A DNA stretch of 64,000 bases from Microcaldota archaeon (GTDB taxonomy: Archaea > Micrarchaeota > Micrarchaeia > Micrarchaeales > CABMGC01): positions 1 to 64,000 of the forward strand of contig JAJZOD010000002.1 in the NCBI GenBank assembly GCA_021852055.1. The letters are read 5' to 3'. The notes beneath the pieces are model-generated. The model searched no databases. It saw only the letters and a program-made list of their open reading frames with translations, and was not told the origin of the DNA. The translations under genes were made by a program, and so were the position numbers. This document shows, piece by piece, positions 1-64,000 of this stretch (position 1 is the first letter of the stretch; each line of letters opens with the position of its first letter).

Positions 1-2
1 TA

Positions 3-104
3 AAGGATGGTAAATTACTGAGACCTTACGAAGCGTTTATACTTAAAGGGGGCCAAATGAAAGAGATGTATATAAATGAACAAGGAGAAATCCATTTGTC
101 GTGA
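3..104 (+). CDS. C-terminal fragment of a protein truncated by the window edge (…KDGKLLRPYEAFILKGGQMKEMYINEQGEIHLS*)
   Basis: Open frame 3 from window start to TGA at 102-104; too short to identify. Confidence 0.45.
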   Translation, partial: KDGKLLRPYEAFILKGGQMKEMYINEQGEIHLS

Positions 105-208
105 GAACCTTAATTCAGGACAATACAAATAACCCCCGCCAACAGAAAGACTAAATAGTTTTAGCAGTAATTAGTAAGTACTTATTAGCGTCAATTAAAG
201 GTGTTTAT

Positions 209-532
209 ATGCCTAAACCTATGCACAGGTCAAGAAGTCTGCGGCGGCTCAGCAGAGTCACCCCAAAGGGAAGGAACACAGTGCACTACAAACGTAGGGC
301 AAATAGGCTGCACAGCTGTGCAATCTGCGGATCAGAGCTCAACGGCATAACACTTTCAAGGTCAGGAGGCAAAAGCCGGCGTACAAACTCAAGGCTCTTC
401 GGCGGCGTACTCTGCTCAAAATGTACAAGCAGCGTTATAAAGACAGCAAGCAGAATAGAACAGGGAGAGATGAAGGTTGGCGACATAAGCATCAAACAGC
501 GTGCATTTGTGCTGCAGATGATCTCCCACTAA
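209..532 (+). CDS. rpl34e: Ribosomal protein L34e
   Basis: N-terminal MPKPMHRSRSLRRLSRVTPKGRNTVHYKRR and CxxC pairs; followed by cmk and L14e as in many archaea. Confidence 0.93.
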   Translation: MPKPMHRSRSLRRLSRVTPKGRNTVHYKRRANRLHSCAICGSELNGITLSRSGGKSRRTNSRLFGGVLCSKCTSSVIKTASRIEQGEMKVGDISIKQRAFVLQMISH

Positions 533-553
533 GCACAGTCAAAGGGTAATCTG

Positions 554-1120
554 TTGGAAGCGATAGTGATCTCTGGCATGTCAGCAGCAGGCAAGACAAC
601 AGTGTCAAAAATAATTGCAAAGCGACTCGATGTGAAGGCAATAGGCGGCGGCGAGATACTGCGCGAGATAGCCAAGGAGCGCGGCTACAACCCAGAAGGG
701 GAAGACTGGTGGGACACAGACGAAGGGATGAAGTTCCTGAAAGAGCGCGAGGGAAATCTGGAGTTTGACAAACTTGCCGACATAAAGATGCGCAACAAGA
801 TAAAAGCAGGAGACATTGTAGTTACAAGCTATACTGCGCCATGGATTATAGACAGTGGCTTTAAGGTGTGGCTGTCGGCTTCTGCAGTAACGCGAGCAAA
901 AAGAATGGCAAAGCGAGACAAAACAGACATTGAAAAATCAGAGGATGTTGTAAAAATACGCGATGTTGAAAATCTCAAGCTCTACAAAGAACTCTATAAC
1001 ATAGATCTGAACAATGATACCACGCCATTCGACATGGTAGTAGATACAGAGGGAAAAACCCCAGATGAGATAGCCGACATAATACTAAGTCGTTTTTATT
1101 CTCAAGGCAAAAACAAATAA
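554..1120 (+). CDS. cmk: Cytidylate kinase, archaeal type
   Basis: P-loop GMSAAGKTT at N-terminus, TTG start, archaeal cmk neighbourhood. Confidence 0.9.
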   Translation: MEAIVISGMSAAGKTTVSKIIAKRLDVKAIGGGEILREIAKERGYNPEGEDWWDTDEGMKFLKEREGNLEFDKLADIKMRNKIKAGDIVVTSYTAPWIIDSGFKVWLSASAVTRAKRMAKRDKTDIEKSEDVVKIRDVENLKLYKELYNIDLNNDTTPFDMVVDTEGKTPDEIADIILSRFYSQGKNK

Positions 1121-1152
1121 AATAAGCAAAAATAAAATAAATAAAAGCAAAA

Positions 1153-1443
1153 ATGAAGATTAAAAGTGATTTTATGCCACTGTTAGAAGAAGGAAGAGTT
1201 TGTGTAAAGAAGTTTGGAAGAGATGCGGGGGACAAGGCAGTCATAACGAAAGTTGTTGACAAAAATTTTGTCATGATAAAGAGCCACTCACGTCCAAAGG
1301 AGCGCAAGTGCAACATCAAGCATCTTGAGTTTCTTAACCAGAAGATCAGCGCAGGAAATGAATCCGAGATTGCGTCGCTTCTCAATGTCGAGAAAAAGCA
1401 GGATAGGACACCAAAGCAGGCGCCAAAACAAGGCAAAAAGTGA
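1153..1443 (+). CDS. rpl14e: Ribosomal protein L14e
   Basis: GRVCVKKFGRDAGDKAVITKVVDKNFVMI KOW-type core; position after cmk. Confidence 0.88.
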   Translation: MKIKSDFMPLLEEGRVCVKKFGRDAGDKAVITKVVDKNFVMIKSHSRPKERKCNIKHLEFLNQKISAGNESEIASLLNVEKKQDRTPKQAPKQGKK

Positions 1444-1919
1444 ATCATGCCATGAAGCTCGCCACACTGTGTTACGTCAAAAAGGACGGCAAGACGTTGA
1501 TGCTCCACAGAATCAAGAAGAAGAGCGACATGCACGAGGGCAAATGGAATGGCCTTGGAGGCAAGCTTGAACAGGGCGAAAGCCCCGAAGATTGCGTCAT
1601 ACGCGAGATAAGGGAAGAGTCTGGCCTGAACATACAAAAACCAAGGCTTAAAGGAGTACTTACATTTCCCCAGTTTGGCGGCAAAGGCAACCTCGAGGAC
1701 TGGTACGTTTTTGTATTCACTGCAGACCAGTTTACTGGTAGCCTAATTGATTCAAACGAGGGCGTACTGTCCTGGATAGATGATATCAACATACCAAACC
1801 TTAACACATGGGAAGGCGACAGGATATTCATGAAGTGGCTTGAGCAAGAGTGCTTTTTCTCAGGAAAGATGGTTTACGTAGACGGGAAGCTTGCAGAACA
1901 CAGCGTGGAGTTCTACTGA
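1440..1919 (+). CDS. Nudix hydrolase (MutT/8-oxo-dGTPase-like)
   Basis: Nudix box GGKLEQGESPEDCVIREIREESGL; GTG 1440 or ATG 1452 start. Confidence 0.9.
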   Translation: MNHAMKLATLCYVKKDGKTLMLHRIKKKSDMHEGKWNGLGGKLEQGESPEDCVIREIREESGLNIQKPRLKGVLTFPQFGGKGNLEDWYVFVFTADQFTGSLIDSNEGVLSWIDDINIPNLNTWEGDRIFMKWLEQECFFSGKMVYVDGKLAEHSVEFY

Positions 1920-1933
1920 ATCCCGGTGCAGTA

Positions 1934-2443
1934 ATGGAAGAAAAGGACATAACGGCAATGATTAAGGAACTTGGGTCTAGACTGCCGAAATTTGAGGATG
2001 GCTGAATAAACTATTCCTCTTCTGACATAGCGCCAGTAGTATCTGTGTTTATAGCCTACGACGGGAAATTCCTTCTCCTGAAGCGCAGCAGCAAAGTGCA
2101 GCACTACAAAGGCCTGTGGGACACTGTGTCAGGATATATTGACGAACTAAAGCCGATAAAAACCAAGGCACTTGAGGAAGTGTGGGAAGAAACAGGCATA
2201 GGTACTGATTTAATACGCGAAGTAAAGACTGCAGCACCGTACACGCTTCAGGATCATAATCTGGGCAGGAGCTGGGTCATCTGCCCTGTGCTGGTTGTTC
2301 TTTCAAGCAAGCCTGACATACTGCTTGATTTTGAGAATGATGAATGCAGATGGGTAAGCCCCGAAGAGATAAAGAATTATGCAACAGTCCCGGATCTTGC
2401 AACAGGGCTAAATATTGTTCTCGGCATCAGCAGCAGCCTTTGA
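1934..2443 (+). pseudogene. Nudix hydrolase with in-frame TGA at 2003-2005 (intact part 2045-2443 from GTG)
   Basis: MEEKDITAMIKELGSRLPKFEDG*INYSSSDIAPVVSVFIAYDGKFLLLKRS… continuous frame except one TGA; Nudix box GYIDELKPIKTKALEEVWEETGI. Confidence 0.7.
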
Positions 2444-2519
2444 CTAACCAAACACCTGTAAATTCAAGTAATTGATGCAGAATTAAATAATATTCTGTTT
2501 TATATAAGATTGTGCGTAA

Positions 2520-3845
2520 ATGGGAACAAAAATAACTCCAAAAATAAAGAGCGTGCTGGCACGTGATAAGAAAGTAATGTTTACAACTACACGAACGCCA
2601 TATCCTTTTGTTGCAGACAGGGGTGAAGGCGACATAGTCTATGATGTTTCCGGCAACAAGTTCATAGATTTCTCAAGTTTCGTATCCGTATACAATTTAG
2701 GGGTGAATGCAAACCTGAGTATAAGAAACGCGGCAAAAAAGCAGATCGACAAGCTTATGCACGCGGCGTTTACCGATTTCTACGCTGAGCTCCCTGTTAC
2801 ATTTGCGGAAAAGCTCGTTAAGAAGTTCCCAAAGGGCTTCGGCAGGGTATTTTTCTCTAATTCAGGGACAGAGGCCAACGAGGCTGCCATAAAGTTTGCA
2901 AGGCTGTTTACAAAACGCCAGTACACGCTATCTTTTTATAATGCATTCCATGGGCGCACGCTCGGGTCGCTGTCGCTCACTGCTTCGCGGAGCTCCCAAA
3001 GGCATTATTTCGGACCCTTTCCTAATACTATCCATGTGCCTTATGCATACTGCTACAGATGCCCATTCGGCAAGGAGTATCCTTCATGCGGCATGGCATG
3101 CTTAGATTACATAAAGGACTACGCCCTCAGCAAGGAGGTGCACCCTACGGAGGTGTCGGCGATATTCATAGAGCCTATGCAGGGAGAAGGCGGCTACATA
3201 GCGCCGCCTGTCGAGTTCATAAAAGGGGTAAGGGAAATAGCAGATGACAATGGCATGCTGCTTGTTTCTGATGAAGTTCAGTCAGGTTATATGCGCACAG
3301 GCAAATTCCTTGCAATGGATAATTTCGGCGTAGAAGCCGACATATACACTATGGCGAAGGCCATAGCTGGTGGGCTTCCTATGGGAGCTACAATAACAAG
3401 AAGCTCATTAGGTGACATACCTGCGGGCTCCCACGCCAATACGTTCGGCGGCAATCTTGTTGCAGTTGCAGCAGCAAATGCATCAATAGATTACTTAAAC
3501 GCCAACAAGGCAAGCATAAGCGCCGAGATAAGAAGAAAGTCATCAATCATGTTCAAGCGGCTTAACGCTATGAAGGAAAGTTACGCGATAATAGGTGATG
3601 TACGTGGGTTGGGAATGATGATAGGCATCGAACTGGTCCGCAGCAGGGAAACAAAGGAGCCTGCTGTAACAGAGCGCGATAATATATTGAAATCATGCTT
3701 CAATAACGGTCTGATACTTTTGCCTGCAGGCATATCAACAATACGCATCATACCTCCTTTAACAGTGTCAACAGACAACCTGGAGAAAGGGCTGGGCATT
3801 CTGGAGGATGCGATAAAGGAGGCGAACTCTTCGCTGTTCAGATGA
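2520..3845 (+). CDS. Class III PLP aminotransferase (acetylornithine/4-aminobutyrate aminotransferase-like)
   Basis: FSNSGTEANEAAIKFAR, ISDEVQSG-type LLVSDEVQSGYMRTGK, TMAKAIAGGLPMGA motifs. Confidence 0.92.
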   Translation: MGTKITPKIKSVLARDKKVMFTTTRTPYPFVADRGEGDIVYDVSGNKFIDFSSFVSVYNLGVNANLSIRNAAKKQIDKLMHAAFTDFYAELPVTFAEKLVKKFPKGFGRVFFSNSGTEANEAAIKFARLFTKRQYTLSFYNAFHGRTLGSLSLTASRSSQRHYFGPFPNTIHVPYAYCYRCPFGKEYPSCGMACLDYIKDYALSKEVHPTEVSAIFIEPMQGEGGYIAPPVEFIKGVREIADDNGMLLVSDEVQSGYMRTGKFLAMDNFGVEADIYTMAKAIAGGLPMGATITRSSLGDIPAGSHANTFGGNLVAVAAANASIDYLNANKASISAEIRRKSSIMFKRLNAMKESYAIIGDVRGLGMMIGIELVRSRETKEPAVTERDNILKSCFNNGLILLPAGISTIRIIPPLTVSTDNLEKGLGILEDAIKEANSSLFR

Positions 3846-6800
3846 ATCTGCTTAAATTGAACTGTCCGGATGTCGCAGTGCCATCATCCTGTGCCACGAA
3901 CAGGTTTGCTATCTCTTCCTTTACAAGAGCAAGGCGCTGCCTTATATACGGGTCAAGTTGGTATTTCTCAGCCAGGTTTATCGCCATTCCGAGATACTTC
4001 TCTATGCCGCCTTTTGATATTGTAAGGAGAAGCTTGCCTCCGCACTTGGTGCACTTGCCTTGCAATGGAACACGCCTGTATTTAGCGTTACATGCCGAGC
4101 ACCTGAATACCTGCTTTGAAAATGAGTGAAGGTTTCCTATAAGGTCCGGTATGAAGTGGCTTGTTATGACGCGCCTCGCTGCGTCGCGCTTGTCTACTGC
4201 ATTTATCTTGTCCATAAGCGTAAATTCTGCATCAACCTTCTCCTGCATGGTCTTCAGCTGCGTGTACAGCGTTCGCTTCGGAGAGTTAGCAAGTGCATGC
4301 TGCGATGAGGCGTGGGTAAACATTATATCCTTGAAGATACGTTCTGTCTTGAGCCTCCCTCCGACAATCTCCATCTTGACCTCCGACGGCGACGCGAAAA
4401 CCAAGCTCTTTTCATAAAGCGATATCGGGTATCTCGTTACTGTTTCCATTTCGTGCACTTCGTCGTCAACCTCCTCAGGCATAACATTAAGCGTAAGTAT
4501 GAGCGGCGTGTCCATTGTGCCGCCGACTCCTTGGGGCAGGTACTTCTTTGAGAAGTTAATCAATGCATCAAGCAGCAGCATTGTCGTGTCCTCATCGCCG
4601 TCACAGTTTCTCCTTCTTGCACATATAGTGTACGGGTGCGCGAAGCCTATGCTTGCATCAGTGAAGCCTATTATCCTTCCAAGAACAGCGCACGATATGT
4701 GTGGTGCAAGGGTTATCACCAGCGTTCCGATGAGGTCGTTTATTGTAGTTGCGTTGTAGTATCGTTCCATGCCATACAAGCCTTCAAGCTCCTTATCAAC
4801 GAACCTCGAAATCTTTAGCATGTAATCAGCGCCGCGCCTGTTTAATATGACATCCTGGTGGCGCAGCTCAACTATCTGGTCTGGGCTTGTGAGCTCATTG
4901 CCAAACATATCTTTTTCATAACCTAGCTCCCTTAGTCTTTCAACGCTTACGCCTATCTCGCCAGGATAAAAATGAGTAATGGGCACATCTGTCGCATCAA
5001 ACCTGGCTGTGCCGTCCTTGAATGTATACACCCCGTTCTGCGCCCTCAATATGCCTTTTTCCAAAGGCTCGGCAACCTTGTCCTTGTTTGTAAGCCCCTT
5101 TACCCCCTTCACTACGCTTGGCATACTGTTTATCCCAATCTGTTTCATGCTCTTCGAAACTACACCTGTGAGATCAATCCCCCTCTGGGAAAATCCATCC
5201 GTATTGACCTTGCACCTGCTGCATACATCATCAAAACCCACATAACCGCACTTAGGGCATCTTCTTTCTATAACTGCACGTTCTTGGCAGTCATAGCAGA
5301 ACTGTGTGTCTATAATGCGCTTGCATTTGTTGCACCTGTACGTTGCCATGTCCGTCACAAGTCCGGATCTGAACTTTCTCGAGTCAAGGCTGTATGCCTT
5401 TGCTATGTTCCTGTCCTTGCTTGCATAAGACCCTACGGGAAACAGGGCATGCACTGCCGGTTTCATTAAACGTTCCTTTGCCTTTTCAGGCCTTCCTATC
5501 CTGCCTCCGATAAATGTAGACCTGCGCATTATCCTGAAAGGAGTCACACTGTTAAGTGCAGCTATCGGATCAAGGTTTGCATCATATCCGCCAATAACCT
5601 CAGATGGGTTTCTTGTAATTGAGCCATCGCCCGATGCAAATCCAAGCGATGCTATAAGGCTTCTGGCGTAATCCTTTTCTATCGTTATTATAGCGCTTCC
5701 AACCTTGTGCTGTACATTCAATAGCTCAAGAGTCCTTTTTATACGTGGATTGTTCGGCAGTGAGAGGCCACTGATTTCATAAAGGCTGTTTGCCGAAAGG
5801 CCCTTCTCTTCACCAACAGCGCTGGCAAGTTCTGCAATTCTGTCCATTCCTACTGCCTGGAACTCGAACAGGAACTTCGGATGCAAAGGCACGCCGTAGT
5901 TTACCGATATTGAAAATGCTGTATCAAAATCAATGTCCTTCGGTATTGTGCCTCCTGCTTTCTCTAGCTGGAGCTCCCAGAACTCTTCTACATAGCTTGT
6001 AGGCTGCAGGTGTGTATTAGTCTTCTTGAAATCTCCGAATGTTATAAGTATGTCGCCAAGGGATATTATCTCATCTACTTCATTCTTCAGCCTAAGGGCC
6101 TGTTCAGCGTCGTTTATTCTGAGCGCCTCGCCAGATTTGAGCCTCACAAACGGCCCCTCAATCGAATCCACAGGCATCGCAACGCAACCTTTTCCCGGAA
6201 GTTCTATCTTAAGCTGTGTGCCAACTGCTATGAATCCGTCGGCTATTATCATCGTCGCAGGGCTGAATCCCTTTGCGGCTATACCTGTAAACCTGCTTCG
6301 CCCATAACGAAGGCGCAGCCCGCCGTTGAATCCCGGATATGCTATCACCGGCCTTCCTGCTACGAGCTCTTCAAGGAATACCGCAACGCCGCTGCCTTTC
6401 TCATTCTTGTCCTTCTTAACATCGGCTTTTATGACATTACTAAGCCAGCTCCAGTCAAGCCCTGCGTTCTTTGTCTCGTTTAGCATCTTCTTTGCCTTTT
6501 GCGCTATTCCTTCGCAGCTCACCAATGCTATGCCTCCCCGCACCCTGTTAGTGATAGGCGCTTGCTTCCCATCGCCCATTATCCTTGTCATGTTAGCATG
6601 CACTCCGACCTCTACCTCCTCGGTAGGGACTCCATCTATACACACCGGGCAGTTTCCGATAACAGCCCGTATGTCATCGTCGCTAGGTCTGTACTGCAGC
6701 CTTGCGCATCTTGTATGATACAGTTCAATCTCCTCTACGCATCTCTCTATCTCGTCTTTCGTAGGCTTGTAAGCTTCTATACCAAGCAGCTGCCTCGAAT

Positions 6801-7272
6801 AGTCTGCCAAGGCAACAGACAGTGCAGCTGCTGTGCCTCCTGCCCCTCTTATGGGGCCTGCATAAAATACGGCGAGGTAGTCTGTGCCGTCTTGGTTCTT
6901 GCAAATAGCCACAGAGCTTATGCCTTCTGTAGGTGCAACAAGCACTCCCTCTGTTATTATCGCAGTTCCTACTCTCACTGCAGTTTCTGCCCTCTTTGCT
7001 TTTCCGTAACCTGAGAATGCTTCGCCAGTGCATATCTCTTTCGCCACAGCAAATGCAAGCGCGCTCCTGTTCCTGCCTTCATAATTTCTTCGTATCATGT
7101 CCACTATTCCAGGTATGCCTATAAGTCCTTGCACCCTACCTGCAAGATCGGATGCAGGTATAATCTCGACATGTTCTTCAGGGTCAAAACCCATACGCCT
7201 GGCCTTTTCTGCTACATCAAACGCTTTACTGAAGCTTTTTGAAAGCCCTGAGAAATACTGGTTATTGTCCAT
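3838..7272 (-). CDS. polC: DNA polymerase D large subunit DP2
   Basis: 1144 aa; N-terminal Y/F-S-x-L and VRVGTAIITEGVLVAPTEGI, zinc-ribbon region CNKCKRIIDTQFCYDC; adjacent to DP1; no intein-sized insertion evident. Confidence 0.95.
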   Translation of the reverse strand: MDNNQYFSGLSKSFSKAFDVAEKARRMGFDPEEHVEIIPASDLAGRVQGLIGIPGIVDMIRRNYEGRNRSALAFAVAKEICTGEAFSGYGKAKRAETAVRVGTAIITEGVLVAPTEGISSVAICKNQDGTDYLAVFYAGPIRGAGGTAAALSVALADYSRQLLGIEAYKPTKDEIERCVEEIELYHTRCARLQYRPSDDDIRAVIGNCPVCIDGVPTEEVEVGVHANMTRIMGDGKQAPITNRVRGGIALVSCEGIAQKAKKMLNETKNAGLDWSWLSNVIKADVKKDKNEKGSGVAVFLEELVAGRPVIAYPGFNGGLRLRYGRSRFTGIAAKGFSPATMIIADGFIAVGTQLKIELPGKGCVAMPVDSIEGPFVRLKSGEALRINDAEQALRLKNEVDEIISLGDILITFGDFKKTNTHLQPTSYVEEFWELQLEKAGGTIPKDIDFDTAFSISVNYGVPLHPKFLFEFQAVGMDRIAELASAVGEEKGLSANSLYEISGLSLPNNPRIKRTLELLNVQHKVGSAIITIEKDYARSLIASLGFASGDGSITRNPSEVIGGYDANLDPIAALNSVTPFRIMRRSTFIGGRIGRPEKAKERLMKPAVHALFPVGSYASKDRNIAKAYSLDSRKFRSGLVTDMATYRCNKCKRIIDTQFCYDCQERAVIERRCPKCGYVGFDDVCSRCKVNTDGFSQRGIDLTGVVSKSMKQIGINSMPSVVKGVKGLTNKDKVAEPLEKGILRAQNGVYTFKDGTARFDATDVPITHFYPGEIGVSVERLRELGYEKDMFGNELTSPDQIVELRHQDVILNRRGADYMLKISRFVDKELEGLYGMERYYNATTINDLIGTLVITLAPHISCAVLGRIIGFTDASIGFAHPYTICARRRNCDGDEDTTMLLLDALINFSKKYLPQGVGGTMDTPLILTLNVMPEEVDDEVHEMETVTRYPISLYEKSLVFASPSEVKMEIVGGRLKTERIFKDIMFTHASSQHALANSPKRTLYTQLKTMQEKVDAEFTLMDKINAVDKRDAARRVITSHFIPDLIGNLHSFSKQVFRCSACNAKYRRVPLQGKCTKCGGKLLLTISKGGIEKYLGMAINLAEKYQLDPYIRQRLALVKEEIANLFVAQDDGTATSGQFNLSRFI

Positions 7273-7275
7273 GGT

Positions 7276-8814
7276 CTATAACCCGCTGAAGTCTACATTT
7301 TCAATAGTAGCCTTTTTTGTCCGGTATACCGGAAGCATGCATGGCGTTGGCATATGCCCAAGTTTTATCTGATATTCGGTTCTTGCCTGCCATGTGCCGC
7401 TGTTGACAATCTGTGTTCCGTGATACTCTGCAGTGCCATTTTTATGCACGTGCCCCATATGCAGTATGTCTGGCGGATCAGATATGACCAAAGAATCATT
7501 TCTGCTTGGCACTATGGGGTTGTCCCCGTAAATCGGAGATATATGCCTCCGCTTGAGTAATTCAACCATTGCGCCCTCTGGCTTGAAGTAGCTGCATCCC
7601 GCTATGTTGTGTATTACAGAATCAAGCGAAGTACCGTGGTATGCCAGCACCCTTAAGCCTTCGATCTCTATATGCGAAGGGCTCGACAGGAAGTGCACAT
7701 TGTCTTTCTTAAATTCGCCGATCAGTTCTTTCGTAAGCATGGGTTGCGGGTCTGCAAGCTGAACTGCATCGTGGTTTCCGGGTATGACAAACACCTGTAT
7801 GTAATCCGGTATGTTGTCTACATAGTCAAAAAACACAGAGTATTGCTTGTATATATCCTGTATTGTGAGCTCCCTGTCCTGCCCAGGATAAACCCCTATG
7901 CCATCCACAAGATCGCCTCCGAAAACAACATATTTTACTTTTCCGGCAAGCTCCCTGTCTGTATCGACATTGCCATTCAGCCACTCCACAAACCTTACAA
8001 AATTTTTCTCCATAAACAGCTTGCTGCCCACATGTACGTCAGAGGTAAGAGCTATTGCAAGGTCTTCGCTGCTCTGTTTTCTAGAATGCACTGGCACATC
8101 CGGCCATATTATCTGCTTTGCTATGATAAACGGCGGAGAACCGAGCTTTCCTTTTAATGCAACAACCTCGTCATTGACAAGACGCATTGCAGATTCAAAA
8201 AGAGCAGTTTGTTCCTTCCTTGCACCAGATTCCGGCCTTACAAATATTACCTTGGCTGAACCATACTCATCTTCAATTGTAATCATCAGGTTGCCTTTTT
8301 TTGTAATTATCTTGTCGTATACCATGCCTACAATGCCGACCTCCCTGCCGTTGGCGTACTGGGCAAGCTTATCTGTGCTTACCACCATCCCTACATTCTG
8401 GCTTGATCCGAGTATCTCCCTCAGCTTTCTGTATCTATCCCTAAAATAAGCGGCAAAGTCACTAACTGTTGCCCCCGTCTTTTCAACATCAATGTTCTTA
8501 ATCCTGAACTGCGGCTCAAACTCCTTCGATACAGGCCTGAAAGACGGCTGCTGCTCTACAACAACCTGCAGCGGTTCCTTAGTCTTCGTCTGCTTTTTAA
8601 TCTGCTCCAGAATATTTCTGTCAAGTATCTTAAGTCCATCGCATCCTTCAAAAAAAGAGATGATCTTTACTGCAAGGTCGTCAATGTCCGCGCCTTCTAT
8701 ATCGTTGTCGTTGAGGTCTGCGGCTATTATCACCTTTCCGTCAAGCCTCTTATAAAGCTGCGATATGATTGTCTTCCCCTCCTCCATACTAACCAACAAA
8801 TAGCCATTATGCAT
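7276..8814 (-). CDS. polB: DNA polymerase D small subunit DP1 (calcineurin-like phosphoesterase)
   Basis: OB-fold plus TSDVHVGS, GGDLVDGIG, PGNHDAVQ, GHVHKNG metallophosphatase motifs; directly upstream of DP2. Confidence 0.95.
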   Translation of the reverse strand: MHNGYLLVSMEEGKTIISQLYKRLDGKVIIAADLNDNDIEGADIDDLAVKIISFFEGCDGLKILDRNILEQIKKQTKTKEPLQVVVEQQPSFRPVSKEFEPQFRIKNIDVEKTGATVSDFAAYFRDRYRKLREILGSSQNVGMVVSTDKLAQYANGREVGIVGMVYDKIITKKGNLMITIEDEYGSAKVIFVRPESGARKEQTALFESAMRLVNDEVVALKGKLGSPPFIIAKQIIWPDVPVHSRKQSSEDLAIALTSDVHVGSKLFMEKNFVRFVEWLNGNVDTDRELAGKVKYVVFGGDLVDGIGVYPGQDRELTIQDIYKQYSVFFDYVDNIPDYIQVFVIPGNHDAVQLADPQPMLTKELIGEFKKDNVHFLSSPSHIEIEGLRVLAYHGTSLDSVIHNIAGCSYFKPEGAMVELLKRRHISPIYGDNPIVPSRNDSLVISDPPDILHMGHVHKNGTAEYHGTQIVNSGTWQARTEYQIKLGHMPTPCMLPVYRTKKATIENVDFSGL

Positions 8815-8837
8815 TGACGAAACAGTATTGTGACATC

Positions 8838-8868
8838 CTCCCGCATGTAAACGGCGTGGACATTCTCT
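8838..8868 (-). repeat. Right-end (3') sequence of relict tnpB element
   Basis: tgacatcctcccgcatgtaaacggcgtggacattctc next to the tnpB relic 3' end; 14-mer gtaaacggcgtgga recurs exactly at 11398. Confidence 0.55.
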
Positions 8869-8871
8869 GCG

Positions 8872-9378
8872 TCATGAATTCCACTCCTTTGACGCAGAGT
8901 ATGTTTTCAGTTCCTCTACAACAGCCTCCTGCTGAGATCCTACAAAATCTCCCTGAACGTAACTTCCTGCCTGTCCATCAGTAGCTCTTTTGTGTATATT
9001 TATTGATGCATTTATATATCTGCCTTCCGTTAGACCACAGATCTCACAGTAATAAACTCTTTTTGAAATTGGCATGCTCTTCATATTGCCACAGTTATTA
9101 TGGTCCTTTGTTGTATTCCTCGGGTCTACTTCCATAAATTTCATACCAGCACTTTCAGCCTTGTATGAAAGTAGTTGGGAAAACGTATTCCAGAAAGCCT
9201 TTTTGCTTCCTTCTTTATATATTTTTATCGATTTTTTGAGAAGCAGATTATAGAATCCTTTTGATAGAGCAAATTGCATGTCTATCTCCGACTGGTGTTT
9301 TGCATCTGGGTATAACCTGAATTTATATAACCTTGTGGAATCCATGTTATGTATATTGTTATTCATATTTATATGCAT
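8872..9378 (-). mobile_element. Internally deleted TnpB (IS200/IS605 OrfB) relic
   Basis: N-terminal TnpB-like YKFRLYPDAKHQSEID… joined in frame to C-terminal KFMEVDPRNTTKDHNNCG…YYCEICGLTEGRYINASINIHKRA; RuvC core missing. Confidence 0.8.
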
Positions 9379-9440
9379 TATTTATGCGGTTCGCCTTCAT
9401 TCCCCCTAAAATGATGTAAGATTTCCCGCTATGCACGGTT
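9340..9440 (-). repeat. Left-end (5') sequence of the tnpB element, including the tnpB start
   Basis: Alignable by eye with 12593-12690 (ttatttatgcRgttcgc…gatttcccgct). Confidence 0.6.
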
Positions 9441-9518
9441 AAAGCAGAACCTCAGTGTAATTGATTGGACAGTTCAGTCCAAGCCTCTCTGATTTCTACA
9501 GAACCAGTATAATAACCA

Positions 9519-11168
9519 TTACGTAGAGAAACTTACTGTTGGCATAACACCATTAGGAGGATATGCTCTTATGCGTACCCATTGAATTGTGCCGGTTATA
9601 GTACCTTGCCCCGCAGCAAACATCAACGATTGTATAGGATTAGTGATATTTATGCCGCCAACATTGCCAAGATTGCCGCTCTGTGGCTGGAGGACACCAT
9701 TGCTGCCATACCAATATGGGAGGGTTGTCGATGAACCAGGTACCTCATAAACAAAAACCACATAGCTAGGGGTTGGAGGTGAGGCCGTTTCTATTCCAGA
9801 CCAGTAGCCCTCTGAAGAAACACAATCTCCGCATGGACTTGAATCAGTTAAAGATGTTCCTCCAAACCAATTTGAGTACCATTCTGTACCGCCATTGCTT
9901 ATCGCTGAAAGAAATGTATCCATTACATAAGAGCTCGAAGGCGTTGAGAATACAGCACGGACTCTGCCCGTACCATAATAGTTGCTCCATTCAGCACTGC
10001 CATAAAGACCATTGTTCACTGTAAGATTTGCAAACTGTGGATTTGTGCTTACCATAGTTACCCCAGGAGGCAATGATGTCCCAGCAAAGTTCCAGTAGCT
10101 GTTAAACACTTGCGCACCGTTATCGTATTGTGCGTATAGTTGGCTAAGTTGAGGCGCTTCCCCTGCATAATTGCCGTCATAATTTGCAGCCGTGGATAGA
10201 AATACCATATTTATATCAACAGATGACTCGGAGCCTATGCCATTAGGTAACTTTACCCAAAATATCGCACTTTGGGAATTGCTTGTGCAGCCTGACTCAC
10301 ACCAAGAATAAAGCTCCTCCGATCCTTCATAAAATCTTATGTTGCCTAAATTTTGCGATTCATGCGAGCTGTACGTTGATGGGTTGAATACTATCATTTG
10401 TTGGAATGGCGCAGCTGTTGCAGAAGGCTGAGAGTTTGTTATTGTGACTGGCACCATGAACGTAGAATTTACTGTGACTGTTGTGGGATTCGAATAGGAA
10501 GTTTTTGCCGGAGTTTCAGAATCTGTAACTGAAACATAATAAGCGTATTTTCCTGCCACAGTGGCATTTATTGAGAGTGTCTGTCCCGTTTGGCCCAAAA
10601 CCGGGACTCCTGTGCCTGTTGTGTCGTTATACCATTGATATTTGTACGGGGGCACTCCATGGGCTGCAGTAGCTGTCAGAGTAATTGTTTGGCCAACATA
10701 TGAATTAGATTGCTGAGGAGATATCGATGCTGTAAGTGGAGGGACGACAATCTTCACTGATACTGGAGAGGATGATACTGTTTTTGCCGGAGTTTCAGAA
10801 TCACTTACAGAAACATAATATTGGTATGTGCCAGGACCTGCGGCGTTGATATATAGGGTAGTGCCGGTTTGCCCGACTATTGGTGTTGAGGAGCCGCCCG
10901 TATCATTATACCACTGGAAGTAGTACGGCTGTAGACCTCCTGTTGCAGACGCAGTAAGTGTGATAACAGACGTCACGTTTGCTATAACAGACGGTGGGGA
11001 AACTGATGCACCAAGTTGTAAACCAGTTCCTGAACCGCTTCCAGGTGCGTTCAATGATGGCGCCTGGGAATGCCAAAGAAAAAGGCCCGCAACTATTGCA
11101 ATAATTAACACTACAATTACTGCTCCAATCACATGTATAGTTTTCCCATCAGCCACATTTGCACCCAA
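9519..11168 (-). CDS. Membrane-anchored extracellular protein with two Ig/PKD-like repeats and a DUF2341-like C-terminal region
   Basis: N-terminal TM IGAVIVVLIIAIVAGLFLW; two ~90-aa repeats (PYYFQWYNDT…YYVSVSDSETPAKT / PYKYQWYNDT…YYVSVTDSETPAKT). Confidence 0.8.
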   Translation of the reverse strand: MGANVADGKTIHVIGAVIVVLIIAIVAGLFLWHSQAPSLNAPGSGSGTGLQLGASVSPPSVIANVTSVITLTASATGGLQPYYFQWYNDTGGSSTPIVGQTGTTLYINAAGPGTYQYYVSVSDSETPAKTVSSSPVSVKIVVPPLTASISPQQSNSYVGQTITLTATAAHGVPPYKYQWYNDTTGTGVPVLGQTGQTLSINATVAGKYAYYVSVTDSETPAKTSYSNPTTVTVNSTFMVPVTITNSQPSATAAPFQQMIVFNPSTYSSHESQNLGNIRFYEGSEELYSWCESGCTSNSQSAIFWVKLPNGIGSESSVDINMVFLSTAANYDGNYAGEAPQLSQLYAQYDNGAQVFNSYWNFAGTSLPPGVTMVSTNPQFANLTVNNGLYGSAEWSNYYGTGRVRAVFSTPSSSYVMDTFLSAISNGGTEWYSNWFGGTSLTDSSPCGDCVSSEGYWSGIETASPPTPSYVVFVYEVPGSSTTLPYWYGSNGVLQPQSGNLGNVGGINITNPIQSLMFAAGQGTITGTIQWVRIRAYPPNGVMPTVSFST

Positions 11169-11397
11169 TACAGCTTACTTAAATATGCTTACTTAAGAAA
11201 TATTTATAAATCTTATGGTCTTACAGTGCTGTGAGACATTAAGAACATAAGTCAAAGAACATAAGTCAATAACTACCACATTTATCCTTTGTTGTTTATT
11301 GCCACAAGGTAAACTTCTTTACTAGTATACTCTAGGGCAATCCGCCTTTGCCCTGGTGCCAAATTTAGTAACGTAATGGCTCGCTTTCCTCCAATTC

Positions 11398-11425
11398 GTA
11401 AACGGCGTGGAGTTTCTCGCTCACG
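11398..11425 (-). repeat. tnpB right-end-like sequence downstream of mtnA
   Basis: gtaaacggcgtgga identical to 8847-8860; preceded by a cctcc block as in the tnpB copy. Confidence 0.55.
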
Positions 11426-11455
11426 TTGTTAAGAAAAAGCTGTGCAGTGCATGGT

Positions 11456-12571
11456 TCAAAGCTTTACCATGCTTCCAGGCGTCTTCAAAAGCCTTGGGAT
11501 AGACGCACTATACGGCGCTTGTACTACTCCCAATTCTGTTACAATAGCCGATACATACTCCGGCGGAGTTCTGTCGAATGCAGGATTAAGCACCCCCACG
11601 CCCTTTGGAACAACAGTTGTGCCCCCAAGCAAAGTCTCAACCTCTTCCGGCCTTCTCTGCTCTATTCTTACGCTTTCAACATTATGCAAAATGTCGAATG
11701 TCGATGTCGGAGCCGCAACATATGTCTTCATGTTGAGCTCTTTCGCCATCATCGCAAGACCGAAAGTTCCTATCTTGTTATAAATAGTGCCGCACTCTTT
11801 TGTACGTGCTGCAAGTATCCTGTCTGCGCCAGCCCACACTGCCGTTGCCTTCTCCTCGCGCATAATGTGTCCGGCCATATTGTCTGTTATTACCTGCACA
11901 GGTATGCTGTCTTTGTGGAGTTCCCACGCCGTAAGCCTTGCTCCTTGATAAAGCGGCGCAGTGTATGTAGCCAGCACCTTGAATCTGATTCCGTCTGACC
12001 ACGCTGCCCTAAGCGGTGCGGTGGCTGTGCCCAGCCCATCACACGCAAGCGTGCCTGCATTGCATACAGTTACAAGAACATCGCCGTCGTTTATTAACTT
12101 TTTTCCATGCCTGCCTATCTCATAAGTGGCATTTATGTTGCTCTGCTGAATCTTCTTTGCGGTTGATATAGCCTCTTCCTTCACTTCTGAAGGCGTCTTC
12201 CCGTTTTTGATTGCAGCGAAGACAAGCTCTTGTATAACTTTCACTCCCCAGCTCAGATTTACTGCTGTAGGTCTTGCCTCGGCAAGCTGTTTCCCCTGCT
12301 CGGTTATGTTTTTCAGTATGTCGCTGTTTGAATTCACCGAGTTATTGGCTATCATAGCTGTGCCATATGCCCCTGCCTCACCCAATATCGGTGCACCCCG
12401 TATCTCAAGTTTCTGTATGGCCCTGATAAGTCTGCCAAGGTCTTTTGTGGAGCTGTAAACCTCTTTCCACGGTATCTGTGTGTTGTCCAGCCACACTATC
12501 TCCTCCTTGGCTTCATCCCATGTTATCGGTACAATTCTTGTTGCAGAGCCAATTTTTTCCATACATACCAA
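11456..12571 (-). CDS. mtnA: S-methyl-5-thioribose-1-phosphate isomerase (MtnA/eIF2B-alpha family); probable start ATG 12562
   Basis: IRGAPILGEAGAYG, NAGTLACDGLGTATAPLRAA, ITDNMAGHIMREEKATAVWAGADRI motifs. Confidence 0.93.
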   Translation of the reverse strand: MVCMEKIGSATRIVPITWDEAKEEIVWLDNTQIPWKEVYSSTKDLGRLIRAIQKLEIRGAPILGEAGAYGTAMIANNSVNSNSDILKNITEQGKQLAEARPTAVNLSWGVKVIQELVFAAIKNGKTPSEVKEEAISTAKKIQQSNINATYEIGRHGKKLINDGDVLVTVCNAGTLACDGLGTATAPLRAAWSDGIRFKVLATYTAPLYQGARLTAWELHKDSIPVQVITDNMAGHIMREEKATAVWAGADRILAARTKECGTIYNKIGTFGLAMMAKELNMKTYVAAPTSTFDILHNVESVRIEQRRPEEVETLLGGTTVVPKGVGVLNPAFDRTPPEYVSAIVTELGVVQAPYSASIPRLLKTPGSMVKL

Positions 12572-12592
12572 TTATTGTTTCATATCTGTGAC

Positions 12593-12690
12593 ATCCATAT
12601 TGTTTACATAGTTACCCATGTTTATATACCTTATTTATGCAGTTCGCTCTCATCCAACCGTTAAAACATGTGGGATTTCCCGCTCACGCA
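12593..12690 (-). repeat. tnpB left-end-like sequence upstream of mtnA, with a 15-codon TnpB-N-terminus-like ORF
   Basis: Homologous by eye to 9340-9440; 12572-12619 encodes MGNYVNNMDVTDMKQ* cf. tnpB MNNNIHNMDSTRL. Confidence 0.6.
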
Positions 12691-12769
12691 TTTAATGCAG
12701 GAAATTATGCTCTGCATCTAGTTTTGCCAGTGTATCTGGCACGACTACAGCTTGTCAATATCTGTCTGG

Positions 12770-14038
12770 CTACTGAAATCCTTCCGCATCTGTTGTATCT
12801 GTGTGCAAAGGCCTGCTTTCTGCGCCAGAATTCTGCTCATCAGGTTGCGTGTTAAACAGGCTTTTTTCTATCATCTCCTTTATCTTTTCAGGCTGGTACA
12901 TGAGCTTAACAAGCCTCGTATGCCCACGAACCCCCTTGCCTGATTCATAACTCGTTACTATGCCCTGCATCTGCAGGTCTGTGACGTACCTTCTGTAAAG
13001 CCGTGCGCCTTTAGTCTCTTTATGCAAAGACTGGGTTATCGACACATATCTGTCGTATATCTCGCCACTAAGCAGAAAAGCATCGTCCTGCTTATCTAAT
13101 TTTTTGTATCTGCCTCCTGTTAAAGACATTACGGCTATGGCATATACTATTAGCCGCTGATGCTCTGGTAGCGTGCCTATGACTTCATAAGCTATCTCCT
13201 CCTCTGCTATGCGTGCAGCATCACCTACGTCATTTACGGTTATGCTCTTCCCGCCCCTGTTCTCTGCTATCTCACCTGCCTTTGTTATTATCTTAAGTGC
13301 AAGCCGTGCGTCGCCGCTCTCCTTTGCCGCTATTGCAGAAGCAAGATTTATTGACGCCTGGTCAACTACCCCTGGTCTGAATCCTTTTACTACCCTATCA
13401 TTCAATATGGCTGACAACTCCGAAGAGTTATATGGTGGAAAGGCTATCTCGTTTTCATAAAGCGTAGACAGGCTCCTAGGGTCAAGCTCTTCCTTGAAAG
13501 AGAGCTTGTTCGACACTCCTATTATTGTTATGCCACCTGATTTTATGTCGCTGTTAGCCCTAGTGAGAGTGTACACAAGGTCGTCAAGATCCCTTATAAT
13601 GTCAAGTTCATCAAGTACTACTATGAGTATTTTGTTATCCTCCTCCATCCAGCTTATTATCTTTTCGTATATGTCTATTATTCCCAAACCCCTTTTAGCA
13701 TACATTGGTATGTGGTCGCTGGCTATCTTGCTGAGGACCCTGTAGCGCGAGTTGTATATCCTGCAGTTTACATAAGTTATCTTTGCCTTGACAACAGGCA
13801 GAAGCCTCACCCTCTCTACTACATATTTTATGCTCGATGTCTTGCCTGTGCCTGTCTTACCATATATGAATACATTCCTCCCGCGCTCTCCACGCAGAGA
13901 CGGCGTCAGTGCCTTTTCTATCTCGTTTATCTGCCTGTCCCTAAAGAGGAGCTTGTCAGGAACATAATGCGGCGAGAGAACCTCTCTGTACGCAAATATC
14001 TCCGACTCCTTAAAAAGCTCTGCAAACGGTTCAGCCAA
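12770..14038 (-). CDS. cdc6: Orc1/Cdc6 replication initiator
   Basis: AAA+ GKTGTGKTSSIKYV Walker A, LIVVLDELDII Walker B, C-terminal winged helix. Confidence 0.95.
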   Translation of the reverse strand: MAEPFAELFKESEIFAYREVLSPHYVPDKLLFRDRQINEIEKALTPSLRGERGRNVFIYGKTGTGKTSSIKYVVERVRLLPVVKAKITYVNCRIYNSRYRVLSKIASDHIPMYAKRGLGIIDIYEKIISWMEEDNKILIVVLDELDIIRDLDDLVYTLTRANSDIKSGGITIIGVSNKLSFKEELDPRSLSTLYENEIAFPPYNSSELSAILNDRVVKGFRPGVVDQASINLASAIAAKESGDARLALKIITKAGEIAENRGGKSITVNDVGDAARIAEEEIAYEVIGTLPEHQRLIVYAIAVMSLTGGRYKKLDKQDDAFLLSGEIYDRYVSITQSLHKETKGARLYRRYVTDLQMQGIVTSYESGKGVRGHTRLVKLMYQPEKIKEMIEKSLFNTQPDEQNSGAESRPLHTDTTDAEGFQ

Positions 14039-14845
14039 TCAATCGCCCACTATCCTATCTACAATATTTATGTACTCCTTTTTAATCTTTTCATCTTCAA
14101 GAACAGCTATCCTCCCAAGATCGCTGAAACCTGACAATGAAGGGTCAAGCTTTATAAAGCCAAGGACATCACAGCCAAGTGCCTCAGCAACCTCTCTGCC
14201 TCCTTTAATATTTCCGTCGGACATGTTTTCTACTACACCGAGGATAGCCACGCCGAGCCGTTTCGCCATCATACCTGATCGTATTGCGTTTATTGCAGGT
14301 ATATGCTGTGGTGTAGTGACAATCACAAAACCCTTAAGGTCCAGAAGCTGTATTATAGAAAGCGGCGAATCGCTCGTACCCGGAGGCATGTCTATTATGA
14401 GGTAATCGAGCTCTCCCCATTCTGCATTCTCAAGAAACTCGGATATCATCTTGCCTACCATCGGGCCTCTCCATATTATGGGCTTTTTGCTGTCATCCAC
14501 GAACATCGATGTCGAGAGTACTTTTACTCCATCCTTCTCAATAGGCATTATGGGATATCCGTCAGGTGCAGCAGCGTTAATTCCAAGGAACATGGAGATG
14601 TTCGGGCAGTCTATATCCGCGTCCAACAATCCCACTTTATAGCCCATGCCTTTCAATGTATATGCTATATTTACTGCTGTGGTTGTTTTCCCAACACCTC
14701 CCTTTGCGCTGTATATGCCTATCTTATTTTTTATACGGGCTAACTTCTCACGTATCCTTTTCTTCTGCTCTATGACTTTTAACATTGAAGGGTGCATGGT
14801 CATTTTATGTGGTGCGCCTCCCTCCAAGCCCTGCTCTGTATCCAT
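14039..14845 (-). CDS. Mrp/NBP35-type Fe-S cluster carrier P-loop ATPase
   Basis: YSAKGGVGKTTTAVNIAY, LLDADIDCPNI, DYLIIDMPPGTSD motifs. Confidence 0.93.
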   Translation of the reverse strand: MDTEQGLEGGAPHKMTMHPSMLKVIEQKKRIREKLARIKNKIGIYSAKGGVGKTTTAVNIAYTLKGMGYKVGLLDADIDCPNISMFLGINAAAPDGYPIMPIEKDGVKVLSTSMFVDDSKKPIIWRGPMVGKMISEFLENAEWGELDYLIIDMPPGTSDSPLSIIQLLDLKGFVIVTTPQHIPAINAIRSGMMAKRLGVAILGVVENMSDGNIKGGREVAEALGCDVLGFIKLDPSLSGFSDLGRIAVLEDEKIKKEYINIVDRIVGD

Positions 14846-15150
14846 GCTTCAACCTCCTGCTTATTCTCTCATGTTAATCTTATATCTTTTTGCAATTAAG
14901 CCAAGCAAGCAGATACAAAGCCCACTGCACTGCTGCGCTAGGGCATGTAAATGCATATATACCTCCTAATGTTCCGTATACTGCCGTCAGGCGCGCCACG
15001 CAAATTCAAATGCCTACTGGACAGTATAAAGCATAATGCCGTACAAGAAAGTTATATAAGCCTTTAACTCTATATAATATAAAAGTCTTATATCTTATAT
15101 AAAGTCTTTTTATTTAAGAAAATATTTAAGAAAAACAAAAGGCGTATATT

Positions 15151-15846
15151 ATGTATCCGAACGTACAGGCTTATGACAGGGGTGTGATGTTCAACCCGGA
15201 TGGACGTCTATTTCAGGTAGAATATGCAAAAGAAGCTGTAAGAAAAGGAGCAACCTCCATAGGCCTTATAGCTAAGGACAGCGTTGTCTTTGTTGCGCAT
15301 AAAAATATAACAGAGCCTCTTGCAATACCTGCCACAATACAAAAAGTTTTCAGGATAGACTCGCACATAGGCGCTACGTACAGTGGCATGGTTGCAGACG
15401 GTCTTCACATTATAGACGTTGCAAGGAACGGAGCACAGAATCACAGGCTTGTTTATGACGATGTAAAATCTGTAGAGGCCCTGGCAAAGGACATCTCAGC
15501 TTATATGATGCAGGCAACGCAATACGGAGGCCTGCGGCCGTATGCAGTCTCATTCCTTGTAGGAGGCATAGACACAACGCCTCGTCTATTCGAGATAGAG
15601 CCTGGCGCTTCATTTCTGGGATACAAAGCCGATGCGATAGGCGTTGGCAAAAAGACAGCGACAGAGATACTGCTCAAAGAGTACAAGGACAATATCTCGT
15701 TTGACGATGCAATCAGGCTCGGCATAAAGATTATACGTAAGATAAGCGAGGACAAGCTTGTCAAGGAAAGTTTAGACATAGGCTATGTCGAAAGCGGCTC
15801 TGACTATAAACTTCTCTCTTCAGAAGAGATAAGCCAGTACCTGTAA
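15151..15846 (+). CDS. psmA: Proteasome subunit alpha
   Basis: YDRGVMFNPDGRLFQVEYAKEAVRKGATSIGL signature. Confidence 0.96.
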   Translation: MYPNVQAYDRGVMFNPDGRLFQVEYAKEAVRKGATSIGLIAKDSVVFVAHKNITEPLAIPATIQKVFRIDSHIGATYSGMVADGLHIIDVARNGAQNHRLVYDDVKSVEALAKDISAYMMQATQYGGLRPYAVSFLVGGIDTTPRLFEIEPGASFLGYKADAIGVGKKTATEILLKEYKDNISFDDAIRLGIKIIRKISEDKLVKESLDIGYVESGSDYKLLSSEEISQYL

Positions 15847-15849
15847 TCA

Positions 15850-16542
15850 GTGAACAGAATGTCAAAGACTGTAGTCGCCAAATACTCCCACATGGGAGAA
15901 GAGTTCGAGATCTTTGTCGACTCTGATCTGGCGTACGATTTTATAATAGGAAAGATAAAGGATCCCCTCAAGGTGCTTCAGGCAGAGGAGGTTTTCAAGG
16001 ATGCAAACAAAGGGGAGCGCCAGAGCCAGGACAAGATAAAGAAGGTTTTTAACACAACAGACATAATACAGATAACCGAAACAATACTCAAAAAAGGGGA
16101 AGTCCCTATAACAACAGAACAGAGAAATAAGCTTGTGCAGGAGAAGAAGAAACAGATAATAAACATAATAGCCATAAACTCCATAGACCCGCGCACAAAC
16201 GCTCCCCACACATCGCAGCGAATAGAGTCTGCCATGGAACAGGCAAGGGTAAACATAGAGCCGTTTAAGAGTGCAACCGAACAGGTAGAAGCTGTCCTAA
16301 AGCGCATAAACCCCATACTGCCCATAAAGTTTGCTACTATGAAGATAGAAGTGAATATACCTGCATCATACGCAAACAGGTGCTACGGAGTGCTGAAACA
16401 TTACGGCATTAAATCGGAAGAGTGGCTCTCAAACGGCTCGCTAAAGGCGAACCTGGAATTTCCAGCAGGCCTTCGCGATGAGATATTAGAAAAGCTGAAC
16501 AGCCTCACAAAAGGCGAAATTCAGATAAAGACAGAGGTATAA
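15850..16542 (+). CDS. SBDS ribosome maturation protein
   Basis: YSHMGEEFEIFVDSDLAYDF, conserved SBDS domains; exosome superoperon position. Confidence 0.94.
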   Translation: MNRMSKTVVAKYSHMGEEFEIFVDSDLAYDFIIGKIKDPLKVLQAEEVFKDANKGERQSQDKIKKVFNTTDIIQITETILKKGEVPITTEQRNKLVQEKKKQIINIIAINSIDPRTNAPHTSQRIESAMEQARVNIEPFKSATEQVEAVLKRINPILPIKFATMKIEVNIPASYANRCYGVLKHYGIKSEEWLSNGSLKANLEFPAGLRDEILEKLNSLTKGEIQIKTEV

Positions 16543-16544
16543 AA

Positions 16545-17195
16545 ATGAAAAGAATAATAGTTCCAGGGGATCTGGTAGAGGATAAGCCTCTACATCTAAT
16601 GGACACATTTATAGAAGAGAACAAAACATATGCTACAGTTATAAGCATATACGACGATGAAAAGAAGTCGCTTGTGCCACTGGAAGGGCTATGGTATCCA
16701 CAAAGGGACGAGCCAGTGATAGGCGTTATAGAAGAGGCGAAACTCAATACATACACAGTCCAGCTTTCTGCGCCTTACAAAGGCATAATAATCTCAAAAT
16801 ACACAGAAGGCAAGATAGAAAACGGCGATATGGTTGAGGCATATGTCAAGGAGCTTGATAAAACAGGCACTGTAGTGCTGTCAAGGCCAAGGGTTCTTCA
16901 TGGCGGTAAAATAGTCATCATAAGGCCTGCAAAGGTGCACCGCCTTCTGGGTAGGGCCAACACAATGGTAAAGCAGATATCAGACGGCACAGGGGCTATG
17001 ATAAAGGTAGGCATGAACGGTGCAGTATGGCTCAAAGGCGGCAATATAGATATAGCAACCGATGCTGTTTTGCGCATCCAGAACGAAGCGCACATCTCAG
17101 GGCTAACTGAAAGAATAGGTAATATGGTAAAAGACACTGCACCTAAAAATGCATCAGAGCCACAAGCACCAAAAAAGCATGAGGAATCTGCATGA
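16545..17195 (+). CDS. rrp4: Exosome RNA-binding subunit Rrp4
   Basis: S1/KH architecture, position before Rrp41. Confidence 0.93.
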   Translation: MKRIIVPGDLVEDKPLHLMDTFIEENKTYATVISIYDDEKKSLVPLEGLWYPQRDEPVIGVIEEAKLNTYTVQLSAPYKGIIISKYTEGKIENGDMVEAYVKELDKTGTVVLSRPRVLHGGKIVIIRPAKVHRLLGRANTMVKQISDGTGAMIKVGMNGAVWLKGGNIDIATDAVLRIQNEAHISGLTERIGNMVKDTAPKNASEPQAPKKHEESA

Positions 17196-17932
17196 AAAAT
17201 AACGGAATACAACTTATAACAAATGGGAAAAGGCTTGATGGAAGAACTGCAAGAGACATGCGTAGCATCAAGATAACTCCGAACGTTGTCAAGAACGCTG
17301 CGGGTTCGGCTTCTATAGAGTGGGGCAACAACAAGATAATAGCTGCTGTGCACGGGCCTACGGAAGCGCTGCCAAGGCATACCGCTAATCCGGATCGTGC
17401 AGTAGTCAAGTGCAGATATATGATGGCGCCATTCTCTTCATCAGAAGAGCACGGCCGTGCCGGCATGAACAGGCGCGCAGTAGAGATATCAAAAGTCACA
17501 GCCGAGGTTTTCGAAAATGTAATACTTCTTGACCAGTTTCCAGGAACCGAGATAAGCATATATGTAGAGGTGCTTCAGAGCGACGGCGGCACACGCGCGG
17601 CAGGCATAACCTGTGCGTCAGTGGCGCTCGCCCTTTCTGGAATACCCATGAAAGATCTGCCATATGCCGTCTCAGTAGGCAAGGTAGGCAATGACCTTAT
17701 ACTAGATCTCGACAAAATCGAGGACAACTACTCAGAGGCAGACATGCCTGTAGCCATACTGCCAAGAACCAATTCTATAGTTTTACTGCAGATGGACGGC
17801 GCCATGACAAAGGAACAGTTTAAGGAAGGTCTGGCTATGGTGATAGAGTCAGGCAAAGAGATATCAAGGATACAAAAGGAAGCGATACGGGCAGCTTACC
17901 AAGAACCTGAGAAGGAAAAAGCACACATGTGA
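17192..17932 (+). CDS. rrp41: Exosome RNase PH subunit Rrp41
   Basis: RLDGRTARDMRSIKITPNVV…GSASIEWGNNKIIAAVHGP. Confidence 0.95.
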   Translation: MKNNGIQLITNGKRLDGRTARDMRSIKITPNVVKNAAGSASIEWGNNKIIAAVHGPTEALPRHTANPDRAVVKCRYMMAPFSSSEEHGRAGMNRRAVEISKVTAEVFENVILLDQFPGTEISIYVEVLQSDGGTRAAGITCASVALALSGIPMKDLPYAVSVGKVGNDLILDLDKIEDNYSEADMPVAILPRTNSIVLLQMDGAMTKEQFKEGLAMVIESGKEISRIQKEAIRAAYQEPEKEKAHM

Positions 17933-17936
17933 TTTT

Positions 17937-18716
17937 ATGCGAACAATAACAAATGAATTTATGCGGGAGAGGATTGCAGCAGGCATCAGAAACACAAAAA
18001 GAGGCAACATGTCATACAGAAAAGTGATTGTAAACACTGGAAATTTGCCTAATGCGGAGGGTTCTGCAGAAGCAATTATAGGTGACACCAAAGTAATCGC
18101 AGGCATAAAGGTAGATGCTTCAACGCCGATGCCTGATACTCCTGAAGAGGGAAATCTTACGACTTCAGCCGAGCTGTTGCCTATGGCATCTGAAAGCTAT
18201 GATGTAGGTCCTCCTACTCCGGAGAGCGTCGAATTTGCGCGGGTTGTAGACCGAGGAATAAGGCACGGCAATATAATAGATATGTCAAGGTTGTTCATTG
18301 AGGCCGAAAAAGTATGGGGTATATACCTTGATCTGTATGTAATAAATTATGATGGCAACCTGTTTGATGCAGGCACTCTTGCAGCTATGGCTGCTCTCGC
18401 AACTACCAGGATGCCGCGATTTGAAGACGGCAAGGTAATAAGAGACGCCAGCATGAAAAGGATGCAGACAGGCAACATTGTAACATCCTGCACATTTGCA
18501 AAAGTGCTCGATAAGATGCTTCTGGACCCTGACAGCGCTGAAGAAAGCATAGCCAAGGCAAGGGTAACGATAGCCAACGATGGGAATGAACTGCATGCCA
18601 TGCAAAAAGGCATGGGCGGCTCATTCAGTCCTGCTGAGATAAATGAACTGATATCTGCCACTTTCGAAAGCTCAAAAGAGCTGCGAGGCATAATAAAGAA
18701 AAGTATAGGTGATTGA
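17937..18716 (+). CDS. rrp42: Exosome subunit Rrp42
   Basis: RNase PH fold sequence EGSAEAIIGDTKVIAGIKVD; follows Rrp41. Confidence 0.94.
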   Translation: MRTITNEFMRERIAAGIRNTKRGNMSYRKVIVNTGNLPNAEGSAEAIIGDTKVIAGIKVDASTPMPDTPEEGNLTTSAELLPMASESYDVGPPTPESVEFARVVDRGIRHGNIIDMSRLFIEAEKVWGIYLDLYVINYDGNLFDAGTLAAMAALATTRMPRFEDGKVIRDASMKRMQTGNIVTSCTFAKVLDKMLLDPDSAEESIAKARVTIANDGNELHAMQKGMGGSFSPAEINELISATFESSKELRGIIKKSIGD

Positions 18717-18950
18717 TTGGCAAACAAGAGCATAAGATATGGAGTAAATCTGCGCAAGCGCGAAATGGCTGTAATAAAGCAGAAGAATTCAAGGTACAAA
18801 TGCGACGTATGCGGCAAGGAGGCTGTAAAAAGGATAAGCGTAGCAATATGGACATGCAAATACTGCGGCTCTACATATGCCGGCGGCGCTTACACAATGA
18901 AAACGCCTGCAGGAGAAACAGTCGCAAGAATACTGGGTAAATCGTCTTAG
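18717..18950 (+). CDS. rpl37ae: Ribosomal protein L37Ae
   Basis: KYKCDVCGKEAVKRISVAIWTCKYCGSTYAGGAY. Confidence 0.95.
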   Translation: MANKSIRYGVNLRKREMAVIKQKNSRYKCDVCGKEAVKRISVAIWTCKYCGSTYAGGAYTMKTPAGETVARILGKSS

Positions 18951-18973
18951 TGTTGATAACAAGTGTTGATTAA

Positions 18974-19336
18974 ATGGTAAAGGTAACTTTCTCGCCAATA
19001 AGCGAATTAGTAGTGCATGAAGCAGTAGAAATAAACAAAGATGACCTCTTAAGGGAGAGGGTAACACCTGCCGGCACCATGCCTCTGTACTGGTGCAATG
19101 GCGTGCTGTTCAGTTTCTCTTCGCTTCCTATGACTGATGAGGTCGTCAAGGACTACCTTAAGGGCAGGATTCACTGGCTTGAAGTTCATTTTTCAATAGA
19201 GAACAAGTATGAGGCTGTGCTTCCTTTGAGCGAGGAGGAGTACAAGACAAGCATGAATGTGCGCGTAATAGACACATCAAGGTCTGAGCTTCACAGCCAG
19301 CTTGCAAAATGGCTGAAGTCGCTTTCAAAAAGGTAA
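18974..19336 (+). CDS. Uncharacterised 120-aa protein in exosome superoperon
   Basis: Co-directional, tightly packed between rpl37ae and rpoP; no family recognised. Confidence 0.75.
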   Translation: MVKVTFSPISELVVHEAVEINKDDLLRERVTPAGTMPLYWCNGVLFSFSSLPMTDEVVKDYLKGRIHWLEVHFSIENKYEAVLPLSEEEYKTSMNVRVIDTSRSELHSQLAKWLKSLSKR

Positions 19337-19340
19337 TAAA

Positions 19341-19475
19341 ATGGCTTATGTATGTATGCACTGCGGGAGAGAGGTTAAGACTATAGAGAAAAGCACAGTA
19401 AGGTGCCCTTACTGCGGATACCGCGTCATGGTGAAGAAAAGGTCTTCAATAGCAAAGGAAGTTTCCACAGATTAA
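19341..19475 (+). CDS. rpoP: RNA polymerase subunit P (Rpo12)
   Basis: 44-aa ORF MAYVCMHCGREVKTIEKSTVRCPYCGYRVMVKKRSSIAKEVSTD, below ORF-track length cutoff; Zn ribbon and GYRV(x)KKR. Confidence 0.92.
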   Translation: MAYVCMHCGREVKTIEKSTVRCPYCGYRVMVKKRSSIAKEVSTD

Positions 19476-19533
19476 AAACCAAAATGCGACAGAAATGCGG
19501 CTTGCTGCCTTCATGTCTGTGGGAAAATTCATT

Positions 19534-19773
19534 CTAGTTTATCCCTACGACGACGTTTTCTGTTACTTTTTTAACACGCTTATACGCTACACTGTTCTTT
19601 TGCAAATCCATTCTAGGGTTCGGGCTCCTTATTAGCCGCTCAGCATCGGTAAGCAAAAGATGCGATATGCTTCCATCCTCAAAATTAAGCATTACGCCCT
19701 TTACGTCGCCAAGTATCTTTCCCTCGTTTGATATTACCTTCTTGCCATAAAACTCAGAGATCAGCATTGACAT
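19534..19773 (-). CDS. PRC-barrel domain protein
   Basis: SEFYGKKVISNEGKILGDVKGVMLNFEDGSISHLLL. Confidence 0.8.
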   Translation of the reverse strand: MSMLISEFYGKKVISNEGKILGDVKGVMLNFEDGSISHLLLTDAERLIRSPNPRMDLQKNSVAYKRVKKVTENVVVGIN

Positions 19774-19784
19774 ACAATCACTTT

Positions 19785-20318
19785 TTATATCCTGTTTATC
19801 TTTTTGGAAGCAAATATTCTTATTATGTACTCATTAAGTGTGTTTATGCCTTTCTCCCTGTCTGCATTAAGTTCAGCAATCTCGCTGTCTGCAAAAAGGC
19901 CGCTGTTTCTCTCCACAAGCTTCGAAAGGTACTCTTTTGTCATGGAATAGAAACGCATGCCACACCTGCCGCATCTAAATATCGGCACCACAGGAACAGC
20001 CTCTAGCGCCCTTGCAGGCGCAAACTCAAGTTCTCGTATAAGCCTAGTTCCGCACTTGCCGCACTCTTTCTCAATAGTTGTTTTCGGCATTTCCTGCATT
20101 TCAGTTATTAAGAAACCCTCTTGCAGTCTCGACATTAAAACATTATTAATGTCTGCACCATTTATATACTGTTGGTCAAGGACACCTACGTTCTTGTCAA
20201 GTTCTGTTACTAGAACCCCCTTGGCCGTCTTCTCAAAAATAAGCGTCAAAGACTGCGTTATCTCAGCCCTGTACCTTCCATCCTTTCCTAAGACCCTCAG
20301 CTTTGCTTCACTTCCCAT
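19785..20318 (-). CDS. Uncharacterised zinc-ribbon protein
   Basis: KECGKCGTRLI…IFRCGRCGMRFY Cys pairs. Confidence 0.7.
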   Translation of the reverse strand: MGSEAKLRVLGKDGRYRAEITQSLTLIFEKTAKGVLVTELDKNVGVLDQQYINGADINNVLMSRLQEGFLITEMQEMPKTTIEKECGKCGTRLIRELEFAPARALEAVPVVPIFRCGRCGMRFYSMTKEYLSKLVERNSGLFADSEIAELNADREKGINTLNEYIIRIFASKKINRI

Positions 20319-20559
20319 TAAAATCCTGTTCCTGCATCAAGTACTTGGCTATATCCTTTTTCGTAACTTTTACCCTTCCGTCGGTCCTGGCGTTCTTGAC
20401 TGCAAAGCTCGCCATTTTGTTTGCTTTTTCTTCAAGGATGCGCGCCATCTCCTCTGCACCGTCATCTGTAATGTCAGAGCCGAAGTGTTTTTTTACCATC
20501 GCCTTTACAGAGCTGCTTGGTATGGTTGCCATATTATCAGCACTCAAGATCTTCATCAT
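20308..20559 (-). CDS. Archaeal histone (probable start 20532)
   Basis: MATIPSSSVKAMVKKHFGSDITDDGAEEMARILEEKANKMASFAVKNARTDGRVKVTKKDIAKYL histone fold. Confidence 0.93.
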   Translation of the reverse strand: MMKILSADNMATIPSSSVKAMVKKHFGSDITDDGAEEMARILEEKANKMASFAVKNARTDGRVKVTKKDIAKYLMQEQDFNGK

Positions 20560-20685
20560 GAATCAGAAGTATGAGCTCATCACTTTATAACTTATACCAA
20601 TTAACCCTTATAAATACTTGGCATATACTGGTTATACTAGACTTCAGGAAAATGTTACATGCCAATCATTCTATTTTATGCGATT

Positions 20686-21066
20686 CTAGACATCGCGTAA
20701 ACGCCGGCAAATCTGCAACATAACAAGGCATAGTGATATGGAGTTCCCAACTTTGTCGGGTGCTTTCAAAAGCAATGGTTTTATTGTTTCATATTCATTG
20801 TTGGATAGGCCAAAGCCATCAACAAATGCAAAATAGCAGGCGCAATGAAAAAGGGTCTTGAGCATCTTTTATGATGTTTTAACCGCAGAGCGGAAAGAGA
20901 TCAATTTGTTGAGAGCAGCAAACGTCCATAAAAAACCCAGTCTGTGAGACGTTTTTAAAAAAGTTTCATCAGAAATCGTTTTTCTGCATACAGAGCACGG
21001 ATGAAAATTTGGCAGAAAAGATGACAGGATAGGCACTGCAATAGCTTGCATTGTTGCTTTGCACAA
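20686..21066 (-). pseudogene. Possible relict ORF, 126 codons with one in-frame TAA (20869-20871)
   Basis: Same frame continues past the stop: …FRSAVKTS*KMLKTLFHCACYFAFVDGFGLSNNEYETIKPLLLKAPDKVGNSISLCLVMLQICRRLRDV*. Confidence 0.35.
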
Positions 21067-21170
21067 CCTTTTCAGAATTGACTATACCTAAATTTTGCCC
21101 CGAAGTCTCTTATTACACAAAGGTATAAATAAACAAAAAACAAAATAGTCAAAATAGATAAGGTGTTGCA

Positions 21171-21485
21171 TTGATAGAAGTCACAGACAAGAATTTTGAA
21201 AGCGAAGTGTTGAAATCCGACAAGCCCGTAGTTATAGATTTCTGGGCTCCATGGTGCGGTCCTTGCCGTTTGCTGTCTCCGATAATAGAGGAGGTGTCAA
21301 AAGAGATGACAAGCAAGGCAAAGTTCTGCAAGATCAACACAGACGAGAATCCGCAAACTGCAGGTAAGTACAACATAATGAGTATACCGACAGTGTTGCT
21401 GTTCAAGGACGGTGAGATTGCCTCTACATCTGTCGGAGCCTTGCCCAAGGAGCAGTTCAAGCGATGGCTTGAAAAGAGCATCTGA
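21171..21485 (+). CDS. trxA: Thioredoxin
   Basis: VVIDFWAPWCGPCRLLSPIIEEVS. Confidence 0.96.
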   Translation: MIEVTDKNFESEVLKSDKPVVIDFWAPWCGPCRLLSPIIEEVSKEMTSKAKFCKINTDENPQTAGKYNIMSIPTVLLFKDGEIASTSVGALPKEQFKRWLEKSI

Positions 21486-21566
21486 TCGCCAAATCTTCCG
21501 GGCGCAGGTATTCTATCTGCCTGAAAGGCATATATTTCTTAATAAAGAGATTTACGTATTGATAAA

Positions 21567-22862
21567 ATGGTACTTTCACTGCCACGGGGCACATCCGATT
21601 TCGGTCCAATCGATGCGATAAAGCTTAATGCAATGCGCAGCACCGTAGAGGGAGTTTTTAGGCTGTTTGGTTTTTATCCTATAGAAACGCCAGCAATAGA
21701 GCTGATGGAGGTCCTCAACGCAAAGGCTTATGGCGAAGAGTCAAAGAACGAGATATATGTGCTTGAAGGCAATGAGGAAGGCCTCCGCTACGACTTCACA
21801 GTGCCGCTCTCGCGGTTTATAGCCATGAACAAAGACCTCCAGATGCCATTCAAAAGGTATCAGATAGGCAACATATGGCGCAAAGACGAGCCGCAGAAGA
21901 TGCGCCACAGAGAGTTCATGCAAGCCGATATAGACATAATAGGCAGTGCAGAAGTCGCAAGCGATGCAGAAGTGATAGCTGCGGCGTCGATGGCTATAGA
22001 GCGCCTCGGACTCCATACATACAACCTGTTCTTAAACAGCCGCGTATTCCTTGATGCAATACTTGACATGTTTAACATACCTGCAGATAAGCACAGCGCC
22101 GTAATGCGGTGCATAGACAAAATCGAGAAACTCGGCGTTGATGAAATATCATCGCAGATACAAAAGGAAGGCATAGATGTATTCAATGCCAAAGGGCTCC
22201 TCGATTTTATCACAAAGAAGTATGAAAGCAATACAACGCTACTCATGGCTTTGGAAGCAGCAGTTCCAAAAGCCAAGGACGAGATAAAGCGCATGACAGA
22301 GCTTCTGGCCCTGCTGGAGAAGTTTGGCATAAGCGGTGCTGTCTCTATAGATTTGTCTCTTGCGCGCGGCCTTGAATATTATACTGGCGCGGTATGGGAA
22401 CTTGTTGCGTTCTCGCAAGGCAAACGCCTGCCAACTCTTGCCTCTGGAGGCAGGTACGACAAGCTCATAGGGCTATATCTAAAAAAGGATGTGCCTGCAG
22501 TCGGGTTTTCCATAGGCATAACGCGCGTGTTCGATTTCCTTAAGGAGGGTTCATCTGCAAGAACGTATGCCACAGTTTACATAGCCTCAATAAAAAAGGA
22601 GAATCTTGAGTATGCCATAATGGTGGCAACATCGCTGCGTTCCTCAGGGATAGCCACTGACATGAACATAACAGAGCGCAGCATATCAAAGCAGATGGAG
22701 TATGCAAATGCGCTTAAAATCCCCTTTGTAATAGTGCTTGGAAACATAGAGCGCCAGTCAAACAAGGTGAAGCTGCGCAACATGCAGAACGGCGAAGAGA
22801 AGATGATGAGTGTTGAAGAGTGCATAAGCGAGCTTAAAAGCAAAAACGATGTGATGAAATGA
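21567..22862 (+). CDS. hisS: Histidyl-tRNA synthetase
   Basis: Class II motifs; GTSDFGPIDAIKLNAM, YRIGNIWR-type YQIGNIWRKDEPQKMRHREFMQADIDIIG, ASGGRYDKLI. Confidence 0.95.
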   Translation: MVLSLPRGTSDFGPIDAIKLNAMRSTVEGVFRLFGFYPIETPAIELMEVLNAKAYGEESKNEIYVLEGNEEGLRYDFTVPLSRFIAMNKDLQMPFKRYQIGNIWRKDEPQKMRHREFMQADIDIIGSAEVASDAEVIAAASMAIERLGLHTYNLFLNSRVFLDAILDMFNIPADKHSAVMRCIDKIEKLGVDEISSQIQKEGIDVFNAKGLLDFITKKYESNTTLLMALEAAVPKAKDEIKRMTELLALLEKFGISGAVSIDLSLARGLEYYTGAVWELVAFSQGKRLPTLASGGRYDKLIGLYLKKDVPAVGFSIGITRVFDFLKEGSSARTYATVYIASIKKENLEYAIMVATSLRSSGIATDMNITERSISKQMEYANALKIPFVIVLGNIERQSNKVKLRNMQNGEEKMMSVEECISELKSKNDVMK

Positions 22863-23377
22863 GCAAATCAGAAGTAGATGAAATTACAGAGAAGACAGTT
22901 GCCAAGGGAGGGGTTCTTACAAGGCTTTATTTCGACATGCAAAGCGAAAACCCCGAAGAGCTGCAGCCCCTTATGACCGATCTCATTAACAACCGGCTGC
23001 TAAAATCTACAGGTGTTGTATACTGCACCGGTGCAATCGACGAGCCCATAAAGCTTGCGAACGAAAACATATACTCTACAAGCGCAATAGTCACCGCTCT
23101 TTTCAATGACATAGGCTCACTAATCAACGTTACCTTCAATTTTGCGCCTGCTGGCGTTGAAGTTCTAAAGCCTACAGGAGACTTTCATATAAAGCATGGC
23201 GATCTCCAGTCTTTGTTGCTTGATCTGTCGAACATATCCATAAACTACTCAAAGTACATACTGGAGAAGGTTTTGAGCAAAGAGGAGTTGGAGAAGGTAA
23301 ATCGCGATATGGCACTGCGCAAGGAACTCGGCAAGAAGTTGATTGAGAAAAAAGGCGGTGCAGAGACCGGCAAATGA
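22859..23377 (+). CDS. Conserved hypothetical protein translationally coupled to hisS
   Basis: 4-nt overlap with hisS; 172 aa. Confidence 0.75.
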   Translation: MSKSEVDEITEKTVAKGGVLTRLYFDMQSENPEELQPLMTDLINNRLLKSTGVVYCTGAIDEPIKLANENIYSTSAIVTALFNDIGSLINVTFNFAPAGVEVLKPTGDFHIKHGDLQSLLLDLSNISINYSKYILEKVLSKEELEKVNRDMALRKELGKKLIEKKGGAETGK

Positions 23378-23393
23378 TGCACCCATCGCTTAC

Positions 23394-23466
23394 GCGCCAG
23401 TTGTCTAGCCTGGTAGGATTCGAGCTTCCCAAGCTCGCAGCCCGGGTTCAAATCCCGGCTGGCGCA
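23394..23466 (+). tRNA. tRNA-Gly (anticodon CCC), no intron
   Basis: GCGCCAG/CTGGCGC acceptor, CGAGC-TTCCCAA-GCTCG anticodon arm, CCGGG-TTCAAAT-CCCGG T-arm, A73. Confidence 0.95.
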
Positions 23467-23603
23467 TATACTCACTCAAGTTTGTTGCATCAGCATTGTG
23501 TAACTCCTAATGCAAGCGGATCGTGGGCGTGAATCCCATACACTTTAGCTGTGAGATGATGTCAACATATACGGCATGCAGCCGCATAAGCGCAGGTCTG
23601 GCT

Positions 23604-24719
23604 TCAGCTATTTGTTTTCATCAAGAACTTCTGGATGTCAACTCTCTCCTTTTTCTTCCTGTGCTCTTCTAGGAATTTGTTTACTGTATCGGCGAAATGC
23701 TTCTTGTGCTCTCCGGCGAGCATTGTTCCCTTTCTCTCGGCTTCGAATATCTTTTCCAACTTCTTGTCGTCAGGCTCGAAGAAGAACCTGTAGTACTGGC
23801 ACACTGCGCACTTGTCAGGGTCTCCTCCGTACTTCCTCTGCAGCTCAGCTGTCGCCTGCTGTCCTGTTAGCGCCATATTGGCTTTTCTCTCAACTGTCTT
23901 CCTGTCATCGTTGAGGTATATGGTGTTATCGGGGTCGCTTGCAGACATCTTCTGCTGCCCTTTGAGCCCTGGCATGAATATATTCTCAAGAGATGCGGGT
24001 TTATAATAGCCGAGCTTTTCTACTACATCTCTTGCTATCCTGAAGTGCACGTCCTGATCGACGCCCATCGGTATAACGCATGGCACATTTTTGTTGTCTT
24101 CAACTGATTTTATGAATGAGCCGACAGTCTGCATGCTTGTATAAAATATGGCTCCTATGTTTGTTTCATTAGTGAAGCCGAATGCGTCTTTTATAGTGGA
24201 GAATGTTATGTGCCTGGCAACGCGCACAGCCTGCCTATACATAAAATTTGCGTTCTCTATGTCAAAGAAAAACCTGGTTTTTTCAGGTTTGAACCCAAGT
24301 GCAGCTATGTTTCGCACGTCGTCCATTGCAAGTTCACGCAGCTCCTCAAGGCTCTTGTTTTTTCTTACCAGAAACTTCTCTTCGTAAGGCACCTGCACGT
24401 ATACGTCAGCGTCGAACCTGTCCTGCAGCCATTTTGCAAGCGTGAATGGGAGCAGGTGTGCTATATGCATCGAACCAGAAGGCGCTATGCCAGTGTAAAC
24501 ATAAAATTTCTCACCATGCTCATACTTGTCAAGTAGCCACTGCATGTCCCTGTGCGCAAAATATATGCCCCTGCTTATAAGAAAGTTAGGCTCTCCTGCC
24601 AGCCTGAAAATGCGCTCGCGAAGCTTGTCATCTATGTGGCTTATCCCAAACCTCTTGGCAAGCTTATTATAATCTACATCACCGCTTACTTCATAAGGCG
24701 TGACCTCAAAATTCTCCAT
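23604..24719 (-). CDS. trpS: Tryptophanyl-tRNA synthetase
   Basis: APSGSMHIAHL and KMSASDPDNTIYLND motifs, archaeal/eukaryal-type TrpRS layout. Confidence 0.92.
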   Translation of the reverse strand: MENFEVTPYEVSGDVDYNKLAKRFGISHIDDKLRERIFRLAGEPNFLISRGIYFAHRDMQWLLDKYEHGEKFYVYTGIAPSGSMHIAHLLPFTLAKWLQDRFDADVYVQVPYEEKFLVRKNKSLEELRELAMDDVRNIAALGFKPEKTRFFFDIENANFMYRQAVRVARHITFSTIKDAFGFTNETNIGAIFYTSMQTVGSFIKSVEDNKNVPCVIPMGVDQDVHFRIARDVVEKLGYYKPASLENIFMPGLKGQQKMSASDPDNTIYLNDDRKTVERKANMALTGQQATAELQRKYGGDPDKCAVCQYYRFFFEPDDKKLEKIFEAERKGTMLAGEHKKHFADTVNKFLEEHRKKKERVDIQKFLMKTNS

Positions 24720-24855
24720 TAAACCAATGCATTATCTCTATCACAATTTATTTATAAACTTCCTCATAGCACAGGTCCGGATATGGAGGTAATCTAAATT
24801 TATGCCATCTCGTCAATGCAGTCCAAGCCTAAGCCACACGCCGCATAAAAAGCCG

Positions 24856-25506
24856 CTACTTCCTACGCATCTCATTTTTTACGGCATCGATTTTCTCATC
24901 AACATCCCTCTTAATCTCAATAAGTTTCCGGTACTCAATTGTGTGTATCAGCCCGTTTATTACTGCAGAGCCAGCAATGGCCGTGATTATAACGCCCAAA
25001 CGCTTAACATCTACGTCATTCTTCTCCAGTGCCTTACTGAATAAAGGCAGCTGGTCGGTAATGGCTGATGGTATTGATACAGCCATTACGAACATGCACG
25101 GATACAATACATGGGTTCTAAAACGCTTCCACTCTGCCTTCAGTATCTTCCACTCCTGTACAGTTCCTGAGCAAATCTTCCCCTCTAAAACTGCAGCCCT
25201 GCTTTCTGCATCAGAGATGCCTGTTTTTACAGTGCAGGTGCTTTTGCAATAATTACTGTCTATCTCACGGGCGCGGGTTTTTGCGTATTCAAGCTGCCTG
25301 GCAAGCCTTATATTAAAGCCATCAACTGCTCCTGCTTCTGCAGAGTCAACAGCTCTAAGATAATATGCGTTCGGCATCAAAGCCATGCTGCCCCCTGCTT
25401 CAGAACCGTCGCGAAAACAGCCCAGACTTGCCGCATTCTTTCCAGAGCGCAGGCCGCCTTCTTCTCCCCTATGCCTTAGCTTCCTTGCTCCCATTACACC
25501 ACCCAT
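24856..25506 (-). CDS. Uncharacterised membrane protein
   Basis: 216-aa ORF with two central hydrophobic segments; basic tail. Confidence 0.55.
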   Translation of the reverse strand: MGGVMGARKLRHRGEEGGLRSGKNAASLGCFRDGSEAGGSMALMPNAYYLRAVDSAEAGAVDGFNIRLARQLEYAKTRAREIDSNYCKSTCTVKTGISDAESRAAVLEGKICSGTVQEWKILKAEWKRFRTHVLYPCMFVMAVSIPSAITDQLPLFSKALEKNDVDVKRLGVIITAIAGSAVINGLIHTIEYRKLIEIKRDVDEKIDAVKNEMRRK

Positions 25507-25669
25507 TCCCTATTAAAATGCGTGATATATACCCTTTCCGCTAAACTTCCACTACTCACACATTTGCAATATATATAAATGCTTTTCTGTTCAAATACAT
25601 CCATGCTTGGCTTAAAAGTTAGAGTTAGCGACTGCTTTTTATCGCATAGCAAATTATGCAAGTGATTGA

Positions 25670-25900
25670 TTGCCAGAGAAAACTTCAAATGAAAGCATCC
25701 CGGTGCATATACTGTTAGATGCAAAAGAGGCAAAGGAGGTCTTGTCAAAATTACAGCTTAAGCATGAGAACCTGCCAAAGATATTAAGTACAGATCCCCA
25801 GGCTGTGAGCATAGGTGCCAAGCCAGGCGATGTAATAAAAGTAAAAAGGCATGACTACGGCAGTGAATATCTTTACTACAGGTCAGTTATTGAAGGATGA
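25670..25900 (+). CDS. rpoH: RNA polymerase subunit H (Rpo5)
   Basis: LPKILSTDPQAVSIGAKPGDVIKVKRHDYGSEYLYYRSV; TTG start; precedes rpoB''. Confidence 0.94.
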   Translation: MPEKTSNESIPVHILLDAKEAKEVLSKLQLKHENLPKILSTDPQAVSIGAKPGDVIKVKRHDYGSEYLYYRSVIEG

Positions 25901-26094
25901 GATGCTGCAGCATCAAATGTTAGACATGCAATGCGTTCAATGCAGCAAATTTTAAATAACAGGTTTTGAATAAAAGTCCGATTAAAAAGGAAAGAACGAA
26001 AATACAAGAATGGCACCAAATGCCATGATTATGCTTCAAATCGGCAAGCTTATAAAAAGCAGCTGCCGGAAACAGGCGCAAGCCTGGTGATATA

Positions 26095-27603
26095 ATGGAA
26101 GACAAAAACATTCTGCTGAATTCGTATCTGACTCCAGCGACTCTGGTGCAGCACCAGACCGACAGTTTCAATCGCTTTTTGGATAATGGCATACTGAAAG
26201 CAATGGGAAACCAGAATCTTATAGAGCCCAGCGTAGAAGGCTTCGCGCTTAAGATAGGCAACGTAAGGCTCGGCAATCCATCCATAATAGAGGCGGACAG
26301 TTCAAGAAGAAGCATACTGCCAAATGAAGCCAGGCTCAGGAATATTACTTACGCTGCTCCGATATTCATGGAGATGGTCCCTGTCATACGAGGGATAGAG
26401 AAAACAGCGTCATACGGTGAGGTTTATGTGGGAGACCTTCCGGTAATGGTGCGCAGCAACATATGCAACATGAAATCAATGAGCAGAAGTCAGCTGATAG
26501 AAAACGGCGAAGATCCGGACGATCAGGGGGGATATTTCATAATAAAAGGCGTTGAGCGCGTGCTCATAGGTCTGGATGATGTTGCATCTAACCGCATAAT
26601 AACAACAAAGGAGAAGAAAGGCGTGGAGGTGAAGAGCCGTGTATTCTCATCAACACCTGGCTTTAGGGCACGATGCGTAATCACAAGAAACCAGTCTGGA
26701 ATATTCTCAGTAGACTTCCCAACAGTAAGCAGAAGTATAGAACTAACGCTGCTTCTTACTGCATTGGGCATGCAGGGCTCAGATATTATAAACTATGCTT
26801 CAGATATGCTTCCGTTCAAAAACGACATGCTTCTAAACATAGAGCTGAGCTCCATAAACAAGCGAGACCCAGAGAAAGGCGATGTCCATGTGCTTACCCA
26901 ACCTGAGGCGTTCCTTGAGATAGGCAAGCTTGCTGCACCAGGGCAGGCGAAGGAGTACCAGATAAAGCGCGCAGAGATGCAGTTTGACAGTTATCTTTTG
27001 CCTCACATAGGCAGCAGTGCAGAATCGAGAAAAGAGAAGGCCAAATATCTTCTTGAGATGGCGAAGAAGTCAACTGCAGTTGCAAACAGGTTGATAAGGC
27101 AGGACGATAAGGATCATTATGCAAACAAAAGGACAAGGTTTGCAGGTGAGCTTATGGAAGAGCTGTTCGCATACGCCTTCAGGTTCTTCCTAAAAGAGGT
27201 CAAATATCAGATAGAGCGCATGAGCGCAAGGGGCAGGAGGCTCAGCATGCAGTCTATAATAAGCCCAGACACATTGACAGAAAAGATGGCATATGCGATG
27301 GGCACTGGAACGTGGGTTGCTGGCCAGACAGGAGTATCGCAGGTGCTTGACAGAACAAATCTAATCAGCACATATGCGCATCTGCGGCGCGTAAAGTCTC
27401 CGCTTGCGAAGAAACATCCTCACTTCAGGGCAAGGGATGTCCATGGCACGCAGTGGGGCAAGATCTGCCCTGCCGAGAGTCCAGAAGGCCAGGAAGTAGG
27501 CCTTACTAAATATCTTGCGTTGATGTCAAAAGTTACCGTAGGTGCAGAGGAGACCTCCGCAGAGAAGGAGATAAGGAAGCTTGCAGAGATCAAGCCGGTA
27601 TAA
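26095..27603 (+). CDS. rpoB2: RNA polymerase subunit B'' (Rpo2N)
   Basis: GYFIIKGVERVLI, GTQWGKICPAESPEGQEVGL. Confidence 0.96.
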   Translation: MEDKNILLNSYLTPATLVQHQTDSFNRFLDNGILKAMGNQNLIEPSVEGFALKIGNVRLGNPSIIEADSSRRSILPNEARLRNITYAAPIFMEMVPVIRGIEKTASYGEVYVGDLPVMVRSNICNMKSMSRSQLIENGEDPDDQGGYFIIKGVERVLIGLDDVASNRIITTKEKKGVEVKSRVFSSTPGFRARCVITRNQSGIFSVDFPTVSRSIELTLLLTALGMQGSDIINYASDMLPFKNDMLLNIELSSINKRDPEKGDVHVLTQPEAFLEIGKLAAPGQAKEYQIKRAEMQFDSYLLPHIGSSAESRKEKAKYLLEMAKKSTAVANRLIRQDDKDHYANKRTRFAGELMEELFAYAFRFFLKEVKYQIERMSARGRRLSMQSIISPDTLTEKMAYAMGTGTWVAGQTGVSQVLDRTNLISTYAHLRRVKSPLAKKHPHFRARDVHGTQWGKICPAESPEGQEVGLTKYLALMSKVTVGAEETSAEKEIRKLAEIKPV

Positions 27604-27615
27604 CGAAGTGATTAT

Positions 27616-29433
27616 TTGGAGTCAAAAACGTATGTATATCTGAACGGTAAGGTAATAGGGCACATAGACAACCCGCAGAAGTTCGTTGCCGAAGTGCGGG
27701 CAGCACGCCGCAAAGGGCAGATTTCAGGAGAGATAAACATAGCGCATATAGAAAAGCTGAACAGTGTTAACATAAACACGGACCGTGGCAGGCTGAGGAA
27801 GCCATACATAATAGTCGAGGGAGGCAAATCTAAATTTACTCCTGAGCTTGCAGAGCGGATCAAAAAGAAGGAGATAAACTTTAGTTATCTGGTGCGCTCA
27901 GGCATAATCGAGTACCTTGATGCAGAAGAAGAGGAAAATGCGCTCGTAGCCATAGACGAGGCTTCTGTAACTGAGAAGAGCACGCATCTAGATTTTGACC
28001 TTACATCCATATTAGGGCTTTCAGCCAACCTTGCTCCTTATGCAGAGCACAATGCAATATCAAGGCAGGCCATGAGCGTAAACTACATGAAGCAGTCCGA
28101 AGGACTCTACGCTACAAACTTCAACCAGCGATTTGATTCAAGGACATATGTGCTTTTCTACCCGCAGGCACCACTTATAACAACAGCGCCATATGAGGCG
28201 CTCGATGTCAAAAGGCACGCAAGCGGACAGAATCTTGTGGTTGCGCTGTCAACTTATTATGGTTATAACATGTCCGACGCACTTGTGATAAACAAGGCAG
28301 CAGTAGACCGCGGCGTCGGGCGCAGCATGTTTTACAAGTCATATACCGATGAGGAGCGCAGATATCCTGGAGGCCAGAGAGACAGATTCAGGATGCCTCC
28401 TCCTACGTCTGAAGGCTACATGGGAGAGCATGCCTATTCAAAACTGAGCGAAGACGGTATAATAGAACCGGAAATGGCAGTGGATGAGGGGGATGTGCTT
28501 ATAGGCAAGGTAGCTCCGCCAAGATTCCTGGAAGAGAACATCGGAGCCAGCGGCCTTGAGGAGCGCACCAGAGATGATTCAGTAGTGCTGAAACCTGGAG
28601 AAAATGGCGTTGTGGACAGCATACTTTTCACAGAAACCCCTGGAGCCACAAGGACAGTAAAGGTAAGGATAAGGAGCATAAGAATACCTGAGAAAGGCGA
28701 CAAGTTCGCCAGCAGGCACGGCCAGAAGGGTGTTGTAGCACTGATAGCCAATCCGGAGGACATGCCTTTCACTGCATCCGGCATAGTTCCTGACATACTG
28801 CTGAATCCTCTCAGTATACCTTCGAGGCTTACGTTCGGCCATCTTCTTGAAGAGATAGCGGGCAAAGCCAGCGCCGTATCCGGCAATAAGTTTGATGGAA
28901 CTGCTTTTACAGAGTCCGGCCGCGACAGGCTCTCACAATACGGTGAAGTCCTAAAGTCGCACGGGTTCGATGACAACGGAAACGAGGTTCTTTACGACGG
29001 AATCACAGGAAGGCCTTTCAAGGCGAGCATATTCACCGGGATAACATACTACTACAGGCTTTACCACATGGTAAGCAACAAGATGCAGGTAAGGAGCAGA
29101 GGCAAGGTGCAGATACTAACGCACCAGCCTACTGAAGGCAAGGCGCGTCAGGGAGCCTTGAGATTCGGGGAGATGGAACGCGATGCACTTATAGGCTACG
29201 GAGCAAGCCTTCTGCTCAAGGAGCGCATGCTTGACCAGAGCGACAAGACGACAGTTTTGATATGCAGGCAGTGCGGCGGAATGGGGTACTACGATCACAT
29301 AAAAAGAACGCAGATATGTCCTCTGTGCGGAAATTCATCCCTTGCGGAGGTAGAGATAAGCTACGCGTTCAAGGTGCTTCTTGACGAGATAAGGTCTATG
29401 CACATAATGCCGAGGGTAAAACTTAAAGAGTAA
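27616..29433 (+). CDS. rpoB1: RNA polymerase subunit B' (Rpo2C)
   Basis: GDKFASRHGQKGVVALI, GKARQGALRFGEMERDALIGYGAS; TTG start. Confidence 0.96.
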   Translation: MESKTYVYLNGKVIGHIDNPQKFVAEVRAARRKGQISGEINIAHIEKLNSVNINTDRGRLRKPYIIVEGGKSKFTPELAERIKKKEINFSYLVRSGIIEYLDAEEEENALVAIDEASVTEKSTHLDFDLTSILGLSANLAPYAEHNAISRQAMSVNYMKQSEGLYATNFNQRFDSRTYVLFYPQAPLITTAPYEALDVKRHASGQNLVVALSTYYGYNMSDALVINKAAVDRGVGRSMFYKSYTDEERRYPGGQRDRFRMPPPTSEGYMGEHAYSKLSEDGIIEPEMAVDEGDVLIGKVAPPRFLEENIGASGLEERTRDDSVVLKPGENGVVDSILFTETPGATRTVKVRIRSIRIPEKGDKFASRHGQKGVVALIANPEDMPFTASGIVPDILLNPLSIPSRLTFGHLLEEIAGKASAVSGNKFDGTAFTESGRDRLSQYGEVLKSHGFDDNGNEVLYDGITGRPFKASIFTGITYYYRLYHMVSNKMQVRSRGKVQILTHQPTEGKARQGALRFGEMERDALIGYGASLLLKERMLDQSDKTTVLICRQCGGMGYYDHIKRTQICPLCGNSSLAEVEISYAFKVLLDEIRSMHIMPRVKLKE

Positions 29434-29441
29434 GTGATATT

Positions 29442-31970
29442 ATGCAGGCTGAAGTAATCAACTATATAAAATTCGGAATTCTCTCACCTGAAGAGATAAA
29501 GAAGATAAGCGTTGCCAAGCTTACTGTGCCAGACACATACAACGAAGACGGCTATCCTATAGATGGCGGCCTCCTTGACCAGCGCCTCGGCGTAATAGAT
29601 CCTGGGCTGATATGCAAGACCTGCGGAGCCCGTGCAAAGACATGCCCTGGCCACTTCGGCCACATAGAGCTTGTGCGTCCTGTGCTGCATTCTGAATTCT
29701 CAAAGGTGCTTTATGCAATACTTCGCTCAACATGTTTTGAGTGCCATCGCATACTTCTAGATCCGAAGCAGGTTCAGGCGCTTACAGATGCTTCAGATAC
29801 CGAAACCCAGGAAAATGCAGAGGAAGGCTCCGAGCAGAGAAGAGAGAAGCACGCAGCAGTAAAATCCGGAAGAAAGTGCCCTTACTGCAAAGCAGTCCAG
29901 CCAAAGCTTAAGTTTTCCCAACCAACATACTTCAATATAGGCGACAGGCGCCTGAAGCCAGATGAGATACGCGACATGGTTGCAAAGATAAGCAGGGAGG
30001 ACCTCGAGCTTCTAAACATAGATCCGGAGGTAAGCAATCCCTCGTGGCTCGTAATAAACTCGCTTCTAGTGCCACCTGTTAACGTAAGGCCATCAATAAC
30101 TCTTGAATCCGGAGAGAGAAGCGAGGATGACCTCACACACAAGCTTGTAGACATAATGAGGATAAACCAGCGTCTTGAACAAAACATCAACGCTGGCGCG
30201 CCTCAGATAATCATAGACGACCTGTGGGAGCTTCTTCAGTATCACGTCACAGCGTACTTCAACAATGAAACATCAGGAATACCTCCTGCAAGGCACAGAT
30301 CTGGCAGGGCCCTAAAGACGCTTGCGCAGAGGCTGAAGGGCAAAGAGGGCCGTTTCAGATACAACCTCAGCGGTAAGCGTGTCAACTACTCCGCAAGAAC
30401 TGTAATAAGCGTCGACCCTTACGTTAATATAGACGAGGTCGGAGTTCCGAAGGACATAGCATCTAAGCTGACAGTCCCTTTTTATGTAACATTATGGAAT
30501 CTCGACAAGGCAAAAGAGCTCCTTGCAACAAAAGAGTATCCTACCATAATAAACATGATAGCGCGCGATGGGAAGAGGAAGCGTGTCCTAGATGCAAACC
30601 GCGACGAGCTTCTAAAGGAAATCGCTCCTGGATATATACTTGAGCGCCAACTTGTTGACGGAGACATAGTTCTCTTCAATCGCCAGCCTTCGCTTCACAG
30701 GATATCAATAATGGCGCACAAGGTGAAAGTACTGCCTGGCAAGACATTCAGGATAAATTACTGTACAGCATTGCCTTACAATGCAGACTTTGACGGCGAC
30801 GAGATGAACCTTCACGTTCCTCAGACTCTTGAGGCGCAGGCCGAAGCCCGCCTGCTGATGGATGTGCAGTTCCAGATATTCTCCCCAAGAAATGGCGGAG
30901 CAATAATAGCCAACAGCGAGGACGGAATAATGGGCATGTACGCCCTCACACAGGAAGACAGGCGCTTGACAAAAGACGAGGCGGTGTACCTTCTCAGCCT
31001 TGCAGGCATATACAAACTACCGGAGCCTAAAAAAGACGGGCTCTACAGCGGTAGAGACATCTTCTCGATGCTGTTGCCAGAGGACTTTAATTTCGAGGAC
31101 AAAACATCGTATGGGCCTGTCAAGATAAAGAACGGCAAGCTCATAGAAGGCATAATTACAAAAGATGTTTACGGAAAAGACAACAGCATGTTCATAAAGA
31201 TGGTTATGGATTATGGTTTTGAGCGCCTTAGGGATTTCATATTCACCTCTTCAAAGCTTGCCGATGCGTATGCAACGCTTTCCGGCACAACTGTGGGGGT
31301 AAAAGAGTATGCAATAGACGCCGAACTGGAGCAGAAGCGTGTTGACATAATACAAAATACATTTGCAAAAGTGAACGAGTTCATAGCCCAGTACAAGGCA
31401 AAGAAGCTCGAGCCATTTATAGGCTACACGCTGCGCGAGTCTCTTGAGCGCATAATAATAGCAGAGCTGAACCTTGCAAGGAACAATGCCGGAGACACAT
31501 TGGTCAAGCACGAAGGCCAGGGCAACAGTGCAGTTGACATGGCAAAGTCTGGTTCGAGAGGAAACGTGCTTAACCTGGAGCAGATGAGCATGTTCCTCGG
31601 GCAGCAGGCAACTCTCAGCGGAGGTCGTATAAAGCGCGGGTACTACACCAACAGGGTGCTGCCGCACATACCTCCGAACGACATTGCACCTGTATCACGT
31701 GGGTTCGTAACAACAAGCTTCTATTCCGGAATGCATCCTGTGGAGCTGTTCATGCATGCAGTTGGTTCAAGAGGGTCCGAGGTTTATAAGGCCCTGCTTA
31801 CAGGAAGGTCAGGTTATCTTTACAGGCGACTGTCGAATGCCCTGCAGGATTATTATGTGCGCAAAGACCTGAGTGTACGCGATGTAAACAATAATCTTAT
31901 TCAGACTGTGTACGGCGGAGATGCTATAAGCCCTACGCTGTCAAGGTTTGCAAAGTTGGATGGTGAATAA
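29442..31970 (+). CDS. rpoA1: RNA polymerase subunit A' (Rpo1N)
   Basis: [16 protein letters not shown] catalytic motif. Confidence 0.97.
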
Positions 31971-31971
31971 A

Positions 31972-33036
31972 ATGGCAAATACAGTTAATACGTCAAGTAA
32001 ATATATAGTGGATTACGGTGAGCCTGTGGGCATGATAGCCGCGCAATCTCTCGGCGAGCCTGGCACACAGATGATACTCCGGGCGTTCCACTTTGCAGGA
32101 ATTGAATCGACAATTGCTACTTCAGGACTGCCAAGGATAGTGGAGCTTGTCGATGCGCGCAAGAAGCCCGAAACTCCCATAACTTACGTCTATCTGGAAG
32201 GAGAGTACGCAAAAAACATAAACAAGGCCGAGGTCGTCCTTAAGAAGATCAGTGAAGTTAAGATGAGCTCTGTAGTGCGTCGCGTTTTAGAAAACTTCTC
32301 AAAAGGCATAATAAAACTTGTGCTTGACACGCAGGCGTTAAAGGCGAATGACCTGACCCCCGGACAGCTCTCCCAAAAGGTCGCAAAAAAGCTTGATGCC
32401 GCAACAAAGGTTGATAGCGACGGGAATATACTAATAAAACTCAAAACAAAGAAGCTTACCGAGGTGCGCAGCATAAGCGTAAAGCTAATGAAAGACGTAG
32501 TCCACGGCGTAGAAGGAGCAGGAAAGGCCATGCTCCAGAAAGATACAAAGAGCGGCGAGTTTTACATAATTGCAGCAGGCAGCAACACAGAGGGCATAAT
32601 AGGAATAGAAGGGGTCGACAAGTCAAGGATATATACAAATGATGTTTTTGCCATGTACAGGCAGTTCGGCATAGAAGCCGCGCGCAACACACTTGTCCGC
32701 GAACTTGTGACAACATTAAAAGAGCAGAAGATAAGGGTTGACCCCAGGCACCTAATGATTATAGCCGATGCCATGACCTATTCAGGTTTCATAAAAGGCG
32801 TAGGCAGACACGGCCTCTCAGGCCAGAAGCAGTCTGTTTTTGCAAAAGCAGCATATGAAGAGACCGTAAAACACCTGGTAAATGCGGCTGCGTTCAGCGA
32901 GATAGACAACATGCGCGGCGTTACAGAAAACATCCTTGTAGGGAAGCAGATACCTATAGGAACAGGCTCTGTGCATCTTGCCATAAAGAAGGAAGACATG
33001 CAGAAGGTCAAGCCAGAATCCAAGCACAAGAAGTAA
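31972..33036 (+). CDS. rpoA2: RNA polymerase subunit A'' (Rpo1C)
   Basis: [28 protein letters not shown]…[15 protein letters not shown]; start ATG 31972 preferred over track start 31948. Confidence 0.95.
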
Positions 33037-33133
33037 AGCTGGCTGCGTGTGCACAATTCATGCTTAACCATGAAATGCAGAGCTACTTACTCCCTATTTA
33101 TAATTTTTGCTTTTGATATAATGCCATACGCGT

Positions 33134-33841
33134 GTGATCCAAGTGAGTAAGACACTTGAAACCAAAAAGAAAATTCTTGACCTTCTTAAAGATAGGGAGA
33201 TGACAGTAACCGAATTGAGCCAGATTCTCGGCTTATCGGGCCCTACGGTAGCACAGCATATCTCAGAGCTTCAGGATATGGGCGCCATAGAAAAAATTGA
33301 CAGTGAGCACTTCAAAAAGCTTAAATTTTATAAAATAAAAGACAATCCCGTATTCTCTACTTCAACTCTATCAAAGCTTCTTCTTGGCATATTGGTAGTT
33401 GCTATCATAGGTGCTGTGCTCTATCTATATACGGTGCATGGCAGCAGTAATCAAAAAAGCACATCAATTCTATATGTAGGAAATAGCATAACTGTAGGAA
33501 ACCTTACTGTTCATCTTGACAGCATAATACCATATAACGGTGTAAGCGTTGCAACTTTCAGCATAGGCAAGCATGGCATACCAGTGAACAAAACAGCCTC
33601 GCTAGTTGCAGGAGGTAAGGAAACCTTAAATCTAAACGGTACGCAGATAACAATTTCTGTGAGCGAAGTTCACAATAATTCGATCAAAGGGTGGGCAGCA
33701 GTAGCCATAAATACGACTGTTGTTACAACAGTCACAACAACAGTTGTTTCTACAGTTGTAACTTCGCCTCCAACTACCCCTATGTTGAATAGCACCACTA
33801 CATTATATCCTCCGGCGCCACCGTCTCTATCTTCCAATTAA
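33134..33841 (+). CDS. Membrane-anchored winged-HTH regulator with extracellular domain and Thr/Val/Pro tail
   Basis: N-terminal HTH (MTVTELSQILGLSGPTVAQHISELQDMGAI), single TM, extracellular beta-rich segment. Confidence 0.8.
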   Translation: MIQVSKTLETKKKILDLLKDREMTVTELSQILGLSGPTVAQHISELQDMGAIEKIDSEHFKKLKFYKIKDNPVFSTSTLSKLLLGILVVAIIGAVLYLYTVHGSSNQKSTSILYVGNSITVGNLTVHLDSIIPYNGVSVATFSIGKHGIPVNKTASLVAGGKETLNLNGTQITISVSEVHNNSIKGWAAVAINTTVVTTVTTTVVSTVVTSPPTTPMLNSTTTLYPPAPPSLSSN

Positions 33842-33987
33842 ATCCAACTATGTAGTCAACATTTCTCATTTTACACCATCATTATTAAATTAAGAATCAG
33901 TAAACGAGAGAAAACCTTAGAAAAACCTTTGAAATGCGAAATATATATTAATCTGACATATCTAGTATTCGTATCAAATGTGAGTAT

Positions 33988-36900
33988 ATGAGATTACTAT
34001 ACCTAGCGGTTGCCGCTTTTGTTTCTATGATGTTCATTGGTATGAGTTTTTCAGCATCAACACCAGTAAATATCTGGGTTGCTAATTACCATAGCAGTAC
34101 AGTTACACGATTGTCTGATTCCGGTACGGTTCTTGGTACTTATGCTGTAAACGGCGGACCTGAGGCGATAGCTGTAGATTCAGCAGGCAATGTGTGGGTA
34201 GCAACTCAATCTGGCACTGTTGTAAAACTATCAAGCGCCGGCGTGATACTCGGTACGTATGCTGCAGGCAGAATCCCAGAAAGCATAGCTATAGATCCAA
34301 GCGGAAATGTATGGATTGCAGATTGGGGTGCTGGTGCAAATGGCACTATACTAAAACTATCTAGTTCAGGAGTACCGCTTGGTACCTATGTTGTTGGCAA
34401 CTATCCGCAAACACTGGCGATAGACAGTCAAGGCAATGTATGGGTTGCAACAAACTCCGGCGGAGTAATAAAATTGTCAAACAACGGCACTATACTGGGC
34501 AGATATCCAATCAGCTCTGCATGGGGCATAGCAGTGTCACAAAATGGTGATGTATGGGCGACGGACATAATGGATAACAAGCTAGTCAAATTTTCAAGCA
34601 ACGGTACAGTTCTCGGAAATTACAGTATAGGAGTAGCTCCAGAGGATATAGCCATAGACAACAACGGCAATGTATGGGTCACAGACTATATCTCGTCCAA
34701 TGTGACAGAGCTTTCCAGTAATGGCGTAATATTAGGCAATTATCCGGTGAATCAATGGCCTGAAGGCATAGCTGTGGATCCAATAAATAATGACATCTGG
34801 GTAGCCAACTATGGAAATAATTCTATCAGTGAGCTTTCAGATACTGGAGCAACACTTAACCTGATCAAAAATCAGCTATCGCCAAATGGTGCAACAATAT
34901 TGGGTCCCGAAAGCATAGCTATAGGATATCAGCAATATCCGACTCAGATTGGTAAAGAGTTATTCACAGGCCAAAATCTAACTTCAGGTCCATGGACTGT
35001 TGTACTTAATGGTCTTGGTGCTCCTAATTCATCAGGAATTGCACCGGCATCTTTTACAATATACTACAATAATTCAGTAGTGAATTATACTTCAATATAT
35101 CCTGGCGTTTCAGCTGGTAGCACAATTGTGTACAATAATCATTTCCTTTTTATTAATCTAACAAAAACCTTCCCTGGTCTGTACTCCTATCAGAAATGGG
35201 CGCAGTTATCATTATCCAATTTCAATGTATCTGTGACGCCTCAGAGCCTATCTATAAACCAGAGCGCAACTGCGACGTTTACAGTGCATGCATCTGGCGG
35301 AAATGGCAATTATATCTATAAGTGGTTCAATGATACTGCCCAGGGTGTATCTGCAACAGGCACAATCATGCAGCCATCTGGGGGCACTACAAGTGATATA
35401 TTCAAGATACTGGGAAGTGCTACTGGCACTTTCTCATACTACGTATGTGTGTCCAGCGCATCAGGTGCGTTGCTTCAGAATAGTTCTGTATCGAGCGTAT
35501 GTGATATAAATCAGCCGACCAGACTTATAGTAACTCCGGTGAATAAGGCAAATCCTGCAAACGGAACTATATTTATAGGTCAAAGCTTGACATCAGGGCC
35601 ATGGAAAGTTACACTTGACGGCATTAATATATCCAATAAGAGCGGCGTCTATTCAGCTATGCTGTCTGCGTATTTTAATGGTACTTTTGCAGGTGGTCCT
35701 TTAGCCAGCAATCCCGATACGGCATCAGAGTGGATAAGCGGAAATTCAGCACTTTATGTATATGTTAATCAGGTATTCCCTGGTTTGTACTCCTATCAGA
35801 AATGGGCGCAGCTTTCAATAGCAGTCATCAATTCAACATCTCCTGGGTCGATAATATTCGTGGGAAACAGCTTAATATTTCCTTATGTAGTAAATAAGCC
35901 TGAAGGTCCGTGGAGAATAGTTCTGCAGGACATCGGGCAATCCAACTCTACGGGTCTGTCTCCAGCATCATTCGCCGTTTATTACGATGGTATCTTGGTC
36001 AATGTAACAAGCATCGGAGTAAACAAAGTGGCATCATTCAGTTATGAAGGCCATTCAATATCGATAGATCTGTTGCAGACGTTCCCTGGTTTGTACTCCT
36101 ATCAGAAATGGGCGCAGTTTACTGTTTCAAATGGTACAGACCTCTATGTAGGAGGCAGTACTTTGGACGGGCCTTGGAAGATAACGCTTGCAGATCTGGG
36201 CTATCCTAACTCAGAGGATGTTTCACCTGCTGCGTTTATTCTGTATTATAACGGAGCATTTGCATACAATGCGACACTTAATGTGGGCAGAACAGCAACA
36301 TTTGAACATGGCAACAGTACGCTAAATCTTACAGTAGTCAAAACCTTCCCTGGCTTATATGCAAACCAGAAATGGGCGCAATTCTATCTGAATCTTACCA
36401 ACCGAACTCAAACGTTAACTACTACCATACCTCCAACGACGATCTCAACGGTACCAACCGAGAATGTGACTATAAACATAAAACCAGGTTGGAACCTGCT
36501 TTCCGTGCCATTTGGGCCACAGTCAAATGAAAGTCTTAACAATATTTACAATGCGTACTATGAACTTGAGAACTCATGCGGTATGGTACAATCTCAGTAC
36601 AGCAAGGCCATCTGGTTTTACAGTAACTCAAATAACACGTATGTATGGCCTAACAGCAATGGCGCGTTTGATAATTATGTGTCTACTGGAATGTTCAATC
36701 TTATATCGGGGGTTGTACTAAATAAGGATTTTGGGTTCTGGTTCCATTCAACAAAACAGTGCCAAATTGAGGATCCTACGTTCCTTTCTAGTGTACTGCA
36801 GGCATATAATCAATCGTATACTGAGAATCTTTCTGCAGGCTGGAACATTATCGGAGTGCCGTTCATTACCAACAGCAGTTTCAAGTCAATTGCGAGTTCC

Positions 36901-37065
36901 TGCAGCATACGTGGTGCCTTTTATGGATACAACACTGCAACCAATAGCTACTACAATGCAACCACTCCTGCCGTAGGAGAGAGTTATTTCGTTTATGCGA
37001 ATGCGCCATGCGCTCTTGACTGGATCCCGAGCACGAATTCAGGCTCTCCTCCGTCAGTTCCATAG
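33988..37065 (+). CDS. Secreted/surface protein: NHL/Vgb-like beta-propeller plus repeated FPGLY-x2-QKWAQ modules and a GWNLLSVPF C-terminal domain
   Basis: Signal peptide; repeats of GNVWVA…VxKLSSxGxxLGTY; four copies of FPGLY(SY/AN)QKWAQ. Confidence 0.85.
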   Translation: MRLLYLAVAAFVSMMFIGMSFSASTPVNIWVANYHSSTVTRLSDSGTVLGTYAVNGGPEAIAVDSAGNVWVATQSGTVVKLSSAGVILGTYAAGRIPESIAIDPSGNVWIADWGAGANGTILKLSSSGVPLGTYVVGNYPQTLAIDSQGNVWVATNSGGVIKLSNNGTILGRYPISSAWGIAVSQNGDVWATDIMDNKLVKFSSNGTVLGNYSIGVAPEDIAIDNNGNVWVTDYISSNVTELSSNGVILGNYPVNQWPEGIAVDPINNDIWVANYGNNSISELSDTGATLNLIKNQLSPNGATILGPESIAIGYQQYPTQIGKELFTGQNLTSGPWTVVLNGLGAPNSSGIAPASFTIYYNNSVVNYTSIYPGVSAGSTIVYNNHFLFINLTKTFPGLYSYQKWAQLSLSNFNVSVTPQSLSINQSATATFTVHASGGNGNYIYKWFNDTAQGVSATGTIMQPSGGTTSDIFKILGSATGTFSYYVCVSSASGALLQNSSVSSVCDINQPTRLIVTPVNKANPANGTIFIGQSLTSGPWKVTLDGINISNKSGVYSAMLSAYFNGTFAGGPLASNPDTASEWISGNSALYVYVNQVFPGLYSYQKWAQLSIAVINSTSPGSIIFVGNSLIFPYVVNKPEGPWRIVLQDIGQSNSTGLSPASFAVYYDGILVNVTSIGVNKVASFSYEGHSISIDLLQTFPGLYSYQKWAQFTVSNGTDLYVGGSTLDGPWKITLADLGYPNSEDVSPAAFILYYNGAFAYNATLNVGRTATFEHGNSTLNLTVVKTFPGLYANQKWAQFYLNLTNRTQTLTTTIPPTTISTVPTENVTINIKPGWNLLSVPFGPQSNESLNNIYNAYYELENSCGMVQSQYSKAIWFYSNSNNTYVWPNSNGAFDNYVSTGMFNLISGVVLNKDFGFWFHSTKQCQIEDPTFLSSVLQAYNQSYTENLSAGWNIIGVPFITNSSFKSIASSCSIRGAFYGYNTATNSYYNATTPAVGESYFVYANAPCALDWIPSTNSGSPPSVP
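35834..37028 (+). repeat. 1195-bp direct repeat, copy 1
   Basis: Aligned by eye at fixed offset 2660 to 38494-39688; five substitutions, all at or before 36048. Confidence 0.95.
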
Positions 37066-37160
37066 GTTGATATAGTGGCAGGGAAGATAATAAAAAAGAG
37101 AGATTAAATAAGTTAATATGTCATGTGCTATATGTATAATTTTCTTGAATAGGTCTTTGA

Positions 37161-39725
37161 ATGGATGTCTTAAAAGTCAAACCGGTCTTTGTTTCCACGA
37201 TGTGCATTTTAGCATTTGGGATAGTGTTTGGAAGTCTTCCAAATTCGTTTCCAAATATTACAATAACTCCAAACTATGTGCAGCTTAACAACACTGGAGG
37301 GATTGTCAAATTTACTGGAACAGTTTCCCCAAGAGTAACCGGCCAAAATCTGAGCAATTTTACTTATCATTGGTTGATTAATGTCAATAACAATCCTAAT
37401 TTGATTGCCGTGAGTGGCTGTGAGGTTAACGAAGTTAATTGTACTGTTTCAGTGCCATTAACTTCCAAAACAACTTATTTCTTCTTGCAATTGTATGCAC
37501 AAAATAAGACTGGTACTACTGCAGGTCCATCTTCAGAAATACTAGAAAAGATCAATAGCTCTCAATCTATATCTCAACCTCTTTCAATTCCTACACCAAC
37601 ACTTAGTAGGTCTACAATAACTGTTGGCGAATCAAATCAAACATATACAGTAAATGATATCGGCGCATCGGGAGGAACTCCACCGTATTCTTATGAAGTA
37701 CTAATGAATGAATCCCCTCTCGGTTCTTCCCCCGGTTCAAAGTTTTTCCCAGCTGTTGGATTCTCGTCAAACCCTAATCTTACCATAACTGAGTTTACCC
37801 AAGCTAGTCCTGGTATAGATACATTTAAGGTTCTTGTTAAAGACAGCACCGGAACAGAAGTAACATCAGCTCCAGTATATCTAAATCTGCTGGCTTATCA
37901 AGGATCTGCACTTTCGATTTCACAACCATATGCGAGTTCTACGGCTGTACAGGTAAATAATAGTATTACTATAAATGACAGTGGAGCTTCTGGCGGTACA
38001 AGCCCATACCGTTATGAATTACTTGGAGTTTTAGCTCCAAATTCAATCTATCAAGTCGCAAGACCGTTTTCTCCTTCATCAAGTTTCACAGTTGTTCCAT
38101 CTTTAGTTGGAACATATATCTTTAAAGTAGTTGCAGAGGACAGTTTAGGAGCAGAAATAAACTCATCACCATTATATATCAACGTAACAAAATTCCCTCC
38201 AGGAAAAACACCAGTCCAAACATACGTGTGTATTTCTGGTAACTGTACGTTTACTCCATATTCGCCTTATTCCTCCTGCATAACGCCATCTAGTGGTTAT
38301 TACTCTTCAGAGTCCGCATTAGTTATAAGTGCAGAGCCGACATGTGATGGTTATAAATTTATAGGTTGGACTACAGTAAACGGATCTGTCGGCAACGGTG
38401 GATATTCAGGTTCTAACTTAAATACTACAATAACTCCATCTAGTGACGGTATTATTGAGTTTGCACAATACTCAAATATAACAAATTCTTCAACAACATC
38501 TCCTGGGTCGATACTATTCGTGGGAAACAGCTTAATATTTCCTTACGTCGTAAATAAGCCTGAAGGTCCGTGGAGAATAGTTCTGCAGGACATCGGGCAA
38601 TCCAACTCTGCGGGTCTGTCTCCAGCATCATTCGCCGTTTATTACGATGGTATCTTGGTCAATGTAACAAGCATCGGAGTAAACAAAGTGGCATCATTCA
38701 GTTATGAGGGCCATTCAATATCGATAGATCTGTTGCAGACGTTCCCTGGTTTGTACTCCTATCAGAAATGGGCGCAGTTTACTGTTTCAAATGGTACAGA
38801 CCTCTATGTAGGAGGCAGTACTTTGGACGGGCCTTGGAAGATAACGCTTGCAGATCTGGGCTATCCTAACTCAGAGGATGTTTCACCTGCTGCGTTTATT
38901 CTGTATTATAACGGAGCATTTGCATACAATGCGACACTTAATGTGGGCAGAACAGCAACATTTGAACATGGCAACAGTACGCTAAATCTTACAGTAGTCA
39001 AAACCTTCCCTGGCTTATATGCAAACCAGAAATGGGCGCAATTCTATCTGAATCTTACCAACCGAACTCAAACGTTAACTACTACCATACCTCCAACGAC
39101 GATCTCAACGGTACCAACCGAGAATGTGACTATAAACATAAAACCAGGTTGGAACCTGCTTTCCGTGCCATTTGGGCCACAGTCAAATGAAAGTCTTAAC
39201 AATATTTACAATGCGTACTATGAACTTGAGAACTCATGCGGTATGGTACAATCTCAGTACAGCAAGGCCATCTGGTTTTACAGTAACTCAAATAACACGT
39301 ATGTATGGCCTAACAGCAATGGCGCGTTTGATAATTATGTGTCTACTGGAATGTTCAATCTTATATCGGGGGTTGTACTAAATAAGGATTTTGGGTTCTG
39401 GTTCCATTCAACAAAACAGTGCCAAATTGAGGATCCTACGTTCCTTTCTAGTGTACTGCAGGCATATAATCAATCGTATACTGAGAATCTTTCTGCAGGC
39501 TGGAACATTATCGGAGTGCCGTTCATTACCAACAGCAGTTTCAAGTCAATTGCGAGTTCCTGCAGCATACGTGGTGCCTTTTATGGATACAACACTGCAA
39601 CCAATAGCTACTACAATGCAACCACTCCTGCCGTAGGAGAGAGTTATTTCGTTTATGCGAATGCGCCATGCGCTCTTGACTGGATCCCAAATGCTGGTTC
39701 AGGTTCCCCACCTTCTACTCCATAG
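37161..39725 (+). CDS. Paralogous surface protein: Ig-like N-terminal repeats plus the same C-terminal half as the preceding gene
   Basis: N-terminal hydrophobic signal; NDIGASGGTPPYSYE/NDSGASGGTSPYRYE repeats; C-terminal ~400 aa almost identical to 33988-37065 product. Confidence 0.85.
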   Translation: MDVLKVKPVFVSTMCILAFGIVFGSLPNSFPNITITPNYVQLNNTGGIVKFTGTVSPRVTGQNLSNFTYHWLINVNNNPNLIAVSGCEVNEVNCTVSVPLTSKTTYFFLQLYAQNKTGTTAGPSSEILEKINSSQSISQPLSIPTPTLSRSTITVGESNQTYTVNDIGASGGTPPYSYEVLMNESPLGSSPGSKFFPAVGFSSNPNLTITEFTQASPGIDTFKVLVKDSTGTEVTSAPVYLNLLAYQGSALSISQPYASSTAVQVNNSITINDSGASGGTSPYRYELLGVLAPNSIYQVARPFSPSSSFTVVPSLVGTYIFKVVAEDSLGAEINSSPLYINVTKFPPGKTPVQTYVCISGNCTFTPYSPYSSCITPSSGYYSSESALVISAEPTCDGYKFIGWTTVNGSVGNGGYSGSNLNTTITPSSDGIIEFAQYSNITNSSTTSPGSILFVGNSLIFPYVVNKPEGPWRIVLQDIGQSNSAGLSPASFAVYYDGILVNVTSIGVNKVASFSYEGHSISIDLLQTFPGLYSYQKWAQFTVSNGTDLYVGGSTLDGPWKITLADLGYPNSEDVSPAAFILYYNGAFAYNATLNVGRTATFEHGNSTLNLTVVKTFPGLYANQKWAQFYLNLTNRTQTLTTTIPPTTISTVPTENVTINIKPGWNLLSVPFGPQSNESLNNIYNAYYELENSCGMVQSQYSKAIWFYSNSNNTYVWPNSNGAFDNYVSTGMFNLISGVVLNKDFGFWFHSTKQCQIEDPTFLSSVLQAYNQSYTENLSAGWNIIGVPFITNSSFKSIASSCSIRGAFYGYNTATNSYYNATTPAVGESYFVYANAPCALDWIPNAGSGSPPSTP
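38494..39688 (+). repeat. 1195-bp direct repeat, copy 2
   Basis: See copy 1. Confidence 0.95.
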
Positions 39726-39734
39726 GTTGATAAA

Positions 39735-39983
39735 ATGAACAAAGGAATAATGGCAGGAATTGTGATTGTGGTGATAATAATCGTAGCTGCGATTGCATAC
39801 CTTCTGATGACGAAGTCTCATGTGCAGGCAGCAACTAACAGCACAGCTACTACTTCAGCGCCTAAAACAACAGTTTCTGCACATACAACTACTATTGCCA
39901 CAAATGCAACGCAATCAGTCCAGATAAATAGCTCATCCGGGGTAACATCTCCGCCGCCGCCGCCGCAGCTTCCGCCGCAGTAG
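39735..39983 (+). CDS. Small membrane-anchored Thr/Ser-rich protein with poly-Pro C-terminus
   Basis: N-terminal TM IMAGIVIVVIIIVAAIAYLLM, tail VTSPPPPPQLPPQ. Confidence 0.65.
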   Translation: MNKGIMAGIVIVVIIIVAAIAYLLMTKSHVQAATNSTATTSAPKTTVSAHTTTIATNATQSVQINSSSGVTSPPPPPQLPPQ

Positions 39984-40413
39984 GTAACTGAATTGACATA
40001 TTTCCAAGTCAAGTACACATGCTTAATTGGAGTTGTCTTCTTCGACAAATCTTTTGTCGGAGAGTGCTTCACAAACAGGAACCATGTCAATAGATGAAAC
40101 TATGAAGCAATATTTCTTGAGACTGTGTTCCACCTTTCTTGCGTTCCTGGAGTATGTAATGCGTTCTTACAAGAAACACATCCTCCAGATAAACTCAGAT
40201 TCAATCCTGTGTTAATCCCAATTAGCACATACTCCATGAAGTTCTCAAGTACAATGCTGTCTCAGGTAATAAATGCGGAAAATGTTTAATGGCATTATCG
40301 TTGCCATACCTGCGAATTGCGTTGGCCTTAGGATGTCAGAACCTTTATACAACTGTACCACTTACCACTGCGTTTTTGCTAAGGTATTTAAATGTTTTTA
40401 TTTAAATAATGGT

Positions 40414-41307
40414 ATGGCAACTTCGAATCAGGGCACTGCACCTTCAGATGCAAGTTCGTTTTCTCCTCAGGTTCCATCTAAGCAAAATCCACCGAAAAAC
40501 AGCAAGATTGACAAGCTTGCGATTGAGGGTCTGAAAAGCATCAGAGGATACTTTCTTTACACCTTTGTGGGTTTGCTTCTTGGTTTTATAATTATTGCTT
40601 TAGTAATAAGCATTATTTTTTCTGCAGGTTCTGGTTCTTCTATTTCAGGATACGCATACGGAATTGGTTCTTATGCCTCAACAATACTCTTTTTAACAGT
40701 TCTGCTCTTGGTAATCATAGTAGCTATTGCGGTTTTTGAAGTGTTTGCTGCACTATCCCTGATGTTTGCCATCCGGGATCTGAGGAGAAGTGGCCTAAAA
40801 TCAGCATCTGTATACTCATCAGTATCAAAGTGGCTTAAATATCTGACTATAATATTTGTAATAATTTCAGCGGTATACATGCTTTTCACTTTCTTTTTGC
40901 TTTTCTCGTTATTTTCCGCCTCCGCGCTTTATGGCGGCGCTTCTTCTGGAACTGGTTCATTAATTTCCTTTGCCATAGTCATAGTATTTACTATAATATT
41001 TGTTGTTATTGAGCTGCTATTTATATGGAAGCTTTATTGTTTGTATAAATCGCTTTCGGAAGATCTCTCAAGTCCGCGTTTGGGTACTTCAGCAAAGCTT
41101 CTTGTTGTTGGTGTGGCAATAGCAGTTATAGCTGGTATCGCTGAGTCAATCGCATCAATAGCAAGCGCAGGTTTATTATCTGGAGGCTCGTCTTTGTTAA
41201 TTGTTCTCCTACTTGTGTTCGTCGCAGAGATTATTGCAGTAATAATCCTCGCAATTGCACAATGGCTTGGTTATAAGTCGGTATCTGACGCACTGGTTAA
41301 GGTATAG
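40414..41307 (+). CDS. Multi-pass membrane protein (DUF996-like)
   Basis: Several TM segments; ATG 40414 preceded by TATA-like tatttaaatgtttttatttaaa; track start 40273 looks over-extended. Confidence 0.65.
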   Translation: MATSNQGTAPSDASSFSPQVPSKQNPPKNSKIDKLAIEGLKSIRGYFLYTFVGLLLGFIIIALVISIIFSAGSGSSISGYAYGIGSYASTILFLTVLLLVIIVAIAVFEVFAALSLMFAIRDLRRSGLKSASVYSSVSKWLKYLTIIFVIISAVYMLFTFFLLFSLFSASALYGGASSGTGSLISFAIVIVFTIIFVVIELLFIWKLYCLYKSLSEDLSSPRLGTSAKLLVVGVAIAVIAGIAESIASIASAGLLSGGSSLLIVLLLVFVAEIIAVIILAIAQWLGYKSVSDALVKV

Positions 41308-41364
41308 CAAATACTTACATAACAAGCTCAGTTTACTCCATCTATTGCTATGGCGTCTTATTAC

Positions 41365-42246
41365 TTAACTTCTTTGCTGGTTTAGCTTGAAGACCCATGT
41401 ATACTTCCACGGGCTCTTCTGGAGCAGCGGATTTATCTCGGTTTTAGGCACGCCGAGGATCCTTAACGAGTAAAGTTCGTGGAGATTTGTGAATATGGGG
41501 TATTTTTCAACCGAGAAACCCATATTGCTAAAAAATGCATGTACACTCTCTTCACTGTCTAATGCGTTTTCAATAACGCTTCTGCCTGTTATATCCGTCC
41601 TTTTTGCTCCTGGAGTATCAGCAGCATCAAGCCTTTTTCTATCCAGTATGTCAGAGCATATCCATGCCCCTCCGAAAACCTGCAGCATGCATTTCACATT
41701 ATCCACCACCCTCTTTTTCTCGTTGATATTTAAGTGGTTCATAAGTCCTTCGCTAACTATGTACAGGGGTTTGTTTAGAAATGCACCAGATGCATTGAGA
41801 ATGTCAGCATAAGATAGCGCATTTGCTTGTTCCAGGCGCAGCTTCCTGCTCGAGTAATTTGGCGCTATGCTTTCAATAATCCCTCTTTTCTCATTTGAAA
41901 TATCCTGAAGGTCTGTTTCGGTGTATGTTACTTTCCCTGTATTTGTAAATGCAAGGCCTCTAGGCGACATTCCAGCTGCAAGTTCGAGTATCTGCGTAGC
42001 ATTGGACCTTCTCAGTATCTCATCTATGCTCTTTCCTCTCGCTTCAATCCCCGGCGCCCTGAGCATTAGCTGCTCATGGCTTTCAGGGCCATTACCCCAA
42101 ATTTTTTCCCATGCCTCTTTTGCAGACACCTTTTCAGCTATCTCTTTGGCATATGGTATATTCGAAAAAGACCTGACATAAGCTACGGTGCGTGCAGTAA
42201 TGCTTATCCTGTCATAATTGTATACGCTTTTGTTTACAGTCCTCAT
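41365..42246 (-). CDS. Class I SAM methyltransferase, leucine-carboxyl-methyltransferase-like
   Basis: ILELAAGMSPRGLAF, TYTETDL, YIVSEGLMNHL motifs; overlaps metG. Confidence 0.78.
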   Translation of the reverse strand: MRTVNKSVYNYDRISITARTVAYVRSFSNIPYAKEIAEKVSAKEAWEKIWGNGPESHEQLMLRAPGIEARGKSIDEILRRSNATQILELAAGMSPRGLAFTNTGKVTYTETDLQDISNEKRGIIESIAPNYSSRKLRLEQANALSYADILNASGAFLNKPLYIVSEGLMNHLNINEKKRVVDNVKCMLQVFGGAWICSDILDRKRLDAADTPGAKRTDITGRSVIENALDSEESVHAFFSNMGFSVEKYPIFTNLHELYSLRILGVPKTEINPLLQKSPWKYTWVFKLNQQRS

Positions 42247-43718
42247 GCATTCATACCCTGCGTTTTCTCTATCTTATTGAAGAGGTGCCCTTCTTTTTTA
42301 ATCCTGCCGTTGAAATCCGAGAATTTGCAATGTGATATATCCTGCTTATCAACACCGAGCTGAGCCCTTATCTTTTCTGCAGTTTCAGGCATGAACGGCC
42401 CGATAAGCACTGATATAATGCGTATGGATTCGAGTATATTGTAGATTACGCTGCCTAACTCTTCGCCATTCAGTTTCCATGCCTGTTTCTCATTTATATA
42501 CTTATTGGTCCTTCTCACCTGAGACCATATCTCTTCAATAGCGTTGAACGTATCGAGGTTGGTCATCAGAGTTTTTATGTGCTCAACATCAAGACCTTTA
42601 TCAAGCTCAGGGGCTCCCTTTATTCTGCCGTTGAAACGTTCTGCAAGGGTCAGGCTCCTATATACAAGGTTACCTAAGTCATCTACAAGCTCGCCGTTTA
42701 TCCTTGCAATAAGGTTTTTCTCCGAGAAGTCGCTGTCGTCTCCAAAAGGCATCTCCCTTGCAAAATAGTACCGTATGGCATCAACGCCGTACTTGTTTTT
42801 CAGCTCAATCGGGTCTACCATATTCCCTAAAGATTTGCTCATCTTCCTGCCTTCTACAGTCCACCAACCATGTGAAAATATCTTTTTAGGAGCATCAATG
42901 CCTGCAGAGAAGAGCATCGCCGGCCATATTACTGTGTGGAACCATGCTATCTCCTTGCCTATTATGTGAGCATCTGCAGGCCAGAACCGCATATTGCCGC
43001 CATCAGGCCACTGCAGGGCAGAAATGTAGTTTACAAGTGCATCTACCCACACATAAATCGTATGGTTGCTGTCCTCCGGAAATGTTATCCCCCATTTTAT
43101 TGTAGTTCTTGTTACGCTTATGTCCTTTAATCCTCCCTTTACGCGATTTATTATCTCGCCTGACCTGAATTTCGGAGATATAAATAAGGGGTTTTTATCA
43201 TAAAGCTCAAGCAGTTTGTCCTGATATTTGCTAAGTCTGAAAAAATAGCTCTCTTCCTTTACTTTCTTGACTTCACGCCCGCACTCCGGGCACTTCCCAT
43301 CCTTAAGCTGCAGCTCCGTCAAGAAAGTTTCATCGGGAGTGCAGTACCATCCCTCATATTCGCCTTTGTATATGTCACCTGCATCATACAGCTTCTTTAT
43401 AAATTCAGCAACTATGGACTCGTGCTGCCTGTCTGTTGTCCTTATAAATGCATCATTTGTTATATTGTACTCCTTCCATGCGCTTGAAAACTTACTTGCC
43501 ATAGTGTCGGCAAACTCTTTTGGCTGCATGCCGGCCCTTTCAGAGGCCTTCTGCACCTTTTCGCCATGCTCATCTGTGCCTGTCAGGAAAAATACATCAT
43601 CGCCGCAGAGTCTGTGCCATCTGGCTATAATATCGGAGATTACAGTGGTGTAAGCAGTGCCTATGTGCGGTTTATCTGTAATATAATATATCGGTGTTGT
43701 TATGTAATATTTTGCCAT
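42243..43718 (-). CDS. metG: Methionyl-tRNA synthetase, bacterial-type
   Basis: TPIYYITDKPHIGTAYTTV, EESYFFRLSKYQDKLLELY, GRKMSKSLGNMVDP. Confidence 0.93.
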   Translation of the reverse strand: MAKYYITTPIYYITDKPHIGTAYTTVISDIIARWHRLCGDDVFFLTGTDEHGEKVQKASERAGMQPKEFADTMASKFSSAWKEYNITNDAFIRTTDRQHESIVAEFIKKLYDAGDIYKGEYEGWYCTPDETFLTELQLKDGKCPECGREVKKVKEESYFFRLSKYQDKLLELYDKNPLFISPKFRSGEIINRVKGGLKDISVTRTTIKWGITFPEDSNHTIYVWVDALVNYISALQWPDGGNMRFWPADAHIIGKEIAWFHTVIWPAMLFSAGIDAPKKIFSHGWWTVEGRKMSKSLGNMVDPIELKNKYGVDAIRYYFAREMPFGDDSDFSEKNLIARINGELVDDLGNLVYRSLTLAERFNGRIKGAPELDKGLDVEHIKTLMTNLDTFNAIEEIWSQVRRTNKYINEKQAWKLNGEELGSVIYNILESIRIISVLIGPFMPETAEKIRAQLGVDKQDISHCKFSDFNGRIKKEGHLFNKIEKTQGMNA

Positions 43719-43802
43719 TTAAAGCACCTAACTAGCGATATAACCTTTTATTATGCAGCCTTTTATTTCTTTTCTATTAATACTTTCCTGTGGATGGTGC
43801 AT

Positions 43803-45869
43803 ATGGACGAGATAGCTAGCAATGAGCTTGCAGATAGGTTCCTCTCCTTTCTAAATGCTTATTACCCTGAGCAGATCAACGACATGTACCTAAAATATCC
43901 AAAGGAGCGAAGCTTAAGTGTTGATATAAAAGACCTAGAACGGTTCGATGCCGAGATGGCAGACCAGCTGATAAACAATCCAGACAGCATGCTTTCAGAT
44001 GCAAATGCGGCGCTGCTCAAGCTGAACCCTAATCCAAATGCAGTTGAGCCTGTATATGTGCGCTTTTTTGGCATAGATACGCACATGCCGCTTATACAAG
44101 AGGTAGGCTCTGAATATATAGGGAAACTGCTCACCCTTGACTCGCTTGCAGTCAAAAGGTCGGAGATAACGCCCAGGGTAAATCTCGGCGTGTTCAAATG
44201 CTTGTTCTGTGGTACGGTTCTGAAGCTTAAGATAGACCGCGAAAGCGTTGTTGATGTGTGCCCGCAGTGCAAGCGACGCGCACTCAAGCAGGACAACGCA
44301 GAATCAAAGTTTACAAACCTGCAGCGGATAGCAGTCCAGGATCCGTTGGAAAGGCTCAGGGGCAGCACGCCTACATGGCACCTTGAGGTATGGATGGAAG
44401 ACGATCTTGTGAACAGCGTAATACCTGGCGATCGCGTAGACATTACTGGAATACTTCGCATAAAACCCAGGCGCACGTCTAAAGGCAAGGAAGACAAGCT
44501 ACTGTTCACCATGTTCTTCGATGCTGTTTCAATAAAATCCAAGCAAAAGGAGTTTGCCGAACTGGAGATAACTCCGGAAGAGGAACGCTCAATAACTGAA
44601 CTTGCCAAAGATCCAGACATATTCAACAAGATATCAAAGTCTATCTCTCCGAGCATCTTTGGCCATGATGAGATAAAGAAAGCGCTTGCACTGCAGTTGT
44701 TTGGTGGAACCCCAGACAAGCGGCTTATTGACGGAGCAAGGATACGCAGCGACATACACATGCTCCTTATAGGAGATCCTGGCAGTGCAAAGACGCGATT
44801 GCTTCAGGCTGTATCAGAAATAGTCCCAAAGGGCATTTATGTTAGCGGCAAGTCAACAAGCGGTGCAGGGCTTACGGCATCTGCAGAGCGCGACGAGTTC
44901 TCAGAAGGGGGCTGGACATTAAAAGCCGGCGCACTTGTTTTAGGTTCAGGGGGATCAGTATGCATAGACGAATTCGACAAGATAGGTGAGGATGACAAAT
45001 CAGCGCTCCTCGAGGCCCTTGAGTCGCAGACCATAAGTGTTGCAAAGGCCGGCATAGTGGCAAGGTTTAACGCGCGCACATCTGTTCTTGCTGCGGCCAA
45101 CCCCAAATACGGGCGTTTTGACATAAACACATACCCTGCCGAGCAGTTTGACATATCTCCGGCACTGCTGTCCAGGTTTGACCTCATATTTCCCATAAAG
45201 GATGTCCTTGACGAGGAGCTCGATAAGCAGATAGCAAGGCACATATTAATACAGCACGAGGCAGCAGGGGCCCAGATAGCCGAGCTCGCGGAGCGGGAGC
45301 AGGTGGAGAGGCCGCCACTGAATTCAGAACTGCTAAGGAAGTATATAGCATACGCGAGGAAAGGAGTTAAGCCAAGGCTTACGCAGGAGGCAAGCCAGAA
45401 GTTGCAGGAGTATTATGTTGATCTGAGAAAGCTCGGCATAAAGACAGGTGCAGTGCCTATGACGCCAAGGCAGATAGAGGGCCTGGTGCGCCTTGCGGAG
45501 GCCAGCGCAAAGACCAGGCTATCCGGCGTAGTTCTGCAAAAGGATGCAGAACTTGCAATAGCATTATTCGAGTATATGCTCAACACGCTTGCAGTAGATC
45601 GCGGAGGCAGGCGCGACATAGATGCGCTTCTTACGGGTCTTCCAAGGGAGAAGGTAAACAAGATAAATACGCTCATGTCTATAATAAAGAACCTTGAAAA
45701 GGAGGAGAACGGTGCAGCAAAACTTGTGCGCATACTTGAAGAGGCAGAGAAGCAGAGCATAGACAGGGCGACATCCACAAAATACATAACAGAGTTAGAG
45801 CACTCCGGGGACATATACAGCCCTAAGCCAGGCATAATAAAGATAGTGCATAAAAACGAGGATGTGTAA
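43803..45869 (+). CDS. mcm: MCM replicative helicase
   Basis: GDPGSAKTRLLQAV, VCIDEFDKI, LLSRFDLIF; ATG 43803 preferred over track start 43566; no intein. Confidence 0.96.
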   Translation: MDEIASNELADRFLSFLNAYYPEQINDMYLKYPKERSLSVDIKDLERFDAEMADQLINNPDSMLSDANAALLKLNPNPNAVEPVYVRFFGIDTHMPLIQEVGSEYIGKLLTLDSLAVKRSEITPRVNLGVFKCLFCGTVLKLKIDRESVVDVCPQCKRRALKQDNAESKFTNLQRIAVQDPLERLRGSTPTWHLEVWMEDDLVNSVIPGDRVDITGILRIKPRRTSKGKEDKLLFTMFFDAVSIKSKQKEFAELEITPEEERSITELAKDPDIFNKISKSISPSIFGHDEIKKALALQLFGGTPDKRLIDGARIRSDIHMLLIGDPGSAKTRLLQAVSEIVPKGIYVSGKSTSGAGLTASAERDEFSEGGWTLKAGALVLGSGGSVCIDEFDKIGEDDKSALLEALESQTISVAKAGIVARFNARTSVLAAANPKYGRFDINTYPAEQFDISPALLSRFDLIFPIKDVLDEELDKQIARHILIQHEAAGAQIAELAEREQVERPPLNSELLRKYIAYARKGVKPRLTQEASQKLQEYYVDLRKLGIKTGAVPMTPRQIEGLVRLAEASAKTRLSGVVLQKDAELAIALFEYMLNTLAVDRGGRRDIDALLTGLPREKVNKINTLMSIIKNLEKEENGAAKLVRILEEAEKQSIDRATSTKYITELEHSGDIYSPKPGIIKIVHKNEDV

Positions 45870-45878
45870 GGGGACTAA

Positions 45879-46970
45879 ATGGAACGCAGGATAGATGTCA
45901 GGCAGCTTACTGCGCTGCTTACGCTTTTTATGATTGCCCAGTTTACTGGGCTGTTGCTTGTATATGTTTCGTTTCCAGCAGCATCGCTTTCGCAGCTTGC
46001 AGCTCAGTCGCAGCAGCAGCCGCAGCTTGCAGCATCGTCATATCTTCTGATATTCGCCGCAGAGATAGTCGTAATAATACTTGTGCTTATGTTTGTTGTC
46101 AGGTCAAGCAAAGGCAAAAACTTTTTTGCGCTAGCAGAAGCATACATAATACTCCTTGGGTCGTTTTTCTTTTTTCTAATCATACTCAGTGACCTGTTTC
46201 CATATCTCAGCTCTGTTGAACTTGAGGTGGCATCTGGGCTGTGCGCTATCGCAATATATCTATTAAAGAGAAGGAAGAGCCTAAACACACAAACCTTTAG
46301 GAATATAATTACAATTTTAAGCAGTATAGGCGTTGGCATCTTCATAGGTGTAAGCATCGGCTCGCAGTTCGGAGTTCTGGTGCTGTATGCTATACTCGGA
46401 ATCTTTGCCATATATGATTACCTAGCTGTGTTCGTCCTTAAGTTCATGATACCTATGGCCAAACATGCTGCCAGTATGAACCTTGCATTTATGATAGGCT
46501 CTTCAGAGCTCGAGCTGCATCCAAAAACCAACATGAAAAAGGCGCAATATACTGCTGCCGATATAAAATCGATAAAAAATCCTAGCATTCGCAAGCTGAT
46601 AAAAGCAGGCAACATGCCCGCAGTGTCAAGTGTAATGCTTGGCAATGGGGACATAATGCTGCCGCTGCTCGTTTCTTCAGGTGCGTATGTTTTTACTGGG
46701 AGCATCTCACTTGCGCTTGCAATAACTGTCGGCGCAATATTCGGCCTCATTGCAACGTTCTGGATAATACGCAGGTACATGATAGGTCTTCCTGCAATAC
46801 CGCCAATATTTGCATTTGTGAGCATATCCTTGGCTGTTTTTTATCTGGCGTCAGGGGTGCAGGATCTGATAATCTGGGTTTACATATTAAGCGCTGTTGT
46901 CTCTATTGCAGCAATGTACTTTGCAGTCAGGAGGGCAGGTTCCACAACCGGTCCAACTTCAGCAAAATAA
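45879..46970 (+). CDS. Presenilin/signal-peptide-peptidase-family intramembrane aspartyl protease
   Basis: IYDYLAVF (YD) and VMLGNGDIMLP (GxGD) on TM segments, C-terminal LPAIPPI (PAL-like). Confidence 0.85.
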   Translation: MERRIDVRQLTALLTLFMIAQFTGLLLVYVSFPAASLSQLAAQSQQQPQLAASSYLLIFAAEIVVIILVLMFVVRSSKGKNFFALAEAYIILLGSFFFFLIILSDLFPYLSSVELEVASGLCAIAIYLLKRRKSLNTQTFRNIITILSSIGVGIFIGVSIGSQFGVLVLYAILGIFAIYDYLAVFVLKFMIPMAKHAASMNLAFMIGSSELELHPKTNMKKAQYTAADIKSIKNPSIRKLIKAGNMPAVSSVMLGNGDIMLPLLVSSGAYVFTGSISLALAITVGAIFGLIATFWIIRRYMIGLPAIPPIFAFVSISLAVFYLASGVQDLIIWVYILSAVVSIAAMYFAVRRAGSTTGPTSAK

Positions 46971-47015
46971 CGATGAACTAGAGGAAATAACAACAAAAGA
47001 AAATATAAAAGTGAT

Positions 47016-48374
47016 ATGATGGTATGGCTTGATGCGGTAATGGAAGCTGATCCAGAACTTTTCGGGTACATGAAAGAGGAGCTTTCAAGGCAGAAGGCTT
47101 CATTGGAGATGATACCTTCAGAGAACTTCACCAGCGAGGCGGTAATGCAGGCTGTTGGAAGCATACTTACAAATAAGTATTCTGAAGGATATCCGGGCAG
47201 AAGGTACTACGGCGGGAACGAGTTTATCGATAAAATAGAGCGCTTGGCTGTAAACAGGGCCAAAAGACTTTTTAATGTAGAGCATGTCAATGTGCAGCCT
47301 TATTCGGGCTCGCCTGCAAATATGGAGGTATATCTGTCAATATGCAAGCCTGGCGATACAGTAATGGGCCAGAGCCTTACTTCTGGAGGCCATTTGACGC
47401 ACGGAAGTCCGGCGAGTGCTACAGGCCAGATATTCAACAGCATGCAATACGGAGTCAGGCCTGACGGTTACATAGATCTTGATGCTGTGCGCGAGCTTGC
47501 AGTCAATAACAAGCCCAAGCTCATATGGGTCGGCTCCACGGCCTATGTGCGTCGCCTTCCTTTTAAGGAGATGGCATCCATAGCTGATGAAGTAGGCGCA
47601 TATCTTGCAGCTGACATATCGCACATCTCGGGCCTTGTCATAGCTGGCGTGCATGAAAGTCCTGCTGATTATGCCCACATAATAACTACAACCACCCACA
47701 AGACGCTTCGCGGCCCGCGCGGCGCAATGATAATGGTCACTAAAAAAGGCATTGAAAAAGACCCGGAGCTTCCTTCAAAAATAGACAAGGCCGTATTTCC
47801 AGGGATGCAGGGGGGACCGCATGACCATGTAACTGCTGCGATAGCAATTTCTCTGCTTCAGGCATCAACCCCCGAGTTCAAGGAGTATGCAGTTCAAATA
47901 GTAAATAATGCAAAGGCGCTCGCAGCAGCATTGATGAAAAACAACATAGACCTTGTAACAAACGGCACTGACAATCACATGGTGCTCGCAGATCTTACAA
48001 GTATAGCTCCCGGCCTTGGCATATTTGCTCAAGAGGCTCTGGATGCCGTAGGCGTAACGATGAACAAGAACACAGTTCCTGGGGAGCAGTCTTCTGCGTT
48101 TTATCCAAGTGGCCTGCGCATGGGCACTCCTGCAATTACGACCAGAGGCATGAAAGAACAGCAGATGTACCTGATAGCCGATATTATAAGCGAGGTAATA
48201 AACAACATACGCGGTTACAGGCTTCCTGGCGACAAGGATGCGCGCATTGATTATCTGCGCACATTTCGCGAAGAGATCAAAAAATCAGAAGCCATGCGAG
48301 ACCTTAAAAAAAGGACAGTGGAGATATCCGCTATGTTTCCTTTATACAAAAACATTCTGCTTCCTGCAGAATAA
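47016..48374 (+). CDS. glyA: Serine hydroxymethyltransferase
   Basis: MIPSENFTSEAVMQAVGS, NKYSEGYPGRRYYGGNEFID, TTTTHKTLRGPRGAMI. Confidence 0.97.
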   Translation: MMVWLDAVMEADPELFGYMKEELSRQKASLEMIPSENFTSEAVMQAVGSILTNKYSEGYPGRRYYGGNEFIDKIERLAVNRAKRLFNVEHVNVQPYSGSPANMEVYLSICKPGDTVMGQSLTSGGHLTHGSPASATGQIFNSMQYGVRPDGYIDLDAVRELAVNNKPKLIWVGSTAYVRRLPFKEMASIADEVGAYLAADISHISGLVIAGVHESPADYAHIITTTTHKTLRGPRGAMIMVTKKGIEKDPELPSKIDKAVFPGMQGGPHDHVTAAIAISLLQASTPEFKEYAVQIVNNAKALAAALMKNNIDLVTNGTDNHMVLADLTSIAPGLGIFAQEALDAVGVTMNKNTVPGEQSSAFYPSGLRMGTPAITTRGMKEQQMYLIADIISEVINNIRGYRLPGDKDARIDYLRTFREEIKKSEAMRDLKKRTVEISAMFPLYKNILLPAE

Positions 48375-48513
48375 GCTGCAGAGTTGTAAACCGTAATCGA
48401 AGATCAGCAATTCATACCTGCTATGAATTTATAAACTTGGCCAGCTTAGACAAACGTGCACAGTAATGTAAACACGTATATATCATATACTTTAAAATAT
48501 ATCTGTTGATTCA

Positions 48514-49182
48514 ATGACAACTGCTATAAAAACGCAAGGTTCTGAAAAAGAGCACAGGCAGCCATCCCTTCTTGATATGGCAAAAGCCACTGCGGGTTCA
48601 CTAAGGCACGCAGCAGGCGTTTTTGCAGTATCGGCTGCAGTAGCAGTGCCTCTTGCATTTGGAAATTCCTCTGCTTCTGCAAGAGGATACAATCCATGGG
48701 AAACTGCCGCTGCAAGGATTGTAGAGAATGTGGCAAATGTTGCTACGGATGTTATAGCTTCCAATATAGTCCAGCAGCCTGCAGTTGTAGTGCAGGCTCC
48801 TGTAATTTCATATCCTGCCCCTGGCGGAGCTGTTGTCGAAAGCACAGTATCCGGATATATGCCAGCATATGCTCCAGGTGCAGTTATAGAGCCTACGGTA
48901 TCTAACTATCCCGGTTATATAGGCTATCGGGTGCCATTTACACAACAGGGCATAATAGAACGCACGGTGCATAATCGCAATTACATGCCTTACAATGCAA
49001 ACGGTGCTGTGATAGAGCAGACAGCATCAAGAGGGTTTGCATATACCGCTCCAGGTGCAGTTATAACACGCACGGTGTCAAGTCATCAGCTGCTCCAGCA
49101 AGGCGGCAGTGTTGTTGAAAGAACTGTGGGCCCACAGCAAACTTATACTACCGGCCAGATAACCTACAGCCATCAGAAATAA
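48514..49182 (+). CDS. Short-repeat protein with (G)AVIExTVS motifs
   Basis: Repeated GGAVVESTVS / GAVIEPTVS / QGIIERTVH / GAVIEQTAS / GAVITRTVS / GSVVERTVG. Confidence 0.65.
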   Translation: MTTAIKTQGSEKEHRQPSLLDMAKATAGSLRHAAGVFAVSAAVAVPLAFGNSSASARGYNPWETAAARIVENVANVATDVIASNIVQQPAVVVQAPVISYPAPGGAVVESTVSGYMPAYAPGAVIEPTVSNYPGYIGYRVPFTQQGIIERTVHNRNYMPYNANGAVIEQTASRGFAYTAPGAVITRTVSSHQLLQQGGSVVERTVGPQQTYTTGQITYSHQK

Positions 49183-49286
49183 CTATGAATGACATAGCAC
49201 TACTGTGTCATGGATGCGTATGTAGCCTTTATACCTTTATAATATGTTGGTATAAAACCTACCCTTTTAGTGGCGGATAATCTAGC

Positions 49287-49763
49287 TCAAATTACTCTTT
49301 TGTATTTCTTATAAATAAACTGTGGGAAATCCTCAGAATATGCCTCCTGCCATTTGCTAAAATCTATTTCGGGAAAGTATGTGTCGCCATCAAAATCCTC
49401 TTTTATAAGCGATATGTGCATTGTATCGGCAAGCAGTAGCATGCTTCTGTATAACTGCGCTCCGCCAATGCAGTATACATCCAGTCCATGGCTTTTTGCC
49501 ACTTCAAGAGCTTTTTCTACACTTTTACATACAACTGCTCCTTCCTGCACAGAAAGGGTGGTGCTCACTATTATGTTGACTCTTTGAGGAAGAGGCCTAA
49601 ACCGCTCTGGCAGCGATTCCCAAGTATTTCTGCCCATTATTACAGTGCTGCCCAGAGTTAATCTTCTGAACAGTTCCATGTCTTCTTTTATATGCCATGG
49701 TATTCTTCCCTGTTTGCCTATAACCCTGTTTTTTGTCATGGCAACTATTATACTCAACGACAT
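49287..49763 (-). CDS. folA: Dihydrofolate reductase
   Basis: VIGKQGRIPWHIKEDMELFRRLTLGSTVIMGRNTWESLP. Confidence 0.95.
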   Translation of the reverse strand: MSLSIIVAMTKNRVIGKQGRIPWHIKEDMELFRRLTLGSTVIMGRNTWESLPERFRPLPQRVNIIVSTTLSVQEGAVVCKSVEKALEVAKSHGLDVYCIGGAQLYRSMLLLADTMHISLIKEDFDGDTYFPEIDFSKWQEAYSEDFPQFIYKKYKRVI

Positions 49764-49765
49764 AA

Positions 49766-50662
49766 TTACACTGCTATATCAAATTTTATAGGAGGAAAGC
49801 TCTGATAATTTTCTATAGTTGTATCGGTATACTGCCATTCAAATATGTTTTTGAAGCTGTCTGTTCTTATTTTGGGAAGGGTATACTTCATAGGATCTCT
49901 GGATATCTGCTCCTTTGCTCCGGAGACGTGGTTTTCATAAATGTGCACATCAGCAAGGAACCCGACAAGCCTGCCCTCTTTTAATCCTGACTCTTTTGCA
50001 AGAAGGTGCAGGAGAAGCGCATAGCTTGCGATATTGAACGGAAGCCCAAGCATAGTATCCACAGACCGCTGATTCCACAGCAGGTTAAGCTTGCCCTCTA
50101 TTACTGTAACCTGGAAGCCGTAGTGGCAAGGAGGCAATGCCATCATTTCAAGCTGCTGAGGATTCCACGCAGACACTATCATGCGCCTGTCGTTCGGATC
50201 GCTCTTGAGTTTTTCGACGAGCTTTGACAGCTGATCAACTCCGCTGCCTTTATAATCCGCTTCATAATCCCTGTATTCGCCGTTGAAGTGCCTCCACTGA
50301 AATCCGTATATAGGGCCTAAGTTCCTTTCCTCAAGCATGCGTTTCTTCTCTACATCGCTATGCCCGTACGGTGCGACCTTCGGATTTGCCCATTCGTCCC
50401 AGATATGGTTATTACGATCCTGAAGCCACTTCTTATCAGTGATACCTTTTATAAAGAACTCAAGCTCAGATGCGATGTTCCTGAAAGGCATCTTTTTCGT
50501 AGTGAGCAGAGGGAAACCCAATTCCATGTCATGCTCGAACATAGCTCCTGCTATTGTCAGTGTTCTCACCCCAGTCCTGTTATCCTTCCACGCTCCAGAA
50601 TCAAGTACGCGCCTGACGATATCCAAATACGCAGAATCAGCATTATATGCCATGTATGCCAT
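49766..50662 (-). CDS. thyA: Thymidylate synthase (ThyA type)
   Basis: DNRTGVRT, LGPIYGFQWRHFNGEY, LPPCHYGFQV, RSVDTMLGLPFNIASYA. Confidence 0.97.
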   Translation of the reverse strand: MAYMAYNADSAYLDIVRRVLDSGAWKDNRTGVRTLTIAGAMFEHDMELGFPLLTTKKMPFRNIASELEFFIKGITDKKWLQDRNNHIWDEWANPKVAPYGHSDVEKKRMLEERNLGPIYGFQWRHFNGEYRDYEADYKGSGVDQLSKLVEKLKSDPNDRRMIVSAWNPQQLEMMALPPCHYGFQVTVIEGKLNLLWNQRSVDTMLGLPFNIASYALLLHLLAKESGLKEGRLVGFLADVHIYENHVSGAKEQISRDPMKYTLPKIRTDSFKNIFEWQYTDTTIENYQSFPPIKFDIAV

Positions 50663-50778
50663 GCAAACCTATTAGCAAATTTGCGTACTAATCTAAAAAT
50701 GTGCTTTATGCCGATTATTTATCCTAATATACTCTTATACGTCTGTGTATGCCTGTGCATGCCTGCATAAGCCAGAAG

Positions 50779-51870
50779 TCAGAATAAGCCAAATTTTTTC
50801 TTCCCTGCACTCTCATGAATGTCCTTGAATCGCTTCATAAGCTCCTCTTCATCAGATGTAATCGATTTAGGTATCTCAACGTTCACTGTTATTATCTCAT
50901 CGCCCCTGCTGTTGCTTCCAAACCTTCTCATGCCTTCGTTTTTCAATGTTATCCTGGCGCCCTGCTGCGTGCCTCTATTTAGAGTTATTGCCTTACTGCC
51001 TTTGAGAGTAGGCACTTCTATACCACCGCCAAGCAGCGCAGTGTAAAAAGGAACATTTACCTCAGCATGTATATCATCGCCTTCTCGAACAAACTGCCTG
51101 TCCTCCTGCACTCCTATCTCTATGTAAAGGTCACCTGATCCCTGCCTAGAGTAATCACCCATGCCCTCAAGTCGCAGGCGCATCCCATCACGAACACCGG
51201 CAGGTATCTTTACCTTTATCTTCTCAACTCTAACATAACCTCCCTTTCCCAGGCATACCCTGCATCTCTTCTCGAACGTCCTGCCTGTACCAGAACACTC
51301 TGGGCATGTTGTTACCACCTGCATGCTTCCGAATATTGTGTTGCTGGTCCTGCGCACACGCCCAGTGCCGCGGCATTCACTACATTTCACAATTTTAGAG
51401 CCTGGCTCTGCACCCTCTCCATTGCACCTGTCGCATTTGGCTACATGCCTGAGCGATATCTCCTTCTCAACACCGTCGGCAGCATCCCGCAGGCTGATAT
51501 TCATTCTATAAAGTACGCTGTTGCCGCCTCCGCTGAAGGAGCTGTTGCCAAAACCGAAGTTTGAGAAGTTTTCAAATCCCTGCGCCCCAAAAAGATCCCT
51601 GAAGATGTCATTCGGATTAAAACCGCGGAAGATGTCCTCCTCGCTGTACTGCTGGTTGAATGCTTCGGGGCCATATGCATCGTATTTACTGCGCTTCTCA
51701 GGGTCTCCTAAAACAGCGTACGCTTCATTTACTTCCTTGAATTTTTCTTCAGTGACCTTGTCTTTATTCCTGTCTGGGTGGAGCTCAAGCGCCTTCTTCC
51801 TGTAAGCTTTCTTTACCTCATCCTGCGAGGCATTCTTCGGAATGCCAAGCACATCATAATAGTCCTGCAT
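50779..51870 (-). CDS. dnaJ: Chaperone DnaJ
   Basis: YYDVLGIPKNASQDEVKKAYRKKALELHPDRN, CxxCxGxG zinc repeats. Confidence 0.96.
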   Translation of the reverse strand: MQDYYDVLGIPKNASQDEVKKAYRKKALELHPDRNKDKVTEEKFKEVNEAYAVLGDPEKRSKYDAYGPEAFNQQYSEEDIFRGFNPNDIFRDLFGAQGFENFSNFGFGNSSFSGGGNSVLYRMNISLRDAADGVEKEISLRHVAKCDRCNGEGAEPGSKIVKCSECRGTGRVRRTSNTIFGSMQVVTTCPECSGTGRTFEKRCRVCLGKGGYVRVEKIKVKIPAGVRDGMRLRLEGMGDYSRQGSGDLYIEIGVQEDRQFVREGDDIHAEVNVPFYTALLGGGIEVPTLKGSKAITLNRGTQQGARITLKNEGMRRFGSNSRGDEIITVNVEIPKSITSDEEELMKRFKDIHESAGKKKFGLF

Positions 51871-51905
51871 TTGGTCACTTTTCTATAGGTCGCGTGTTTA
51901 TATAC

Positions 51906-53753
51906 CTACTTTTCCACCTTGAAGTCTGCGTTAACTGTGTCTCCGCCTTCCGGACTGCTAGGGCCTCCAGCCCCCGGACCCTGCTCTGGCCCCATGGCTC
52001 CTTCTCCACTGCCTTTATACATGCTTGCGCCGGCTTCCTGCATAAGTGCATTCAGCGCTTCTGACTTCTCCTTAATCTCGCTCTCATTCCCCTCTTTTTT
52101 GAGGGCCTCCCTGAGCTCTTCGCTGCCCTTTTCTATCTTTTCCTTAATGTCAGCAGCTATCTTGTCCTTGGAGTCTTTGAGAAGCTTATCAGCGCCATAC
52201 ACCAAAGATTCAGCATCATTGCGTATCTGTACCTTTTCCAGAACCTCCTTGTCGCGATCAGCGTTCTCCTCCGCCTCTTTTATCTTTTTATCAATATCCT
52301 CGCGGCTCATCTTGTTCCTTGCAGTGACCTGCATCCTCTGCTCTTTGCCTGTTGCCTTGTCCTTTGCAGTAACGTGTATTATACCGTTGGCGTCTATATC
52401 GAACGTAACCTCTATCTGTGGTGTGCCGCGCTGTGCCGGAGGCAGTCCAGTAAGCTGGAACTGCCCGAGGTCTATGTTGTCCTTGGCAAGCTTGCGTTCA
52501 CCCTGCAGTATGTGTATGTCGACTGCTGGTTGGTTGTCAGCTGCCGTAGTAAACACCTGCGTTTTCTTTATTGGTATTGTTGTGTTGCGTTCTATAAGGG
52601 TCGTCATCACTCCACCGAGTGTTTCAAGCCCTAACGACAGCGGCGTTACATCAAGAAGCACTATGTCCTTGACCTCTCCTGTAAGAACTCCTGCCTGCAC
52701 GGCTGCTCCAAATGCCACAGCCTCCATCGGATCAACGCCTCTTTCTATCTTCTTGCCCAGCAACTGTTCGACATACCTCTGCACTATTGGCATACGCGTA
52801 GGGCCTCCGACTAGTATGATCTTGTCAATGTCTTTAGGCTCAAGCTTTGCATCCTTAAGCGCCTGCATTACAGGTTTTGTAGTCTTCTCAACTATCGGAA
52901 CTACTATCTCCTCCAGCTTCGCTCTTGTCAGACTGTATGTGAAATGCACAGGTGCGTTTCCCGGACCCATAGTAAGGAATGGCAGACTTATCTCGCTTGT
53001 AAGTGTTGTAGAGAGCTCTATCTTCGCCCGTTCGCCTGCTTCCCTGAGCCTCTGCATCGCCTGACTGTCTTTTGTTATGTCTACGCCCTGCTTTGCCACT
53101 TCTTTTGCAAGAAAGTCTACTATTGCCTTGTCCATATCAGTGCCTCCGAGCTGTGTATCGCCGCTTGTTGATTTGACCTCGAATACACCTCCCCCAAAAT
53201 CCATTATCGTGACGTCAAGGGTTCCGCCGCCGAAATCGTAGACTATAATCTTCAGATCTTTGTCTGCCTTGTCAATGCCGTATGCAAGTGCCGCTGCCGT
53301 AGGTTCGTTAACAAGCCTTACGACCTCTAAGCCAGCTATCTCGCCTGCATCTTTTGTTGCCTGCCTCTGGTTGTCGTCAAAATAAGCCGGCACTGTTATA
53401 ACGGCCTTTTTAACCTCATCCCCGAGGAACGCCTCTGCATCGCTTTTAATCTTCTGCAGTATCATCGCAGAGAGCTCCTGCGGCGTATACTCCTTTCCAA
53501 GCACCTTGTACCTGAAGTTGGTGCCCATCTTTCTCTTAAATGCACTCAATGTGCCTTCAGTGTTTGCAACTGCCTGCCTTTTAGCAGGCTCACCTATGAG
53601 TCGCTGCCCGTCTTTTGTAAATGCAACATAACTTGGAAAGGATTTCCCGTAAAGCGATGTGCCCTCCGCGCTGGGTATAAGCACTGGCCTTCCTCCTTCT
53701 AATACCGCTGCAGCACTGTTGCTGGTGCCCAAATCTATACCTATTATTTTCAT
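51906..53753 (-). CDS. dnaK: Chaperone DnaK (Hsp70)
   Basis: [29 protein letters not shown]. Confidence 0.98.
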
Positions 53754-53756
53754 GTT

Positions 53757-54329
53757 TTACACCTTTTTGTCCTCGTCCTGCACTCTGCCTTTTGAAACTA
53801 TTACAGATGCAGGTCTAAGCATTATCCCATTGAGCAGATATCCTTTTCTGACTACTTCCAGTATGCTGCCCTCTTTCGAGCTGCTCTCCTTAGTAAGTAT
53901 GACCTCATGTTTGTACGGATCTGCTGTCCCATATGTTTCTATCTCGCTCAGTCCCTCTTTTTTCAATGTATCAATCAAATTCGAGAATACAAGTGCAACG
54001 CCCTTGTCTACATCGCCTTTTGCCTCTATGGCATCCATGGCAAGTCCAAATTCGTCAAGCACCGGCAACAGCTTCCTTGCAAGTTCAGCCTTTCCTAGGC
54101 TTCTAGCCGACTCCATCTCCTTTGCGCTTCTTTTTTTATAATTATCAAACTCCGCAGCAAGCCTAAGTAGCCTGTCCTTTAGATCTGCGCTATCTCCTTT
54201 TTCGCCTGCACACTCCTCCTGCTCTTTGGCTTCTGCCTTCTGCCCGTCTGCACGGTTTTCTTCTGAATGCACTTTTTTACTGCCGTTTTCCTTTTCTTCT
54301 GGCATGTATATCCTCCTCAAAAATTTCAT
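53757..54329 (-). CDS. grpE: GrpE nucleotide exchange factor (probable start about 54305)
   Basis: RLLRLAAEFDNYKKRSAKEM; C-terminal GYLLNGIMLRPASVIVSK; upstream of dnaK. Confidence 0.93.
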   Translation of the reverse strand: MKFLRRIYMPEEKENGSKKVHSEENRADGQKAEAKEQEECAGEKGDSADLKDRLLRLAAEFDNYKKRSAKEMESARSLGKAELARKLLPVLDEFGLAMDAIEAKGDVDKGVALVFSNLIDTLKKEGLSEIETYGTADPYKHEVILTKESSSKEGSILEVVRKGYLLNGIMLRPASVIVSKGRVQDEDKKV

Positions 54330-54708
54330 TCATCCTCTGTGCCATATTTATCATCCTGACAAATTCTCTCGACATGTCAGCCTGTATCTCCTCCAATGTG
54401 CTTGGAAGGTCTTCTGATCTGAGGTAGTACTTCCTGCCCCTCCTTATCACAAGGCCCGTGTATATAAACCTGTTCAGATGGTAGATGACTGTGCTTCTTG
54501 GCATGTTGAGCTCTTCTGTCAGGTCTTTGCTCGTAACTCCGCCGCCTTCCATGCTGTTGCTTACTATCTCCTTGAAAATTGCAGGCTCAATCTCATCTCC
54601 CTTGCCGGCAAGGTCAAACACCTCGCAGAACCACTCCAGTATGTTGTTTATGTCCTCCTTGCCCGGTCTGTTCACCTGTCTTATCACTATCTTCTCTATG
54701 GCAGACAT
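54277..54708 (-). CDS. Winged-HTH transcriptional regulator
   Basis: VTSKDLTEELNMPRSTVIYHLNRFIYTGLVIRRGRKYYLR; overlaps grpE start. Confidence 0.83.
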   Translation of the reverse strand: MSAIEKIVIRQVNRPGKEDINNILEWFCEVFDLAGKGDEIEPAIFKEIVSNSMEGGGVTSKDLTEELNMPRSTVIYHLNRFIYTGLVIRRGRKYYLRSEDLPSTLEEIQADMSREFVRMINMAQRMNEIFEEDIHARRKGKRQ

Positions 54709-54906
54709 AATCTAATTTATGTATAAATAAATATATAAATGTTTGTGTTTTTTCAATAAAAAGTTGAATATTCAATAATAAGCTGTTATATATCACTAGA
54801 TTTATATCACTGGATGCTGCTCCTCAAGCCCTGCATCCAAAGAACTGCACCATGCAGTGCAAGCAAAGAAATATAATAACTACAATGCAATTAAATCCGT
54901 GTTTTT

Positions 54907-55650
54907 ATGTCCAAATCTGCTATAGTAGAAAAAAGCATGGCTCAGGGAAGCGAGCCAAAACAGAAAACAACACAGAAAAGCAACACCCTGAAATACGCAG
55001 TAATAATCATAGCCGTACTTGCCGTGGCTGTTGTAGTGTTATATTCAGTGCTGTCTCCAATACTAAGCAAATCGCCCCTATCTGGCCCGAATGGCAAGTC
55101 TGCAAACACGACTTGTCCATGTGTGAACGCGCAGCAGGTTCAACAGTTCATGAATGAATCATCTGCTGTTGCTGCCAATGCAATTGCAAATTCAACATAC
55201 ATCTCTGCATCTGACATTCAAACACAGCTTGAGGCGACATCATCAAATGCATCGCTTCAGAATACTGCTCTTTATGAATTTTACAAAAACGTAAGCCAGG
55301 GCTGGCTGTTCGAATATGATGCAGCCACAGGCGGAAATCCAAGCATCTTAAATGCATCAGCAACAAACTCAAGCAACATTGCTATTGAATTAATTCTGCA
55401 ATCAAGCTCTCCGAAGGCTATGTATGACTACGAGGTTTCAAAAGAAAATACCACATCAAATGTTAAAAGCGGTCAGTTAGGGTCATTCATATACTCATAT
55501 GTAAATGACACTTTACAAAACTCTACCATAGTCAGCATTTTAGGTTACAAAAACGACTATGTTGTTGCTCTAGAAATGATGTACAAAACCAACAAAGGGG
55601 CATATTCGCCGCAACAGATGGTCTCTGTTTTGAACTCAACATTGCCTTAG
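54907..55650 (+). CDS. Membrane-anchored extracellular protein
   Basis: TM YAVIIIAVLAVAVVVLYSVL and N-glycosylation-rich ectodomain. Confidence 0.65.
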   Translation: MSKSAIVEKSMAQGSEPKQKTTQKSNTLKYAVIIIAVLAVAVVVLYSVLSPILSKSPLSGPNGKSANTTCPCVNAQQVQQFMNESSAVAANAIANSTYISASDIQTQLEATSSNASLQNTALYEFYKNVSQGWLFEYDAATGGNPSILNASATNSSNIAIELILQSSSPKAMYDYEVSKENTTSNVKSGQLGSFIYSYVNDTLQNSTIVSILGYKNDYVVALEMMYKTNKGAYSPQQMVSVLNSTLP

Positions 55651-55807
55651 TAAATACTGTTACTGTTACTAGAATATCACTAGAATAAGATACAGATTAG
55701 TGATGGAGTTCAGCAATTCCTAAAATGTGATATCAGCTGCAATTCATTGCAGCAACGCAAAGCCTTTTATTGCTATCCTTCCACTATAATCTTATAGAAG
55801 TGATTTT

Positions 55808-56047
55808 ATGAAGAATCTACATTACGCAATAATCGCTGTGATTCTTGCCATACTCTTTGTGGTAATTGGTTTTGTAACAACCTTATCTGCTGCAGTAGGC
55901 TCAAGCAGTTTGTCTAAGTATTCATTAGTGGGATACACGCTTACCCTACTTGCATTTATGATTGTGCTTTGGATACTTATGGTAATTCTTATGCACAATG
56001 ATCCTGTCAGGAATCAGGACAGCAGCAGGCGCAGAAGAAGACAGTGA
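55808..56047 (+). CDS. Small two-TM protein
   Basis: 79 aa, two hydrophobic helices, basic tail SSRRRRRQ. Confidence 0.55.
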   Translation: MKNLHYAIIAVILAILFVVIGFVTTLSAAVGSSSLSKYSLVGYTLTLLAFMIVLWILMVILMHNDPVRNQDSSRRRRRQ

Positions 56048-56136
56048 TTACATACCTCACGTGTGCTGGCGTTGCGCCGGCACAGCACAAGGCCAAGCGC
56101 ACCTGATATACACCTGCTATACTCTAGGTTATTTTT

Positions 56137-56844
56137 ATGGTTAGGTATGAAGATATCACTGTTGTTATACCAACCCTGAACGAGCAGAAGACAATAGGCA
56201 AACTTATAACGCGCCTTCTGGTTCTTTATAACGGTGCGAATATACTGGTGGTTGATGACGGGTCTACAGACGATACCCAAAAAATAGTTCTGCGTTTTGC
56301 CAAAGCCGGCAAGCATGTACGCCTGCTGGACAGGCATAGGTCTGGAAAGCCTCCAGGACTTACGTACAGCATGATTGACGGTTTAATGCACTCCTCTACA
56401 AAATATACAATGTTTATAGACGGCGACCTCCAGCACCCTCCCGAAATCATAAAAAGTATTGTAGAAAGTCTCAGATCTGGGGACACCATTGCCATAGCCG
56501 TAAGAGGAAGAAACTACAATCCCATATTATACCGCAGAATCATATCAATGATGTCGATAGCTTTTGGAAACGCCATACTTTACATTTCAGGAAAGGCATC
56601 AAGCTCTGATATAATGTCAGGATATTTCGGCATAGAGACTGAGTATGCCGTAAAAACAGTAAAAGAAAACAGGCACAGGTTTATAGGCGATGGCTATAAA
56701 TTTCTCTTCGACATCCTAAAATGCACTTCCCGCAGCAGTGCAAGGATCTCCGAGGTGCAGTACAGGTTCAAGGAGAGGATGTATGGATCGTCAAAAGCCA
56801 GCATGCGCCAGGGTATCGCTCTTCTGCAGTCGTACTTCAGCTAA
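56137..56844 (+). CDS. GT2 family glycosyltransferase (dolichol-phosphate mannosyltransferase-like)
   Basis: VVIPTLNEQKTIGKLI, ILVVDDGSTDDT, FIDGDLQHPPE. Confidence 0.92.
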   Translation: MVRYEDITVVIPTLNEQKTIGKLITRLLVLYNGANILVVDDGSTDDTQKIVLRFAKAGKHVRLLDRHRSGKPPGLTYSMIDGLMHSSTKYTMFIDGDLQHPPEIIKSIVESLRSGDTIAIAVRGRNYNPILYRRIISMMSIAFGNAILYISGKASSSDIMSGYFGIETEYAVKTVKENRHRFIGDGYKFLFDILKCTSRSSARISEVQYRFKERMYGSSKASMRQGIALLQSYFS

Positions 56845-56881
56845 AAGTCAAATATATATAAGTTCCTACCCTTAAAACTTC

Positions 56882-58633
56882 ATGAGTCCTAGCAACGCTA
56901 AACATACCCTGCTGAAAGATCACAAAATGCCGCGCCAGAACGTCAGTAAAAATAAAGCTATTGCTTATACTATCCACTTGCCTGTGCTTATACTTGTTTT
57001 GATACTTGCCACATCCTCTGCCTTATGCCTGTCTTTTTATTACGGCGTAAGCCCAATATCAGGATCTGATAATTATATTTATAGTAGCAACGCCGCCCAG
57101 CTGCTCTCAAAAGGTTTTGCCTCTCTCAACGGCGGAGGAGTGCTTTCTACAAAATACATAATTATATTCGGAGAAGCCCTGTTTATGTATATCCTTGGTC
57201 CAAACAGCTTTTCAGTTGCGTTATTTGCAATCTTATGCGCCCTTGTCACAATGGTTGCATTGTATATTATCGGCAGCGAACTGTACGGGGTTAAAACTGG
57301 CCTTCTTGCTGCTGCATTTTACGGATTTGTTCCGATAGTAATAGTTCAGGCCTCAAATGCAGGCGACGACGTGCCTATGGCATTGTTTGCCACGCTTTCT
57401 GTGATGTTTTTGGTTTTAGGCATCAAAAGAAAAAAGCACTCGGGGTATTTTTACCTCCTTTCTGGATTCATGGCCGTTATAGGGTCGCTTGCAGTCGGTG
57501 AAGAATTAATTATTTTTGTGTTCATCGCCTTATTCCTTTTCTGGCGCGTCTTGCGTAACTTCAGCAAAGGCGAGATACTAAAAATAGCAGCATTCTTTCT
57601 CGGGGCATTTGCCGCAGGCCTTTTAATAATGTTTCTAGGATACGTCCAGTCGGGAAATCCGTTTTATGTTTATAATACTAGTTCCTCCTGGTACTCTACA
57701 ACCTACTGCGGCTCTCCTTCTTGGGATCCGAGCGGATGCGCTCTTGCATCTACTACATTTTTCAGAGATTACCTGGGAATGATGTTTCCATACATGGTGA
57801 CTTCAAAGCTAGCCACTGCTTTGACATCGCACAGTGTTTTATCCGAGCAGCTTCTTGCAAGCCTGATAAATCCTGCGGCAGCGATATCAGATTACGGCTA
57901 CCAATTTGGCTATTACTTTTACCTTGCTGCCCTTTTCTCCATAATTCTTCTGGCGCTTAGGGATAAGCGGATACTTTTCCCGCTTGCCTGGTTTGCTGCA
58001 ACTATCCTGTACTTAAGCTTCGGCACAATGAGCGTAAGTAATTACATAAGAATAAGCCCGGTATTTGACAGGTTTCTAATACTTCTCCTCCCTTCAATTG
58101 CATTGATAATCGCATTAGGTTTAACCAGAATTATAGAGTTCGCGATTAAAGGGAACAGTAGAAAAGCGCCTGCAAATAAGGCACGCATAATTCTTGGATA
58201 TTCAACCTTTGCTGTAATTACAGCTGCATTGTTAATAGAATCAAGCTTTTTGATAATGTACTTAGAGTATTCCTGGTACAACAACGTGTATCCGATAGTG
58301 CAGACGGGGGTGTTCATTGAATCATTGCCGCAAAATGCGCAGGTGCTAACTCCTATCCAGATACCAATACAGCAGTACTCGGATTTCAGACAGATATCTG
58401 GCTACATAAATGAATATGGTGCAACGTGCGGACAGATACCAAACAACAGTTATGTTGTATACTTATTAAACGCCACATTCCAAAGTGAATGCAATCTTAC
58501 AATCGCATTTTATCCGCAGCAACCACCTTCATGGCTTTTGAACTATTCACTTTATAAAAGCCAGTTTCTGAACTTTTCTGAGATAAGGGTGTACTATAAA
58601 AATAGTACAATCACTAAACGCATACCTATCTGA
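56882..58633 (+). CDS. Multi-pass GT39/PMT-like membrane glycosyltransferase
   Basis: About 12 TM segments, GSELYGVKTGLLAAAFYGFVPIVIVQASNAGDDVPMALFA. Confidence 0.75.
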   Translation: MSPSNAKHTLLKDHKMPRQNVSKNKAIAYTIHLPVLILVLILATSSALCLSFYYGVSPISGSDNYIYSSNAAQLLSKGFASLNGGGVLSTKYIIIFGEALFMYILGPNSFSVALFAILCALVTMVALYIIGSELYGVKTGLLAAAFYGFVPIVIVQASNAGDDVPMALFATLSVMFLVLGIKRKKHSGYFYLLSGFMAVIGSLAVGEELIIFVFIALFLFWRVLRNFSKGEILKIAAFFLGAFAAGLLIMFLGYVQSGNPFYVYNTSSSWYSTTYCGSPSWDPSGCALASTTFFRDYLGMMFPYMVTSKLATALTSHSVLSEQLLASLINPAAAISDYGYQFGYYFYLAALFSIILLALRDKRILFPLAWFAATILYLSFGTMSVSNYIRISPVFDRFLILLLPSIALIIALGLTRIIEFAIKGNSRKAPANKARIILGYSTFAVITAALLIESSFLIMYLEYSWYNNVYPIVQTGVFIESLPQNAQVLTPIQIPIQQYSDFRQISGYINEYGATCGQIPNNSYVVYLLNATFQSECNLTIAFYPQQPPSWLLNYSLYKSQFLNFSEIRVYYKNSTITKRIPI

Positions 58634-58675
58634 AACTGCAAAAGATCAATTCAGCATCTTGTTATTGCGCGCAGT

Positions 58676-59008
58676 CTATACATGCTCAAATCTTACTGCA
58701 ACGTCTCTAACTGCTACAACTTCACTTTCTCTCAGGGTTATCTGCAGCTCGAATGAAGGTCCGCCTCTGCGCAGTTCAGCAATAACTTCAAGATCTCCTG
58801 CGCCGATTATTCTCGTGTTGTCATATTCGACAAATGGTTTCTTCGACCTAAAAATCCTTGATGCTGTGTCCTGTGGACTGCATGTAAATACGTATACGTT
58901 ATTTCTGTCTGCCTTATGGTCAGAAAGACTTCCGGGCGGATCCTTCGGACCTACTGTACCTGCGTCTTTCCATCCCTCCCCATTATTTACTCTGATTTTT
59001 AAAGGCAT
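58676..59008 (-). CDS. Uncharacterised 110-aa protein
   Basis: Complete ORF with no competing frame. Confidence 0.5.
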   Translation of the reverse strand: MPLKIRVNNGEGWKDAGTVGPKDPPGSLSDHKADRNNVYVFTCSPQDTASRIFRSKKPFVEYDNTRIIGAGDLEVIAELRRGGPSFELQITLRESEVVAVRDVAVRFEHV

Positions 59009-59178
59009 AAAATCACTAGTGTTGAGAACTATTTACCTATATATATCCTCTTATTTTTCCATCAGATGCCAAAATATGCGATTGTATGTACGCGTCAATC
59101 AAGTTTAGCTTCGTGAAGCAGATGCTTAACTATATACGGGGAATTTTCAGCCGTACCTCTAGCGAATTAAATATAATA

Positions 59179-59283
59179 TGGACTCCGCGGGATTTTCAAA
59201 GCGCTGCAAAATATTGCAGAGCATGTTCGAACCCGCAACCTCCTGCATGCCATGCAGGCGCGCTACCGTTGCGCCAGGAGCCC
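59179..59283 (-). tRNA. tRNA-Ala (GGC) with 33-nt intron in the T-loop (position ~59/60)
   Basis: GGGCTCC/GGAGTCC acceptor, GCGC D-stem, CCTGC-ATGGCAT-GCAGG, GCGGG-TTCGAA[catgctctgcaatattttgcagcgctttgaaaa]T-CCCGC, A73; 72 nt mature. Confidence 0.9.
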
Positions 59284-59299
59284 ATAAGCGTAATTTTTT

Positions 59300-59539
59300 T
59301 TATGCCGGTGATATAAAAAGTATATTTCCCCCTCTGAGAAGTATGATTCCAAGTTTTGCCTTAGTCGATCCTCCTTCTTCAAGCTCTTCAGCGCCTTCTA
59401 GCACAATGTTCATATGTACATCGAAAGACTGTACTTTGCCCCGTATATCAGTGCCGTTCTTCAGCCTTATCAGTACCTGTTGCCCTATCGCCTTGTTCAG
59501 GAGATCGAATGGGCGCTCGTGGTTTACCATAGCCATCAA
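59300..59539 (-). CDS. Sm-like (LSm) protein
   Basis: PFDLLNKAIGQQVLIRLKNGTDIRGKVQSFDVHMNIVLEGAEE…ILLRGGNILFI Sm1/Sm2. Confidence 0.95.
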   Translation of the reverse strand: MMAMVNHERPFDLLNKAIGQQVLIRLKNGTDIRGKVQSFDVHMNIVLEGAEELEEGGSTKAKLGIILLRGGNILFISPA

Positions 59540-59588
59540 TTCACCAAATAAATGTTCTTATATTGAGAGGTAAACTTTATAAGCGTTG

Positions 59589-60092
59589 TTAATTTCTTCT
59601 CGCAATCAACTCTGCTATCTCTTTCTTAGCAGCGACTAAACTGTAAAATTTCTGAAAATCGTCATGCATTATCTCCAACGTTTCTGTATTTATTTCTGGG
59701 TGAAAGCACACTGTTTCAGAGTCCCATATCTCCTTATCGAGTATAAGGTCGGTCTTTTTTGCGTGGAGTACGCCGAATATCGAAACGCTGCCAGGCGTAG
59801 TATGCAGTTCTTGCATTAATTCTTCTGCGCTGCCGAAACGCAGTTTTCCTGCATTAATAAGCTTCGTAATGGTTTTCATGTCAAGGCGCTTATCGCCATT
59901 TATGCATATTAAGTAAAAATGGCATTTACCATCCTTAAGAAAAAGGCTTTTTGTATGCATGCCGCGTATCGTCTCCCTGAGAAATTTTCCGTCGTCGTAT
60001 TTAAAAAAAGCCTTGTGCTTGTGTAAGACATACTTCATTCCAATACTATCAAGATATGTCTTAAGCTCCAGATTCATGCAATTATTCCTCAT
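59589..60092 (-). CDS. YbaK/ProX-type aminoacyl-tRNA deacylase
   Basis: TKSLFLKD…FYLICINGDKRLDMK…TPGSVSIFGVL motif set. Confidence 0.82.
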   Translation of the reverse strand: MRNNCMNLELKTYLDSIGMKYVLHKHKAFFKYDDGKFLRETIRGMHTKSLFLKDGKCHFYLICINGDKRLDMKTITKLINAGKLRFGSAEELMQELHTTPGSVSIFGVLHAKKTDLILDKEIWDSETVCFHPEINTETLEIMHDDFQKFYSLVAAKKEIAELIARRN

Positions 60093-60643
60093 ACATATTT
60101 TGCATCTATGGTTGCTATGAGCTGCGTAGTCCTAGCTTTTTCACCCGGTAGCGAATAGTTCGCCCAGATATACCCAACAAAATCCCCCCCTCCGGCGCTT
60201 TTCATCGTTGCTGTGCCATAAGCAGAGTAACAGTACATCGAGAATTCTTCAGAACTGCCGGTGTATATCCTGACTCCTGTGTCAGGGCTAGCACCTGGTG
60301 GATAGTAATCTATACTGTTTGTCACGTAAATGTTCCCAAAATTTGGGGTATAATTTTCAGAGCTGCTGTTTATTGCAGAGGAGCATGCGAGCCCGTAAAT
60401 GTTTATATCACCGCCCGTTGCCTGCACCAGAGTTATGTTAAGCACACCGCTGTTGTTTATAAAAAACGGACCACACGCGAATCCTGATGATCCTGTGCAC
60501 TGCTGCGCAAAAACGCTTTTATTTGATGTACTTATTGCGTATACCGCAGATACCGCTATCGTTATTATTATTATGGCCACGCCGTACGAAGCCATGAAGT
60601 CGAGTCCTGCTTGCCCTTTTCGCGACGACATTTGCAATTTCAA
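60089..60643 (-). CDS. Type IV pilin-like protein
   Basis: Short basic leader then GQAGLDFMASYGVAIIIITIAVSAVYAI hydrophobic helix, secreted Tyr/Ser/Asn-rich body. Confidence 0.65.
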   Translation of the reverse strand: MKLQMSSRKGQAGLDFMASYGVAIIIITIAVSAVYAISTSNKSVFAQQCTGSSGFACGPFFINNSGVLNITLVQATGGDINIYGLACSSAINSSSENYTPNFGNIYVTNSIDYYPPGASPDTGVRIYTGSSEEFSMYCYSAYGTATMKSAGGGDFVGYIWANYSLPGEKARTTQLIATIDAKYV

Positions 60644-61258
60644 CTACTTCGCCTTCATCTCGACTTTAGCCTCAAAGTCTGAGATCTTGTAGTTAAATTC
60701 ATCATTGGACTTTATTAAGCCTTTCTCTTTCAGGAACTCTCTTGCAAGAATGTAATAAATGAGCGACAGCGATCTCCTTCCTTTGTTGTTGCACGGTATT
60801 ATAAAGTCAACAAACTTCAGCCAGTTGTCTGTATCGCAAAGTGCCATAACAGGTATGTTTGTTTTGTTGGCCTCCTTCACTGCCTGCTTCTCGTTTCTGT
60901 TATCGCTTACAAGTATGAGCTCAGGTTCTATGAAGTCCTCCCTGTTCGGGTTTGTGAATATGCCTGGCATAACCCTGCCTTTTATAAGTTTTATATTTGT
61001 TATTTCTGCAAATTTTGCTGCTGCAGCTATTGAATATATACGCGAAGCAGTTACTACTATCTCCTTTGGATCATATCTTGCAAGCATCTTTGCGGCTATA
61101 ACCAGCCGTTTGTCTATAATGGGCAGGTCCAAAAGGTACAGGCCATCCTCTCTTACTTTATATATGAATCTCTTCATTCCAGGAGTTTTTACTTTAGTTC
61201 CTATGTGTATGCCTACCTCAAGATACTCGTTCTGGTCTGTCAGCATCTCTTTAGCCAT
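60644..61258 (-). CDS. rpsB: Ribosomal protein S2
   Basis: EYLEVGIHIGTKVKTPGMKRFIYKVREDGLYLLDL; operon context. Confidence 0.96.
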   Translation of the reverse strand: MAKEMLTDQNEYLEVGIHIGTKVKTPGMKRFIYKVREDGLYLLDLPIIDKRLVIAAKMLARYDPKEIVVTASRIYSIAAAAKFAEITNIKLIKGRVMPGIFTNPNREDFIEPELILVSDNRNEKQAVKEANKTNIPVMALCDTDNWLKFVDFIIPCNNKGRRSLSLIYYILAREFLKEKGLIKSNDEFNYKISDFEAKVEMKAK

Positions 61259-61280
61259 TTATTCACCATGTTTATTGATT

Positions 61281-61367
61281 TGGGGTCGCCGAGATTTTCA
61301 ATTTCTTTTTGAACTCGGGTCTTATGCTCCCTAAGCACAAAGCCTAACCAAGCTAGCAGACGACCCC
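61281..61367 (-). tRNA. tRNA-Pro-type (apparent anticodon AGG) with 13-nt intron in the T-loop (~59/60)
   Basis: GGGGTCG/CGACCCC acceptor, TGTGC-TTAGGGA-GCATA, CCGAG-TTCAAA[aagaaattgaaaa]T-CTCGG, A73; 74 nt mature; T10/T25 mismatch in D-stem. Confidence 0.82.
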
Positions 61368-61408
61368 TCCCTCATAATTTATCCAATATGTTATTTATAC
61401 CCTTCACT

Positions 61409-61609
61409 CTACTTCCTGCTGTAGTTTATTATGTCATCTATAAGGTCTACGTGGCCTATAAGCATTCTCCTGCAGCAGTACCTTTTAACACCAATCTCAT
61501 CAAGGACCTTCTTTGGATTCTCCTTGTCTTTATTAACGCGTTTATCGTACTCCTCCCACTTATCAGCAATTACCTGACCACATGAGAAGCACCTTACAGG
61601 TATCATCAT
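61409..61609 (-). CDS. rpoN: RNA polymerase subunit N (Rpo10)
   Basis: [20 protein letters not shown]…[16 protein letters not shown]. Confidence 0.97.
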
Positions 61610-61629
61610 ATCAATTCACCAATTACCAT

Positions 61630-62178
61630 TCATCTATAAGAGGTCTGGAACCTGGCTCTCGCCTTTGGCCCTAGGAACTTCTTAGGTTCTACCTTCCTAT
61701 GATCATCAACAAGCAAATTCCTGTCATACTCCATATACGCACTCTTGAGCGTGCTGCTGCCTGATGCAGCTACAAGAGTCTTTGCCAGTGCGCTTCTTGC
61801 AGCCTGTGCCCTTCCACTTATGCCGCCTCCACGTACGTCGATCAAAACCCTGGAGCTGCTCATAATGTCCTTAGCCTCTTTTGATATTGCAATGGGCTCA
61901 AGAATAAGTTCTCTTATCTCTTTGGGCTTTAAAAGTTCCACTCTGACGCCGTTAAGTATGACCTCGCCAGAGCCGTTGCTTATATGTGCGCGCGCTATGG
62001 CTTCCTTCCTCTTTCCTCTCATCATAACAGACTGCATAACCTTCTGTTTTTTTGGTTTTGCCCGCTTCTTTGTAGTTTTCTTGTCCTGTTTTACGCGGAC
62101 TGGCTGCTGCCCTTCTGATGTAAAATCACTAAGCGCCTTGTCTAAATCCTTAACTCCCCTTGATGTTTCTTCAGGCAT
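61630..62178 (-). CDS. rpsI: Ribosomal protein S9 with Lys-rich N-terminal extension
   Basis: GKRKEAIARAHI…GGGISGRAQAARSALAKTLV…KKFLGPKARARFQTSYR. Confidence 0.96.
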   Translation of the reverse strand: MPEETSRGVKDLDKALSDFTSEGQQPVRVKQDKKTTKKRAKPKKQKVMQSVMMRGKRKEAIARAHISNGSGEVILNGVRVELLKPKEIRELILEPIAISKEAKDIMSSSRVLIDVRGGGISGRAQAARSALAKTLVAASGSSTLKSAYMEYDRNLLVDDHRKVEPKKFLGPKARARFQTSYR

Positions 62179-62619
62179 TTATTCACCTTTATATCCTAGC
62201 TTGGCAGCAAGCTCCTTTATAGTAACTATGTTCTCGTACACTTCCTCCCCTTTTTTAATGGTCTCCACACTGTTCGGTCTTGTGCCTTCAGGGACTCCGA
62301 CAAACACCCGCAGCCTTTTATATGCAGATTTGCCTTTCGGCTGTCTGTATGGCAGCATGCCTCTCACCACTCTCTTGACAAACAGGTCAGGCCTTCTTGA
62401 TATATACGGCGAATGTTCTGGATTTGCCTTGTCCTTAAGCTCTATCTTTCTCTTGTATTTGGCAGCTATCTCCTTAAGGTGCCCGCTTATGACTATTTCT
62501 TCAGCATTCACTATAGTTACATTGTCTCCATTAAGCAGCATCTTGGCTGCATGGGAAGATATCCTGCCTAGTATCAATCCTTGTCCATCAATAACGTGCT
62601 CCATAAACACACTCCTCAT
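62179..62619 (-). CDS. rplM: Ribosomal protein L13
   Basis: IDGQGLILGRISSHAAKMLLNGDNVTIVNAEEIVISG…VVRGMLPYRQPKGKSAYKRLRVFVG. Confidence 0.96.
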   Translation of the reverse strand: MRSVFMEHVIDGQGLILGRISSHAAKMLLNGDNVTIVNAEEIVISGHLKEIAAKYKRKIELKDKANPEHSPYISRRPDLFVKRVVRGMLPYRQPKGKSAYKRLRVFVGVPEGTRPNSVETIKKGEEVYENIVTIKELAAKLGYKGE

Positions 62620-62960
62620 ATCAGCAGCCTTACTCCCTCCTTTTTAATCATCTCTTCTACAGGTACAATCCTGCAGCCTGCATCTTTAAGTTTTTTAAGT
62701 GCAGCATCAGAATACTCTATTGCAGATATGTCAAACTTCTTGTCAAGAACACCTGCTGAAAGAACCTTGCCTGGAACTATTACGCTTTCAGAAGTTTTTG
62801 TTCTGCTGCAGAGTTCATTCAGATTAATCTTAATCCTCCTTCTTTTAGGTAAGGCTGCTATCCTGCGTATGCTGCGTGACAGACCCACGTTCTTTGCATC
62901 GTGCTTGACGCTGTCCATAACAGCTATCCATGATTTTATGCTGCTTTTCTCTATTTTCAT
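62616..62960 (-). CDS. rpl18e: Ribosomal protein L18e (start ATG 62960; track start 63008 runs into tRNA)
   Basis: RRRIKINLNELCSRTKTSESVIVPGKVLSAGVLDKKFDISA. Confidence 0.92.
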   Translation of the reverse strand: MKIEKSSIKSWIAVMDSVKHDAKNVGLSRSIRRIAALPKRRRIKINLNELCSRTKTSESVIVPGKVLSAGVLDKKFDISAIEYSDAALKKLKDAGCRIVPVEEMIKKEGVRLLI

Positions 62961-62979
62961 GCAATCAACTTTTTCTTTA

Positions 62980-63082
62980 TGCGGGGGGAGAGATTTGAAC
63001 TCTCGCAAGCACTAAAGCTACAGGAGATCCGAGCATAAAGCTCCTCGGTCCTGCGCATTTGACCAAGCTCTGCCACCCCCGC
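62980..63082 (-). tRNA. tRNA-Leu (GAG) with 16-nt intron at 37/38
   Basis: GCGGGGG/CCCCCGC acceptor, A73, long variable arm; CAGGA-CCGAGG[agctttatgctcggat]C-TCCTG with BHB: H CCGA/TCGG, bulges GGA and ATC. Confidence 0.9.
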
Positions 63083-63084
63083 AT

Positions 63085-63657
63085 CTACTTCTTTAGCTCT
63101 TTATGTATCTCTTTCACATTAGCGCTTATTATATCTAACGCTCTTGAAAGTATCTCAGGGGCCGGAATCTGTCCAAAGCTTTCAATATAAAATTCAAACA
63201 TGTCTCCTTTATCATCAGATTTATATGTGGCAAGGCCTGGCTGAAATTTGGAACTCTTAGATCCGCGTCCAAGTATAGCCTTTGCATCGAGTCTTATGCT
63301 CTGCTTGTCTGCTAGTTTTATTATAGGTATGTTCGGATTGGCAACACTGACCTCCTTCTCGTTGCTCTTCAGATCTTTCGAATATACTGTTTTCGGGCCT
63401 TCCTCCACAAGTGAGAAAAGCACAGCGTCATCCTCTGAGAAGCCCTTTGGAGTTTTCAAAGGCACAAGTCCGAGCCTGTGCGCTATATACTCATCGAACA
63501 TAGCGCTTGTGTTGTCATAAAACGTAACCGTATCTATCGCCATTGTCGGTATGCTGCTCATGGCTACGCGCCTCATTGCATTAACGAAATTAAACGAGCT
63601 GCCGCTTATTTTCGCTTTAAGCGAAAATGGAGTACTCTCAAGCACATCAATCTTCAT
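63085..63657 (-). CDS. rpoD: RNA polymerase subunit D (Rpo3), start 63657
   Basis: FVNAMRRVAMSSIPTMAIDTVTFYDNTSAMFDEYIAHRLGLVPL. Confidence 0.95.
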   Translation of the reverse strand: MKIDVLESTPFSLKAKISGSSFNFVNAMRRVAMSSIPTMAIDTVTFYDNTSAMFDEYIAHRLGLVPLKTPKGFSEDDAVLFSLVEEGPKTVYSKDLKSNEKEVSVANPNIPIIKLADKQSIRLDAKAILGRGSKSSKFQPGLATYKSDDKGDMFEFYIESFGQIPAPEILSRALDIISANVKEIHKELKK

Positions 63658-63818
63658 AAAACCAGCCAAAATTAGGCGTACACTACTCTTATGAATATTG
63701 TAAGGCAACATATTTAAACATGCACCTCTGTGCCTCCAATTTAAAAGCACTGCAGCGCGCTTCAATTCAAATAAACTTATTTATATTCTTATTTGCCTAT
63801 TTATCAAGAGGTATATCT

Positions 63819-64000
63819 TTGGATTTTTGGGGTGTATTCGAAAAAGAGCAGTTTGCTAGCGATTTCGGCTCAAAGCAGGTCATGCTAAATACCGGCCAGC
63901 GCCACAGCATGTCATTGAAGATGGTCCAGGAAAGGGCTGTTGAAATAGGCGTTAATGAGTGCATATTCCAGAAGTACTCCTATGATAAGAGGTACCTCAT
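63819..64000 (+). CDS. N-terminal fragment of a protein truncated by window end
   Basis: TTG start then open frame DFWGVFEKEQFASDFGSKQVMLNTGQRHSMSLKMVQERAVEIGVNECIF… to window end. Confidence 0.5.
   Translation, partial: MDFWGVFEKEQFASDFGSKQVMLNTGQRHSMSLKMVQERAVEIGVNECIFQKYSYDKRYL

Follow-up and report, generated by a model that had tools for sequence, protein, structure and literature searches.

Does a tRNA gene whose T-loop is interrupted by 33 nucleotides still give rise to a working tRNA, or has it been broken? The question is raised by positions 59179-59283 of the window, the whole 64,000-nucleotide stretch of DNA analysed here, which belongs to a Micrarchaeota (ARMAN-type) MAG of the order Micrarchaeales (1.02 Mb, 14 contigs, ~90% complete). 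Nearly all relatives of the ribosomal protein S2 encoded in the window come from Micrarchaeota MAGs, Micrarchaeaceae and Mancarchaeum among them. We put the probability at about 95% that this is a functional tRNA-Ala(GGC) gene with a protein-spliced BHB intron at tRNA positions 59/60. All features of the locus described below lie on the minus strand.

Gene structure

The segment reads as a complete 72-nt tRNA-Ala(GGC) split by an intron of 33 nt, in the order GGGCTCC-TG-GCGC-AACGGTA-GCGC-G-CCTGC-ATGGCAT-GCAGG-AGGTT-GCGGG-TTCGAA-[33 nt]-T-CCCGC-GGAGTCC-A. The 5' exon (59226-59283, precursor positions 1-58) extends to tRNA position 59, and the intron (59193-59225, precursor positions 59-91) separates it from the 3' exon (59179-59192, precursor positions 92-105). 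The latter supplies T60, the 3' strands of the T and acceptor stems, and A73, at which the gene ends; CCA is not encoded. The acceptor stem GGGCTCC/GGAGTCC contains seven pairs, including G3:U70, the mark of alanine tRNAs. The D stem pairs GCGC with GCGC, the T stem pairs GCGGG with CCCGC, and the anticodon arm CCTGC-ATGGCAT-GCAGG presents the anticodon GGC (59249-59251). Once the 33 nt are taken out, the T-loop reads TTCGAAT and all four stems, with G3:U70, are complete. The 5' exon, and indeed the whole 72-nt spliced form, is 100% identical in some intron-less relatives.

The earlier note had claimed that a 72-nt tRNA-Ala folds here only without the 33 T-loop nucleotides, and both its coordinates and all of its arms prove exact. 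It had also warned that standard finders can miss such genes, as one does in this case. ARAGORN makes no call of the Ala-GGC gene at the settings used, nor with introns of 0-80 nt allowed on a test copy that ended one base before A73, and the Rfam tRNA model gives only a partial match (model positions 8-63, 29.6 bits against a cut-off of 29 bits).

A second intact Ala-GGC gene, which the earlier note named as evidence against its reading, was looked for in the ~90% complete genome and none was found. The other alanine tRNAs of the genome are TGC with an anticodon-loop intron, CGC with an intron, and a shortened CGC-like copy, the anticodons of the intron-bearing alanine genes having been assigned by reading the sequence. 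In archaea the anticodon GGC reads both GCC and GCU, so loss of tRNA-Ala(GGC) would be hard to bear, and the gene is probably essential.

Conservation across the order

A search of 60 relatives and the genome itself yielded 57 Ala-GGC genes that can be read through the T-arm, among them one with an N gap in the 5' half (G020) and one, perhaps a paralogue, whose anticodon reads differently (G021). The intron lies exactly at 59/60 in 39 of these 57 same-order genes and is cleanly absent from 18. It is present in 25/35 genes of the same family and 14/22 of the sister family, including all seven from the same genus; one other genus is mixed, with six genes containing the intron and four lacking it among those read. 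Over the 39 orthologues the introns range from 13 to 48 nt and vary in sequence, while the flanking T-loop halves hardly change. The 18 empty orthologues read straight TTCRAA-T and so match the predicted spliced junction. An exact intron-spanning 50-mer has no match in the genome contigs searched, as expected from fast intron divergence.

Directly upstream of the tRNA (approximately 59301-59537) is a gene that we take, from recognition of its sequence, to encode an LSm (Sm-like) protein. Among 30 loci inspected, counting this one, 29 have a homologue, which in most cases immediately precedes the tRNA; they include loci with and without the intron, indicating that the Ala-GGC genes represent one orthologous locus. 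The insertion point shared by 39 of 57 genomes, together with precursor folding that is 4.3 sd better than that of shuffled sequences, places the gene and its intron far beyond chance.

Outside the order, three genomes (G074, G080 and G161) have T-loop introns in Ala-GGC. For two of these (L157 and L158, in G074 and G080), the pairing seems to be one base off the order's pattern.

BHB fold and pairing

The fold suggested in the earlier note, a BHB-like helix TTCG/TGAA between bulges AAC and AAT, can form, and its pairing is conserved among relatives. The central 4-bp helix joins exon positions 54-57 (TTCG, 59228-59231) to TGAA within the intron (59195-59198). It is flanked by the 5' bulge AAC (59225-59227), with the predicted cut between AA and C at 59226/59225, and by the 3' bulge AAT (59192-59194), with the predicted cut between AA and T at 59193/59192. 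The potential to form two 3-nt bulges around 4 bp is exact here and kept in the relatives. Cutting between the second and third bulge bases was said to restore TTCGAAT, and the intron-less relatives read precisely this predicted junction, TTCRAATCCCGC.

The standard register sets exon positions 54-57 against the intron 4-mer that stops 2 nt short of the 3' cut. Across the 39 introns, 149 of 156 cells of the central helix are paired in this register and all four pairs form in 32/39, compared with 54-90 cells when the register is slid by 1-3 and 66 +/- 6 for shuffled introns. The inner helix of the intron forms 158 of 207 pairs, against 87 +/- 7 when shuffled. The partner of G57 (n = 19) is C in 12 cases, T in three, A in two and G in two; that of A57 (n = 36) is T in 33, G in three and C in none. 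Covariation between position 57 and its partner gives a Fisher p = 1e-7 over 55 introns, a value that comes from related sequences, is uncorrected for kinship and should not be read as an independent-sample p. Although the introns turn over in both sequence and length, they preserve the BHB pairing, and changes at position 57 are matched by compensatory ones in the intron.

Folding calculations add a mild yet genuine caveat to the standard BHB register. The minimum-energy fold predicted for this one sequence contains a 6-bp central helix (TTCGAA/TTTGAA) and moves the 5' bulge to CAU; in the isolated arm, the standard 4-bp register is computed to be ~3.5 kcal/mol less stable. A genuine intron might then be cut in the shifted register set by the longer helix, giving another junction, which we consider highly improbable. 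Such cutting would leave extra T-loop bases, and the thermodynamic model predicts the extended helix at p > 0.5 in only 5/55 genes, whereas the 4-bp pairing potential is near-universal and the intron-less orthologues show the expected junction. We note that in most relatives the short helix does not correspond to the computed optimum, with all four central pairs reaching a probability >0.5 in only 13/55 under the same model.

The insertion could also be imagined to stay in place after maturation and simply enlarge the T-loop of the tRNA. We reject this reading as highly improbable, because the insertion is free to vary in length (13-48 nt) and sequence between nearly constant T-loop halves, 18/57 orthologues have a plain 7-nt loop, the BHB signal for cutting is preserved and the genome encodes a broad-specificity endonuclease. 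It is just as improbable that the locus is a tRNA pseudogene broken by an insertion. The missing ARAGORN call is what such a relic might produce, but the arms and identity elements are all intact, this is the sole Ala-GGC gene found, and the insertion point is common to 39 genomes of the order, with BHB pairing kept through compensatory changes. A group I self-splicing intron is dismissed, as its catalytic core takes up a few hundred nt, the insertion is 33 nt long and there is no Rfam group I match within the window.

Splicing endonuclease and proposed pathway

The genome contains one splicing endonuclease gene, with two family matches in one frame. The product has 387 aa, of which residues 12-387 align with ARMAN-2 EndA (4fz2/9w2k, E = 4e-143). 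Compared with 4fz2, it keeps the catalytic triad (Y236, H251 and K282) as well as K161, the lysine of the specificity loop; the roles of these residues are described for the ARMAN-2 enzyme (PMC6379350). Judged by its sequence, this is a one-piece epsilon-type enzyme, and homologues occur in 60/61 genomes of the order, nearly always full length and in one frame. According to published reports, ARMAN-type epsilon endonucleases cleave non-canonical introns located at various positions of the tRNA (PMC4033280, PMC6379350, PMC12397907). An endonuclease matching cleavage outside the anticodon loop is thus encoded, with its breadth of cutting taken from the ARMAN-2 literature. This agrees with the earlier statement that T-arm introns are known from ARMAN-type archaea, the host being a Micrarchaeota with an epsilon-type endonuclease. 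The broad-specificity endonuclease most likely removes the Ala-GGC intron.

We infer transcription, cutting and ligation of the Ala-GGC precursor as follows. Exon positions 54-57 (TTCG) would pair with TGAA of the intron, leaving two 3-nt bulges. In both bulges the epsilon-type endonuclease would cut after the second base, and a putative RtcB-type tRNA ligase would then generate the 72-nt tRNA by joining TTCGAA to T60. Since the T-loop does not exist before splicing, its modification and the final folding of the tRNA would come afterwards. In tRNA-Ile(UAU) of Cyanidioschyzon merolae, a T-arm intron blocks Pus4 pseudouridylation of U55 (PMC9602550), which supports the possibility that T-loop modification waits for splicing. 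The two cases share a BHB intron in the T-loop, but the C. merolae tRNA is eukaryotic, of another isotype and interrupted by three introns (PMC9602550); by this analogy, splicing probably precedes T-loop modification here.

It is unlikely, in our estimate, that the 59/60 intron is more than a passive leftover, with selection or repeated gain keeping it at this one locus across the order. In that case splicing might, for example, be a required step that holds back T-loop modification and folding until the intron is gone.

Other introns of the genome

At least three other tRNAs of the genome read as having T-loop introns. That of Arg-TCT measures 16 nt and that of Ser-GGA 33 nt, both at 59/60, and Ser-GGA also has an insertion in the anticodon loop; the 13 nt in Leu-CAA are best placed at 58/59. 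An apparent D-loop intron interrupts Leu-TAA, and all four loci (L150, L151, L152 and L154) are on other contigs. In many relatives the match to the Arg genes stops at the T-loop, which suggests that these genes also carry T-loop introns. Comparison of the Ala-GGC intron with six other introns of the genome gives no clear similarity (local scores of 6-7), and hence no direct sign of recent transposition from those six.

Several further observations concern tRNA loci in this and related genomes. Within the window, a tRNA-Leu(GAG) gene (62980-63082, minus strand) has an apparent anticodon-loop intron of ~16 nt and is missed by ARAGORN without intron settings. Outside the window, AAACTTCTTGGGAAGAAGTTTTATCAAGAAG is located directly 3' of three alanine tRNA genes, Ala-TGC (L024:1615-1660), Ala-CGC (L156:303-345) and the shortened Ala copy (L153:252-275), and is diverged in one copy. 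It is nearly identical to the anticodon-loop intron within the Ala-TGC gene itself, and the occurrence of intron-like sequence outside a tRNA may be relevant to the mobility of these introns. In the relative G018, the T-loop introns of Ala-GGC and Ala-TGC (L062 and L107) sit at the same point and are identical at 19/25 bases; this likeness suggests that the isoacceptors have shared sequence, by copying of the intron or by gene conversion. Finally, a 5'-truncated tRNA-Glu(TTC) copy (L155, G000:C8:2916-2971) corresponds to the 3' portion of the intact gene; an integrated element may have left it behind as an attachment site.

Relation to known systems and significance

A review (Yoshihisa 2014, PMC4090602) lists position 59/60 among the sites of archaeal introns and describes non-canonical archaeal tRNA introns as especially abundant in Crenarchaeota and Nanoarchaeota. 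The Ala-GGC intron resembles the known 59/60 introns in its insertion point, short length, BHB junction and probable splicing by protein, and departs from the emphasis of that work in its host phylum, Micrarchaeota, in the alanine tRNA and in the occupation of one locus over an order. Multiple intron-containing tRNAs have been recorded in ARMAN-1 and ARMAN-2 (PMC4033280), which belong to the same phylum; the endonuclease of the present genome is a full-length homologue of ARMAN-2 EndA. With 59/60 already listed and ARMAN introns recorded, the Ala-GGC intron belongs to a known kind. It is an unusual but already known archaeal intron type, of which this example is unusually well supported.

What stands out is the scale, with one locus and one position showing high presence over an order, rapid sequence turnover and clean losses. 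A tRNA gene that looks essential here escapes a standard finder, which affects estimates of genome completeness and codon reading. The 55 introns at one tRNA position, together with clean empty sites and exon-intron covariation, form a resource suited to the study of how tRNA introns are gained, lost and maintained beside a broad-specificity endonuclease.
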